A stretch of DNA of 64,000 bases from NCBI RefSeq assembly GCF_022458985.1, contig NC_061775.1:27114319-27178318 (forward strand), read 5' to 3'. The notes under the pieces were generated by a model. That model saw only the letters and a program-made list of their open reading frames with translations. It was not told the origin of the DNA and searched no databases. The position numbers and the translations under genes were made by a program. Shown here piece by piece: positions 1-64,000 of the stretch. The DNA is from Mugil cephalus (lineage: Eukaryota > Chordata > Actinopteri > Mugiliformes > Mugilidae). Within the stretch, counting starts at the first letter, position 1; the number at the start of each line of letters is the position of its first letter.

Positions 1-1379
1 ATTATTTATGCACTGTTTAATGCTCACTTTATCTGCATTTTGTACTGCCTAATTTATCATCTGCCATTTCCTCTAGTGTAAATTGTTATAATTCCTGTTT
101 ATAGTCTACTTACTTTTAATGCACAAGTCCATAATATGACATAATATGTAGAATAGTACCTCAATCAATCATTGTGTATATGTTGCTCACTCACCTGTAT
201 ATGGTCTCATCTGTACAGGTTTCATCTGTAAATATTTTTCTTATGTGTTACATCCCAACTCTGGTAAGGGTGAGGGAAGCAACATAAAAACCAGATGAAA
301 TAGGTTTTAGTTAAGATTTATTGTGAAATGATAAAGGTAACAGAAAGCGCTGGACTAAGGTTGCATGAGAGGTGTTGAATAAATCAAAGAACTTAGTAAA
401 GCAAAACAACACGAAAAATGTAGATCAAGTCAAGTTTTCACATAATCTAACGTGCAACTCAAACAACTAACACAGGTTTGGTTGTTGGCCAAACTGCAGG
501 GAGTTTCTAGTTGCACGGCGTGTAGCAATCAGTCCCCAGAGGTAAATCTGCTGCACCTGGGAGCTCACGAATCAGGAAGCCCCGCAGCCGGAACAATATG
601 CTATAAATCCAGCCTGTACCTTACTGCTTATTACACTTCTGATTACATGCTAAACTACATTTCATTGCTCTGTACCTGTACATGTGTAATGACTACAAAG
701 TTGAATCTAATCTAACCTTTATTTCCCCCAGCACTGAACATTATCATCAGTCTTTACCACCCAAAAATGACAAACAAAAATACACAATTACTTCCAATTG
801 CACAAAAAGGCGGGATTGAACCACAGAAGTTATTTTTATTTTGGTTGTTCTTACACTCTTCTTAAAGAAATCTTTACTTGATTAAGCTGATAGGACGAAA
901 TCTGCTGCATGCATTTGGAGACTGGCTGCAAACGTTGTTGTGTAATCTGCAGTTATTCTCATCACAAGCACAACACCTTGTATGCAGGGTTTCAGCAAAT
1001 GACAAATAATAAGGTCAAATTTAGTTTGGACTGGTCCACATGGGGTGGACATTATCCCTGAGTAGGCAAAGATCTTACAGATGTTTGTCAGTTGTCAAAA
1101 AAAAAAAAAAAAAAAAAAAAGAAAAGAAAGAAAGGAACTCTTAAAAAGTCTCATCTGAAAAAAAAGTTCAGTTGTATTAATTTTAGAGAAAAAAATAAAT
1201 TCAGTGACAATAAATGTTGTGGTTGAGCATTACTTTTCACAGATGCTTCCTGTTTGTAAATCTCTTCTAAAAACAGACTTTTTTGTCAAGTTTTGTCTGT
1301 CATTCGCTAAAAAGCACTTGCAGTGAGCTTGTTTGTTCCTTTATTCTGTTTTCTTTGCTTTTTCTTGTTTGTCTGTTTT
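1..1379. other. Intergenic, no recognisable gene
   Basis: I see no coding exon, RNA gene or family-specific repeat here. The stretch is AT-rich and contains a 24-base poly-A tract at 1097-1120 followed by GAAA-type sequence, which could be the tail of an old retrotransposed copy. The only sizeable open frame (about 87 codons near 452-715) has no recognisable domain and no splice context. Confidence 0.5.
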
Positions 1380-1520
1380 TTGAAGTGATTTTGTGTTTGT
1401 GTCTTCATGCCTTTTATCTTAAACTTAAACCTATTTAATGTCCCATTGTAAAGCAATTTGGCTTCCCCTGTGGTTTATAAATGTGCTATATAAATAAAGT
1501 TGATTGATTGATTGACTTGA
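1380..1520 (+). mobile_element. 3' end of an L2-like LINE
   Basis: The block ends in the typical fish LINE tail, in which a phrase like 'TGCTATATAAATAAAGTTGA' runs into a short TTGA/ATTG tandem repeat at about 1500-1515. A similar tail (TGTTATATAAATGAAATAAA) occurs at about 52,600. No coding part remains. The family assignment is from memory of L2/CR1-clade 3' ends and is not a search result. Confidence 0.55.
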
Positions 1521-2000
1521 TTTTATTTATAATTTAGTCTTTGAAAGGACAAAGACAAGTTGCACCTGTCCTGTGAGAACATTGCACCACACCTGCTTTT
1601 ACATTGGCGTGTGTCTACGTCAACCTCTAATTATATATCATTATATTCTCTGTCATTAATATGAAGATAACCCTCCCAGTTTCTTTCTTGGTAAGTGGTA
1701 TCTGTGTTAGCAGTTCAGTTAACTAACAATCAGGTATATCATCAATAAAATACTTCTGTCAAATGCAGTGTTCAAAAGTTGAAAGCTTATGTTTTACAGG
1801 ATGAAAGAATAGCAAAATACTGAATGCTTCCTCCAATAAAACATTTAACATTTCTATTGTTTGCTTGTAATTCAAAAATAAAGGGGAAGATTAAATGGTA
1901 ATATGGAGCCACAAAATTGCAATTTTTCTAAGCAAAACAGGTTAATTCCAAAGGATTTCTTTTGCATTAAGTTGTATTTCACTCTACCAGTTCCTGATTT

Positions 2001-4169
2001 CTACAACAGAAGAAAAATTAGGAGTCCGAGTAGCAGCTGGACCAGACCTAATTGGACACGACAAGCATCACTGGCGGTAGTTGTTAAAGTAGTTGTTGTA
2101 ATTGTTGTTGGATGTGTAGTTGTTGTTGTTGGAGTTGCACTAGTCGAGGAAGAGGATGTAGTAGTTGCAGATGAAATCATTGTAGTTGGCACAGATGTTG
2201 TAGCTAGGGCATCAGTTGTGGTCAAGTTAGCAGTTGTAGCTGGAGCAGTAGTTTTTGTAGTAGAGGCATTAGCTGTTGTGATAGCTGCAGTTGTTGTATT
2301 TGGGGCACAGGTTGTTGTAGTAGTTGTGGCACTAGTTGTTGCTGTAATTGGGTTAGCAGTTGTTGCAGTCATGGCAGCAGTTGTTGTGGTAACTCCAGCT
2401 GTTGTTGTAGTTGGTGCAGAAGTTGTTGATGTGGTTGGTTCAGTAGTTGTTGTAAACAGTGTAGTAGTTGTGGCTGCAGCTGTTGAAGCTAGGCCATTGG
2501 CTGCTGATGTGGTTGGTTTAACAGTTACTGTACCTAGTGCACTAGTTGTTGTATTTATGGCATTAACTGTTGTGATCGCTGCAGCTGATGTTGAAGTTGG
2601 TGCACTAGTTGTTGTAGTCATGGCATCAACTGTTGTGGTAGCTCCAGTTGCTGTAGATGGGGCACCGCCTGTTGTCGTAGTTGGGCTGGTAGTAGTTGTA
2701 GCTGTTGCATCAACTGTTGTAGTAGTTGTGGCACTAGTTGTTGTTGTAATTGGGTTAGCAGTAATTGCAGTCGTGGCAGCAGTTGTTGTGGCAGCTGCAG
2801 GCGATGTTGCAGTTGGTGCACTAGTTGTTGTAGAAGTAGTTGTGGTTGCGGTTGCGGCGGTTGTAGTAATTGGGGTACTAGTTGTTGTCATATTTTGGTT
2901 GTTGATGTGGTTGGTTCAGTAGATGATGTATTCAGTTTAGTAGTTATGGCTGCTGTGGTTGTAGCTATGCCATCGGTGGTTGATGTGGTTGGGTCAACAG
3001 TTATTGTAGCTGGTGCAGAAGTTGTTGTATTTATGGCGTCAACTGTTGTGGTGACTGACGTTGCTGTAGATGGGGCCCCGTCTGTTGTAGCAGTTGCTGC
3101 AGTCCTGGCAGCAGTTGTTGTGGGAGCTGTAGGCGATGTTGAGGTTGGTGCACTAGTTGTTGTAGTTGTGGCATTAGCTGTTGTGGTAGCTGTAGTTTTG
3201 TATTTGGTGCACCAGTTGTTGCAGTCATTTGGCTAGCAGTTGTAGCTGGTCCAGTGGTAGTTGCAGTCATTACAGCAGTTGTTGTGGTATATGCAGACGT
3301 TGTTTAAGTTGGTGCACTAGTTGTTGTAGTTGTGGCATCACCTGTCGTAGTCGCTGCCGATGTTGTTTTTGGAACACTCGTTGTTGCTCTAATTGGGTTT
3401 GTAGTTGTTGTTGTAGTAGTTTGGCTCACAGTTGCTGTAGCTGGTCCAGTATTAGTTGGAGCTGTTGCACTAGCTGCTGTTGTTGTATTTGGTGCACCGG
3501 TGGTTGTAGTAATTGGGGTACTAGTTGTTGTTGTCGTATTTTGGTTAGCAGTTGTTGTAGTTGGTGCAGCACTCGGCGCAGTAGCTGTTGCAGTCGTGGT
3601 AGAAGATGTTGTGGTACTTGCAGCTGTTGTTGTAGTTGCTGTAGAAGTTGTTGACGTGGTTGGTTCAGTAGTTGCTGTAGTCAGTTTAGTAGTTGTAGCT
3701 GGTACAGTTGTGGTCAGTGTTGATGTAGTACTTGCAGTTTTTGTAGTTGGGGCAGTGTTTGCTGTCCTTGGAGCAGAAGTTGTTGTAATTATGGCAGCAG
3801 TTGGTGTCGTAGTTGCAGGGTTCAGTGTGGTTGGGATGCTGGTTGTTGTTGTGTTTGGAGCACATGTTATCGTTGATGTTGATGTTGATGTTGTTGTGAT
3901 TGGGATTGCAGTTTTTGTGATTGGTGCAGATGTGGTGGTTATGACATCAGTCGTTGTAGTAGTGGCAGTTGTCATGGCTGGAGCAGATGTTGTAGTTAGG
4001 GCAGCAGTTCTTGTGGCAGTATTGCATAAATTGGTTCCACAACAGGTCGGTCCACTGCTGATGGAGCCAACATTTGTCATGAAAGGTATTGAACCCAGGC
4101 TGGTAGCAGCTGCACAGAGGTTTGAAGATGCACAGCCAAAAGCAGGAAAACTGGTGGAGCCACTGGTCA
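2001..4169 (-). pseudogene. Gene E terminal exon: LU2 second half, Thr-rich stalk, GPI-type tail
   Basis: The exon starts after an AG at about 4170 and encodes the second half of LU2: cysteines in ALGC-like, NLC, TCCGT and NLCN contexts between about 4150 and 4010. It then runs into a Thr/Ala/Val/Pro-rich stalk. The stalk is less regular than in A, B and D, with many TTTSAPTTT-like units. The C-terminus (2075-2001) is an Ala-Ser-Asp-Ala-Cys stretch followed by the hydrophobic segment LLLGLLIFLLL and a TAG, as expected for a GPI-attachment signal. The frame is open from the exon start to a TAA at 3304. The GPI signal lies in a different frame, so it cannot be reached without indel correction. 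Confidence 0.7.
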
Positions 4170-4304
4170 CTAGTATTACTAGTTATTGAGAAAATAATAA
4201 GCAGATTTATCCAGTATCCATTGTTATCATGTTTTCAAGGCATTAACTCTATAAACCTTAAAAAATACATATTCTTTGCTCAGCAACTTAAAGTGAAGCC
4301 TTAC

Positions 4305-4905
4305 CAGTGAAAGCATCTATCCTCCATCCCCTTACACTGTAATGTTGTTGCATTGAGAGGTTGTACAAGAATTACACTTGAGGCTGTTACTTCAGTTGGG
4401 ACTGAAACAAGAGAACAAAAACAATTGAAGGATTAAGATGTAAAATAGTATGAAATTTCTTTATGGTTGGTTTCTTATTCACTATCATTATCTCCTCTGA
4501 AATCAGCATCTGATCCATCTGTACTCACAAGCTAGAGTTTCTGTGTTACAGTCATCTGTTTTGCAGCACATAGCATTTACTAGTGCACTTGAACCACCCA
4601 AGTTGACTGAAAATGTCTGAGGTCCTGTGGCTGGACAGTGGGAGGACGGAGCACATGCTTTGTAGATTTGCTGTACTGGAGTTCCAGATGATGATGTTTC
4701 TACAGATTTAAAATCCAGGTGATGAACAGTGTAAACTTTAAAGTACATGAACTGGATTTCACAGAAAATAAAAAGGTGACACCAGAGATAGTAGAGATCC
4801 TACCTTGAATGGAGGCTGTTAAACACATCATCTCTGAGGAACATGTTTAGAGTACTGTGCTTGAACATGTCTCATCTGTGCAGGTTTGACACCGAAGAGC
4901 CTCAG
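4305..4905 (-). pseudogene. Gene E LU-domain exons 2-4
   Basis: There are three exons. Exon 2 (4804-4905, 102 nt) starts the first LU domain with the pattern LRCQTCTDETCSS but then meets TAA at 4847-4849. Exon 3 (4529-4699, 171 nt) is open and encodes [17 protein letters not shown] and then a CCKTDDCN end, the conserved LU finger-3 motif. Exon 4 (4305-4401, 97 nt) resembles the 111-nt exon of the other members but has lost about 7, 2 and 5 bases at three places. Donors read GTAGGA, GTGAGT and GTAAGG, and acceptors end in CAG or TAG. The intact splice signals together with coding lesions suggest fairly recent inactivation. Confidence 0.75.
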
Positions 4906-5000
4906 CTGCGACTGAATACAATGATTGAATTTATCATTGGTTCTCAAATGTTAAATGCTGTGAAGTGTTCAGGGGTTTCAAGGATCTATTTGTTCGATTA
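4906..5000 (-). other. Start of gene E intron 1
   Basis: Short unique sequence just upstream (on the minus strand) of the LU1 exon acceptor, before a dispersed repeat begins. The rest of the intron (to 7337) is the repeat at 5000-5520, unrecognised AT-rich sequence at 5521-6262, and the LINE fragment at 6263-7140. Confidence 0.5.
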
Positions 5001-5520
5001 GTGTTGGTTTGGAGGTGAGCAACCAAATGCAGGACAAATGGTTAGGCAGGGAATCCTGGGGAAAAAGAGGTATTTAATGAAAACAAAGGGGAAACACAAG
5101 GTGTTGCAGAGGGCAGGTAAATCCAAAATACAACAGAATCAAAAACATGGCAAAAAGGGAAAAAATCAACAAGGAACACACCAGGAAACAACATCAACAA
5201 CACGCCAGGGAACAAAGGGAAGGCAGGGCTATATATATACAAAAGAGGGCACAGGGATGACAAGACACAGATGCAACTAATGAGGGCAATTAAACCAGGA
5301 GATGTCAAAAAACAATGAACACCAAGGAGGATCAAGAGATGGGAAATCCAGAAACTTAACAAAATAAAACAGGAAACACAAAACAAGACGCAGAAAGACA
5401 TCATGACAGGAACACAAGGCACGAGAGACAGGACGTTACAAAACCATAAAAAAATGTTAAAAAACAGGAAACTCAAAATCATGATCACAAAATAAAAGAC
5501 AGAACCATGACAGTATTAGG
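5000..5520 (+). repeat. Dispersed repeat, copy 1 (A-rich, non-coding)
   Basis: The stretch contains the phrases CAACCAAATGCAGGAC, GGCAGGGCTATATATA, AGGGCAATTAAACCAGG and AACCATGACAG. The same phrases in the same order recur at 49,490-49,865 (AACCAGATGCAGGAC, GGCAGGGCTATATATA, AGGGCAATCAACCAGG). That makes it an interspersed repeat of a type common in fish genomes, probably a non-autonomous mobile element. I cannot assign a family. Any open frames in it are incidental. Confidence 0.6.
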
Positions 5521-6262
5521 CTGAAAATTCACAATGTTCAACAATAGAAAATTAGAATTGTTCCTTCTCAATGTTATAATTGGAGTAAAAATACGGTGTG
5601 GGTGGAGGGAGTCGACGTTGATTTTCTACATCAGTTTCAGCACGATGTTAGCGTTGTTTTGTACATTGCAACTTTGTCCCTTTTGTAAGGTATACAAACT
5701 CAGTGCAGGCTGGAAAATGTGTGCCATGATCGATAAAAAAGGTGAGCAGTTCACATCAGGATTCCCAAATCCCTGGAGCTTCCAAAATGGAGGAATATAC
5801 ATGCTATATAGTAGGAGCACAGAATTGCATGACTAGTAATAGACAAGAAATTAGATTAGAAATTAGGAGCCGGGAGCTGGAGGCCAGAGAAAAGAAGGTA
5901 AGGAATAGGAACTTGGTATCAGAAAGAAGAAAGTAGAGGACATGTGCTCATTACATCATAAGGGATGGCTCAGTCCAGCCCTAAATGTAAGCTTTATCAA
6001 AAAGCTTTATCAAAAAGGAGCCTCTACACAATTATGCCGATATTACGCAGATGAAAGGAGGCAATCTTGGTCACTTAATACTATTACACTAATACACTTA
6101 ATAATTCACTTATAACAACAAGGTTTTTCACAGTAGTACTGGAGGCCACGGTAACGCAATCCAAAATCACTAAGTGGTCAGATAATGAATCTCTGAGTCT
6201 CAGTCTGTGTTTGAGTTTAAAAGTAGAAAATTACAGGTCATCCAAGCTTTTCTGTCTTTAAG
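5521..6262. other. No recognisable feature (inside gene E intron 1)
   Basis: AT-rich sequence between two mobile-element remnants. Short open frames exist on the plus strand (5534-5836) but show no domain, no codon bias and no splice context. Confidence 0.4.
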
Positions 6263-7140
6263 TCATGCTTGGAGGTTAACCGGCTGATTACTTTCATCTG
6301 GTTTCATGGATAAATATATCTGGGTGTCATCTGCATAGCAATGAAAGTTTATGCCATGTTTCCTGATACTATTGCCTAAGGGAAGTATGCATAATTTGAA
6401 GAGTATTGGTCGTAACACAGAACCCCGAGGAACTCCATAGCTTGTATAAGTAGAACAATCATTGTTTACATGGACAAACTGGGATCTGTCTGACAGATAG
6501 GATTCAAACCAGTCCAATGTGGTTCCTTTTGTGATCACACTTTCAAGTCAAGTAGTTAATTACTGTGATCAATAATGTCAAATGCAGCACTAAGATCTAG
6601 TGTAGAGTAATCTGAGGCCATGTGGAGATCATTGGTAACTTTAATTAGAGCCATTTCTGTACTACGATGAACTCTAAAACCTGACTGAAACACTTCAAAC
6701 AAACCCTTTCTGATTAAATGGTCACACAACTGATTAGCAACAACCTTTTCTAGAAATTTCTAGCGATAAAAGGAAGGTTGGAAATTGGTCTATAGTTGGC
6801 TTAAATATCGGGGTCAAGAGTAGGTTTTTTAAGAAAAAGTGTAATTACACCTTTTAAAAGTTTAAAAGCCTGAAGCAAATATCCTGTTAATAAAGATAAA
6901 TAAATATGGTTTAATATGAATTAATGGAAAAAACTCCTTAGACAATTTAGTTGGAATGGGATCTAGAAGATAAGTTGATGGTTTAGATGCTGTGATAACT
7001 GAAGTGAGAACAGAAAGATCTATTGGAGAAAAGGAATCCAAATATTGACTAGATCCTACAAAAGTTTCTAATGCCACTGTACTTACATCTTTGACCACTG
7101 TCTTGAATTTTTTCTCTGATTCTTACAATTTTATCAGTAA
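6263..7140 (-). mobile_element. LINE reverse-transcriptase fragment (L2/CR1-like), decayed
   Basis: Read on the minus strand, 7098-6862 encodes a piece with LLDPIPTKLSKEFFPLI, typical of the region before the RT palm in fish L2-like LINEs. The middle (about 6850-6540) reads as MALIKVTNDLHMASD and DLSAAFDIIDHSN with stops and shifts. At 6538-6263 there is an open stretch with TLDWFESYLSDR, YGVPRGSVLRPILF and the catalytic box CYADDTQIYL. The F/YADD active site is intact but the open frame is not continuous, so this is a dead fragment. It sits in intron 1 of gene E in the same orientation as the gene. Confidence 0.8.
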
Positions 7141-7337
7141 AGATGTTCATGAATAGGGTAACTTGGTCAATAATGAATATACTTAATTCTACATTATATA
7201 CTGGTATTTATCTTTGTCTATTCAGACGCTACCACTGGTCAACTCCTCAGTCAGCCTGGTACCCGCACACAATGACAATGGAGTTAAATCTAAGTCAGTA
7301 TGTACTAATGCTGTATTTTAATAAAAGTTGTTGTTAC

Positions 7338-7386
7338 CTGTGTTGGAAAGAGTCAAGAGGACGCTCAGAGATAGAACCCACTTCAT
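7338..7386 (-). CDS. Gene E exon 1: signal peptide
   Basis: On the minus strand an ATG at 7386 opens a 49-nt exon reading MKWVLSLSVLLTLSNTG and ending in a GTAACA donor. This is the same length (16 codons plus one base) and the same phase as the signal-peptide exons of genes A and B ([17 protein letters not shown]), so it is very likely the first exon of gene E, 2.4 kb upstream of its LU exon. A TATA-like string (CGTATATACA on the minus strand) lies about 40 bases upstream at 7427-7436. The hydrophobic core LSLSVLLTL fits a secretory signal. Confidence 0.7.
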
Positions 7387-7449
7387 CGTGATGAACAGTT
7401 ATATTCTGTAGAATTCACTCCATCATGTATATACGTTCCGTAGATTTGC

Positions 7450-7462
<13 letters not shown>

Positions 7463-7481
<19 letters not shown>

Positions 7482-7485
7482 TTTT
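7463..7485 (+). repeat. Poly-T tract
   Basis: A run of 23 T within a longer CT-rich stretch. It may be the reverse-oriented tail of a retroposed sequence. No coding context. Confidence 0.8.
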
Positions 7486-7789
7486 GCTCAAAGGTCAAAC
7501 TTCATCTTATCTGCACCTTATGGAACTTTAACTGTAAACAGTCTTCTAAAGCACCTGTAGAAATGTTTAAAAGACATCTTCTCTCAATTGGTGCCGGTTG
7601 TGATAGTTTAATGCTGTTTACCCTCGCTCACCACACCTACTGTTACTTAATGCATGGTACTGGTGCTGTTTTTACCTCGGCAGCAGGACATTAACAATAA
7701 AGCATGTGTTTTTCATGCATTATTGCACACGCCTACCTATGTACAGAATGCAACGTTCTTCGTGTATGGTTCATCCCCACACTAAAGTC

Positions 7790-8720
7790 TAAAGGTAGAA
7801 TGGGAGACACATCAAACTTTTTGACTTTTTGAATTTGGAGAGGATATTTCATTTAAATTTACTTTTATGCACTTTGCACAACAATAATAAAAATGATAGA
7901 ACTATACAGTAAAACATGTGCACAATTTAGATTGAAAATATAGATTCTTTAGGAGTAGCTCCTTTTCCTTTGATGACAGCTTTTCATTGTCCAGCCACCA
8001 TCTTGTGTAACTGCATTCATCTCAGGTTGGTTTCTTCAATTCTAAATAAATATCCAAATGCTTTCACCTGCAAAACGCTGTGATGCTTCTAATACTTCTA
8101 GTACTGTTCTTGGGAAACACTTGACTCCTGACTAGACACACATTTCACTGCAACAAGTGGGTGTTTATTTCTTGGAATATAAAAATGAAACCCTAAGCTT
8201 GTTTTGGCCTTTATTATCATTATTATTATTATCCATCGGCACTTTATTCTCTTTATACACTATGTCTGTTAGAGTGTCTTTGAAGTTGATTGACAGTTAT
8301 ATAATATCTCACCTTCCTCTTTGGCTCCATCCCAGCTGGTTGAACCTGAGCTGACATCTTACATCAAACAGAGATAATTACACTGATTGAGTGAAGTAGC
8401 TCATTGTATTGAGAGGGTGGGGAATGAAGGACGTACAGTGTAAGGGAATGTCCTTCCTCATAATTGTTCAATGCAACAGATTACTGTTCAGGTGCTTCTT
8501 GTTTCTCTTCATCTGGAATGTTGAAAATATGTGTAGTTTAATCACTGGTGGCCGTAGTTACTGTTACTGTATCACCTCCCCATGATGACTTATATTGGTA
8601 CCCTGAAGGTGCTCCACCTTGGACAACTACTATAAAATGTTGTCGTTCAAGAGAATGAATAGCTAACGAAGGTGTGTTTGAGAGTGAGATAAAATCAGCT
8701 CACGCCAACTTGTTACTAAA
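7790..8720. repeat. Diverged intergenic duplication, copy 1
   Basis: Blocks here recur in the same order at 9365-9960: 'GGAGAGGATATTTCATTTA', 'ACAATAATAAAAATGA', 'ATATCTCACCTTCCTC', 'CCTGAGCTGACATCTT', and 'TACTGTTCAGGTGCTTCTTG' plus neighbours. The two copies differ by many substitutions and indels, so the duplication is old. No exon-like structure is evident in either copy. Confidence 0.65.
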
Positions 8721-8839
8721 CTACAGTCACACACTTATCCAAATATAAAAATATGATGTCCACCTTTAACGTTCACTAAACTCTCCAAAGTTTCCTCGTT
8801 CCACAAAGAGCGCAAAACATTTTTGCCTTTGTGCCGGTC

Positions 8840-8863
8840 TTGTTGTTGTTGTTGTTGTTGTTG
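8840..8863 (+). repeat. (TTG)8 microsatellite
   Basis: Eight perfect TTG/GTT units. A short Gln-run frame on the minus strand is only the repeat itself. Confidence 0.85.
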
Positions 8864-9320
8864 CCACTGCTTTGCGTTATCTCCGCATTTCACAGCAACT
8901 CCCGTGTCTGCTCTCTTTGGCACAGTACCGTGACTTGGGTGGTAATTGGCATACTAGATATTCAGTTTTAGTCTGCGACTCAGAACCCAGAAGGCGTCGT
9001 TGAGGTGTTAATTTAATAACTCAGGTTCCCCAAATGGAGGTGCAGGTGGTTTATTTGTTTGTTTTGTTTTGTTTTTTATCGTGATCTTCACAAAGTGAAA
9101 TGCATCACGTTGAGTCCATTGTATTTTTTTTATTTTTTATTTTTTTCACATGTTGAATGCTCCAAATTGTAAATGATTCCAAGTTTTCCCAGTAAACGTT
9201 CTTTTCTCAATTTTACTCTGGTTCATGTCAGTCACAGCTACATTTTTATTTAGAATTGCAAAGTCTAATTTGGTCTTTCTGTTGTTGTGGTAAAGATGGG
9301 GTCTGTATTTGGCCTTGAGA

Positions 9321-9358
9321 ACACACACACACACACACACACATACACACACACACAC
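9321..9358 (+). repeat. (AC)n microsatellite
   Basis: Nineteen AC units with one AT interruption. Confidence 0.9.
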
Positions 9359-9364
9359 TTAAGT

Positions 9365-9960
9365 CTGAATGGGGCACATTAAACTTTTTGGATTTGGAGA
9401 GGATATTTCATTTACATTTACTTTTATCTTTTCTCTAGAACAATAATAAAAATGACAGAACTATACAGTAAAATATATGCACAATTTAGTTTGAAAATAT
9501 AGATTCTGTAGAGTTGCCTCCTTTTGCTTTGATAACAGCTGAGTCTCTGAAGATAATTGTCAGTTACAAAATATCTCACCTTCCTCGTTGGCTACATTCC
9601 AGGTGATTAAAACCTGAGCTGACATCTTGCTTGTCTTGAGAGGGTGGAAAATGGGCAAGTAAGGAAAGTAAATGAACTTCCTTCCTCATAATTGTTCTAT
9701 GCTGCAGATTACTGTTCAGGTGCTTCTTGTTTCTCTTCATCCTGAATGTTGAAAATAGCTGTAGTTCATTAACTGGTGGAAATAGTTGCTGTTACTGTAT
9801 CCCCTCACCCATGACGACTTACACTGGTACCCTAAAGGTGTTCCACCTTGGCCAACTATTATAAAATGCTGTTGGCATTTTCAAAGGAATGAATAGCTAA
9901 CAAAGGTGTGTTTGAGAGTAAATGTAAAATCTGTGCAGCTCATGCCAAATTGTTACTAAA
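9365..9960. repeat. Diverged intergenic duplication, copy 2
   Basis: Second copy of the block at 7790-8720, shortened internally, especially between the 'GATAACAGCT' phrase and the 'AAATATCTCACCTTCCTC' phrase. No gene seen. Confidence 0.6.
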
Positions 9961-10417
9961 CTAGACTGGAAACTTCCAGTTGTATATGATTACAACAGCA
10001 ATTTTAACAATGCAAAATATTCCATAATGTGACACAAATTCAATAGTGTATGCCTAAGCAGTGGCACTAAAAACCTCTAAACTGCAGGTTTTATGGTTTA
10101 AATGTGATACAAAGACAAATCATATTAGAAGTCTTGATCATTTTGAGCAAAATGTCTCTACCCACACCCTCCCATTATTCCCTTTTCTTTTCTTCGTCTT
10201 ATGTCTTTTACAACAGGGAGCAACTTTCTACCAAGCAGAAGCTTCCCCTCACCCCAATTCTCACATCCTCTGAATGTGGTGATCATCATCCATTCCTTGA
10301 AGGGCTAATAAAGTATTCTGATTCTGATTTTCCCTCACGTCCAGTACACCAAAAAACATCCTTGACACAGCTTTTATCTTTTAAAACTAATGACCAAGAA
10401 CACATGTTGTTATTACA
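9961..10417. other. Intergenic, no recognisable gene
   Basis: Unique AT-rich sequence between the duplicated block and the gene A 3' flank. Overlapping small plus-strand open frames at 10061-10436 have no supporting features. Confidence 0.4.
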
Positions 10418-10912
10418 CTTTTATTGCCCTCGATGATAGTAAAGATGTCTTTAAGTATGCAAATAAAGGACAGAAAAGATAAACATAAACCAAACACGAA
10501 ACTGTCGAATCTGAGAGGATTACAGATTTTATTGTCCCATATTGGATATATTTGCATTGTGTATCATGTATTGTACTAAATAAAATAAATACAAACGACG
10601 ACATACAACATAAATACAACATTGTGAATATCACTTGTGCTGTAGGCTATTTAATTCAGCATCATCAGAGCATTACTATAACTCATTAAGTAAGAACACA
10701 TCTCATTCATACATGGCAATTTGTAAAATAAATATTACACCTCTACATTGTTACTTTAATTAAATAAATAATATCATTAACTATTTTTACATCCCAGGTA
10801 TATGTCACATTTTCACTTCAAAATCGGAAAACAAATCCAGGTATATGTATATGTGTGGCGGGTGGGAAAAAGCAAGAAAGTAAGAAAGCAAAAAGTTTTT
10901 TTTGTTGTTGTT
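10418..10912 (-). other. Gene A 3' untranslated region / 3' flank
   Basis: This stretch follows the gene A stop codon and aligns by eye with 29,540-30,064 behind gene B and 56,560-57,034 behind gene D. Shared phrases include 'GATTTTATTGTCC', 'AAATACAACATTGTGA' and the sequence just after the stop. Conservation across three paralogues suggests it is transcribed 3' UTR that was duplicated with the genes. Confidence 0.5.
10528..10533 (-). promoter_or_regulatory. Candidate polyadenylation signal AATAAA (gene A)
   Basis: AATAAA on the minus strand, about 380 bases after the stop codon of gene A, in a context that also holds AATAAA in the gene B flank (29550-29555). Other AATAAA-like strings exist nearby, so the choice rests only on paralogue conservation. 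Confidence 0.35.
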
Positions 10913-13900
10913 CTAATAAATGAAAAGGATAAGGGGCGCAATGAGTAGATGCATCATATTGAGTCTGACAGAGCCGGCATCACTGGTTGTCGTTGTAGTA
11001 GTTGGTGCAGCAGTGGTTGTTGTTGTAGTTGGTCTAGCAGTAGTTGTTGTAGTTGGTGAAGCAGTTGCGGTTGGAGTAGCAGTTGTTGTTGTCCAAGCAG
11101 TGGTTGTTGTGGATGGAGTAGCAGTTGTTGTTGTCCAAGCAGTTGTTGTTGGAGTAGCAGTTGTTGTTGTCCAAGCAGTGGTTGTTGTGGTTGGAGGATC
11201 AGTTGTAGTTGAAGCAGTTGTGGTTGTAGCAGCAGTTGTTGTTGTCCAAGCGGTGGTTGTTGTGCCTGGAAGATCACTTGTAGTGGTTGAAGCAGTTGTT
11301 GTTATGGTTGCAGCATCAGTTGTGGTTGGAGTGGAAGTTTTACTTGGTGTAGCAGTCATTGTGGTTGTTATCGGTGTATCAGTTGTGGTTGGAGTTAGTG
11401 CAGCAGTTGTTGTTGTGGTTGGTTCAGCAGTTGTTGTTGTGGTTGGTTCAGCAGTTGTTGTTGTAATTGGCGCAGCACTTGTTGTAGTGGTCGGTGGACC
11501 AGTTGTTGTGGTGGTTGGTGGAGGGGTTGTTGTTGTAGTTGATGCAGTACTTGTTGTTGTAATTACTGCATCAGTTGAAGGAGTTGGTGCAGTGGTTGTT
11601 GTTGTGGTTGGAGGAGCAGTAGTTGTTGTGGTTGGTGCACCAGTTATTGTTGTGGTTGGTGCAGCACTTATTGACATAGTTGGTGCAGCGGTTGTTGTTG
11701 TGGTTGGATCAGCAGTTGTTGGTGCTGCAGTTGTTGTTATAGTTGGTGCAGCAGCTGGTGTTGTAGTTGGTGGAGTGGTTGTTGTTGTTGTAGTTGGTGG
11801 AGAAGTTGTTGTAGTTGTTGCAGCAGGTGTAGTTGTGGTTGTGGTTGATGCAGCTGTATTAGTTGTGGTTGGTGCAGCGGTTGTTGTTGTAGTTGTGGTT
11901 GGTGCAGCAGTTGTGGTTGGTGTAATTGTTGTTGTAATTGTTGGAGCGGTTGTTGTTGTTGTAGAAGGTGTAGAAGGTGTTGTTGTAGTTGGTGCAGCAG
12001 TTGTAGTTGTGGTTGGTGCAGCAGTTGTTGTTGTAGTTGTAGTTGGTGCAGCAGTTGTGGTTGTAGTTATGATTGGTTCAGCAGTTGTTGTTGTAGTTGT
12101 GGTTGGTGGAGCAGTTGTTGTATTTGGTTCAGCGGTTGTTGTGGTTGTGGTTGGTTCAGCTGTTGTTGTAGTTGGTGGAGAAGTTGTTGTTGTAGTTGGT
12201 GCAGCAGTTGTAGATGTGATTGGTGCAGGTGTAGTTGTTTTGGTTGGTGGAGCAGTTGTAGTTGGTGCAGCAGTTGTTGTTGTGGTTGGTTCAGCAGTTG
12301 TTGTTGGTTCAGCAGTTGTTGTTGTAGTTGTGGTTGGTGGAGCATTTGTTGTAGTTGTGGTTGGTGCAGCAGTTGTTGTGGTTGTGGTTGGTTCAGCGGT
12401 TGTTGTTGCAGCAGTTGTTGTTGTGGTTGGTGGACCAGTTGTTGTAGTTGGTGCAGCAGTTGTTGTTGTGGTTGTAATTGGTTCAGCAGTTGTTGTTGTA
12501 GTTGTAGTTGGTGCAGCAGTTGTGATTGCAGTTGTTGTTGTCCAAGCAGTGGTTGTTGTGGTTGGAGGATCAGTTGTAGTTGAAGCAGTTGTGGTTGTAG
12601 CAGCAGTTGTTGTTGTCCAAGCGGTGGTTGTTGTGCCTGGAAGATCACTTGTAGTGGTTGAAGCAGTTGTTGTTATGGTTGCAGCATCAGTTGTGGTTGG
12701 AGTGGAAGTTTTACTTGGTGTAGCAGTCATTGTGGTTGTTATCGGTGTATCAGTTGTGGTTGGAGTTAGTGCAGCAGTTGTTGTTGTGGTTGGTTCAGCA
12801 GTTGTTGTTGTGGTTGGTTCAGCAGTTGTTGTTGTAATTGGCGCAGCACTTGTTGTAGTGGTCGGTGAACCAGTTGTTGTGGTGGTTGGTGGAGGGGTTG
12901 TTGTTGTAGTTGATGCAGTACTTGTTGTTGCAATTACTGCATCAGTTGAAGGAGTTGGTGCAGTGGTTGTTGTTGTGGTTGGAGGAGCAGTAGTTGTTGT
13001 GGTTGGTGCACCAGTTATTGTTGTGGTTGGTGCAGCACTTATTGACATAGTTGGTGCAGCGGTTGTTGTTGTGGTTGGATCAGCAGTTGTTGGTGCTGCA
13101 GTTGTTGTTATAGTTGGTGCAGCAGTTGGTGTTGTAGTTGGTGGAGTGGTTGTTGTTGTTGTAGTTGGTGGAGAAGTTGTTGTAGTTGTTGCAGCAGGTG
13201 TAGTTGTGGTTGTGGTTGATGCAGCTGTATTAGTTGTGGTTGGTGCAGCGGTTGTTGTTGTAGTTGTGGTTGGTGCAGCAGTTGTGGTTGGTGTAATTGT
13301 TGTTGTAGTTGTTGGAGCGGTTGTTGTTGTTGTAGAAGGTGTAGAAGGTGTTGTTGTAGTTGGTGCAGCAGTTGTAGTTGTGGTTGGTGCAGCAGTTGTT
13401 GTTGTAGTTGTAGTTGGTGAGCAGCAGTTGTGGTTGTAGTTATGATTGGTTCAGCAGTTGTTGTTGTAGTTGTGGTTGGTGGAGCAGTTGTTGTATTTGG
13501 TTCAGCGGTTGTTGTGGTTGTGGTTGGTTCAGCTGTTGTTGTAGTTGGTGGAGAAGTTGTTGTTGTAGTTGGTGCAGCAGTTGTAGATGTGATTGGTGCA
13601 GGTGTAGTTGTTTTGGTTGGTGGAGCAGTTGTAGTTGGTGCAGCAGTTGTTGTTGTGGTTGGTTCAGCAGTTGTTGTTGGTTCAGCAGTTGTTGTTGTAG
13701 TTGTGGTTGGTGGAGCATTTGTTGTAGTTGTGGTTGGTGCAGCAGTTGTTGTGGTTGTGGTTGGTTCAGCGGTTGTTGTTGTAGTTGTGGTTGGTGCAGC
13801 AGTTGTTGTTGTGGTTGGTGGACCAGTTGTTGTAGTTGGTGCAGCAGTTGTTGTTGTGGTTGTAATTGGTTCAGCAGTTGTTGTTGTAGTTGTAGTTGGT

Positions 13901-16546
13901 GCAGCAGTTGTGATTGTAGTTGTGGATGGTGGAGCAGTTGTTGTGGTTGGTGCAGCCGTTATCGTGGTTGTGGTTGGATCAGCAGTTGTTGTTGTAGTTG
14001 TGGTTGTTGCAGCAGTTGTTGTAGTTATACTTGGTGCAGCAGTTGTGGTTGTAATTGTGGTTGTGGTTGGTTCAGCGGTTGGTGTTGTAGTTGGGGTTGG
14101 TGCAGTTGTTAGGGTTGTGGTTGGTGCAGCAGTTGTTGTTGTAGTTGGTGCATTTGTTGGAGTGGTTGTTGTTGATGTGGTTGGTGGAGAAGGTGTTGTT
14201 GTAGTTGGTGCAGCAGTTGTGGTTGTGGTTGGTGCAGCTGTAGTTGTTGTGGTTGGTGCAGCAGTTGTTGTACTTGGTGGAGCAGTTGTTGTTGTGGTTG
14301 TGGTTGGTTCAGCAGTTGTTGTTGTAGTTGTAGTTGGTTCAGCAATCGTTGTTGTAGATATGGTTGGTGGAGCAGTTGTTGTAGTTGGTTCAGCGGTTGT
14401 TGTGGTTGTGGTTGGTGGAGAAGGTGTTGTTGTAGTTGATGCAGCAGTTGTAGTTATGGTTGGTGCAGCTGTAGTTGTTGTGGTTGGTGGAGCAGTTGTT
14501 ATAGTTGGTGCAGCAGTTGTTATTGGGGTTGGTTCAGCAGTTGTTGTTGTAGTTGTGGTTGGTGGAGGAGGTGTTGTTGTAGTTGGTGCAGTTGTTGTAG
14601 TTGGGGTTGGTGGAGCAGTTGTTGTAGTTGGTGCAGCAGTTGTAGTTTTGGTTGGTGCAGGTGTAGTTGTTGTGGTTGGTGGAGCAGTTGTTGTAGTTGG
14701 TGCAGCAGTTTTTGTGGTTGGTTCAGCAGTTGTGGTTGGATCAGCAGTTGTTGTTGTTGATTCAGCAGTTGTGGTTGGTTCAGGAGTTGTTGTAGTTGTG
14801 GTTGGTGGAGCAGTTGTGGTAGTTGGTGCAGCAGTTGTTGTTGTGGTTGTTGTTGGTGTAGCAGTTGTTGTTGTGGTTGGTGCAGCAGTTGTGGTTGGTT
14901 CAGCAGTTGTTGTAGTTGTGGTTGGTGGAGCATTTGTTGTAGTTTGTGCAGCAGTTGTTGTTGTGGTTGGTTCAGCAGTTGTTGTAGTTGTGGTTGGTGC
15001 AGCAGTTGTTGTGGTTGTGGTTGGTTCAGCGGTTGTTGTTGTAGTTGTGGTTGGTGCAGTAGTTGTTGTGGTTGGTGCAGCCGTTATCGTGGTTGTGTTT
15101 GGATCAGCAGTTGTTGTTGTAGTTGTGATTGTTGCAGCTGTTGTTGTAGTTATACTTGGTGCAGGAGTTGTGGTTGTAGTTGTGGTTGTGGTTGGTTCAG
15201 CGGTTGGTGTTGTAGTTGAGGTTGGTGCAGTTGTTGTTGTGGTTGGTGGAGCGGTTGTTGTTGTTGGTGCAGCAGTTGTTGTTGTGGTTGTGGTTGGTTC
15301 AGTAGTTGTTGTTGTAGTTGTAGTTGGTTCAGCAGTTGTGGTTGTAGTTGTGGTTGGTTCAGCAGTTGTTGTTGTAGTTGTGGTTGGTGGAGCAGTTGTT
15401 GTTATAGTTGTGGTTGGTGCAGTTGTTGTTGTGGTTGGTGGAGCGGTTGTTGTTGTTGGTGCAGCAGTTTTTGTACTTGGTGGAGCAGTTGTTGTTGTGG
15501 TTGTGGTTGGTTCAGTAGTTGTTGTTGTAGTTGTAGTTGGTTCAGTAGTTGTTGTTGTAGTTGTAGTTGGTTCAGCAGTTGTGGTTGTAGTTGTGGTTGG
15601 TGGAGAAGGTGTTGTTGTAGTTGGTGCAGCAGTTGTTGTTGTGGTTGGTGCAGCTGTAGTTGTTGTGGTTGGTGGAGCAGTTGTTATATTTGGTGCAGCA
15701 GTTGTTGTTGGAGTTGGTTCAGCAGTTGTTGTTGTAGTTGGGGTGGTGAGCAGTTGTTGTAGTTGGTGCAGCAGTTGTAGTTTGTGGTGCAGGTGTAGTG
15801 TTGTGGTTGTGAGCATTGTTGTAGTTGGTGCAGCAGTTGTTGTTTGGTTGGTCAGCAGTGTGTTGGATCAGCAGTTGTTGTTGTAGTTGTGGTTGTACAG
15901 TTGTTGTGTGATCAGCAGTTGTGGTTGATTCAGCAGTTGTGGTTGGTTCAGCAGTTGTTGCAGTTGTGGTTGTGGAGCAGTTGTGTGTTGTCAGCAGTTG
16001 TGTTTGGTGTGTTGGTAGCAGTGATGATGCAGCAGTTTAGTTGTGTTGGTGATGTAGTTTTGTGGTTGGTAGTTATTAGTTGTGAGCAGTTTTGTTTGTT
16101 GGTTGGTTAGTTGATGCTGTAGTTAGTTGTAGTGGTGCAGCAGTGTTGTTGGGTTTGGTTGGTTCAGCAGTTGTTGTTGTAGTTGTACTTGGTGAGCAGT
16201 TGTGTGTAGTTGGTGTCAGCGGTTGTTGTTGTTGTGGTTGGTGGAGAAGTGATTGTAGTTGTGCAGCAGTTGTAGTTGTGGTTGGTGCAAGCTGTAGTGT
16301 TGTGGTTGTGGTGGTAGCAGTTGTTGTAGGTTGGTGGACAGTTGTTGTTGTTAGTTGGTTGGAAGTTGTTGTGTGTTGAGGAGTTTTGTAGTTGGTGCAG
16401 CAGTTGTTGTTGGTTGGTGTGCGTTGTAGGACAGTATTAGACTGTTACGTTGGTCCACTGTGATGGACACATTTGTGAAAGTATTGACCCGTGGTTGGCT
16501 CACAGGGTTTGAAGTTGAGCAAGTGTAGGAGAATGGTGAGTTATGA
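10913..16546 (-). CDS. Gene A module 3 terminal exon: LU2 second half, mucin stalk, GPI-type tail
   Basis: The Thr-rich frame is open from about 15,745 to 13,419 and again from 13,418 to the TAG at 10913-10915. A 2-base insertion (GGTGAGCAGCAG where the duplicate copy has GGTGCAGCAG) accounts exactly for the change of frame between the two parts. The stalk consists of [12 protein letters not shown]-like units with AEP, APP and ASP variants and no cysteine. The C-terminus is SDAGSVRLN followed by the hydrophobic [14 protein letters not shown], a good GPI-attachment signal. The 5' end (15,745-16,546) should encode the second half of LU2 but is riddled with small deletions, so the exact acceptor is uncertain. 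A 1,371-bp tandem duplication fills 11,157-13,918. Confidence 0.65.
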
Positions 16547-19500
16547 ATGTGGAATGTAAAGCGGTGCAACATATGAAGTCTGTTGCTTTGATCGAGATTG
16601 TGCAACTAAGTTCTTTTCAGAATACAGTGGTGCTCCACTGGGCTGTTGTTGTTTGTGTGTGATACATTGTTTGATATGACAGTCTTGTGATAAAGTGAGG
16701 TGATTTGCACAGTCAACTGGCTTAGGGGAAGAGTAATCTTGTTTAAGTGTCTTTTAAGTGAAATATAACAAACATTGAAGTTTTTTGTTAGTTGAGTGAT
16801 AACAAGTTATAAGTATTAACAGAAACCAGGAAATTAAACACAACAAAAATGTTATGAGTCCTTGCATGATGGATCCAACTTTTTGTAGCCATGAAGATTA
16901 ATGGTAGAGACACATGCTGTTAGCATTGTGCACACTCCTCCTTGTTAACTTGAAGAATTGCGGAACATCTTCTTAAAATGATGCAGGCTAAAATCTGTGC
17001 ATTACTGTACATGTGGAATAAAAGCAAGAATCATATGAAGTCTGTTATTGCATTAGACTAACAGATTTCAACTAAGTTTCATTCATGAAAAACATGGTAA
17101 ATCACATCTGGCTTGCAAGGTTAGTTTTTTGTTGATTAGTTTGTCACAGCATCTAGTTAATACAATGACACTTCAATCGCATCCAAGTTGAATGAATTTG
17201 AACAGTCCAACTGGCTGACAGTGAGGAAGAGCTAATCTTGCTTTCAAGTGTTTTGTAAGTGACAAATTATAAAACACAAACATAATGCAAAGTTTCTTTT
17301 TTATATTGACGTAGATTAACAATAGTTAACTATTTTGTAGTTAAAGAACTGATCAGGTATAAAATCTCTAAAGCTACTTTCAACTTATTAAATATTTTGA
17401 TGAATGTCTTCATGTCGACTCCATTTTACTGTTTTGTATGCAAACACCTGGAAGATTAATGGGTGCAGAAAACATTTGTTTTTGTGCTTGTGCTTACTTA
17501 CTCTCCTCCTTTTTTCCAAATCTTGAAAGAAGTAATTTGTTTGTAATTCAGATTTCATTAATCTATAGAATTTAAAATAGCCACTTACTTGTTGCCTGAA
17601 AGCATCTATCCTCCGTCCCCTTACACTGTAATGGTGTCGTGCATTGAGAGGTTGTACAAGAATTACACTTGAGGCTGTTATCTGCCGGAGTAGTAGGACC
17701 TGAAACAAGAGAACGGAAAAAAATATCAAAGGGTTAAGATTTCAAAAATACGATGAAAAAAACTAAAAATTCAGTATCTGGTCCATCTGTACTCACAAGG
17801 TAGAGTTTTTTTGTTGCAGTTGTTTTTGTCACAACACCTAGCAGATACAAGTGCACTTGAACCACCCAAGTTGAATGAAAATGTCTGACGTCCAGTGGCT
17901 GGACACAGGGAGGACGGAGCACATGCTTTGTAGATTTGCGTGAATGGAGCTCCAGATGAAGTTCCTACAGAGACAAAGTCCAGGTTGTTAACTGGTTTAA
18001 CTTGACAGTACGTGAACTTTATTTTACAGAAAATAGAAGAAGGTGACACTAGAGATAAGTCATACCTAGAATGGAGGCTGTTATACACATCGTCTCTGAG
18101 GAACATTGCTGGGATGTTGTCTTTGAACATGTCTGATCTCTGCAGGTTTGACACCGAAGAGGTTTGACTGCAGTCGGGAGAGAAAACTTTCCATGAAATG
18201 AATTCTTCATCACAAATATCAAATCAAAGATCTTCAGTGGGTAGAAAGTATTTTATTCTTGTACAAAAGCCTTTCTTTTTTCTTGTTTTTTGTTTTACCT
18301 TTAGCTTGTATTAGAATGAAACCCTCTGAATGGCCCATTTATAAGGTTCTAAATATTCTACTATTTATAGATTTTAAATGTCATTTTCATATTATTCATA
18401 TTCATCATCATTCATTCATCATAGTCATATTATTACTATTTACATACATTTTGTTTTCCAATTCTTATCTTTTTCTAGCAGTTACAAGTAAAGTTTCTGT
18501 TATGGAGATTAATATGGACAAATACAATCCAGAATATTTGCTTTGGTTAATCAAAAGTCACGTGGTTTTTCCATTTTAAATTAATAATTTTAAGTCCTAT
18601 AATAGATTAAATATAGTAGCAATGTTTGTAACAAGCAGGATTACCTCGAGGTGTTGTTGTAGTTGGTGCAGCAGTAGTTGTTGTAGTTGGTGCAGCAGTA
18701 GTTGTTGTGGTTGGTGCAGCAGTTGTTCTTGTGGTTGGTGCAGGAGTTGTTCTTGTGGTTGGTGCAGCAGTTGTTGTTGTGGTTGTACTTGGTGCAGCAG
18801 TTGTGGTTGTAGCTGTGGTTGGTTCAGCGGTTGTTGTTGTAGTTGGGGTCGGTGCAGTATTTGTTTTTGTGGTTGGTGGAGCTGTTGTTGTACTTGGTGC
18901 AGCAGTTGTTGTTGTGGTTGGTGCAGCTGTAGTTGTTGTGGTTGGTGGAGCAGTTGATGTAGTTGGTGGAGCAGTTGTTGTTGTTGTTGTGGTTGGTTCA
19001 GCAGTTGTTGTAGTTGGTGCAGCAGTTGTGGTTGTAGTTGTGGTTGTTTCAGCGGTTGTTGTTGTAGTTGTGGTTGTTGGAGCAGTTGTTGTTGTGGTTG
19101 GTGGAGCGGTAGTTGTTGTTGTGGTTTGTTCAGCAGTTGTGGTTGATTCAGCAGTTGTTGTTGTGGTTGGTGCAGCAGTTGTTGTTGTAGTTGGTGCAGT
19201 TGTTGGAGCGGTTGTTGTTGTTGTAGTTGGTGGAGAAGGTGTTGTTGTAGTTGGTGCAGACGTTGTGGTTGTGGTTGGTGCAGCTGTAGTTGTTGTGGTT
19301 GGTGCAGCAGTTGTTGTACTTGCTGGAGCAGTTGTTGTTGTGGTTGGTTCAGCAGTTGTTGTTGTAGTTGTAGTTGGTTCAGTAGTTGTTGTTGTAGTTG
19401 TGGTTGGTGGAGCAGTTGTTGTGGTTGGTTCAGTGGTTGTTGTGGTTGTGGTTGGTGGAGAAGGTGTTGTTGTAGTTGGTGCAGCAGTTGTTGTGTTTGA

Positions 19501-22500
19501 TTCAGCAGTTGTGGTTGGTTCAGCAGTTGTGGTTGTAATTGTGGTTGGTGAAGAAGGTGTTGTTGTAGTTGGTGCAGTTGGTGTAGTTGTGGTTGGTGGA
19601 GCAGTTGTTGTAGTTGGTGCAGCAGTTGTTGCTGTGGTTGGTTCAGCAGTTGTGGTTGGTTCAGCAATTGTTGTGGTTGTGGTTGGTGGAGCAGTTGTTG
19701 TAGTTGGTTCAGCAGTTGTTGTTGTGGTTGTTGTTGGTTCGGCGAGTGTTGTTATAGTTGTGGTTGGTGTAGCAGTTGTTGTTGTAGTTGTGGTTGGTGC
19801 AGTAGTTGTTGTGGTTGGTGCAGCCGTTATCGTGGTTGTGTTTGGATCAGCAGTTGTTGTTGTAGTTGTGATTGTTGCAGCTGTTGTTGTAGTTATACTT
19901 GGTGCAGCAGTTGTGGTTGTAGTTGTGGTTGTGGTTGGTTCAGCGGTTGGTGTTGTAGTTGAGGTTGGTGCAGTTGTTGTTGTGGTTGGTGGAGCGGTTG
20001 TTGTTGTTGGTGCAGCAGTTGTTGTTGTGGTTGGTTCAGTAGTTGTTGTTGTAGTTGTAGTTGGTTCAGCAGTTGTGGTTGTAGTTGTGGTTGGTTCAGC
20101 AGTTGTTGTTGTAGTTGTGGTTGGTGGAGCAGTTGTTGTGGTTGGTTCAGTGGTTGTTGTGGTTGTGGTTGGTGGAGAAGGTGTTGTTGTAGTTGGTGCA
20201 GCAGTTGTTGTGTTTGATTCAGCAGTTGTGGTTGGTTCAGCAGTTGTGGTTGTAATTGTGGTTGGTGAAGAAGGTGTTGTTGTAGTTGGTGCAGTTGGTG
20301 TAGTTGTGGTTGGTGGAGCAGTTGTTGTAGTTGGTGCAGCAGTTGTTGCTGTGGTTGGTTCAGCAGTTGTGGTTGGTTCAGCAATTGTTGTGGTTGTGGT
20401 TGGTGGAGCAGTTGTTGTAGTTGGTTCAGCAGTTGTTGTTGTGGTTGTTGTTGGTTCGGCGAGTGTTGTTATAGTTGTGGTTGGTGTAGCAGTTGTTGTT
20501 GTAGTTGTGGTTGGTGCAGTAGTTGTTGTGGTTGGTGCAGCCGTTATCGTGGTTGTGTTTGGATCAGCAGTTGTTGTTGTAGTTGTGATTGTTGCAGCTG
20601 TTGTTGTAGTTATACTTGGTGCAGCAGTTGTGGTTGTAGTTGTGGTTGTGGTTGGTTCAGCGGTTGGTGTTGTAGTTGAGGTTGGTGCAGTTGTTGTTGT
20701 GGTTGGTGGAGCGGTTGTTGTTGTTGGTGCAGCAGTTGTTGTTGTGGTTGGTTCAGTAGTTGTTGTTGTAGTTGTAGTTGGTTCAGCAGTTGTGGTTGTA
20801 GTTGTGGTTGGTTCAGCAGTTGTTGTTGTAGTTGTGGTTGGTGGAGCAGTTGTTGTGGTTGGTTCAGCGGTTGTTGTGGTTGTGGTTGGTGGAGAAGGTG
20901 TTGTTGTAGTTGGTGCAGCAGTTGTTGTTGTGGTTGGTGCAGCTGTAGTTGTTGTGGTTGGTGGAGCAGTTGTTATATTTGGTGCAGCAGTTGTTGTTGG
21001 GGTTGGTTCAGCAGTTGTTGTTGTAGTTGGGGTTGGTGGAGAAGTTGTTGTAGTTGGTGCAGCAGTTGTAGTTTTGGTTGGTGCAGGTGTAGTTGTTGTG
21101 GTTGGTGGAGCAGTTGTTGTAGTTGGTGCAGCAGTTGTTGTTGTGGTTGGTTCAGCAGTTGTGGTTGGATCAGCAGTTGTTGTTGTAGTTGTGGTTGGTG
21201 GAGCAGTTGTTGTGGTTGATTCAGCAGTTGTTGTGGTTGATTCAGCAGTTGTGGTTGGTTCAGCAGTTGTTGTAGTTGTGGTTGGTGGAGCAGTTGTGGT
21301 AGTTGGTGCAGCAGTTGTTGTTGTGGTTGTTGTTGGTGTAGCAGTTGTAGTTGGTGCAGCAGTTGTAGTTGTGGTTGGTGCAGCTGTAGTTGTTGTGGTT
21401 GGTGGAGCAGTTGATGTAGTTGGTGGAGCAGTTGTTGTTGTGGTTGTGGTTGGTTCAGCAGTTGTTGCTGTAGTTGTAGTTGTAGTTGGTGCAGCAGTTG
21501 TTGTTGTGGTTGTGGTTGGTTCAGCAGTTGTTGTTGTAGTTGTACTTGGTGCAGCAGTTGTGGTTGTAGCTGTGGTTGGTTCAGCGGTTGTTGTTGTTGT
21601 GGTTGGTGGAGACGGTGATGTTGTAGTTGGTGCAGCAGTTGTAGTTGTGGTTGTAGTTGGTGCAGCTGTAGATGTTGTGGTTGTGGTTGGTGCAGCTGTT
21701 GTCGAGGTTGGTGGAACAGTTGTTGTTGTAGTTGGTGGAAAAGTTGTTGTTGTGGTTGGAGGAGTTGTTGTTGTAGATGGTGCAGCAGTTGTTGTGGTTG
21801 GTGGAGCAGTTGTAGGGACAGTATTACAGAAACTGGTTCCACAACAGGTTGGTCCACTGCTGATGGAACCAACTTTTGCCATGAAAGGTATTGAACCCAG
21901 GCTGGTAGCAGCTGCACAGAGGTTTGAAGATGCACAGCCAAGAGCAGGAGAACTGGTGGAGCCATTGGACACTGTGGAAGTAAAAGCAGAGTGGAACATA
22001 TGAAGTCTGTTGCTTTAGACTCACAGATTTCACTAAGTTCTTTTCATGAAATTCAGTGGTGTAACATCACATCTGGCTGCAGGTTGTTTTTGTGTGTAGT
22101 GATACATTAGTTTATGACTAATGACCACTTCCATCTGCATCCAACTGTGAAGGTGGATTTTGACACAGGTCAAACTGGCTTTCAGTTTGAGAGAAGAGCT
22201 AATCTCTGCTTTCAAGTGTCTTTTAAGTGACAAATTATAAAACAAAATCATAATGCAAAGTTTCTTTTGTTTATTGACGTAGATTAACAATAGTTAACTA
22301 TTTTGTAGTTAAAGAACTGTCAGGTTAAAATCTCTAAAGCTACTTTCAACTTATTAAATATTTTGATGAATGTCTTCATGTCAGACTCCATTTTACTGTT
22401 TTGTATGCAACACCTGGAAGATTAATGGGTGCAGAGAACATTTGTTTTTTGTGCTTGTGCTTACTTACTCTCCTCCTTTTTTCCAAATCTTGAAAGAAGT

Positions 22501-25500
22501 AATTTGTTTGTAATTCAGATTTCATTAATCTATAGAATTTAAAATAGCCACTTACATGTTGCCTGAAAGCATGTGTCCTCCGTCCCCTTACACTGTAATG
22601 GTGTCGTGCATTGAGAGGTTGTACAAGAATTACACTTGAGGCTGTTATCTGCCGGAGTAGTAGGACCTGAAACAAGAGAACGAAAAAAAATATCAAAGGG
22701 TTAAGATTTCCAAAATACGATGAAAAAAACTAAAAATTCAGTATCTGGTCCATCTGTACTCACAAGGTAGAGTTTTTTTGTTGCAGTTGTTTTTGTCACA
22801 GCACCTAGCAGATACAAGTGCACTTGAACCACCCAAGTTGAATGAAAATGTCTGACGTCCAGTGGCTGGACACAGGGAGGATGGAGCACATGCTTTGTAG
22901 ATTTGCGTGAATGGAGCTCCAGATGAAGTTCCTACAGAGACAAAGTCCAGGTTGTTAACTGGTTTAACTTGACAGTACGTGAACTTTATTTTACAGAAAA
23001 TAGAAGAAGGTGACACTAGAGATAAGTCATACCTAGAATGGAGGCTGTTATACACATCGTCTCTGAGGAACATTGCTGGGATGTTGTCTTTGAACATGTC
23101 TGATCTCTGCAGGTTTGACACCGAAGAGGTTTGACTGCAGTCGGGAGAGAAAACTTTCCATGAAATGAATTCTTTATCACAAATATCAAATCAAAGATCT
23201 TCAGTGGGTAGAAAGTATTTTATTCTTGTACAAAAGCCTTTCTTTTTTCTTGTTTTTTGTTTTACCTTTAGCTTGTATTAGAATGAAACCCTCTGAATGG
23301 CCCATTTATAAGGTTCTAAATATTCTACTATTTATAGATTTTAAATGTCATTTTCATATTATTCATATTCATCATCATTCATTCATCATAGTCATATTAT
23401 TACTATTTACATACATTTTGTTTTCCAATTCTTATCTTTTTCTAGCAGTTATAAGTAAAGTTTCTGTTATGGAGATTAATATAGACAAATACAATCCAGA
23501 ATATTTGCTTTGGTTAATCAAAAGTCATGTGGTTTTTCCATTTTGAATTTATAATTTTAAGTCCGATAATAGATTAAATATAATAGCAATATTTGTAACA
23601 AGCAGGATTACCTCGAGGTGTTGTTGTAGTTGGTGCAGCAGTAGTTGTTGTAGTTGGTGCAGCAGTTGTTGTTGTAGTTGTGATTGGTGTAGCAGTTGTT
23701 GTTGTGGTTGGTGCAGCAGTTGGGGTTGTGGTTGGTGCAGCAGTAGTTGTTGTGGTTGGTGCACCAGTTGTTGTTGTGGTTGGTGGAGCAGTTGTTGTAG
23801 TTGGTGCAGCAGTTGTTGTTGTAGTTGTGATTGGTGTAGCAGTTGTTGTTGTGGTTGGTTCAGCAGTTGGGGTTGTGGTTGGTGCAGCAGTAGTTGTTGT
23901 GGTTGGTGCAGCAGTTGTTGTTGTGGTTGGTGGAGCAGTTGTTGTAGTTGGTGCAGCAGTTGTTGTTGTGGTTGTGGTTGGTTCAGCAGTTGTGGTTGTT
24001 GTTGTGGTTGGTTCAGCGGTTGTTGTTGTGGTTGTGGTTGGTGCAGCAGTTGTTGTGGTTGGTGCAGCCGTTGTTGTGGTTGGTGGAGCAGTTGTTGTAG
24101 TTGGTGCAGCAGTTGTTGTTGTGGTTGGTTCAGCAGTTGTAGTTGGTTCAGCAGTTGTGGTTGGTGGAGCAGTTGTTGTAGTTGGTGCAGCAGTTGTTGT
24201 GGTTGTTGCTGGTTCAGCGGTTGTTGTTGTAGCTGTGGTTGGTGTAGCAGTTGTTGTTGTGGTTGGTGCAGCAGTTAGGGTTGTGGTTGGTGCAGCAGTT
24301 CTTGTTGTTGTTGGTTCAGTTGTTGTTGTTGTAGTTGTTGCAGCGGTTGTTGTTGTTGTAGTTGGTGGAGAAGGTGTTGTAGTTGGTGCAGCAGTTGTAG
24401 TTGTGGTTGGTGCAGCTGTAGTTGTTGTTGTTGGTGGAGCAGTTGTAATTGGTGCAGCAGTTGTTGTGGTTGTGGTTGGTTCAGCAGTTCTTGTTGTAGT
24501 TGTAGTTGGTGCAACAGTTGTGGTTGTAGTTGTGGTTGGTTCAGCGGTTGTTGTTATAGTTGTGGTTGGTGCAGCAGTTGTTGTAGTTGTACTTGGAGCA
24601 GCAGTTGTGGTTGTAGCTGTGATAGGTTCAGCGGTTTTTGTTGTAGTTGTAGTCGGTGCAGCAGTAGTGGTTGTAGTTGTGGTTGGTTCAGCGGTTGTTG
24701 TTGTAGTTGTGGTTGGTGCAGCAGTTGTTGTAGTCATACTTGGAGCAGCAGTTGTGGTTGTAGCTGTGGTTGGTTCAGCGGTTGTTGTTGTACTTGTGGT
24801 TGGTGGGGCAGTTGTAGTTGGTGCAGCAGTTGTTGTTGTTGCGGTTGGTTCAGCAGTTGTTGTTGTTGTTGTAGTTGGTGCAACAGTTGTGGTTGTAGTT
24901 GTGGTTGGTTCAGCAGTTGTTGTAGTTGTGGTTGGTGCAGCAGTTGTTGTAGTTGTACTGGGAGCAGTTGTTGTGGTTGTAGCTGTGCTAGGTTCAGCGG
25001 TTGTTGTCGTTGTTGTGGTTGGTGGAGCGGTTGTTGTTGTTGTGGTTGGTGTAGACGGTGATGTTGTAGTTGGTGCAGCAGTTGTAGTTGTGGTTGTAGT
25101 TGGTGCAGCTGTAGTTGTTGTGGTTGGTGCAGCTGTTGTCGAGGTTGGTGGAACAGTTGTTGTTGTAGTTGGTGGAACAGTTGTTGTTGTGGCTGGAGGA
25201 GTTGTTGTTGCAGATGGCGCAGCAGTTGTTGTGTTTGCTGGAGCAGTTGTAGGGACAGTATTACACAAACTGGTTCCACAACAGGTTGGTCCACTGCTGA
25301 TGGAGCCAACTTTTGCCATGAAAGGTATTGAACCCAGGCTGGTAGCAGCTGCACAGAGGTTTGAAGATGCACAGCCAAGAGCAGGAAAGCTGGTGGAGCC
25401 ACTGGACACTGTGGAAGTAAAAGCAGAGTGGAACATATGAAGTCTGTTCACTCACAGATTTCAGGAGATCCAGGAGAGTTTTTTTTCTTTAAATATAGAG

Positions 25501-26954
25501 GTCTACAATCAGATGTTACTGCAGGTTGTGTTTGGTTGTGGAGATACATTAGTTCATGAGTAATGACTGTGACAGCCCTTAACCTCCTGACTTCCTGCCT
25601 TTCTAGATTTAGAAGGAAGTGGGAAGTAATCAACATGCCACCTGTAATTGCTGCTGCTCTTCAGTTGTAAACTGGCCACTTTTGCTTTGTTCGTTTTGTT
25701 TAGTTTTGACAAGTCACTCCACAGCACACTGTCACATACATGCCAACACTACTGTTGTTACAGATTTAACATCAGGTAATTTGGTAAGTAGAACTTAATT
25801 AAATCCTTAGACAAAACAATTGTTGTCCTCTCCCCCATGTCATATATATATATCACTTTTTTAAATGGAGAAAATTGTGATGATTTTCATTTTTGTTAAT
25901 CTATAGTATTTAAAATAACCACTTACTTACCTGTTGCCTGAAAGCACCTGTCCTGCAGTCCTTTACATCTTAATGGTGTCGTGCATGCAGAGTTTTTACA
26001 AGAATTACACTGGAGGCCATTATATTCCTGAGTCTCCTGGACTGAAACAACAGAGCAGAGAAAATATTAAAGGATTAAAATTTCAGTGATATCATATGAA
26101 AACCGTTGTTTCTTGTTTACAGTCATTATTTGCTCTTAAATAAGCATCTGATCCATCTGTACTCACAAGCTTTATTTCTATTGTTGCAGTTATTTTTGTC
26201 GCAGCACGTAACCGCTGCAAATGAATCACCGAAGTTGACTGAAAATGCCTGAGGTCCTGGACACTGGGAGGATGGAGCACATCCTTTGTAGATTTGCTGT
26301 TCCGGAGTTCCAGACACAGTTGCTACAGAGACAAAGTTCAAGTTTCGTAACTGGTTCAACTTCACAGTACATGAACTTGCTTTCACAGAAAATTAAAAAA
26401 AAAATGTGACACGAGAGATAAATCCTACTTTGAATGAAGGATGTTATACACATCATCGTCTCTGAGGAACATTGCTGGGATGTCGTCTTTGAACATGTCT
26501 GATCTCTGCAGGTTAGACATCGAAGAGCTCTGGCTGCAGTCAGGAGAGAAATATCTTCATGAAATGATTCCTTTTTCACAGATGTCAAATCAAAAGTCTT
26601 CCATGGGCGGAAGCTATTTTGTTCTTGTGCAAAATCATTACTTGCTTTTACCTTATGTTGGATACGTGTTGTATTAGAGTCAAAATCTCTAAGTGACCCA
26701 TTTATATGGTTGTAAATATTCTACTTTATATACACTTTGAAAGCAATTTTCATATTATTATTTAGTTATTTCTAGCAGTTACATCTAATGACTCTGTTAT
26801 GGAGATCATTAAAGACAAATACAGTAAGTAAGTAAGTAAGTAAGAAGTTTAAATCCTTTAGTAGATTAAGTATAGTAGCAGCATTGTAAAAATAGACAGA
26901 ATTACCTGTGCTGGAGATGGTCCAGAGGAGAATCAGAGAAAGAATCAGCTTCAT
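10913..26954 (-). CDS. Gene A: signal peptide plus three LU-LU-mucin modules and a GPI-type tail
   Basis: Minus-strand gene of about 16 kb. Exons: signal peptide 26906-26954; module 1 = 26429-26533, 26167-26322, 25931-26041, 23612-25408; module 2 = 23033-23134, 22764-22931, 22556-22666, 18645-21971; module 3 = 18066-18167, 17797-17964, 17589-17699, and 10913 to about 16546. Every junction I can place is GT/AG and phase 1. The mucin exons of modules 1 and 2 have no stop and end in a donor (CTCGAG then GTAATCC), so the reading continues into the next LU exon. Modules 1 and 2 are open throughout. Module 3's last exon has a noisy 5' part and a 2-base insertion near 13,419. If those are errors, the product is a cell-surface mucin-like protein of about 4,000 residues with six LU domains. 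Three separate genes are less likely, because modules 2 and 3 lack a signal exon and modules 1 and 2 lack a GPI tail. Confidence 0.7.
11157..13918. repeat. 1,371-bp in-frame tandem duplication inside the mucin exon
   Basis: Copy 1 is about 11,157-12,527 and copy 2 about 12,528-13,918. Landmarks such as CCAAGCAGTG (11,171 and 12,542) and TTGACATAGT (11,671 and 13,042) are exactly 1,371 bases apart, which is 457 codons. By eye the copies differ by only a few substitutions, one 18-base unit gain or loss and the 2-base insertion in copy 2. Confidence 0.85.
15740..17340. other. Indel-dense stretch with two degraded copies of the LU2 exon start
   Basis: Compared with 21,840-22,320 (module 2), the stretch holds two tandem, noisy versions of the same exon-5 start and intron: about 16,430-16,830 and 16,860-17,340. 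Both contain phrases such as CATATGAAGTCTGTT and CAACTGGCT, with frequent single-base losses and gains. Beyond about 17,340 the match to module 2 becomes nearly perfect again. An unpolished or mis-joined assembly segment explains this pattern at least as well as decay. Confidence 0.6.
17589..18167 (-). CDS. Gene A module 3 LU exons (LU1 and first half of LU2)
   Basis: Three exons, 18066-18167 (102 nt), 17797-17964 (168 nt) and 17589-17699 (111 nt), encode LU1 plus the first half of LU2. LU1 cysteines appear as [30 protein letters not shown] and [10 protein letters not shown], the ten-cysteine LU pattern with the CCxxxxCN end. The LU2 part reads [17 protein letters not shown] and DRCFQAT. Donors are GTATGA, GTGAGT and GTAAGT. 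The whole block, introns included, is almost identical to module 2 at an offset of 4,967 bases, which marks a recent duplication. Confidence 0.85.
18168..18644 (-). other. Intron joining mucin exon 2 to module 3 (copy of intron 1)
   Basis: The intron begins GTAATCCTGC after the mucin exon and is closely similar to the intron behind the gene B signal exon (42,000-42,414) and to 23,135-23,611. Both contain the phrase 'ATTAGAATGAAACCCTCTGA'. It shows that each internal module starts with a duplicated copy of intron 1. Confidence 0.75.
18645..21971 (-). CDS. Gene A module 2 exon: LU2 second half and about 1,050-residue mucin stalk
   Basis: Single exon of 3,327 nt, open from the acceptor (CCACAG before TGTCCAATGG) to the donor (CTCGAG then GTAATCC). 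Residues 1 to about 55 complete LU2: [17 protein letters not shown], then [11 protein letters not shown]. The rest is a cysteine-free stalk of Thr runs separated by AAP, AEP, APP, ADP and SPP, expected to be densely O-glycosylated. This is the longest fully intact mucin exon in the window and shows that the minus-strand Thr frame is the selected one. A 717-bp tandem duplication lies inside. If the donor is not used, the frame ends 11 codons later ([12 protein letters not shown]), giving a form without a GPI signal. Confidence 0.85.
19400..20910. repeat. 717-bp in-frame tandem duplication inside mucin exon 2
   Basis: The landmarks CAGCCGTTAT (19,821 and 20,538) and TTGTGTTTGA (19,491 and 20,208) are both 717 bases (239 codons) apart. 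The copies are nearly identical. The same block is also recognisable in the module 3 stalk around 14,950-15,740 (CAGCCGTTAT at 15,078). Confidence 0.85.
22556..23134 (-). CDS. Gene A module 2 LU exons (LU1 and first half of LU2)
   Basis: Exons 23033-23134 (102 nt), 22764-22931 (168 nt) and 22556-22666 (111 nt) are all open and phase 1. The cysteine pattern is the same as in module 3: [11 protein letters not shown] at the start, [11 protein letters not shown] in the middle and CCDKNNCN at the end of LU1, then LKCNSC and [18 protein letters not shown] for LU2. Both domains have ten cysteines once joined to the following exon, as in the uPAR/PLA2-inhibitor-gamma type of paired LU domains. The ligand is unknown. 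Confidence 0.87.
23135..23611 (-). other. Intron joining mucin exon 1 to module 2 (copy of intron 1)
   Basis: Near-identical to 18,168-18,644 and clearly related to intron 1 of gene B. It starts GTAATCCTGC directly after the mucin codons, where a signal-peptide exon would end in gene B. Confidence 0.75.
23612..25408 (-). CDS. Gene A module 1 exon: LU2 second half and mucin stalk
   Basis: Single exon of 1,797 nt, open throughout. It begins [18 protein letters not shown] and continues to [12 protein letters not shown], completing LU2, then runs about 540 residues of Thr-rich stalk ([17 protein letters not shown], occasional VAP and ATP units). It ends TTTTPRG at a phase-1 donor, so the protein continues into the LU1 of module 2. 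It is the shortest of the three gene A stalks. Confidence 0.85.
25931..26533 (-). CDS. Gene A module 1 LU exons (LU1 and first half of LU2), diverged
   Basis: Exons 26429-26533 (105 nt, one extra Met codon giving ETMMCIT), 26167-26322 (156 nt) and 25931-26041 (111 nt). LU1 reads [33 protein letters not shown] and [12 protein letters not shown]2 starts [20 protein letters not shown] and ends DRCFQAT. It is open with GT/AG sites and phase 1. It is clearly more diverged from modules 2 and 3 than those are from gene B: the second exon is four codons shorter, lacking the ATGR-type segment. Confidence 0.85.
26822..26844 (+). repeat. (AGTA)n microsatellite in gene A intron 1
   Basis: Five to six AGTA units in the intron behind the signal exon. 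Confidence 0.85.
26906..26954 (-). CDS. Gene A exon 1: signal peptide
   Basis: ATG at 26954 opens [17 protein letters not shown], with a basic residue, a hydrophobic core and a small-residue end, then a GTAATT donor after 49 nt (phase 1). The preferred ATG is the one aligned with genes B and F. The 5' UTR would be short, with the TATA box about 73 bases upstream. Confidence 0.85.
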
Positions 26955-27026
26955 GATGGAGAACAAGTTATTGCTGTTGATTGATTTTCCTTGATGGAGA
27001 CACTGCAGCTGGTCACTTTCACGTGT

Positions 27027-27036
27027 CTTTATATAC
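27027..27036 (-). promoter_or_regulatory. TATA box of gene A
   Basis: The minus strand reads GTATATAAAG about 73 bases upstream of the ATG. The same string sits at the same distance in gene B (42535-42544). In the decayed gene C it has changed to GTACATAAAG (52003-52012). Paralogue conservation supports it as the core promoter. Confidence 0.65.
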
Positions 27037-28076
27037 TAGACCAGTGAATAGCATTACGTATCATGCATACGTAGAACCCCTGGAGATTTGGGTGTGATCC
27101 CATTTGCACAGCGTGATTGTTCAGACTGACATCCTTAGAACGCCAGCATACCTTAGCACACCCTTTTTTAATCCATTAATTGTTTTCCCATGAAGAACAT
27201 CTCAACTTTTAATTTCCATTTCCCTCTTGGGCAGCAGGCATAACAGCTTAATCAACTTAGCTGTCAAATCCCCAACAAAAGAATATAATACTGTCAATAA
27301 ATCATAATTGATATATTTAATTCAGAAACCCGTTAATTCATTTACTTTGGCATTTTTGAGCACAGTTTCATATTCATTTCGTGCATGAATGACACACTGT
27401 TCAGTTATGCTGTCATTTAAGTATCTGGGTCTTATTACATTGTCGAAAGTAAAATAAACATATGTAATCTATAAACATATGTAATCACAGTCACTTGTGT
27501 TCAACAGAAGTAGGCCACATAATGGACAGTTGTGACAGTATTGACACTAACATGCACACCTACTCCAATTTTAGAAACACAAATACAAACTAGTGTGTTG
27601 GGGTTTATAATGTGGAAGGAGAGTGAAGCATACAGGTATGAAAAGAATCTGATACTGATTCAGGTTATCCAACAGCCTGTGACCATCACCACCTCACTGA
27701 TACGGTTTCAAAATCAGTTGAACATTATGACATAACTGTCATGAAGAATGAGTATTTCATTTAAAGAGACTCATTTTAAAATGCATGCATTTAATGTAAT
27801 GAACTTGCCTGAAAAGAGCTTTAAAAGTTTCAGAAAATTTGCTTTATCCTGTTTGTGTGTGTGTTTTGTTGAAAGTGTGCTGCTGCCGCACATGGATACT
27901 CTGCAGGTTAAATTATGAAACTTGATATTTCATTTTTATTTTATTTATTTATTTTTTGGCAATTAACTAAATGTAAGTTAATTTACAAAGGATTTATCTC
28001 CTTGGAAATAAAGTTATTCAGGCACTGCATACATCATATAGAAATAACAAATTAACATCTGGCACAGTCGATACTA
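27037..28076. other. Gene A 5' flank, paralogous to gene B 5' flank
   Basis: No gene seen. Blocks between about 27,060 and 27,720 match 42,570-44,090 upstream of gene B in order: 'CTTAGCACACCCT', 'GCTGTCAAATCCCCAACAAA', 'AGAATCTGATACT'. This shows the 5' flank was duplicated with the gene. A small open frame at 27,532-27,735 has no support. Confidence 0.55.
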
Positions 28077-28405
28077 GGGCAGCACAGCGGCTCGGTGGTT
28101 AGCACTGATGACTAACCACCGGTTCGGTTCGGTCCAGGTTGGAGTCTATCTTGGGCCTTTCTGGGTGGAGTTTGCATGTTCTCCCCTGGGTTTTCATCGG
28201 GTATTCTGGGGTTTCCTCCCTGGGTGCCACCTCCAAAGACATGACTAATTACTGACTCTAAATTGACCCTAGGTGTGAGTGTGAATGATTTATTGTCTCT
28301 GTGTCAGTCCTGTGATAGACTGGAGCCAATGCCAGCTGGGATAGGCTCCAGCGACCCCAGTGACCCTAGTGAGGATTAAGCGGTATGGAAGATGAGATGA
28401 GACGG
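28077..28405 (+). mobile_element. SINE-like teleost interspersed repeat
   Basis: Starts GGGCAGCACAGCGGCTCGG and continues with GTGGTTAGCACTGATG, a B-box-like GGTTCGGTTCGGTCC, TGGAGTTTGCATGTTCTC, TGACTCTAAATTGACC and GCTGGGATAGGCTCCAGC. This order is that of a repeat common in fish genomes with a tRNA-like head. I recognise the pattern but do not assign a named family. Confidence 0.65.
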
Positions 28406-28432
28406 TCAATTCCACATGTATCTAAACTCAAG

Positions 28433-28614
28433 TTACATCATTTTTTAATTTAATTGAATTTCTTCTATCTTCTCAATCCCACTCAACCCTCCATAATATC
28501 AAGTAATATTATTGTAATGTTACTATAATGAACCAACAGATAGCGAAAAGAAAAAACCTGGCGCTACTGTTGGTGAGCCATGGACAAGGTAGCAACTGCC
28601 AACAGACTGACACA
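28433..28614. repeat. Segment paralogous to the 5' flank of gene C
   Basis: Matches 52,624-52,862 in order: 'AAACTCAAGTTACATCATTT', 'GTAATGAACCAAC', and 'GTAGCAACTGCCAACAGACT' followed by GACACA. The homology stops exactly where the inverted mucin fragment begins. Confidence 0.65.
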
Positions 28615-28730
28615 GAAACTACACCAACTACAACAACTGCTGCCCCAACTACAACAACAACTGTTGCACCAATGACAATGACAACTGTTGCACAAACGAC
28701 AACAACTGCTGCACCAACATCCACAACTGT
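28615..28730 (+). repeat. Inverted fragment of mucin repeat (Thr-coding on the plus strand)
   Basis: The plus strand reads [19 protein letters not shown] and on to [12 protein letters not shown]. This is the same Thr/Ala/Pro repeat as in the genes, but on the opposite strand from every other copy. It is flanked on the left by upstream-flank sequence and on the right by intron 1-like sequence (TTTTCCATTTTAAAG). A 72-codon frame runs through it but has no signal peptide, and I do not call it a gene. Confidence 0.65.
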
Positions 28731-28813
28731 CGTTTTTCCATTTTAAAGCTTTAAGTTTAAAACCTTTAGTAGATTAAGTATAGTAGCAGCGTTGCAAGAA
28801 TAAACAGAATTAT

Positions 28814-28862
28814 CTGTGCTTGAGATTGTCCAGAGGAGAATCAGAGAAAGAATCAGCTTCAT
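28814..28862 (-). pseudogene. Orphan signal-peptide exon F
   Basis: The minus strand reads [16 protein letters not shown] over 49 nt, like exon 1 of genes A and B, but the donor is ATAATT instead of GTAATT. No LU exon follows: the intron is cut short at about 28,731 by the inverted mucin fragment. It is a remnant of a deleted family member. Confidence 0.7.
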
Positions 28863-28919
28863 GATGGAAACAAGTAAGACACAGTTTTTATATCTGGATA
28901 TCTGGAATGCACAGTTGAC

Positions 28920-29540
28920 TCTGCATAGAGTGGAGTAGTGCGCCACTTGCTGGACAGGGTGCAATAAAATGCAATAGTAATAATCTTTTAGTTTTTGTGC
29001 ACGAACAGCATGGAACCATCTCCAATATATGCTCATGATTGACACTCTCATTACTCTTGGACACTTTAAGACATCACTCGCATACCACCTCACTTAAGTG
29101 GGAACCTGCTTTACAGAGCATCGAGTACTGTCTTCTGATGTCTTAGTTTGTTTTAATCTTGTTTGCTTTAGTGTTTAATTTTGTATTTTTATGTTGTTGT
29201 ACCTTGACATCATTGCAAATGAGGAAAGACCTCAATGTATTTTGAGATTTAAATAACAAATTAATAAATATTGGAACCACACTGGAACATTTTTATATTA
29301 TATTGCTTTTTATTAATCATATCCTGGGAGCTATTAGGACTATTTAAAATTATTTTCTGAAAACAGTAACTTTACTTTTATTCATCTAGTTGTTTCACTT
29401 AATATATTTTATTGTTATTTATTATAGTGTGATGGTGTGTTTGATCAACAATTAAACCTTTAAGATCTGTCATTTTGCTTTTGTCCATCAATGTTTGGGG
29501 TGTATAAACGACATATAATCACCTGTAGTTTGCTGAAGAG
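28920..29540. other. Flank shared with the gene D downstream region
   Basis: From about 29,000 the sequence matches 56,180-56,500 (phrases GGAACCATCTCCAAT, TCATGATTGACACT, GAGTACTGTCTTCTGATGT, ATCATTGCAAATGA), the 3' end of a LINE copy behind gene D. At 28,940-28,980 a phrase GCGCCACTTGCTGG also matches 53,028 onward. No gene. Confidence 0.5.
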
Positions 29541-29549
29541 ATTGTGGGT

Positions 29550-29555
29550 TTTATT
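29550..29555 (-). promoter_or_regulatory. Candidate polyadenylation signal AATAAA (gene B)
   Basis: AATAAA on the minus strand about 510 bases after the gene B stop, at the position matching the gene A candidate (10528-10533). The aligned site behind gene D reads AATGAAA instead. Confidence 0.35.
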
Positions 29556-30064
29556 GTCCTAGAGTGGGTAACTTTGCATTCTGTATCATGCATACTCGAC
29601 AAAATAAATATGAACATGTTTAATAAATACAACATTGTAACAGGGAATTGCACTGTAGGCTATTTAATCCATATGTCTAGTTACAGACATCGTCAGACCT
29701 GTTGCAAAAACTTCATTTTTAGCATTCTATAGAAATAACTTACACATTTATTGAATAAATTATATTATTAACGATATTTACATCCCACTATATCACACTA
29801 AAAGTTTCATATGCTTGAAACAATGATCAGATATAACCAGATAATATTTCCTTTCACCAGTCTTCCTTAGGGTTTCACATTTCTAACAATATCATCATAC
29901 ATTGTGCAGGAAAACATAAATCCTTAAATAATAACACAACATTTGGCTAATTGGAAAATGCGTAAAGAACTGAGAAACAATGTATGAGGTATAGATACAC
30001 CATTTGTAGCAGGCGTAAAAAAAGCGAAGTGAATGTTTTCTTTTACAAATGTGTTTTTAGTGTT

Positions 30065-33000
30065 CTAATGAAGGAAAAAGATAAGGGGCGCCATAAATAG
30101 ATGCATCATATTGAGTCTGACAGAGCCAGCATCACTGGTCGTTGTTGTAGTAGGAGCAGTTGTTGTTGTGGTTGGAGCAGTGGTTGTTGTTGATGTTGTT
30201 AAGGCAGTGTTTGTTGTAGTTGGTACAGAAGTTGTTGTAGATGGAGTAGTGGTTGTAGATGGTGCACCGTTAGTTGTTGTACTTGATGCAGGAGTTGTGG
30301 TTGGTGCAGCAGTTGTAGTAGATGATGAAGTGGTTATTGTTGTTGTTGTTGGTGCATCGGTTGTTGTGGTAGTAGCTGCTGTGGTTGTTCTTGTAGTGGG
30401 TGCAACATTTGTTGTTGTGGTTGGTAGAGAGGTTGTTGATGTGGTTGCTGCAGAAGTAGTTGTTGATGGTGTAGCAGTTGTGGTTGTAGTTGGTGCAGCT
30501 GTGGTTGTAGTTGGTGCAGCAGTGGTTGTAGTTGGTGCAGCTGTTGTGGTTGTAGTTGGTGCAGCTGTGGTTGTAGTTGGTACAGCAGTTGTTGTTGATA
30601 TAGCAGTTGTGGATGTTGGTGCAGAAGCAGTTGTTGTTGTTGGTGCAACAGTTGTTGTTGGTGCAACAGTTGTTGTTGTAGTTGGTGCAGCAGTTGTTGT
30701 AGATGGTGCAGCAGTTGTAGTTGGTGAAGTAGTTGTTGTTGTTGGTGCAGTTGTTGTAGTTGGTGCAGCAGCTGTAGTTGGTGCAACAGTTGTTGTAGTT
30801 GGTGCAGCAGTTTGTTGTAGTGGGTGCAGTCGTTGTAGTTGGTACAGCAATTGTTGTAGTTGGTGCAGCAGTTGTTGTAGTTGGTGCAGCAGTTGTTGTT
30901 GATGCAGCAGTTGTGGTTGGTACAGAAGTTGTTGTAGATGGAGTAGTGGTTGTAGATGGTGCACCGTTAGTTGTTGTACTTGATGCAGGAGTTGTAGTTG
31001 GTGCAGCAGTTGTAATAGATGATGAAGTGGTTATTGTTGTTGTTGTTGGTGCATCGGTTGTTGTGGTAGTAGCTGCTGTGGTTGTTCTTGTAGTGGGTGC
31101 AACATTTGTTGTTGTGGTTGGTAGAGAGGTTGTTGATGTGGTTGCTGCAGAAGTAGTTGTTGATGGTGTAGCAGTTGTTGTTGTAGTTGGTCCAGTTGTG
31201 GTTGTAGTTGGTGCAGCTGTGGTTGTAGTTGGTGCAGCAGTTGTGGTTGTAGTTGGTGCAGCTGTGGTTGTAGTTGGTGCAGCAGTTGTTGTTGGTATAG
31301 CAGTTGTGGATGTTGGTGCAAAAGCAGTTGTTGTTGTTGGTGCAACAGTTGTTGTTGTAGTTGGTGCAGCAGTTGTTGTAGTTGGTGCAGCAGTTGTAGT
31401 TGGTGAAGTAGTTGTTGTCGTTGGTGCAGTCGTTGTAGTTGGTGCAGCAGTTGTTGTCGGTGCAGCAGTTGTTGTCGTTGGTGCAGCAGTTGTAGTTGGT
31501 GCAACAGTTGTTGTAGTTGGTGTAGCAGTTGTTGTAGTGGGTGCAGTCGTTGTAGTTGGTACAGCAATTGTTGTAGTTGGTGCAGCAGTTGTTGTTGATG
31601 CAGCAGTTGTGGTTGGTGCAACAGTTGTTGTAGTTGGTGCAGCAACCGCCGTTGTCGTTGACGCAGTAGCTGTTGTAGTTGGTTCAGCAGTTGTTGTCGT
31701 CGATACAACAGTTGTTGTTGTGGTTGGGGCAGCAGTTGTGGTTGTAGTTGGTGCAGCAGTGGTTGTCGTTGGTGCAGCAGTTGTTGTAGTTGGTGTAGCA
31801 GTTGTTGTTGGTGCAGTAGTTGTTGTAGTGGGCGCAGCAGTCATTGTTGGCGCAGCAGTTGTGGTTGTAGCTGGTGCAGCAGTTGTTGTTTCTTGTGCAG
31901 CAGTTGTTGTTGTACTTGGTTCAGCAATCACCTTTGTAGTTGCCGCAGCAGTTGTAGTTGGTGCAGCAGTTGTTGTTGGTGCATCGGTTGTTGTGGTAGT
32001 AGCTGCTGTGGTTGTTCTTGTAGTGGGTGCAACATTTGTTGTTGTGGTTGGTAGAGAGGTTGTTGATGTGGTTGCTGCAGAAGTAGTTGTTGATGGTGTA
32101 GCAGTTGTGGTTGTAGTTGGTGCAGCTGTGGTTGTAGTTGGTGCAGCAGTGGTTGTAGTTGGTGCAGCTGTTGTGGTTGTAGTTGGTGCAGCTGTGGTTG
32201 TAGTTGGTACAGCATTGTTGTTGATATAGCAGTTGTGGATGTTGGTGCAGAAGCAGTTTGTTGTTGTTGGTGCAACAGTTGTTGTTGGTGCAACAGTTGT
32301 TGTTGTAGTTGGTGCAGCAGTTGTTGTAGATGGTGCAGCAGTTGTAGTTGGTGAAGTAGTTGTTGTTGTTGGTGCAGTTGTTGTAGTTGGTGCAGCAGCT
32401 GTAGTTGGTGCAACAGTTGTTGTAGTTGGTGCAGCAGTTGTTGTAGTGGGTGCAGTCGTTGTAGTTGGTACAGCAATTGTTGTAGTTGGTGCAGCAGTTG
32501 TTGTAGTTGGTGCAGCAGTTGTTGTTGATGCAGCAGTTGTGGTTGGTACAGAAGTTGTTGTAGATGGAGTAGTGGTTGTAGATGGTGCACCGTTAGTTGT
32601 TGTACTTGATGCAGGAGTTGTAGTTGGTGCAGCAGTTGTAATAGATGATGAAGTGGTTATTGTTGTTGTTGTTGGTGCATCGGTTGTTGTGGTAGTAGCT
32701 GCTGTGGTTGTTCTTGTAGTGGGTGCAACATTTGTTGTTGTGGTTGGTAGAGAGGTTGTTGATGTGGTTGCTGCAGAAGTAGTTGTTGATGGTGTAGCAG
32801 TTGTTGTTGTAGTTGGTCCAGTTGTGGTTGTAGTTGGTGCAGCTGTGGTTGTAGTTGGTGCAGCAGTTGTGGTTGTAGTTGGTGCAGCTGTGGTTGTAGT
32901 TGGTGCAGCAGTTGTTGTTGGTATAGCAGTTGTGGATGTTGGTGCAAAAGCAGTTGTTGTTGTTGGTGCAACAGTTGTTGTTGTAGTTGGTGCAGCAGTT

Positions 33001-36000
33001 GTTGTAGTTGGTGCAGCAGTTGTAGTTGGTGAAGTAGTTGTTGTCGTTGGTGCAGTCGTTGTAGTTGGTGCAGCAGTTGTTGTCGGTGCAGCAGTTGTTG
33101 TCGTTGGTGCAGCAGTTGTAGTTGGTGCAACAGTTGTTGTAGTTGGTGTAGCAGTTGTTGTAGTGGGTGCAGTCGTTGTAGTTGGTACAGCAATTGTTGT
33201 AGTTGGTGCAGCAGTTGTTGTTGATGCAGCAGTTGTGGTTGGTGCAACAGTTGTTGTAGTTGGTGCAGCAACCGCCGTTGTCGTTGACGCAGTAGCTGTT
33301 GTAGTTGGTTCAGCAGTTGTTGTCGTCGATACAACAGTTGTTGTTGTGGTTGGGGCAGCAGTTGTGGTTTTAGTTGGTGCAGCAGTGGTTGTCGTTGGTG
33401 CAGCAGTTGTTGTAGTTGGTGTAGCAGTTGTTGTTGGTGCAGTAGTTGTTGTAGTGGGCGCAGCAGTCATTGTTGGCGCAGCAGTTGTGGTTGTAGCTGG
33501 TGCAGCAGTTGTTGTTTCTTGTGCAGCAGTTGTTGTTGTACTTGGTTCAGCAATCACCTTTGTAGTTGCCGCAGCAGTTGTAGTTGGTGCAGCAGTTGTT
33601 GTTGGTGCAGCAGTTGTGGTTGTAGTTGGTTCAGCAGCTGTTGTCGTTGGTGGAGCAGTTGTTGTTGTAGTTGGAGCAGCAATTGTAGTTGCTTCAGTAG
33701 TTGTGGTTGTAGTAAGTGTAGCAGTTGTTGTAGTTGGCACAGCAGTTGTTGTGGTAGTTGGTGCAGCAGTTGTTCTTGGTGCAGCAGTTGTGGTTGTAGT
33801 TGGAGCAGCAGTTGTAGTTGCTTCAGCAGTTGTGGTTGTAGTAAGTGTAGCAGTTGTTGTAGTTGGCGCAGCAGTTGTTGTGGTAGTTGGTGCAGCTGTT
33901 GTTGTTGGTGCAGTAGTTGTGGTTGTAGTTGGTGCAGCAGTTGTTGTAGTTGGTGCAGCAGTTGTGGTCGTTGGTGCAGCAGTTGTAGTTGCTTCAGCAG
34001 CTGTGGTTGTTGGTACAGCAGTTGTGGTTGTAGTTGGTGCAGCAGTTGTTGTCATTGGTGCAGCAGTTGTAGTTGCTTCAGCAGTTGTGGTTGTTGGTAC
34101 AGCAGTTGTGGTTGTAGTTGGTGCAGCAGTTGTTGTTGGTGCAGCAGTTGTGGTTGTAGTTGGTGCAGCAGTTGTTGTCGTTGGTGCAGCAGTTGTAGTT
34201 GCTTCAGCAGTTGTGGTTGTTGGTGCAGCAGTTGTTGTGGTTGGTGCAGCAGTTGTTGTTGTACTTGGTACAGCAATCGCGGTTGTAGTTGGCGCAGCAG
34301 TTGTGGTTGTGGTTGGTGCAGCGGTTGTAGTTGGTGTAGCATTTGCTGTTGTAGTGGGTGCAGCAGTTGTAGTTGCTGCAGTTGTTGGCACAGCAGTTGT
34401 TGTTGTAGTTGGTGCAGCAATTGTGGTTGTGATTGGTGCAGCTGTAGTTGTTGTGGTTGGTGGACCAATTGTTGTTGTAGTTGGAGCAGCAGTTGTTCTG
34501 GTAGTTGGTGCAGCAGTTGTTGTTGGTGCAGCAGATGTGGTTGTTGGTTCAGCAGTTGTGGTTGTAGTTGGTGAAGCGCTTTTTGTTGTACTTGGTCCAG
34601 CAATCGCTGTTGTAGTTGGAGCAGCAGTTGTTGTAGTTGGTGCAGCAATTGTTGTGGTTGTTGGAGCAGTTGTAGTTGCTTCAGCAGCTGTGGTTGTTGG
34701 TACAGCAGTTGTGGTTGTAGTTGGTGCAGCAGTTGTTGTCATTGGTGCAGCAGTTGTAGTTGCTTCAGCAGTTGTGGTTGTTGGTACAGCAGTTGTGGTT
34801 GTAGTTGGTGCAGCAGTTGTTGTTGGTGCAGCAGTTGTGGTTGTAGTTGGTGCAGCAGTTGTTGTCGTTGGTGCAGCAGTTGTAGTTGCTTCAGCAGTTG
34901 TGGTTGTTGGTGCAGCAGTTGTTGTGGTTGGTGCAGCAGTTGTTGTTGTAGTTGTAGTTGGTGCAGCAGTTGTTGTTGTGGATATTGCAGCAGTTGTTGT
35001 TGTAGTTGGTGCAGTAGTTGTGGTTGTGGTTGATGCAGCAGTTGTGGTTGTGGTTGGTGCAGCAGTTGTTGTGGTTGTTGCAGCAGTTGTAGTTGCTTCA
35101 GCAGTTGTTGTTGTTGGTACAGTAGTTGTGGTTGTAGTTGGTGCAGCAGTTGTTGTCGTTGGTGCAGCAGTTGTAGTTGGTGCAGCAGTTGTTGTAGTTG
35201 GCGCAGCAGTTGTTGTGGTAGTTGGGGCAGCAATTGTGGTTGTGGTTGGAGCAGCTGTAGTTATTGTGGTTGGTGGAGCAGTTGTTGTAGTTGATGCAGC
35301 AGTTGTTGTAGTTGGTGCAGCAGTTGTTGTTGTAGTTGTGGTTGGTTCAGCAGTTGTTGTTGGTGAAGCAGTTGTGGTTGGTGGAGCAGTTGTTGTTGTA
35401 CTTGGTTCAGCAATCGCGGCTGTAGTTGGCGCAGCAGTTGTTGTTGATGGTGAAGCTGTTGTAGTTGGTGCAGCAGTTCTTGTTGTAGTGGCTGCAGTAG
35501 TTGTAGTTGCTTCAGCAGTTGTTGTTGTAGTTGGTGAAGCAGTTGTGGTTGTGGTTGGTGCGGCTGTAGTTGTTGCGGTTGGTGGAGCAGTTGTGGTTGT
35601 AGTTGGTGCAGCAGTTGTGGTTGTGGTTGGTGCAGCTGTAGTTGTTGTGGTTGGTGGAGCAGTTGCGGTTGTAGTTGTTTCAGCAGTTGTGGTTGTTGGT
35701 ACAGCAATTGTCGTTGTAGTTGGTGCAGCAGTTGTTGTCGTTGGTGCAGCCGTTGTTGTACTTGTTTCAGCAATCACAGTTGTAGTTGCTGCAGCAGTTG
35801 TTGTAGTTGGTGCAGCATTTGTGGTTGTAGTTGGTGCAGCAGTTGATGTAGTTGTTACAGCAGTTGTTGTAGTTGGTGAAGCTGTTGTAGTTGGTGCAGT
35901 AGTTGTAGTTGGTTCAGCAGTTGTTGTTGTTGTTGGTGCAGCAATTGTGGTTGTGGTTGGAGCAGCTGTAGTTGTTGTGGTTGGTGGAGCAGTTGTTGTA

Positions 36001-39000
36001 GTTGTAGGAGCAGTTGTTGTTGTAGTTGGAGCAGCAGTTGTTCTGGTAGTTCGTGCATCAGTTGTAGTTGGTGCAGTTGTTGTTGTTGGTGCAGCAGTTG
36101 TGGTTGTAGTGGGTGCAGTTGTGGTTGTGGTTGTGGTTGGTGGAGCAGTTGCGGTTGTAGTTGTTTCAGCAGTTGTGGTTGTTGGTACAGCAGTTGTGGT
36201 TGTAATTGGTGCAGTTGTTGTTGTCGTTGGTGCAGTCGTTGTTGTACTTGTTTCAGCAATTACAGTTGTAGTTGCCGCAGCAGTTGTGGTTGTAGTTGGC
36301 GCAGCAGTTGATGTAGTTCCTGCAGCAGTTGTTGTGGTAGTTGGTGCAGCAGTTGTTGTTGTGGTTGGGGCAGCAGTTGTGGTTGTAGTTGGTGCAGCAC
36401 TTGTTGTTGTTGGTGCAGCAGTTGTAGATGTCGTTGGTGTTGCGGTTGTTGTTGTAGTTGGTGCAGCAGTTGTTGTTGTGGTTGGTGCAGCTGTAGTTGT
36501 TGTGGTTGGTAGAGCAGTTGTTGTTGTAGATGGTGCAGTTGTTGTTGTAGTTGGTGCAGCAGTTGTGGTTGTAGTTGGTGCAGCTGTGGTTGTGGTTGGT
36601 GGAGCAGTTGTGGTCGTGGTTGGTGCAGCAGTTGTTGTTGTAGTTGGTTCAGCAGTTGTAGTTGTGGTTGTGGTTGGTGCAGTTGTGGTTGTGGTTGGTG
36701 GAGCAGTTGTGGTCGTGGTGGGTGCAGCAGTGGTTGTAGTTGGTGCAGCAGTTGTTGTTGTAGTTGGTACAGCAGTTGTGGTTGTAGTTCCTGCAGCAGT
36801 TGTTGTGGTAGTTGGTGCAGCAGTTGTTGTTGTGGTTGGGGCTGCAGTTGTGGTTGTATCTGGTTCAGCAGTTGTGGTTGTAGTTGGTTCAGCAGTTGTT
36901 GTCGTAGTTTGCGCAGCAGTTGATGTAGTTGTTACAGCAGTTGTTGTAGTTGGTGCAGCAGTTGTGGTTGTAGTTGGTTCAGCAGTTGTTGTTGTGGTTG
37001 TGGTTGGTGCAGTTGTAGTTGTTGTGGTTGGTGGAGCAGTTGTTGTTGTAGTTGGTGCAGCAGTTGTGGTTGTAGTTGTTGCAGTTGTGTTGTGGTTGGT
37101 GGAGCATGTTGGTGGTCGTGGGGGTGCAGTTGTTGTTGTAGTTGTGCAGCAGTTGTTGTTGTAGTTGGTGGAGCAGTTGTGGTTGTAGTTCCTGCAGCAG
37201 TTGTTGTGGTAGTTGGTGCAGCAGTTGTTGTTGTAGTTGGTGCAGCAGTTGTTGTTGTAGTTGGTGCAGCAGTTGTGGTTGTAGTTCCTGCAGCAGTTGT
37301 TGTGGTAATTGGTGCAGCAGTTGTTGTAGCTGGTTCAGCAGTTGTTGTTGTTGATGCAGCAGTTGTAGATGTCGTTGGTGTTGCGGTTGTTGTTGTAGTT
37401 GGTGCAGCAGTTGTTGTTGTGGTTGGTGCAGCAGTCGTAGTTGTGGTTGTGGTTTGTGCAGTTGTAGTTGTTGTGGTTGGTGGAGCAGTTGTTGTTGTAG
37501 TTGGTGCAGTTGTTGTTGTAGTTGGTGCAGCAGTTGTGGTTGTAGTTGGTGCAGATGTGGTTGTGGTTGGTGGAGCAGTTGTGGTCGTGGTTGGTGCAGC
37601 AGTTGTTGTTGTAGTTGGTGCAGCAGCTGTAGTTGTGGTTGTGGTTGGTGCAGCTGTAGTTGTTGTGGTTGGGGCAGTAGTTTTGGTTGTATCTGGTTCA
37701 GCAGTTGTGGTAGTTGGTGCAGCAGTTGTTGTTGTGGTTGGGACAGCAGTTGTGGTTGTAGTTGGTTCAGCAGTTGTTGTTGTAGTTGGCGCAGCAGTTG
37801 TGGTTGTAGTTCCTGCAGCAGTTGTTTTGGTAGTTGGTGCAGCAGTTGTTGTTGTAGCTGGTTCTGCAGTTGTTGTTGTTGATGCAGCAGTTGTAGATGT
37901 TGTTGGTGCAGCAGTTGTAGTTGTGGTTGTGGTTGGTGCAGCTGTAGTTGTTGTGGTTGGTGGAGCAGTTGTTGTTGTAGTTGGTGCAGTTGTTGTTGTA
38001 GTTGGTGCAGCAGTTGTGGTTGTAGTTGGTGCAGATGTGGTTGTGGTTGGTGGAGCAGTTGTGGTCGTGGTTGGTGCAGAAGGTGTTGTTGTAATTGGTT
38101 CAGCAGTTGTAGTTGTGATTGTGGTTGGTGCAGCTGTAGTTGTTGTGGTTGGTGCAGTTGTGGTTGTGGTTGGTGGAGCAGTTGTGGTCTTGGTGGGTGC
38201 AGCAGTTGTTGTAGTTGGTGCAGCAGTTGTTGTTGTAGTTGGTGCAGCAGTTGTGGTTGTAGTTGGTGCAGCAGTTGTAGTTGTGGTTGTGGTTGGTGCA
38301 GTTGTGGTTGTGGTTGGTGGAGCAGTTGTGGTCGTGGTGGGTGCAGCAGTGGTTGTAGTTGGTGCAGCAGTTGTTGTTGTAGTTGGTACAGCAGTTGTGG
38401 TTGTAGTTCCTGCAGCAGTTGTTGTGGTAGTTGGTGCAGCAGTTGTTGTTGTGGTTGGGGCTGCAGTTGTGGTTGTATCTGGTTCAGCAGTTGTTGTCGT
38501 AGTTGGCGCAGCAGTTGTTGTCGTAGTTGCCAGCAGTTTGGTAGTTGTGCAGCAGTTGTTGTAGTTGGTGCAGCAGTTGTGGTTGTAGTTGGTTCAGCAG
38601 TTGTTGTTGTGGTTGTGGTTGGTGCAGTTGTAGTTGTTGTGGTTGGTGGAGCAGTTGTTGTTGTAGTTGGTGCAGCAGTTGTGGTTGTAGTTGTTGCAGT
38701 TGTGGTTGTGGTTGGTGGAGCAGTTGTGGTCGTGGGGGGTGCAGCAGTTGTTGTAGTTGGTGCAGCAGTTGTTGTTGTAGTTGGTACAGCAGTTGTGGTT
38801 GTAGTTCCTGCAGCAGTTGTTGTGGTAGTTGGTTCAGCAGTTGTTGTTGTAGTTGGCGCAGCAGTTGATGTAGTTGTTACAGCAGTTGTTGTAGTTGGTG
38901 CAGCAGTTGTTGTTGTAGTTGGTGCAGCAGTTGTGGTTGTAGTTCCTGCAGCAGTTGTTTTGGTAGTTGGTTCAGCAGTTGTTGTTGTGGTTGTGGTTGG

Positions 39001-40782
39001 TGCAGTTGTAGTTGTTGTGGTTGGTGGAGCAGTTGTTGTTGTAGTTGGTGCAGCAGTTGTGTTGTGTGTTGTGCAGTATTAGTTGTGGTTGGTTTGAGCA
39101 GTTGTGTTGTGTGGTTGGTGAGCAGTTGTTGTGTTGTTGGCAGTTGTTGTTGTAGTTGTGCAGCAGTTGTGGTTGTAGTTGAGCAGTTGTGGTGTGGTTG
39201 GTGGAGCAGTTGTGTTGGTTGGTGCAGCAGTTGTTGTTAGTTGGTGCAGCAGTGTAGTTGTGGTGTTGTTGTTGGTGCAGCAGTTGTGTTGTAGTTTGCA
39301 GCAGTTGTTTTGGTAGTTGGTTCAGCAGTTTGTGTAGTTGGCTGCAGCAGTTGTTGTTGTTGTTGGCAGCAGTTGTTGTTGTAGTTGGTGCAGCAGTTGT
39401 TGTTGTAGTTGGTGAGCAGTTTGTGGTTGTAGTTTCTGAGCAGTTGTTTTGGTAGTTGGTGCAGCAGTTGTTGTTGTAGCTGGTTCTGCAGTTGTTGTTG
39501 TTGATGCAGCAGTTGTAGATGTTGTTGGTGCAGCAGTTGTAGTTGTGGTTGTGGTTGGTGCAGCTGTAGTTGTTGTGGTTGGTGGAGCAGTTGTTGTAGT
39601 AAGTTTGTGGTGGCAGTTGTTGTGTAGTTGGTGCAGCAGTTTGTGGTTGTAGTTGGTGGCAGATTGGTTGTGGTTTGCTGAGCAGTTGTGGTCGTGTTGG
39701 TGCAGCAGTGTGTTGTTGTAATTGGTTGCAGCAGTTGTAGTTGTGTTGTGGTTGGTGCAGTCTGAGTTGTTGTGGTTGGTGGCAGTTGTGGTTGTGGTGG
39801 TGGAGCAGTTGTGTCTTGGTTGGGCAGCAGTTGTGTTGTAGTTGGTGCAGCAGTTGTTGTTGAGTTGGTGTGAGGCAGTTGTGGTTGTAGTTGGTGCAGC
39901 AGTTGTGTTGTGGTTGGTGCAGCAGTTGTTGTGGTTGTGGTTGGTGCAGCAGTTGTTGTTGGTTGGTGCAGCAGTTGTTGTAGTTGGTGCAGCAGTTGTT
40001 GTAGTTGGTGCAGCAGTTGTGGTTGTAGTTCGCAGCAGTTGTTGTTGTGGTTGGTGCAGCAGTTGTTGTTTGGTTGGGTCAGTGGTGCTGTAGCAGTTGT
40101 TGTTGTAGTTGGTTCAGCAGTTGTTAGTTGTCAGCGTTGTGTGTTGGTGCAGCTGTAGTTGTTGTGGTTGGTGAGCAGTTGTTGTAGTGGCAGGTTGTTG
40201 TTGTGGTGTGGTTGGTGCAGTTGTGGTTGTGTTGTGAGCATTGTGTGTTGGCAGCAGTTGTGGTTGTAGTTGTTGCAGTTTGGTTGTGGTTGTGGGCATG
40301 TGGTGTGGTGGTGAGCAGTTTGTAGTTGGTGCAGTTGTGTGTAGTTGGCAGCAGTTGTGTTGTAGTTGGCAGTTGTTGTGGTGTTGGAGCTTGTAGTGGG
40401 ACAGTTGTGTTGTTACAGTTGTTGTGTTGGTGCAGCAGGTTGTTTTGTTTGTCAGCGTTGTGGTTGTGTTGGAGCAGTTGTTGTGGTTGGCAGAGCGGTT
40501 GTTGTGGTTGTAGGGTTTGGGGGAACGGTTTGTTGTTGTAGTTGGTGGAGAAGTTGTTGTTGTGGTTGGTGCAGCTGTAGTTGTTGTGGTTGGTGGAGCA
40601 GTTTTTGTTGTGGTTGGTGGAGCAGTTGTAGGACAGTATACAGAAATTGCCCGTACAACAGGTTGGTCCAATGCTGATGGAGCCAACATTTGCCATGAAA
40701 GGTATTGAACCCAGGCTGGTAGCACTGCACAGAGGTTTGAAGATGCACAGCCAAGAGCAGGAAACTGGTGGAGCCATTGACA
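30065..40782 (-). CDS. Gene B terminal exon: LU2 second half, 10-kb mucin stalk, GPI-type tail
   Basis: Stop TAG at 30065-30067, preceded by SDAGSVRLN and the hydrophobic [14 protein letters not shown]. The Thr frame is continuous over at least 35,777-30,812 apart from 15 shifted codons at 32,258-32,214, and the adjoining parts show the same repeat in other frames. Units are mostly [11 protein letters not shown] with EATTT, VAP, SAATTS and ITTSS variants, so the repeat is less uniform near the C-terminus. The LU2 half at 40,640-40,782 is recognisable ([10 protein letters not shown] is the shifted form of GCASSNLCA), but it has several single-base losses, so its acceptor near 40,783 is placed by homology only. 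Confidence 0.65.
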
Positions 40783-42463
40783 CTGTGAAGTAAAAGCAAG
40801 TGGAACATATGAAGTCTTTGCTTTAGACTCACAGATTTCACTAAGTTCTTTTCATGAAATACAGTGGTGTAACATCACATCTGGCTGCAGTTGTTTTTGT
40901 GTAGTGATACATTAGTTTATGACTAATGACCACTTCCATCTGCATCCAACTGTGAAGGTGGATTTTGACACAGGTCAAACTGGCTTTCAGTTTGAGAGAA
41001 GAGCTAATTTAATTTTAAGTTGCTTCATCATAAACATAGTTATACTGCAACATTAAAAGATGTTTTTTTCTGGTTTTTGATGTTCATTTGTCCATATTTG
41101 ATTAATAGTGATGAACAATTTTGCAGTTGAATAACTGTCAGCGTAAAATCTCCAAAACTATTTTCAACTTATCAAATGTTGTGAAGAATTTCTACCTGTC
41201 GGCCTCGGGCATGGACAAAATTGTGATGATTAAAAGGAACAATTTGTTCTTTCTTACTCTTTCTCTCTGCTCCCTTTTTCCTACTTTTGAAAGAACTAAT
41301 TTGTTTATAATTCAGATTTTCATTCTGCCAATATAATAGTATAATGTGTGGTATTTAAAATAGCCACTTACATGTTGCCTGAAAGCATGTGTCCTCCGTC
41401 CCCTTACACTGTAATGGTGTCGTGCATTCAGAGGTTGTACAAGAATTACACTGGAGGCTGTTATCTGCCGGAGTAGGAGGAACTGAAACAAAAGAACAGA
41501 GAAAAATATCAAAGAGTTAAGATTTCAATAACAAAATAATAAAAAACTGAAAATTCAGTATCTGATCCATCTGTACTCACAAGTTAGAGTTTCTCTGTTG
41601 CAGTTGTTTTTGTCACAGCACCTAGCAGATGCAAGTGCACTTGAACCACCCAAGTTGACTGAAAATGTCTGACGTCCAGTGGCTGGACACAGGGAGGATG
41701 GAGCACATGCTTTGTAGATTTGCGGGAATGTAGTTCCAGATGAAGTTGCTACAGAGACAAAGTCCAGGTTGTTAACTGGTTTAACTTGACAGTACTTGAA
41801 CTTTATTTTACAGAAAATAGAAGAAGGTGACACTAAAGATAGTAGAGATCCTACCTTGAATGGAGGCTGTTATACACATCGTCTCTGAGGAACATTCCTG
41901 GGATGTTGTCCATGAACATGTCTGATCTGCGCAGGTTTGACACCGAAGAGCTCTGACTACAGTCGGGAGAGAAAACTTTCCATGAAATGAATTCTTCATC
42001 ACAAATATCAAATCAAAGGCCTTCAGTGGGTAGAACCTTTTTTTTTCTTGTGTAAAATCCTCTTTTTTTTTTTTTTTTTACTTTTAGCTTGTATTAGAAT
42101 GAAACCCTCTGAATGGCCCATTTATAAGGTTCTAAATATTCTACTATCTATAGATTTTAAATGCCATTTTCATTTTATTCATATTCATCATCATTTATTC
42201 ACCATAGTCATATTATTACTATTTACATACATTTTGATTTTCAATAGTTATCTTTTTATAGCAGTTACATCTAAAGTTTCTGTTATGGATATCAATAAAG
42301 AGAAATAGAATCCAGAACATTTGCTTTGGTTAATCAAAATTCATGTGGTTTTTCCATTTCAAAGTCCTATAGAATATTAAGTATAATAGCAATGTTTGTA
42401 AGAAGCAGAATTACCTGTGCTGGAGATGGTCCAGAGGAGAGTCAGAGAAAGAATCAGCTTCAT
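30065..42463 (-). CDS. Gene B: signal peptide, two LU domains, giant mucin stalk, GPI-type tail
   Basis: Exons: signal peptide 42415-42463; LU1 41855-41956 and 41581-41748; LU2 first half 41372-41482; LU2 second half plus stalk and tail 30065 to about 40782. All junctions are phase 1. The first four exons are intact. The last exon is one 10.7-kb block of Thr-rich repeat with a small number of 1-base frame changes (about 30,811; a compensated pair at 32,214 and 32,258; about 37,087; about 38,525) and a very noisy 5' part (39,060-40,782). If these are sequence errors, the product would be about 3,700 residues, mostly O-glycosylated stalk, tethered by GPI at the surface. If real, it is a recently broken gene. 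Confidence 0.65.
30345..33597. repeat. 1,626-bp tandem duplication in the gene B stalk
   Basis: The landmark TGCAACATTT occurs at 30,401, 31,098, 32,028 and 32,724. The first and third, and the second and fourth, are about 1,626 bases (542 codons) apart. The two long copies are about 30,345-31,971 and 31,972-33,597. The 1-base excess in the first spacing is the extra T near 30,811. A further internal spacing of about 696 bases shows an older nested duplication. Confidence 0.85.
33960..34960. repeat. 687-bp spaced duplicate block in the gene B stalk
   Basis: The phrase GCTTCAGCAGCTGTGG with the following 250 or so bases (about 33,990-34,260) recurs at about 34,678-34,945, an offset of 687 bases (229 codons). 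It is near-identical by eye. Confidence 0.7.
39060..40890. other. Indel-dense stretch of gene B
   Basis: The repeat pattern here loses single bases every 20-40 positions (for example GGTGAGCAG for GGTGGAGCAG, GTTGTGTTGTAG for GTTGTTGTTGTAG). The deletions continue into the normally conserved LU2 half: GGTAGCACTGC for GGTAGCAGCTGC, ATTGACACTGTGAAG for ATTGGACACTGTGGAAG. Outside the stretch such losses are rare. This looks like low-quality consensus rather than ordinary divergence. Confidence 0.6.
41372..41956 (-). CDS. Gene B LU exons (LU1 and first half of LU2)
   Basis: Exons 41855-41956 (102 nt), 41581-41748 (168 nt) and 41372-41482 (111 nt) are open and phase 1. LU1 cysteines lie in [36 protein letters not shown] and [12 protein letters not shown]2 starts [18 protein letters not shown] and ends DTCFQAT. 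Donors are GTAGGA, GTGAGT and GTAAGT. The sequence is closest to gene A modules 2 and 3. The ligand is unknown. Confidence 0.87.
42063..42079 (+). repeat. Poly-T tract in gene B intron 1
   Basis: Run of 17 T, which is A-rich on the transcribed strand. Confidence 0.8.
42415..42463 (-). CDS. Gene B exon 1: signal peptide
   Basis: ATG at 42463 opens [17 protein letters not shown] and ends after 49 nt at a GTAATT donor in phase 1. It is the same length and phase as in genes A and E, with a TATA box 72 bases upstream. Confidence 0.87.
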
Positions 42464-42534
42464 GATGGAAACAAGTCAGTGCTGTTGATTAGTTTTCCTT
42501 GATGGAGACACTGCAGCTCGTCAATTTCACTCGT

Positions 42535-42544
42535 CTTTATATAC
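42535..42544 (-). promoter_or_regulatory. TATA box of gene B
   Basis: GTATATAAAG on the minus strand, 72 bases upstream of the ATG, matching gene A in sequence and spacing. The surrounding 80 bases (CTGCAGTGTCTCCATCAAGG and neighbours) are also conserved between the two genes. Confidence 0.65.
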
Positions 42545-42721
42545 TAGACCAGTGAACAGCTTTACGTCTTATGCATACGTAGAACTACCAGAGTTTGGGT
42601 GTGATCCCATTTTTACAGCATGATTGTGCGCATCGACTTCCTCAGAAAGTACAGCACACCTTAGCACACCCTGCTTTAACTCTGCCATTGTTTTCCTGTG
42701 AACAACAGTGTATCGTCTTAA

Positions 42722-43372
42722 GATGAGATACTAAGGGTGAATAGGCTCGAACTTTTAACTAATAGATATCAACATGAAACTTCTCCAGTTGGCTATTTAT
42801 TTTTCTTTCAGTGAATTTTAATTATGCAAATGAGGAGTGCACTAATTTGCATACATTTCCAGAACAGAAATCTGAATAATGGTTAAAGTGAGGTTCAAAA
42901 TTCTTGCTTCATTTTGTTAACATATCAGATTTCCAGGTATTTACAGAGGAAATAAACTGTTATATAAATCAGGCTCTGAATGATATGTGAAAAGTCATGT
43001 AAATATCTGCAGAATGTTGTGAGGAATAAATCTGGTGCGTGTGTAACTGCTACTGAAGTGGGAATCTCTGGCTAAGAGTATGCAGAAAAACTCATTTTGA
43101 GAAAATGATCTATAAAGTTGCACTAGTTGCAAAATCATGTATATGTTTTTATTAGAAATCACTATGTACCAAAACCAAATCTACTCAAATCCTTTCAAAC
43201 ATTATCATACAATCATATCATCATATGACCCGACAAGCTAGTGTAGTGAAATTTACACCTTGATGTGCATTTTGACCACTTTCTTATATGTTCATGAAGC
43301 AAAATAACAAAAAATCTCAAAATTGATCAGTGGGTGAAAAAAAAAACTGTGTTTTTGCTGCCGTGTCTCACC
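42722..43372. mobile_element. piggyBac-like MITE in the gene B 5' flank
   Basis: A 651-bp block flanked on both sides by TTAA (42718-42721 and 43373-43376). Its ends are inverted: GATGAGATAC on the left and GGTGAGACAC as the reverse complement on the right (8 of 10 match). The paralogous flank of gene C (52,150-52,175) has a single TTAA at this point and no insert. TTAA duplication with short inverted ends beginning G is typical of piggyBac-superfamily non-autonomous elements. No transposase is encoded. Confidence 0.7.
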
Positions 43373-43376
43373 TTAA

Positions 43377-44905
43377 CGTTTAATTTCCATTTCCATGCTG
43401 GGAAGCAGGAATAGCAGCTTATTCAACTCAGCTGTCAAATCCCCAACAAAAGAATAGAACACTGGCAGTCAACCAAAATTGATATATTTAATTCAAAGGG
43501 TTTTTCTTTTATAGACTATTAACCTCAAAAATCATCAGTGTCAGTTTTCATTTCATTTGCAATTTTTCAGTTTACTTGACATTTTGTATCATGAAATAAA
43601 AGCAAAAGATTTTCCATTGATGCAAAAACCACTCGTCATGATGTGCGTGAGACATTTGCGAAGGTGGAAATAGTCACAAATTAATTGTGTCTTTCTCTAT
43701 AATTATCACACCCACGTACTTTTTATTGTTCGTGGTTGGGAATGTTGTAAAACTTGCTGGGCTGTTTTATGCAAGCTGTTCAGTCACACTAATATTTGTG
43801 TATTGTACCGCTGTACCTGGGTCCTATAACATTACGCAAAGCAAAGGGTCTATAAACATCTGAAAGCACAGTCACTATAGAGTCCAAGGCAGGCAGGCCA
43901 CATGCTGGACAGTCACCAGTTTTTCAGAGATGATGACACTCACATGCATACCTACTTCCAGTATAAAACACAAAAAAACAGTAATGTGTTTGGAATGAAA
44001 CTAGTGTCGAGAGCACACAGGTACAAGAAGAATCTGATACTTACCAGCAGGTTTGAATCTTTATGCAACAACCAGTGATGACGCTGTGGAGGTGATTTGG
44101 AGGATGCTGGAATGGCCTGTATTATACTTTACTATTCCTCTCTTATAATAAAATACATAAAATTACACTCACTTGCCAGTTCATTAGGTACACAAGTGAA
44201 AAATAATGTATTAAAGTTATGCAGTAAATCTCAGCTTTATGGAGGTTTAAAAAAATATTGAGTCCTATCTAACACTCCTGCTCTAAATCTTGTCTTGTGA
44301 CCTTGGTGTTTCAAATAACTGAGAGAGCTGTTGACTGTGCAGAACCATTGAACTGTCGTGTTGCACCGACACATGTTCCTATTTTTTTGACATTGTAGGA
44401 CTACGCTTTAAAACTGAAACACTTTATTTATTTCAATCCAGGTTAACAGTAACACAAACTAAATCCTCCACATTGATCATCCAGGTGAATCATCACCTTC
44501 ATGACGCCGCTTTAACCTCAAATCAAAAGTAGAGCAGTCACAAGAGAGGATTAAGAGCAGGATGCACCCACAAGTGCACTTACATACACAACAGTAGTTG
44601 GATTTAATGGAATTAACTCTGTAATGCCAAAGGTATTATATGTGATCCATTTCAAACAATACCTAAAAAACATGTTGTGTGTGGAACGCACGAAAGTAGG
44701 TGAAATTACAGAAATGAGACTTTTACAAATTACAATTACAAATAATTACAAATAATTTACATGCATCTTTGCATTTAAAAAGCTTCAAAGCCTGAGAACA
44801 GTTTTCCCATATAGTGTGATACAACAAATCACAATCTCATTTCCACCAGCTTCAAAGGTTGTTTCAAAACTCAAGTTACACCATTGTTAGAATTTATTTT
44901 AATCA
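43377..44905. other. Gene B 5' flank, no gene seen
   Basis: The near part (to about 44,090) continues the duplicated 5' flank shared with gene A ('GCTGTCAAATCCCCAACAAA', 'AAGAATCTGATACT'). The phrase 'AAACTCAAGTTACA' near 44,870 marks the same far boundary seen at 28,433 and 52,624. No exon, RNA gene or long open frame. Confidence 0.5.
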
Positions 44906-45138
44906 AGATAAGATAAGATAAGATAAGATAAGATAAGATAAGATAAGGTAGTACTTTATTAATCCCCATTGGGGAAATTCAAATGTTACAGCAGCAACAG
45001 TGACCAGAAAGAAATTATAGAATTAAAGAAATTAAATAGGACAATAACATTAAACAAGACAACAGGCAACAAAAAGTGCAGTACACAAAGTGACAGAAGT
45101 TTTGGATAAAGTGACGGTGTAAATAGGCTACATATGTT
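44906..45138 (+). repeat. (AGATA)n plus LINE-tail-like repeat
   Basis: Eight AGATA units (44,906-44,947) lead into ACTTTATTAATCCCCATTGG and AAATTC, a phrase very common beside pentanucleotide runs in fish genomes and probably the 3' end of a non-LTR element in reverse orientation. A shorter related copy is at 50,186-50,260. Confidence 0.6.
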
Positions 45139-45879
45139 AGACTGTTAGAAATTTTCCTGTAAAAAAACAGTAAACTACTGGCAGCTGGGTTGCCATTATG
45201 TTACCGTAAAATCAACATATATGTACTGTAAAAATACAGCATGGACTGTAACAAAATATTTTACAGTCAGCTAATTTATTTAAAAATAAATTATCAGTCG
45301 AAATCTACAAACTACAACAAAATGTGCTTTTTGAATTTAGAACAGATCAGCATGTAATTGCAATGTGAAAGAAACACAGCTTCTTAATGCACTTTGGCTT
45401 TTATTTTAACATACATTTAGAACATTCAGACAGGGCCTTCTTTCTATTCAAAAACAACAACGAAAAAAACAACCCTTTGGCGTTTTGCTGTAAATAGTGC
45501 AATAAAAGAACAAGGCATTCAGACTTGTAAATACTGACTAAAACTGACCACAACATAACAGTTCAATAATGAAACTTAAAATGATTTGCAGTAAAGCAGC
45601 CTCTAAGAGATAAAGTTTCAAAATAAGACAAAGACAAATTTCAGAAATCATAGCACCTGGTGAACTTGCTTTCTTTGTGGAGTTCTGACAGTTATTACAT
45701 TTTAAATGAAGTCCCAGTGAAAGTCCATCAGTCTTCTCAGCAGAGCGGATACATGTGGGTTGACTGTTGGTGGCTGGTGGCATCAACCTGCATGTCACCC
45801 AGTAAGTCACAATCATTATGAGCCGCTTGCACCTGCTGGGTCAATGATGGACACAATTAAATTTCCCTCTGCACTTTGT

Positions 45880-46238
45880 TTATGTTTTCTGGACAAATGA
45901 GATGTAAAAGTTGATACCACAGTGCAGAAAAGGACACACAACTGCTCGTCCTTCTTTAATGTGAACTTTAAGGTGAGAGTAAAACTCAGTCAGGGAATCA
46001 GATTTGTCACTGCAGAAGTCAACATGGCAGGACAGGTCCACTGGCATACTTGAGCTGGGCGCAGTATCATGTTTCTTGTGATCTCTGTATAGATGTGCTT
46101 TCAGACCTGAAAGCTCCTTTTGCAATTAGGCACACAGCACCACAGTTTTAAATTGGGCATGTTGCTGTGAATTTTCATGTGTCTCACATAGTCAACTGAG
46201 TCGTTACACTGATGTGCACATATCTGACAAGAAAACAT
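45880..46238 (-). pseudogene. Broken C2H2-type zinc-finger reading frame
   Basis: From an ATG at 46238 the frame reads MFSCQICAHQCNDSVDYVRH, a finger ending MKIH, and then CCVPNCKRSF before a stop. A one-base shift restores SGLKAHLYRDHKKHD, LSCHVDFCSDKSD, FYSHLKVHIKEGR and VVCPFLHC before it stops at 45,880. The C-x2-C / H-x4-H and C-x4-C / H-x3-H pairs describe three to four degenerate C2H2 fingers. Similar N-terminal finger sets occur in large uncharacterised teleost proteins that I associate with mobile elements. Function unknown and the copy is dead. Confidence 0.6.
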
Positions 46239-46721
46239 TATTGCAAACTTGATTGTTATGCTTCAATAAACACACTAAAATAAATAAAAGTACTTACTGT
46301 GATCAGTACCTGTAACATAAAAGAAATATGTCAAAACTGTACAGACCAACTAAAATGATGCCCAAAATACTCACCTACCACTGAATAGATCAAATAATAC
46401 AGTGCCTGCCATAGATTCATTAATTAATGGCAAACATGGTAACAGCAATGGTAATTAACAATAAACCGCGATAAAAAACAAAACAAAACAAAAAATCTAA
46501 TACTGACTAGAAAATAAAAAGTTATAGTAAAGGACATCTTGTTCAGCACATTTCTGAACTAAATTTTTAATCTGGTATATCACCCAATAATCAGCAGGAA
46601 ACGAAGTTTGTGTGATGTATTTTCACCATTAAAGCAAAATTATCATGCTTCACAAATGAATCATTCAGTCATGGCATGCACATATTCAGTAAGCTGATGA
46701 AAACAAACTGAAAACATTGCC

Positions 46722-46730
<9 letters not shown>

Positions 46731-46766
<36 letters not shown>
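46731..46766 (+). repeat. (GT)18 microsatellite
   Basis: Perfect GT run preceded by a short AT run. Confidence 0.9.
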
Positions 46767-46770
<4 letters not shown>

Positions 46771-47100
46771 TGCACCGATTTCCGAATGTTATAAAACTGC
46801 TACTCACCAAACAATTTGCTAGATGGGGATGGATAGAGAGAGGAACAGATCCAGCTTCCAATGTGTACTTCAGGTGAAATTTCCCACAATGCAAATAATA
46901 CAACATGCTCCTGTTTTTTATATGGTTTGTATGTATAATTAACGGCAAAGTGCTGTATTTTGGGAAAACAGTATAGTCCTGTTAAAAGAATGGTAAATTA
47001 CCAAATTTCTGTTTGTATCAACAGTGGAGTGATGTATTTAAAAATAACAGGTTCATACTGTTGGAATTCTGCTGTAAATTAACAGCAGTTCGTTACAGTG

Positions 47101-48900
47101 TGAGCTCAATGAGGTCAGAGCTGTGTAGAGTCTGAAAGGGCACAAAGGAGCATCTGAAGCGATCAGTTCTGCATAGTTTACACAATTTCAATATGTGGAA
47201 ACATTAACAAGGCCCAGCATATTTGGCAGAGTCAAATAACTATGTTGATACTTTCTATGAAACTTAATGGTCCTTGAAAAGAAAAACAGAAAGACAATCC
47301 ACAATTGCCTCTTGTGTGGCTGTAATTGAGCGTGACGTGCCCATTTCTTTTTTCATTTTTAGTTTTTCTCTCAGTCCTGTCCTGGTGCAGGACTCCCCCT
47401 TGGCTGGTCAGATATTTTTCTCAGACTCAGATTCATTATCTGACATTATCTTTGCTGGTTGTTTTCACATGAAACCAGGCGTCTTAAAAGATCTTTCGGC
47501 AGAGTTGTAAACAAGATTATTTTGTTTTGCCTTGCTGTTGTGTTGACGATATTGTGGAGAATTTGCCACACCTGCTGTTATATCCTCGATTTAATTACAC
47601 AGCACTGAAATCCAGACATACCGACGTAGTTAAGCACACTGTATTTAGACAATAACATTGTTGATTGCTATTCTCTGCTTCCAATCATAAGTTACATGCC
47701 ATTAGTATCATTAAAGGCTTGGGTTATGCAACATAACCCAATTATTTTGGGTTTGTCATGTGTGCCCGGGGATGCATTTCAGAAAGAGGTGTGGCGGGCA
47801 CTTAATAATAAAGCAGTGAATCATCACGCACAAGCTCACAAAACAAATAAATAAATATCATCACAATCATCCGTTTTCTCTGTCCTGAATTCTATTCCGT
47901 TCTATTTAAAAAAAGAAAAGAACGAACAGACTTACAGGGAGACATACACGTTAATATGTCAGTGTTAATTCATGCAGAGTACAAACAGTATTTACACAAT
48001 GTCAAGATAAAACAGGCTGATTCACTTTAGGTCCTTAAATCTGTAGCCTATATTACACGGTAGAAATATTTTGCCCATTATTTTGAGCCTGTTGGTTAGA
48101 TTAACTTGTATTTAATGAGAAATCTTTGTTTGTGTGTGTGTGGTGAGTTCATCGTGCAGTAGATACATCAACCAGGAGGTCTACAAGCTACTTGAAATTA
48201 CAATTAATATCAGTTTTCACGATGTGGAACGTTGCAGCGCACTCCTTCCAACCGAACAGCATGAAAAATTATCCAGAAAAAATGAAATGACACAATTGTG
48301 TCAATTGTAAAATCTAGTTTTATCCCATTTGTCACTTTAATATCTCACCCCAGCCTCGCCCAGACTCCTGACCTAGATTTGGATTTGCAACCCAGATTCA
48401 ATGACATGTCCCTTGAGTGGTTTCATAGGTGCATCACTATCCTGTGTGCTAAAAGATGAGATGAGAGTCCAAGACCAGGCAGCAGAATGAGGGTTGATGC
48501 AGTATTACTCCCAACACAGGTAATATTTCCATGAATATTTAACAAAGGTTGTTTTCTGAGATGCAGCCATTGATGCCATTGAATCACTTATTTCCTGAAA
48601 TTTTGACAAAAGTGAGAAATCTCAGAAATACATGACAATATCAGCAACTTAAGGCAGAATAGTCTCTGTGCGCTGTCGTCATATGAACCCATTAATCGAA
48701 TTAAAACTGCGACAGTTTCAGTCTGAAGTTTCAAATGAATTGAGAAGATAATTGGCTGATGGATGATGACGTTAATGATTTGAAAACTTTCACAAGTACT
48801 TTTACTACAGCGAAACACTTTAGAACAGTTTTATGACAAAAAAAATTAAATAATCACAATCACAACCATGTCTAACTGAACTGAATAAAATATGTTAAAT
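47101..48900. other. Intergenic, no recognisable gene
   Basis: No exon, RNA gene or clear repeat. Open frames at 47,274-47,510 and 48,588-48,818 are short and show no domain. Confidence 0.45.
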
Positions 48901-48904
48901 GAAG

Positions 48905-49175
48905 ACTCGCTAGTCCCCTCTCCATTACACTGCAGAGCGCTGCATTGAGATCTGCTGGAGCCAGGTATACACAACACACACTGAACTGCAGGTAGTGAAA
49001 AAGAAGAGACGACATTGGGAGGAAAGAAACTTTAAATGTTACAAAATAAAAAGATTTTTTTTTTTTTTTTTTTTTTTTACTTACACTAAGTTGCAGTTAT
49101 CTGTGTTGCAACACTTGAACCACTAAAGTTGATTGAAAATGACTGAAGGCCTGTGGTTGGACACAGGGAAGATGC
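48905..49175 (-). pseudogene. Relic LU exons of a lost family member
   Basis: At 49,088-49,175 the plus strand reads GTTGCAGTTATCTGTGTTGC, TTGAACCACTAAAGTTGATT and then GAAAATGACTGAAGGCCTGT. This is a decayed version of the LU1 second-half exon (compare 4529-4640). At 48,910-48,965 a shorter match to the LU2 first-half exon remains (CTCAATGCA and GCAGTGTAATGG on the minus strand). Both have lost bases and the splice sites are unclear. The exon order is that of the gene family on the minus strand. Confidence 0.5.
49055..49078 (+). repeat. Poly-T tract
   Basis: Run of 24 T next to the LU exon relic. Confidence 0.85.
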
Positions 49176-49489
49176 TTTAATGTGAACGTGTCTTAAGGAG
49201 ACTTGAGGTGAAGTGACTACTAGGGAGGAGCGATACTATTTTTCCTTTCAATCCAATATCGATACTTTTAGACGTCTACTTGTGAATATGAAAATGACGA
49301 CTTTTACATTGAACATTTGTGAATCTTATGACAAACATGTTTTACACCTCTGTATAAGAATTAAACAAGCTGCCAAATATCAGACATCTCTTTAATCAGA
49401 GCAATTAAAGACAATCTATGCAAAGTCGACGTGCGAAGTCAACTGAAGATCTGAGCAAATCACATTAAAGCAAAAATGAAAATAAATAG

Positions 49490-49865
49490 ACTGTCAGGTG
49501 GTTGGTTGTGGTGAGATGAGGAACCAGATGCAGGACTACTGATGAGGCACGAAGTTCACATATTTAATAACAAACAAAAGGCGCTGCCAGCACGGCAGGA
49601 AAATCCAAAGTCCAAAAATCAAAAGAAATCATCAACATGACATGGAAACATCGAGCAAGATGTGAAACCATGGAACATGACGTTAAGACATTGAAACGAC
49701 GTGACAAGGAACAAAAGGAAAGGCAGGGCTATATATACACAAGAGGACTCAGAGAAGACGAGGCACAGGTGAGACACATGAGGGCAATCAACCAGGTGAA
49801 ATCAATTAATGATCAAGGGACACACAAGGAAGCACAAGACAGTAAATCGACAGAATTTGAACTTT
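49490..49865 (+). repeat. Dispersed repeat, copy 2
   Basis: Second copy of the repeat at 5000-5520 in the same orientation, with the shared phrases AACCAGATGCAGGAC, AGGCAGGGCTATATATA and GAGGGCAATCAACCAGG. It is diverged and has no gene. Confidence 0.6.
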
Positions 49866-50770
49866 GACAACAAAGGTCTCATTCCACATTCAATCATTTA
49901 TATGTTTTTGTTAAGAAACAGCATCATGTTGACATGGTCTATGCCTGTGATGGGCACTGTGATGTATTTTTGTCATTTTTGCCTGACTCTCTGAAATTAA
50001 AGGCTTCCATCATAGAGGTCTGTCTCAGGTGTGAGGGCGTTTCCCTGCTGTCTGTCTGTATTAATGACAACAGTACTTATAATGCATGTGAGCAGGCCAA
50101 CATGGCGTTGGCAAAATGAAGAACAAGTACGAGTTTGTGTGTTTTCCAGTTTTGCAAAGCAATCTTTTCTTTTTTTTTTTTAACTAATAAGATAAGATAA
50201 GATGAGATGAGATAAACCTTTATTCATCTCATAATGGGAAATCATTCTTTCAATTCAAAATTCTAAATCAAAATCACACAACAAAAGAGCCATTCTTTTC
50301 TTCTTCATCACACAACTCTCTCAATTTATTTCTTTATCAGTCATGAAGGCAAAACACACAAGACTGTCACTACCACCAAAGGTAATATGTTTTACCACAA
50401 AATAATATTAATAATAATAATAAAATCAGAATCGGGTAATTGCAGAATAATAGTTGTCATTTACATTGTTTGTCTGCTGAAGATTCTTGAAATGAATTAC
50501 TGCCCATTTGAAGTATGAAGAAAAGTCTCACCACAGGTTTTGTTATTAACATGAAAATCCTTTTTTCTCTCACATTGAGTTTTACACCAATTTAAGTTTG
50601 TAGTTTTTATGTTTTAGCAATTTGGGACTTACTACCAGGAATAACTGTGGCAATAACTGCCAGCTAAAGACATGAAGGAGGGGTCAAACCGGTTCTGAGC
50701 TTTAAAGAAAAAGCTCTTTCTAAGTCCTGCTGCAGGTTTCAAAGGTGCTTTGTACCTGATATCCATGATC
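49866..50770. other. Intergenic; repeat fragment at 50,186-50,260
   Basis: A GATAA/GATGA run followed by ACCTTTATTCATCTCATAATGG at 50,186-50,260 is related to 44,906-45,138. Otherwise nothing recognisable. Confidence 0.45.
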
Positions 50771-51935
50771 TTAATGGACTATGAACAGAAGAAGTCCAAG
50801 CAGCAGGTGGATCACATAGATGATCCACCCTTGATCAGTAGTTGTTGTTGTCGTAGTCGGTGCAGTAATTGTTGCAGGTGGAGCAACAGTTGTAGTGAAG
50901 ATATTACACAAACTGGTTCCACAACAGGTGGAGCCAACATTTGACATGAAAGGTATTGACTCTAGCCTGACAGCAGCAGCACAGAGGTTTGAAAACGCAC
51001 AGACAAAAGCAAGAAAACTGATGGAGCTACTGGTCACTGTGCAAGAAAAAGCACGTCTGGCTGCAGGTTGTTTTTGTGTGTAGTGATGCATTAGTTTATG
51101 ACTAATGACCACTTCCATCTGCATCCAACTGTGAAGCTGGATTTTGACAGAGGTCATACTGGCTTTTAGTTTAAGAGAAGAGTTAATCTCTGCTTTCAAG
51201 TATCTTTTTAAATGCTTTATTATAAAAAATAGTCACACTGCAACGTTAAAATATGTTTTTCTCTCTTTTTACACTTACAAGTTTCTTGAAAGCACCTGCC
51301 CTCCTGCCTGAAACAACAAAACAGAAAAAATATAGAATATTATTATCATATTTCAATAATATAATATGAAAATAGTTTTCTCCGGTTGTTTATTTACAAT
51401 CATTATCTGCTCTGAAATCAGCATCTGATCCATCTGTACTCACAAGGTAGAGTTTCTGAGTTACAGTCATCTGTGTTGCAGCACGTAGCAGATGCAAGTG
51501 CACTTGAACTAGTGACACTATGGATAATTCCTACCTTGGATGGAGGCTGTTATACACATTGTCTCTGAGGAACATTGTTGGGGTGTCTTTGAACATGTCT
51601 GATCTGTACAGAAAACTTTCCGTGAAATTAATTTTTCACAAATATCAAATCCAATAATTTTGTTCTTCTGCAAAATCCTTTTACTTTTAGCATGTATTAG
51701 AGCCAAAACCTTATGGTTCTAAATATTCTATTACATATCCAGGACAAATACAATTCAGAACAATTGTTCTGGTTAATAATGTCGTTTTCCCATTTTAAAG
51801 ATTTAATTTTAAATGCTTCAGTAGATTAAGTATAGCAGCAGCGCTGTAAGATTGTAAAGTTTGAATTTAGTGTTGTAAGAAGCAGAATTACCTGTGCTAG
51901 AGACTGTCCAGAGGAGAGTCAGAGAAAGGATCAGG
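50771..51935 (-). pseudogene. Gene C: decayed short-stalk LU gene
   Basis: The terminal exon 50771-51036 (266 nt) is intact: LU2 second half ([22 protein letters not shown]), a very short Thr/Ala/Pro stalk of about 20 residues, then DQG and the hydrophobic IIYVIHLLLGLLLFIVH. The upstream exons are ruined. The LU2 first half is reduced to 29 nt (51279-51307). The LU1 second half (from 51444) is joined at about 51,509 directly to intron 2 sequence. The LU1 first half (51535 to about 51,606) has lost its acceptor and first codons. The signal exon (51892 to about 51,935) has lost its ATG. Its hydrophobic tail resembles gene E rather than A, B or D, and it shows the family can have almost no mucin. 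Confidence 0.75.
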
Positions 51936-52284
51936 AAAACAACTCAGTGCTGTTGACTGGTTTCCCTTGATGGAGACACTGCAGCTGGTCAGTTTCACTC
52001 GTCTTTATGTACTAGACTACGTCTGATGCATATGTAGAACCCCTGGAGGTTTGGGTGTGATCCTGTTTTACAGCGCGGTTATTCAGAGTGACATTCTTAG
52101 GAAGCCAGCACACCTTAGCACACACTTCTTTAACAGTTTTCCTGTGAAGAACAGTATATCATCTTAACTTTTAATCTGCCATGTTCGGAAGCAACAGGAC
52201 AACCTCCTTAATATATTAGCTGTCAGTCCCCATCAAAACAATAGAATACTGTCAATAAACCAACATAGGTGAATTTTAGGCTAG
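51936..52284. other. Gene C 5' flank
   Basis: Matches the promoters of A and B, including the changed TATA box GTACATAAAG (minus strand, 52003-52012) and the empty TTAA site (52164-52167). No gene. Confidence 0.55.
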
Positions 52285-52620
52285 GAAAAAGTATCCAAAG
52301 AAACAACATCTCCTTCCGCTGCTACGCAGATGAAATGCAGATCTACTTCTACCCCCCTCAGTTCTCAAAGTCTGACTGACATCACTCAAATAAAACACTG
52401 TTTTGACACCAGAGGCTGGTAGGCTCAGAACTTCCTTCTGCTAAGTGAGGACAAGACAGAAGTCTCACTCTTTTTTCATCTGGTCACCCTGGGTGTTAAT
52501 AGGTTTTCATTTCTTGATACATTGATGTTGATGTATTTTACATGTTTTATGTGACGTGTTGAATGTGAAGCACGTTGGTGCAAATGCTCTGTTTTTAAGG
52601 TGTTATATAAATGAAATAAA
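52285..52620 (+). mobile_element. LINE fragment (RT palm and 3' end), decayed
   Basis: The plus strand reads NNISFRCYADEMQIYFY, the L2-like RT box with YADE in place of YADD, then a broken stretch with NFLLL-like context and a LINE 3' end finishing GTTATATAAATGAAATAAA. Inactive. Confidence 0.65.
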
Positions 52621-52623
52621 TTT

Positions 52624-53080
52624 AAACTCAAGTTACATCATTTTTAAACTTTTGTTTAAAGGTGTATAAGCGCTTCAGCTTCCTCTATCTTCTCAACCCC
52701 TCTCAACCCTCAGTAGTATCAAGTAATATCACTATTACTACTTACTATTATTATAATAATATTACTGTAATGAACCAACCGACAATGAAAACAACAACAA
52801 CAAAAAAATGATGCTACTGGTGGTGAGTCATGGACAAAGTAGCAACTGCCAACAGACTGACACAATTTAAAATAATGTTCAAGAAAACACATGTAGTAAT
52901 TACAGTGGTTGTCCTCAATGCCACCAAAGAGGTCTTGGAGTATGAAAAAGAACACAGGGAGACAGATATAGGAAATGTAATTAACAAAGAACAAAAACAT
53001 AGACCATACAAATGGTGGACTAGGGCGCCACTTGCTGGCCAGGGTGCTGCAGCACACAATAAATAAAATAAAATAACTAA
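52624..53080. repeat. Paralogue of the 28.43-28.98 kb flank
   Basis: Shares AAACTCAAGTTACATCATTT, GTAGCAACTGCCAACAGACT and GCGCCACTTGCTGG in order with 28,433-28,980. The middle differs: here a unique stretch replaces the inverted mucin fragment and signal exon F. Open frames on both strands at 52,719-53,066 have no support. Confidence 0.6.
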
Positions 53081-53084
53081 TAGA

Positions 53085-53320
53085 TTTAGATTAGATCAGA
53101 GATTAGAGTCTTTATTGTCATTGCACGGTAGCATTTAACAATATACATTGCACAACAAAATTTAGGTACAGCTCTCCCGTCAGTGCAAAAGACAAATATT
53201 CAATAAATAACTTAACTAGACAAGGCATGTTAAAACAAACAAACTAAAAAGGACACTATATACAAATTAGAATGTGAACAGGACTGTATAATACTGCACT
53301 TCTGTTTGGGGAAAAAGGAA
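53085..53320 (+). repeat. Interspersed repeat (CTTTATTGTCATTGCAC type)
   Basis: The phrase GAGTCTTTATTGTCATTGCA, then ACATTGCACAACAAAATTT and AGCTCTCCCGTCAGTGCA, is typical of a widely dispersed fish repeat, probably the reverse-oriented 3' end of a non-LTR element. Confidence 0.5.
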
Positions 53321-54857
53321 AAAACTTGTGGTTTTCTGTAATTGATAAATTATTATAAAATGTAAATAAACAACAACTTATTCCTATTCTTCCCCATTAG
53401 TTTCTACAAAGTGGTCGCTAGTCGACACAACAAATTCAGCAGACAACAGACAAAAGTTAAAATTGTACTATATGCCTAAAAGAGAAAAAACAACGAAATG
53501 AAATATAACACTCAACAAATACATGAAGTCACTCTGCAGTATACATTAAACAATAACTGATATAGTCACGAAAATACAGAGTATAAATGATAAATTTATA
53601 CAGTTGCTTTCTATGTAGTTATCTATATAACGCTGTAGGTATTTATGTTTAAGTGCCTTTTTTAAAATAAAATCTACTACTCCTACAATCTACTGATGTG
53701 TCTGATGGGAGCATAAATGTGTATGAATGAATGTGTATTAATGTAACTACTTTATATTTGCTGCATTTTTTTGGTTGATAACATTACCCCAGGAAGAGTA
53801 GCTGGGGTTACGTTCCAGCAGCTGATGGGGATCTAATAAATAAATAAATCATATAATTTTCTGTGGTCTTGGCACCACCCCATGGTCTGTGCTGGCTGAG
53901 TTGAGTGTTATGCCCATGGCATGACTTTATGCATTAATATCAAAAGACAATATTTTAATTTATCCTCTACATTTAGCCATGATACTTTATGTTATGTATC
54001 TCACTGACACTGGCACGAAGAGAACAATAGACAATGTAAGATGTTTCTCAGGTGCATTTCACCAAATAAGAGGCCTGAAGATCAGAACCTCAGAGTGCTT
54101 TTATTGGCTGATTGGAAGCAAAGGCAGGGATTGCACAGGTCTTGCTAGCTCGCTAATACAGAATCATAACATACCAGTAGCTAATTGACGTTTCATTCAT
54201 TCATTGCATGATGAATAGAGCTGACTACCTGGCTAGTGTGTGATTTAGGACTTAACCACTTTAGCAGAAGTTGGAGATAAAACAATTTTGACCACATCAA
54301 CCAGAGGATTTAATAATTTCTCAAGAAGCAAAAGACAAAAGACAAAAGACCGGGTCATTCAACCAGTAGTGGTTTAAGAGGATAACTTGGAGCCAGGAGC
54401 TTGGCGAGCCCAATTTGTTTTTAAATCTAAATGGTATTGATAATGTAGCTTACATACTGGGTGTGGGGACTTTGTATATTGATTGCTGTGTATTGGGTGT
54501 TCGCCGTTCACAAAATGAGCCATGCATTGTGTTTTTTGTTGTCATGCTATAGTTTTGATCTAGAGTATTTGATATAGTGAGACCTTTAACACTGCCATGT
54601 TGGTGGTGCCATTGATATGATAATATATGTCATCAGATTGTTGGCATTGTTTGTGTGATGGTATTATTCAGGTGCATTCTTTGTTTTTTTTTGTGAGGGT
54701 ATCGATTATGATATTTCTGGATTGCGTTATAAGATTTTCCTGCATAGCCCCACCAGAATATCCATGTCAAAATCACCACTGATGACTAGACTTTGCATAA
54801 AAGTGAATGTAACGTCACTGTTGTCAGTCAATTTTGTACTTGCTGTAGTGCACGAAT
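53321..54857. other. Intergenic, no recognisable gene
   Basis: AT-rich. Small open frames such as 53,979-54,188 show no domain or splice context. Confidence 0.45.
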
Positions 54858-55327
54858 TATGGAAGCGAATCATGACCAAAATTTAAATTCAAATGCATTT
54901 GCAGAAATCCTTTATATAATAATAATAATAATAATAATAATATATATTAGAATCAACCTGGGCAGCTGATTCTTATAGTGTGCCATGATGTGTGATGTGT
55001 CCATAAAGCCAAAGGGGCACACCGCCCCCTACTGTATTAGATGGGTAGCACAGTCAGCAGGGAGCTGAAGAAGAGCAGCTGATGTCACTCTTCTGCCCCG
55101 CTCAGATTGCTTTTTCGTTTTCAAGTTTTGGGCAGCATTTTGTGGGGCAGACCACGAAAACGAAAAAGCAATGTCCTCTTTGTTTTCTTTTTAATAATGG
55201 TATAAAAGGAGCAGTCTTGAAGAAGAAACTGAAAATGCAAATAGGATGACTGATTATTAATTTTATTAATGAGTCAAATAATGCAGCCACATTCGGGTTG
55301 ACATTTTGGTCACGATTCGCTTCCATA
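54858..55327. repeat. Foldback block with 25-bp terminal inverted repeats
   Basis: TATGGAAGCGAATCATGACC at 54,858 and its near-perfect inverted partner ending at 55,327 match at 24 of 25 positions. A second, perfect 17-bp inverted repeat (ATTGCTTTTTCGTTTTC, 55,106-55,122 against 55,156-55,172) lies inside. A TAA microsatellite is at 54,917-54,941. It could be a small non-autonomous element or an inversion scar. Confidence 0.55.
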
Positions 55328-55414
55328 CACGTATCACCTCCTTGCTGCGAATAAAACTTTGAAACGAGACTTCAGTGACCGTAGTCATAAAAGAATTTCC
55401 ACAACATACCCCAT

Positions 55415-55860
55415 CTACCAATGTGTGATGGCATTAGTAAGAGTATGCCTACTCCTAAATACAATGGATTTAGTTGTGGCGATGTTTAACACCAACTTGT
55501 ACATTCTTACCCATTTGGTTATGTAATTTAACTCAACCTGCTTCTCCCTCAGTTCAAATGAAGTAGGTGAAGTACAGAACCAGGTAGAGTCATCCTCATA
55601 CATGATTAAATTACCATCTTAAAGTCATTTATGAAAATAGAAAATAAAAGTGTACCTGAATAACTTCCCTGTGGAATTTCACAAGACATGTGGGTGAAAA
55701 CCCCTAATATTTGAGTTTTGCTAAGATAATGCTATCAGCAGCAAAATCCAGGAGCACAGCACCTACCACTTCCTAGTTATCTATAGATTTCAACCATTCA
55801 TCAGTCGTGTGCACTAATGCTTTGCTGGTAGAGTGCCACAATCTATAGGCAAGTTGCAGC
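55415..55860 (-). mobile_element. LINE RT fragment, inverted 5' part
   Basis: The minus strand reads MYEDDSTWFCTSPTSFELRE, VELNYITKWVRMYKLVLNIA and TKSIVF. This is the RT palm (YADD changed to YEDD) and downstream thumb of a fish LINE, with remains of the upstream palm to about 55,860. It is head to head with the plus-strand LINE piece that follows. Confidence 0.7.
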
Positions 55861-56350
55861 TACCACTATGAAACCCCTTGACACAGTTTATCACTGCCAT
55901 TAGGTTCATCACTGGGAATCCCAATTATACTCGCCATATATACTATATATACTGCTTTCTGCACAACAAAGTTTGTTGGACTTCTCTTACGCAGAGGCGT
56001 GATACAATCTTTCATCTTTTTATCTATACAGCCCTCACTGGACATTTACCAACGTTTATATCATCCATGCTGGCCTGGACCACAGGAACTTACCCAATTC
56101 GCTCAAATTACTATCTTAAATTTCAACTCCCACGGGTTAACTCTGAACAAGGAAAATCTGCCTTTAATTTTGTGCACCAACAGCTTGGAACCATCTCCAA
56201 TGTACACTCATGATTGACACTATTCCAGGACACTTAAGACATTGCTCCCAAACCACCCCATTTCAGTGTAAACCTGCTTTACGAAGCACTGAGTACTGTC
56301 TTCTGATGTTTAATGTGTATTTTCATGTTGTTGTACCTCAACATCATTGC
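55861..56350 (+). mobile_element. LINE 3' part (ORF2 C-terminus and tail)
   Basis: The plus strand reads AIRFITGNPNYTRH, VCWTSLTQRRDT, FHLFIYTALTGHLPTFISSM and LPRVNSEQGKSAFNFV, the C-terminal end of a fish LINE ORF2. It is followed by a 3' end also found at 29,000-29,240. It is in opposite orientation to the adjacent RT fragment. Confidence 0.7.
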
Positions 56351-57034
56351 AAATGATGCAAAAAGGGAATCTTCAAGCGTTTTTAAGATCACACTGCAAC
56401 TTTTATATATGCATTTGTGTAAATTTTTACATTATATTGCTTTGTTTTGTAGAACATAGCACCTCTTCATTATTCATACTGTGAGAGCTATGAGAACTTT
56501 ACAACATTAGGACAAAACCTGAAAGGCAACCTTTTTTTATATATGAATTTTATGAAAGTGTAGTTGATCAGATTGTGGATTTCATTGCTCCACAGTGTTC
56601 CAACTTTGCATTGTGTATCATGCATTCTTGACAAAATAATTATTAATATATTTAACTACTTACAATATAAATACAACATTGTGACAGTGAATTGCATAGA
56701 ATTGAATCCATATTTCTATAGTTATAGACAGCATCATCAGACCTGTTGCAAAACTGTCATTACATAAACAGATAATATTTCCTTTCACCAGTCTTCCTTA
56801 GGGTTAAGAAATGAGCATTTTTCAAATTTCTAACATGCCATTGTACATTTTACAGGAAAACATAAATCCATAAATAATAACACAATATGTGGCTTATTAA
56901 AATAAATAATTAAAAAAAACTCAGAAAAAAGTTATTGATACACAGTAAGTTACACACTGCATATTTGGCAGGTGGGAAAAAAGCAAAGTGAAAGACTACA
57001 AGAATTTTAAAGGAATTTGTTTTTTTGTATTCTA
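56351..57034 (-). other. Gene D 3' flank / 3' UTR
   Basis: Aligns with the regions behind genes A and B (phrases TACAACATTGTGA, CATCATCAGACCTGTTGCAAAA, TTTCCTTTCACCAGTCTTCC). No clean AATAAA at the paralogous site. Confidence 0.5.
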
Positions 57035-60000
57035 CTAAAGGAAAAAGATAAGAGGTGCAATGAGTAGATGAAACATGTTGAGTGTAACAGAGACACCACA
57101 ATTAGTTGTCGTGGTGATAGCAGTAGTAGTGGTTGATAAAGTGCTTGTCGTAGTTGGTGCAGTTGTGGTTGTGGTTGGTGCAGTAGTTGTTGTAGTAGAT
57201 GGTGCAGTTGTTGTTGTGGTTGGTGCAGCAGTTGTAGTTGAGGTTAGTACAGCAGTTGTTGTAGTTGGTGCAGTTGTTGTGGTGGTTGGTGCAGCAGTTG
57301 TTGTTGTGGTTGGTGCAGCAGTTGTGGTAGGTTCAGTAGTTGTTATTGTAGATGGAGCAGCAGTTGTGGTTGGTGCAGTTGTTGTTGTGGTTGTAGTTCC
57401 TGCAGCAGTTGTGGTTGGTGTAGCAGTTGTTGTAGTTGGTGTGGTTGTGGTTGTGGTTGGTGCAGCAGTTGTTGTGGTTGGTGCAGCAGTTGTTGTGGTT
57501 GTGGTTGGTGTAGTTGTTGTTGTGGATAGTGCAGCAGTTGTTGTTGTAGTTGGTGCAGCAGTTGTGGTTGTGGTTGGTGCAGCAGTTGTTGTTGTGGTTG
57601 GTGCAGCAGTTGTTGTTGTAGTTGGTGCAGTTGTTGTTGTGGTTGGTGCAGTAGTTGTTGTGGTTGGTGCAGTAGTTGTGGTTGTGGTTGGTGCAGCAGT
57701 TGTTGTTGTGGTTGGTGCAGCAGTTGTTGTTGTAGTTGGTGCAGTTGTTGTTGTGGTTGGTGCAGTAGTTGTAGTTGTGGTTGGTGCGGTGGTTGTTGTT
57801 GTAGTTTGTGCAGCAGTTGTGGTTGGTGTAGTAGTTGTTGTTGTAGATGGTGCAGCAGTTGTTGTGGTTGGTGCAGCAGTTGTGGTTGGTGCAGTTGTTG
57901 TTGTGGTTGTAGATGGTGCAGCAGTTGTGGTTGTGGTTGGTGCAGCAGTTGTTGTTGTGGATAGTGCAGCAGTTGTTGTTGTAGTTGGTGCAGTAGTTGT
58001 TGTGGTTGGTGCAGTAGTTGTGGTTGTAGATGGTGCAGTAGTTGTTGTGGTTGGTGCAGCAGTTGTGGTTGGTGCAGTTGTTGTTGTGGTTGTAGTTGGT
58101 GCAGCAGTTGTAGTTGTGGTTGGTGTAGCAGTTTGTTGTAGTTGGTGCAGGGTTGTTGTTGTAGTTGTTGCAGGGGTTGTGGTTGTAGTTGGTGCAGTTG
58201 TTGTTGTGGTTGTTGCAGCAGTTGTGGTTGTGGTTGGTGCAGCAGTTGTGGTTGTAGTTGGTGCAGTTGTTGAAGTTGGTGCAGCAGTTGTTGTTGTAGT
58301 TGGTGCAGTGGTTGTTGTTGTAGTTGGTGCAGTAGTTGTAGTAGTTGGTGCAGGAGTTGTTGTTGTAGTTGGTGCAGTTGTCGTTGTGGTTGTAGTTGGT
58401 GCAGCAGGTGTGGTTGGTGTAGCAGTTGTTGTAGTTGGTGCAGCAGTTGTGGTTGGTGCAGTAGTTGTTATTGTAGATGGTGCAGCAGTTGTGGTTGGTG
58501 CAGTTGTTGTTGTGGTTGTAGATGGTGCAGCAGTTGTGGTTGTGGTTGGTGTAGCAGTTGTTGTTGTGGATAGTGCAGCAGTTGTTGTTGTAGTTGGTGC
58601 AGTAGTTGTGGTTGTGGTTGGTGCAGCAGTTGTGGTTGTGGTTGGTGCAGCAGTTGTTGTTGTGGTTGATGCAGCAGTTGTTGTTGTAGTTGGTGCGGTG
58701 GTTGTTGTTGTAGTTTCTGCAGCAGTTGTGGTTGGTGCAGCAGTTGTGGTTGTGGTTGGTGCAGCAGTTGTGGTTGTGGTTGGTGAAGCAGTTGTGGTTG
58801 TAGTTGGTGCGGTGGTTGTTGTTGTAGTTTCTGCAGCAGTTGTGGTTCGTGCAGTAGTTGATGTTTTAGCTGGTGCAAGAGTCGTTGTTGTTGTTGGTGT
58901 AGTTGTGGTTGTGGTTGGTGCAGCAGTTGTTGTTGTAGTTGGTGCAGTGGTTGTTGTTGTAGTTGGTGCAGTAGTTGTAGTAGTTGGTGCAGGAGTTGTT
59001 GTTGTAGTTGGTGCAGTTGTCGTTGTGGTTGTAGTTGGTGCAGCAGTTGTGGTTGGTGTAGCAGTTGTTGTAGTTGGTGCAGCAGTTGTGGTTGGTGCAG
59101 TAGTTGTTATTGTAGATGGTGCAGCAGTTGTGGTTGGTGCAGTTGTTGTTGTGGTTGTAGTTGGTGCAGCAGTTGTGGTTGTGGTTGGTGTAGCAGTTGT
59201 TGTTGTAGTTGGTGCAGTAGTTGTTGTGGTTGGTGCAGTAATTGTTGTTGTAGATGGTGCAGCAGTTGTTGTGGTTGGTGCAGCAGTTGTTGTTGTGGTT
59301 GTAGTTGGTGCAGCAGTTGTGGTTGTGGTTGGTGTAGCAGTTGATGTAGGTGTTGTAGTTGGTGCAGCAGTTGTGGTTGGTGCAGCAGTTGTGGTTGTAG
59401 TTGGTGCAGTGGTTGTTGTTGTAGTTGGTGCAGTAGTTGTTGTAGTTGGTGCAGGAGTTGTTGTTGTAGTTGGTGCAGTTGTTGTTGTGGTTGTAGTTGG
59501 TGCAGCAGTTGATGTTTTAGCTGGTGAAAGAGTCGTTGTTGGTGCAGTTGTTGTTGTGGTTGTAGTTGGTGCAGCAGTTGTGGTTGTGGTTGGTGTAGCA
59601 GTTGTTGTAGTTGGTGCAGCAGTTGATGTTGTGGTTGGTGCAGCTGTAGTTGTTGTAGTTGGTGCAGTTGTTGTGGTTGTTGCAGCAGTTGTGGTTGTGG
59701 TTGGTACAGTGGTTGTTGTTGTGGTTGGTGCAGTAGTTGTGGTTGGTTCAGTAGTTGTTATTGTAGATGGTGCAGCAGATGTGGTTGTGGTTGGTGTAGC
59801 AGTTGTTGTAGTTGGTGCAGCAGTTGTTGTTGTGGTTGATGCGGTGGTTGTGGTTGGTGCAGTTGTTGTCGTGGTTGTAGTTGGTGCAGCAGTTGATGTT
59901 GTAGTTGGTGCAAGAGTTGTTGTTGTTGTTGGTGCAGTAGTTGTTGTAGTTGTGGTTGTGGTTGGTGTAGCAGTTGTGGTTGAAGTTGGTGCAGTGGTTG

Positions 60001-63000
60001 TTGTTGTAGTTGGTGCAGTAGTTGTTGTAGTAGTTGGTGCAGTAGTAGTTGTGGTTGGTGGAGCAGTTGTGATTGTGGTTGTAGTTGGTGCAGCAGTTGT
60101 GGTTGTGGTTGGTGTAGCAGTTGATGTAGGTGTTGTAGTTGGTGCAGCAGTTGTGGTTGGTGCAGTAGTTGTTGTAGATGGTGCAGCAGTTGTGGTTGAT
60201 GCAGTTGTTGTTGTGGTTGTAGTTGGTGCAGCAGTTGTGGTTGTGGTTGGTGTAGCAGTTGTTGTAGTTGGTGCAGCAGTTGATGTTGTAGTTGGTGCAA
60301 GAGTTGTTGTTGTTGTTGGTGCAGTAGTTGTTGTAGTTGTGGTTGGTGCAGCACTTGTGGTTGTAGTTGGTGCAGTGGTTGTTGTTGTAGTTGGTGCAGT
60401 AGTTGTTGTTGTAGTTGGTGCAGGAGTTGTTGTTGTAGTTGGTGCAGTAGTAGTTGTGGTTGGTGGAGCAGTTGTGATTGTGGTTGTAGTTGGTGCAGCA
60501 GTTGTGGTTGTGGTTGGTGTAGCAGTTGATGTAGGTGTTGTAGTTGGTGCAGCAGTTGTGGTTGGTGCAGTAGTTGTTGTAGATGGTGCAGCAGTTGTGG
60601 TTGATGCAGTTGTTGTTGTGGTTGTAGTTGGTGCAGCAGTTGTGGTTGTGGTTGGTGTAGCAGTTGTTGTAGTTGGTGCAGCAGTTGATGTTGTAGTTGG
60701 TGCAAGAGTTGTTGTTGTTGTTGGTGCAGTAGTTGTTGTAGTTGTGGTTGGTGCAGCACTTGTGGTTGTAGTTGGTGCAGTGGTTGTTGTTGTAGTTGGT
60801 GCAGTAGTTGTTGTTGTAGTTGGTGCAGGAGTTGTTGTTGTAGTTGGTGCAGTAGTAATTGTGGTTGGTGCAGTTGTTGTTGTGGTTGTAGTTGGTGCAG
60901 CAGTTGTGGTTGTGGTTGGTGTAGCAGTCGTTGTAGTTAGTGCAGTAGTTGTTGTAGTTGGTGCAGCAGTTGTGGTTGGTTCAGTTGTTGTTATTGTAGA
61001 TGGCGCAGCAGTTGTGGTTGGTGCAGTTGTTGTTGTGGTTGCAGTTGGTGCAGCAGTTGTTGTTGTGGTTGATGAAGTGGTTGTGGTTGGTGCAGTTGTT
61101 GTTGTGGTTTGTAGTTGGTGCAGCAGTTGATGTTGTAGTTGGTGCAAGAGTTGTTGTTGTAGTTGGTGCAGTAGTAGTTGTGGTTGGTGCAGTTGTTGTT
61201 GTGGTTGTAGTTGGTGCAGCAGTTGTGGTTGTGGTTGGTGTAGCAGTTGTTGTAGTTGGTGCAGCAGTTGTGGTTGGTGCAGTAGTTGTTGTTGTAGATG
61301 TGCAGCAGTTGATTTGGTTGGTGCAGCAGTTGTGGTTGTAGTTGGTGCAGCAGTTGTGGTTGTGGTTGGTGTAGCAGTTGTTGTAGTTGGTGCAGGGTTG
61401 TTGTTGTAGTTGTTGAAGGGGTTGTTGTTGTAGTTGGTGTAGTTGTTGTTGTGGTTGTTGCAGCAGTTACGGTTGTAGTTGGTGCAGCAGTTGTTGTTGT
61501 AGTTGATGCAGTGGTTGTGGTTGGTGCAGTTGTTGTTGTGGTTGTAGTTGGTGCAGCAGTTGATGTAGTTGTGGTTGTGGTTGGTGCAACAGTTGTGGTT
61601 GTAGTTGGTGCAGTAGTTGTAGTTCGTGCAGGAGTTGTTGTTGTAGTTGGTGTAGCAGTCGTTGTAGTTGGTGCAGTAGTTGTTGTGGTTGGTGCAGTAG
61701 TTGTGGTTGTAGATGGTGCAGTAGTTGTTGTGGTTGGTGCAGCAGTTGTGGTTGGTGCAGTTGTTGTTGTGGTTGTAGTTGGTGCAGCAGTTGTAGTTGT
61801 GGTTGGTGTAGCAGTTGTTGTAGTTGGTGCAGGGGTTGTTGTTGTAGTTGTTGCAGTGGTTGTGGTTGGTGCAGTTGTTGTTGTGGTTGTTGCAGCAGTT
61901 GTGGTTGTGGTTGGTGCAGCAGTTGTGGTTGTAGTTGGTGCAGTTGTTGAAGTTGGTGTAGCAGTTGTGGTTGTAGTTGGTGCAGTGGTTGTGGTTGGTT
62001 CAGTAGTTGTTATTGTAGATGGTGCAGTAGTTGTGGTTGGTGCAGTTGTTGTTGTGGTTGTGGTTGGTGTAGCAGTTGATGTAGGTGTTGTAGTTGGTGC
62101 AGCAGTTGTGGTTGGTGCAGTAGTTGTTGTAGATGGTGCAGCAGTTGTGGTTGATGCAGTTGTTGTTGTGGTTGTAGTTGGTGCAGCAGTTGATGTTGTA
62201 GTTGGTGCAAGAGTTGTTGTTGTAGTTGGTGCAGTAGTAGTTGTGGTTGGTGCAGTTGTTGTTGTGGTTGTAGTTGGTGCAGCAGTTGTGGTTGTGGTTG
62301 TTGCAGCAGTTACGGTTGTAGTTGGTGCAGCAGTTGTTGTTGTGGTTGATGCAGTTGTTGTTGTGGTTGTAGTTGGTGCAGCAGTTGATGTAGTTGTGGT
62401 TGTGGTTGGTGCAGCAGTTGTGGTTGTAGTTGGTGCAGTAGTTGTAGTTGGTGCAGTAGTTGTAGTTGGTGCAGGAGTTGTTGTTGTAGTTGGTGTAGCA
62501 GTCGTTGTAGTTGGTGCAGTAGTTGTTGTGGTTGGTGCAGTAGTTGTGGTTGTGGTTGGTGCAGCAGTTGTGGTTGTAGTTGGTGCAGTAGTTGTAGTTG
62601 GTGCAGTAGTTGTAGTTGGTGCAGGAGTTGTTGTTGTAGTTGGTGTAGCATTCGTTGTAGTTGGTGCAGTAGTTGTTGTGGTTGGTGCAGTAGTTGTGGT
62701 TGTAGATGGTGCAGTTGTTGTTGTGGTTGGTGCAGCAGTTGTGGTTGGTGCAGTTGTTGTTGTGGTTGTAGTTGGTGCAGCAGTTGTAGTTGTGGTTGGT
62801 GTAGCAGTTGTTGTAGTTGGTGCAGGGGTTGTTGTTGTAGTTGTTGCAGGGGTTGTGGTTGTAGTTGGTGCAGTTGTTGTTGTGGTTGTTGCAGCAGTTG
62901 TGGTTGTGGTTGGTGCAGCAGTTGTGGTTGTAGTTGGTGCAGTTGTTGAAGTTGGTGTAGCAGTTGTGGTTGTAGTTGGTGCAGTGGTTGTGGTTGGTTC

Positions 63001-64000
63001 AGTAGTTGTTATTGTAGATGGTGCAGTAGTTGTGGTTGGTGCAGTTGTTGTTGTGGTTGTAGTTGGTGCAGCAGTTGTAGTTGTGGTTGATGCGGTGGTT
63101 GTGGTTGGTGCAGTTGTTGTTATGGTTGTAGTTGATGCAGTAGTTGATGTTGTAGTTGGTGCAAGAGTTGTTGTTGTTGGTGCAGTAGTTGTTGTAGTTG
63201 GTGCAGTGGTTGTTGTAGTTGGTGAAGTAGTTGTTGTAGTTGGTGCAGCAGTTGATGTTGTAGTTGGTGCAAGAGTTGTTGTTGTTGTTGGTGCAGTAGT
63301 TGTTGTAGTTGTGGTTGGTGCAGCACTTGTGGTTGTAGTTGGTGCAGTTGTTGTTGTTGTAGTTGGTGCAGTAGTTGTTGTTGTAGTTGGTGCAGGAGTT
63401 GTTGTTGTAGTTGGTGCAGTAGTAATTGTGGTTGGTGCAGTTGTTGTTGTGGTTGTAGTTGGTGCAGCAGTTGTGGTTGTGGTTGGTGTAGCAGTCGTTG
63501 TAGTTAGTGCAGTAGTTGTTGTAGTTGGTGCAGCAGTTGTGGTTGGTTCAGTTTTTGTTATTGTAGATGGCGCAGCAGTTGTGGTTGGTGCAGTTGTTGT
63601 TGTGGTTGCAGTTGGTGCAGCAGTTGTTGTTGTGGTTGATGAAGTGGTTGTGGTTGTGCAGTTGTTGTTGTGGTTGTAGTTGGTGCAGCAGTTGATGTTG
63701 TAGTTGGTGCAAGAGTTGTTGTTGTAGTTGGTGCAGTAGTAGTTGTGGTTGGTGCAGTTGTTGTTGTGGTTGTAGTTGGTGCAGCAGTTGTGGTTGTGGT
63801 TGGTGTAGCAGTTGTTGTAGTTGGTGCAGCAGTTGTGGTTGGTGCAGTAGTTGTTGTTGTAGATGGTGCAGCAGTTGATTTGGTTGGTGCAGCAGTTGTG
63901 GTTGTAGTTGGTGCAGCAGTTGTGTTGTGGTTGGTGTAGCAGTTGTTGTAGTTGGTGCAGGGGTTGTTGTTGTAGTTGTTGAAGGGGTTGTTGTTGTAGT
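57035..64000 (-). CDS. Gene D (partial): mucin stalk and GPI-type tail
   Basis: The stop TAG at 57035-57037 is followed by a second TAG. The C-terminus reads [11 protein letters not shown] and the hydrophobic [13 protein letters not shown], matching genes A and B. Above it the Thr frame is open for about 4.07 kb (57,035-61,108) apart from a few shifted codons near 58,135-58,152. Beyond 61,108 it continues in other frames after single-base changes (about 61,108, 61,300, 61,395, 63,655 and 63,925). Units are [19 protein letters not shown] with ATP, APS and LAP variants, richer in TAP than genes A and B. The LU and signal exons must lie right of the window, so function is inferred from the array. 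Confidence 0.7.
59970..60800. repeat. 405-bp in-frame tandem duplication in the gene D stalk
   Basis: The landmark GCACTTGTGG occurs at 60,351 and 60,756, 405 bases (135 codons) apart. The encoded blocks are virtually identical. Confidence 0.8.
60670..64000. repeat. Distal duplicate blocks in the gene D stalk (offset 2,567)
   Basis: The stretch from about 60,670 to 61,430 recurs at about 63,240 to the window edge. GATGAAGTGG sits at 61,071 and 63,638, 2,567 bases apart. The offset is not a multiple of three because the single-base changes noted for gene D fall between the copies. Confidence 0.75.

Follow-up and report, generated by a model that had tools for sequence, protein, structure and literature searches.

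The window, by which we mean the whole stretch of 64,000 nucleotides analysed here and which we take to come from a percomorph fish, holds a cluster of LU-LU-mucin genes and gene remains on the minus strand. The cluster consists of gene A (26954-10913), gene B, the remains around the signal exons at 51940 and 28862, gene D and part of a further mucin gene at 57-64 kb (Table 1). The family layout in the window is a signal exon followed by the exons LU1a, LU1b and LU2a and by an exon that carries LU2b together with a Thr/Pro-rich region, all of them in phase 1. As read from the DNA, gene A has one signal exon (26954-26906) and then three LU-LU-mucin modules.

The other copies are variously damaged. 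The LU2b exon of gene B (40782-40631) carries small gaps, and the reading phase of this gene is unreadable in many scanning windows between 40.5 and 39.2 kb and changes several times further on. Phase breaks are also found in gene D, whose mucin has two phase changes and whose GPI-like tail is of a different type, and in the mucin at 57-64 kb. From its sequence, the copy at 52018-50900 looks like a pseudogene.

Table 1. Features of the LU-LU-mucin cluster, in positions of the window
Feature	Position	Strand	Remarks
Gene A promoter/5'UTR-like block	26985-27042	minus	conserved, TATA-containing; counterparts at 42550 and 52018
Gene A signal-peptide exon	26906-26954	minus	16 protein letters; donor phase 1
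Module 1 LU1a exon	26429-26533	minus	
Module 1 LU1b exon	26167-26322	minus	
Module 1 LU2a exon	25931-26041	minus	
Module 1 LU2b + mucin exon	23612-25408	minus	599 codons; 3' end is a phase-1 donor
Intron after module 1 mucin	23135-23611	minus	88% to gene B intron 1, homology from the donor; AATAAA at 23224
Module 2 LU1a exon	23033-23134	minus	no preceding signal exon
Module 2 LU1b exon	22764-22931	minus	
Module 2 LU2a exon	22556-22666	minus	first codon of the exon adds a 21st cysteine
Module 2 LU2b + mucin exon	18645-21971	minus	1,109 codons; 3' end is a phase-1 donor
Intron after module 2 mucin	18168-18644	minus	98% identical to the post-module-1 intron; AATAAA at 18257
Module 3 LU1a exon	18066-18167	minus	
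Module 3 LU1b exon	17797-17964	minus	
Module 3 LU2a exon	17589-17699	minus	last readable LU exon
Error-like block	15820-17300	minus	two irregular copies of intron tail + LU2b (17364-16812, 16838-16429)
Module 3 LU2b exon	16429-16553	minus	noisy remnant
Module 3 mucin	10985-16428	minus	phase breaks within the noisy block and near 13.44 kb
GPI-type C-terminal tail	10913-10984	minus	23 protein letters and stop
Gene B	42463-30066	minus	single LU-LU module, mucin ~10.6 kb, GPI-type tail
Copy with promoter block and signal exon	52018-50900	minus	signal exon 51940; start codon lost, LU exons truncated
Orphan signal exon	28862-28606	minus	donor GT changed to GA; inverted mucin-repeat stretch ~100 bases on
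Gene D	7386-2007	minus	divergent signal exon, in-frame stop in LU1a, frame change in LU2a
3' part of a further mucin gene	64000-57038	minus	GPI-type tail; start outside the window

The reading frame and junctions of gene A

Spliced from the signal exon to LU2a of module 3, the 12 exons of gene A give 2,102 codons without a stop, and all 11 junctions lie in phase 1 because the lengths of the exons after the first are multiples of three. An earlier note on this DNA had proposed that, in modules 1 and 2, the mucin exon runs to a phase-1 donor and continues into a phase-1 LU1 exon. This is indeed what is found: both exons end in CACCTCGAG, with the intron beginning gtaatcct, in phase 1 and exactly at 23612 and 18645, and the acceptors that follow lead into phase-1 LU1 exons starting at 23134 and 18167. 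The note had further held that LU1 of modules 2 and 3 has no signal exon ahead of it, and the search agrees. At a tolerance of at most 18 mismatches in 58 bases, the signal exon matched at five places on the minus strand of the window (51940, 42463, 28862, 26954 and, weakly, 7386), none of which lies before module 2 or 3. The promoter block has three copies in the window (52018, 42550 and 27042), with none upstream of module 2 or 3. Used as a tblastn query, the GPI tail of the family gives listed matches that comprise three at E <1e-5 (57091-57038, 30136-30068 and 10984-10916) and a weaker one at 2072-2007 (E 0.08); none of those listed falls in module 1 or 2. It is thus confirmed that the mucin exons at 25408-23612 and 21971-18645 have an open frame with neither stop nor GPI tail, and that gene A has its GPI-type tail only after module 3.

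The introns between the modules reveal where these junctions may have come from. They are 98% identical to each other, and compared with the intron 1 that follows the signal-peptide exon they are 71% identical to that of gene A and 88-89% to that of gene B. On the downstream side of the mucin donors, gene B intron 1 is matched at 27 of 30 bases, equally for both modules, and on the upstream side at only 9 of 30; in bins of 15 bases, identity to gene B is 13/15 and 14/15 downstream and 5/15 and 4/15 upstream. On this comparison, the mucin-exon donors and the introns behind them are homologous, beyond chance, to the family's intron 1 and the exon-1 donor ahead of it. Since the homology starts at the donor, a gene-B-like copy appears to have supplied the exon-1 donor to which the end of a mucin exon was joined, and such a fusion would preserve the frame, as exon 1 ends in the same phase 1 that the cassettes have. 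The motif CCTCGAGGTAATC, with which these exons end, is present in the window at two places only, the two mucin-exon junctions. A point against splicing there is that the mucin donors have T at +5, where splice donors prefer G, as do the signal-exon donors.

Overall, one transcript through modules 1 and 2 and the start of module 3 is well supported at the level of sequence, because the frame is continuous, the donor and intron derive from exon 1, no internal promoter or signal exon is found and gene models in other fishes are alike. Each inter-module intron contains 16 ORFs that start with ATG, none of which codes for a strongly hydrophobic segment. Among intron ORFs of at least 10 residues, the highest ten-residue Kyte-Doolittle mean is 0.92 in the inter-module introns, whereas the true signal reaches 2.63 and the best decoy from intron 1 of gene A reaches 1.45. 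An ORF of 34 codons in each inter-module intron (from 23305 and 18338) contains a phase-1 GT and has a peak hydropathy of 0.92, and it counts against the single-unit model.

Even a single transcript might often end early, the donor being read through to a stop at about 23574 or 18607 so that secreted isoforms of one or two modules without a GPI anchor would be made. The frames are open past the donors to these stops, and each inter-module intron contains one AATAAA (23224 and 18257; intron 1 of gene B has two), which could permit early 3' ends. However, the mucin donors are homologous to the signal-exon donor of the family, and the gene models of relatives run on into the next module; frequent early ending is therefore an unlikely, if not negligible, alternative.

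LU heads, mucin rods and the end of module 3

Module 1 (39.9 bits), module 2 (31.6) and gene B (28.3) all match Pfam PF00021 above its gathering cut-off of 24.8 bits. LU1 and LU2 together hold 20 cysteines in module 1 and 21 in module 2, where one lies in the linker, with ten per LU and the CC....CN ending. While modules 1 and 2 differ at 46 of 176 aligned residues, none of the 20 cysteines of module 1 is hit (hypergeometric P 0.0015), and judged by this pattern the LU exons are under constraint. The additional cysteine in the LU1-LU2 linker is found in modules 2 and 3 (22666 and 17699, minus strand), at a place where gene B has F (F to C), and could possibly be unpaired or engaged between modules.

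In the mucin rods, which are about 550 residues long in module 1 and about 1,060 in module 2, the reading phase is constant in 26 of 26 and 51 of 51 scanned windows, respectively, and the composition is dominated by Thr (0.60-0.61), Pro (0.14-0.15) and Ala (0.14-0.18). The open mucin was nevertheless rejected as evidence of coding; it is weak because the other frames of the repeat are also largely stop-free. Codon-position counts in mucin repeat words with a single difference give an order of positions that differs among modules 1, 2 and 3.

Six pairs make up the dN/dS table, in which module 1 gives ratios of 0.95, 0.75 and 0.92 against module 2, module 3 and gene B. Across the three LU exons, module 2 (23134-22556) and gene B (41956-41372) are separated by 21 nonsynonymous and 0 synonymous differences (binomial P 0.0034, for a pair picked after the table had been seen), and their introns differ by 3-14%. 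Module 3 and gene B differ by 22 nonsynonymous and 3 synonymous changes (P 0.12), and modules 2 and 3 by 1 and 3, respectively. Given the weaker values of the other pairs and the post hoc choice of this one, positive selection on the heads is a lead to follow and no finding; the counts hint at fast-changing heads.

Modules 2 and 3 are nearer to gene B than to module 1. By contrast, the LU2b exon of module 1 is 97% identical to that of module 2, the high identity beginning just before the LU2b acceptor. With this near-identity module 1 looks like a mosaic, and exchange among the copies is likely.

The end of module 3 is less orderly. In the alignment of module 3 with module 2, each 100 bases open 0-1 gaps until 1,400 bases beyond the donor, and the following 100 (from ~17.25 kb) open 12. 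Its LU2b remnant (16553-16429) shows 114 matches and 6 mismatches, with 34 of the 154 query bases missing and 5 extra. The second irregular copy (17364-16812) has 28 bases missing and 23 extra in the intron part, and 9 missing and 57 extra in the LU2b part. Under the lenient gap penalties used for the LU2b copies, the remnant scores 153 (best of 50 shuffles, 84) and the second copy 135 (best shuffle, 88). As gaps far exceed mismatches in these pieces, the region gives the impression of poor polishing or a misjoin more than of simple decay. In the mucin that follows, seven of the nine windows from 16.3 to 15.8 kb show no readable phase, and the phase changes again near 13.44 kb; an internal copy lies 1,371 bases from this break and is free of that length difference. 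The frame of module 3 towards the GPI-type tail at 10984-10913 is broken in the assembly, and the tail was judged by sequence likeness.

The single beads-and-stalks protein with six LU domains that the earlier note had put forward thus holds in part. The frame is continuous through modules 1 and 2 and the start of module 3, while from the last LU exon of module 3 to the GPI tail it is interrupted in the assembly. Because the LU2b of module 3 is error-like and duplicated and the mucin frame breaks near 13.44 kb, a chain of six LU domains cannot be read directly to the tail, and we infer the link from that LU exon through the mucin to the tail. That six LU domains and a GPI anchor belong to one chain is likely.

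The same region could tempt one to regard modules 2 and 3 as a single module represented by two haplotypes placed in tandem, in a gene that really has two modules. The stretch of 1,400 bases that starts at the donor and takes in the intron, LU1a, LU1b and LU2a is 94-100% identical per 100 bases between the two, after which module 3 enters the error-like, duplicated sequence that resembles a poor join; the mucins of modules 1 and 2 also resemble each other at both ends (96% identity in the initial 240 bases and 98% in the final 60). What disfavours the haplotypes is that the mucin interiors of modules 2 and 3 align at only 78-86% (8 longest of 82 alignments), with those of modules 1 and 2 at 78-87% (8 longest of 35). 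One fusion junction would persist anyway, and we find such an artefact quite improbable.

That the modules are three separate genes, or genes and pseudogenes, with modules 2 and 3 having unseen starts of their own or being dead 5'-truncated copies, is very unlikely. In favour of this reading, nearby copies are damaged (ATG lost at 51940, donor lost at 28862, stop in LU1a of gene D) and intron read-through gives an in-frame ATG just 5' of module 3 LU1a, although no hydrophobic signal is coded there. Against it, promoter block and signal exon are absent ahead of both modules, module 1 has neither GPI tail nor stop ahead of its donor, and module 2 has an open frame with conserved cysteines.

Relatives in other fishes

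A search with the LU pair of module 2 found 42 proteins at E<=0.001 among 179 candidates, in fishes including Mugil cephalus, Dicentrarchus and flatfishes, all of these relatives being known as predicted proteins. Among the 12 of the 42 that were inspected, most are single modules; P0016 and P0022 end before LU2b, and P0001 of Cyprinodon has a third LU. A search for longer proteins added 8 of 593 candidates and one seeded with P0043 yielded 9 of 2,677, of which 4 were new. LU domains were counted in 14 of the 54 proteins collected. The largest numbers are 13 in P0051 of Oreochromis aureus, which amounts to six and a half modules, and 13 in P0052 of Sarotherodon. Gouania willdenowi has 12 in P0053 and 8 in P0054, with almost no mucin between the pairs, which suggests that LU arrays can exist without rods. 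Oreochromis niloticus has 8 in P0043, a visibly chimeric model where retroelement domains are also present, 5 in P0045 (the fifth a partial match) and 4 in P0047, whose two modules are followed by a GPI-like tail. Salarias P0046 has 7, and Platichthys flesus P0044 has 6 in three LU-LU-mucin modules. The remaining counts are 4 and 3 in Pleuronectes P0048 and P0049 (the latter irregular), 3 in Cyprinodon P0001, 2 in the irregular Scortum P0050 and 2 in Dicentrarchus P0002, a single module with a GPI-like tail.

The unnamed models P0044, P0047, P0045, P0043, P0051, P0052, P0048 and P0046, with 4 to 13 LU domains, share the LU-LU-mucin repeat of gene A, whereas the Thr/Ser/Pro-rich linkers of the fish models are 23-188 residues long against about 550 and 1,060 in gene A. 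Software has given fish models names such as mucin-5AC-like, integumentary mucin C.1-like and mucin-2. By eye, the later modules of P0044, P0047 and P0051 start roughly where module 1 starts once its signal peptide is set aside, and the window shows this too. P0044 and P0048 end in a common non-GPI stretch (..IIYLKMKIS.SGELSNE..), to which the end of Salarias P0046 is similar by eye, and no Pfam match is listed for this end in the three proteins.

In a module tree of 39 rows, selected from the matches, most modules group by lineage. The window modules and three Mugil cephalus proteins form a mullet group (100/98), which makes a mullet the likely source of the window, and groups are likewise formed by the tilapias (100/100), the flatfishes except turbot (100/98) and two of the three Salarias modules (100/98). 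The exceptions are module 3 of Salarias, which stands apart on a very long branch, and two pieces of Cyprinodon P0001 that are ungrouped. From this grouping, building or homogenisation of arrays has probably happened more than once; such a pattern would follow from independent array growth in the lineages as well as from gene conversion within arrays. Further, module 2 of Pleuronectes P0048 clusters with the three Platichthys modules (99/95) and not with module 1 of P0048, so that this array probably predates the split of Pleuronectes and Platichthys.

A fusion model in the light of known LU proteins

We consider it probable (roughly 0.75) that gene A, a member of a percomorph LU-LU-mucin family, forms a single transcription unit that was built by fusion of a mucin exon to an exon-1 donor. 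One promoter and signal exon would serve a chain of phase-1 cassettes, each made of LU1a, LU1b, LU2a and LU2b with mucin. The mucin-exon end of one gene would have been connected to a gene-B-like neighbour at that neighbour's exon-1 donor, followed by its intron 1. What lay in between (the GPI tail with its stop, the intergenic DNA, and a promoter with its signal exon) would have been lost, and a terminal mucin exon would have become internal in the correct phase. Subsequent duplication or conversion could then have given rise to modules 2 and 3. The predicted product is a glycoprotein of the secretory pathway, with paired LU heads along O-glycosylated Thr/Pro/Ala rods and a GPI anchor after module 3. 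In this model, the splicing of gene A, the order of the fusion, the O-glycosylation, the GPI anchoring and the last part of module 3 are inferred.

Its role would probably be to display binding heads in the epithelial glycocalyx. Mucin rods extend by ~0.25 nm per residue, and the rods of modules 1 and 2 would perhaps reach about 0.4 micrometre, or ~0.8 with module 3. Heads placed in pairs at several heights would point to multivalent binding, or to a decoy function, at the epithelial surface. More tentatively, and with considerable reservation, percomorphs may repeatedly build giant multi-head surface proteins by fusing a mucin exon to a neighbour's exon-1 donor and then multiplying the cassette, so that fast-changing LU heads on very long rods, here perhaps nearly a micrometre, act as a multivalent display or decoy in mucus. 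A terminal exon that captures an exon-1 donor may offer tandem paralogues a simple way to fuse into a multi-head protein, and with such long rods and heads that may change fast, a role in surface recognition can be put to the test.

Known LU proteins, as presented in excerpts of the papers cited, offer partial parallels. C4.4A (LYPD3) has the order LU-LU-mucin-GPI, with a Ser/Thr/Pro-rich mucin-type region and 15 putative O-glycosylation sites (PMC7053344). Each gene A module has this LU-LU-mucin order, but C4.4A is one module, whereas gene A chains modules with rods of about 550 and 1,060 residues. In mammalian multi-LU proteins the N-terminal LU is described as having no 7-8 disulfide (PMC6600238), while gene A keeps ten cysteines in both LUs, and on this missing-disulfide criterion it does not come out as a C4.4A/LYPD3 orthologue. 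The excerpts of that review describe teleost LU work as in its infancy and report that zebrafish two-LU proteins have ten cysteines in each LU (PMC6600238). CD177 has four LU domains in two LU-LU subdomains with a 20-residue linker and a GPI anchor (PMC13022285). Like gene A, whose anchor is predicted, it repeats LU-LU pairs in one polypeptide, but it has two pairs on a short linker, with no mention of mucin rods in the excerpts of PMC13022285, against six predicted LUs in gene A. The excerpts of PMC4864438, an LU paper, do not cover a mucin region.

Among excerpted surveys, the human multi-LU cluster has two to four LU domains (PMC7053344), and the teleosts examined in a chordate survey have only two-LU genes, save a three-LU gene of Lates attributed to recent domain duplication (PMC6337849); chains of 4-13 LU domains in several fish genera would revise this two-to-four-LU picture (PMC7053344, PMC6337849). 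No title or abstract among the matches listed from the open-licence literature deals with LU-LU-mucin arrays, which leaves their absence unproven. A sea bass scale dataset, as excerpted, includes an 'integumentary mucin C.1-like' transcript, which may or may not belong to the LU-LU-mucin family (PMC6861651).

At the level of structure, uPAR (PLAUR) would have the LU fold in common with gene A, but as three consecutive LUs with no LU-LU-mucin repeat. The module 2 sequence alone gave no PDB match up to E 1; with a family profile, all seven matches were uPAR chains. A model of the relative P0002 (mean pLDDT 76.9, pTM 0.60) had uPAR or C4.4A as each of its top 28 PDB matches, with TM-scores of 0.24-0.48 by query length. 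Its match to C4.4A (6iom_A) has E 1.9e-06, a TM-score of 0.29 by query length and an rmsd of 10.6, the two-domain pairing being unmatched, and its best fold match is uPAR (9yc5_A), with a TM-score of 0.48 by query length.
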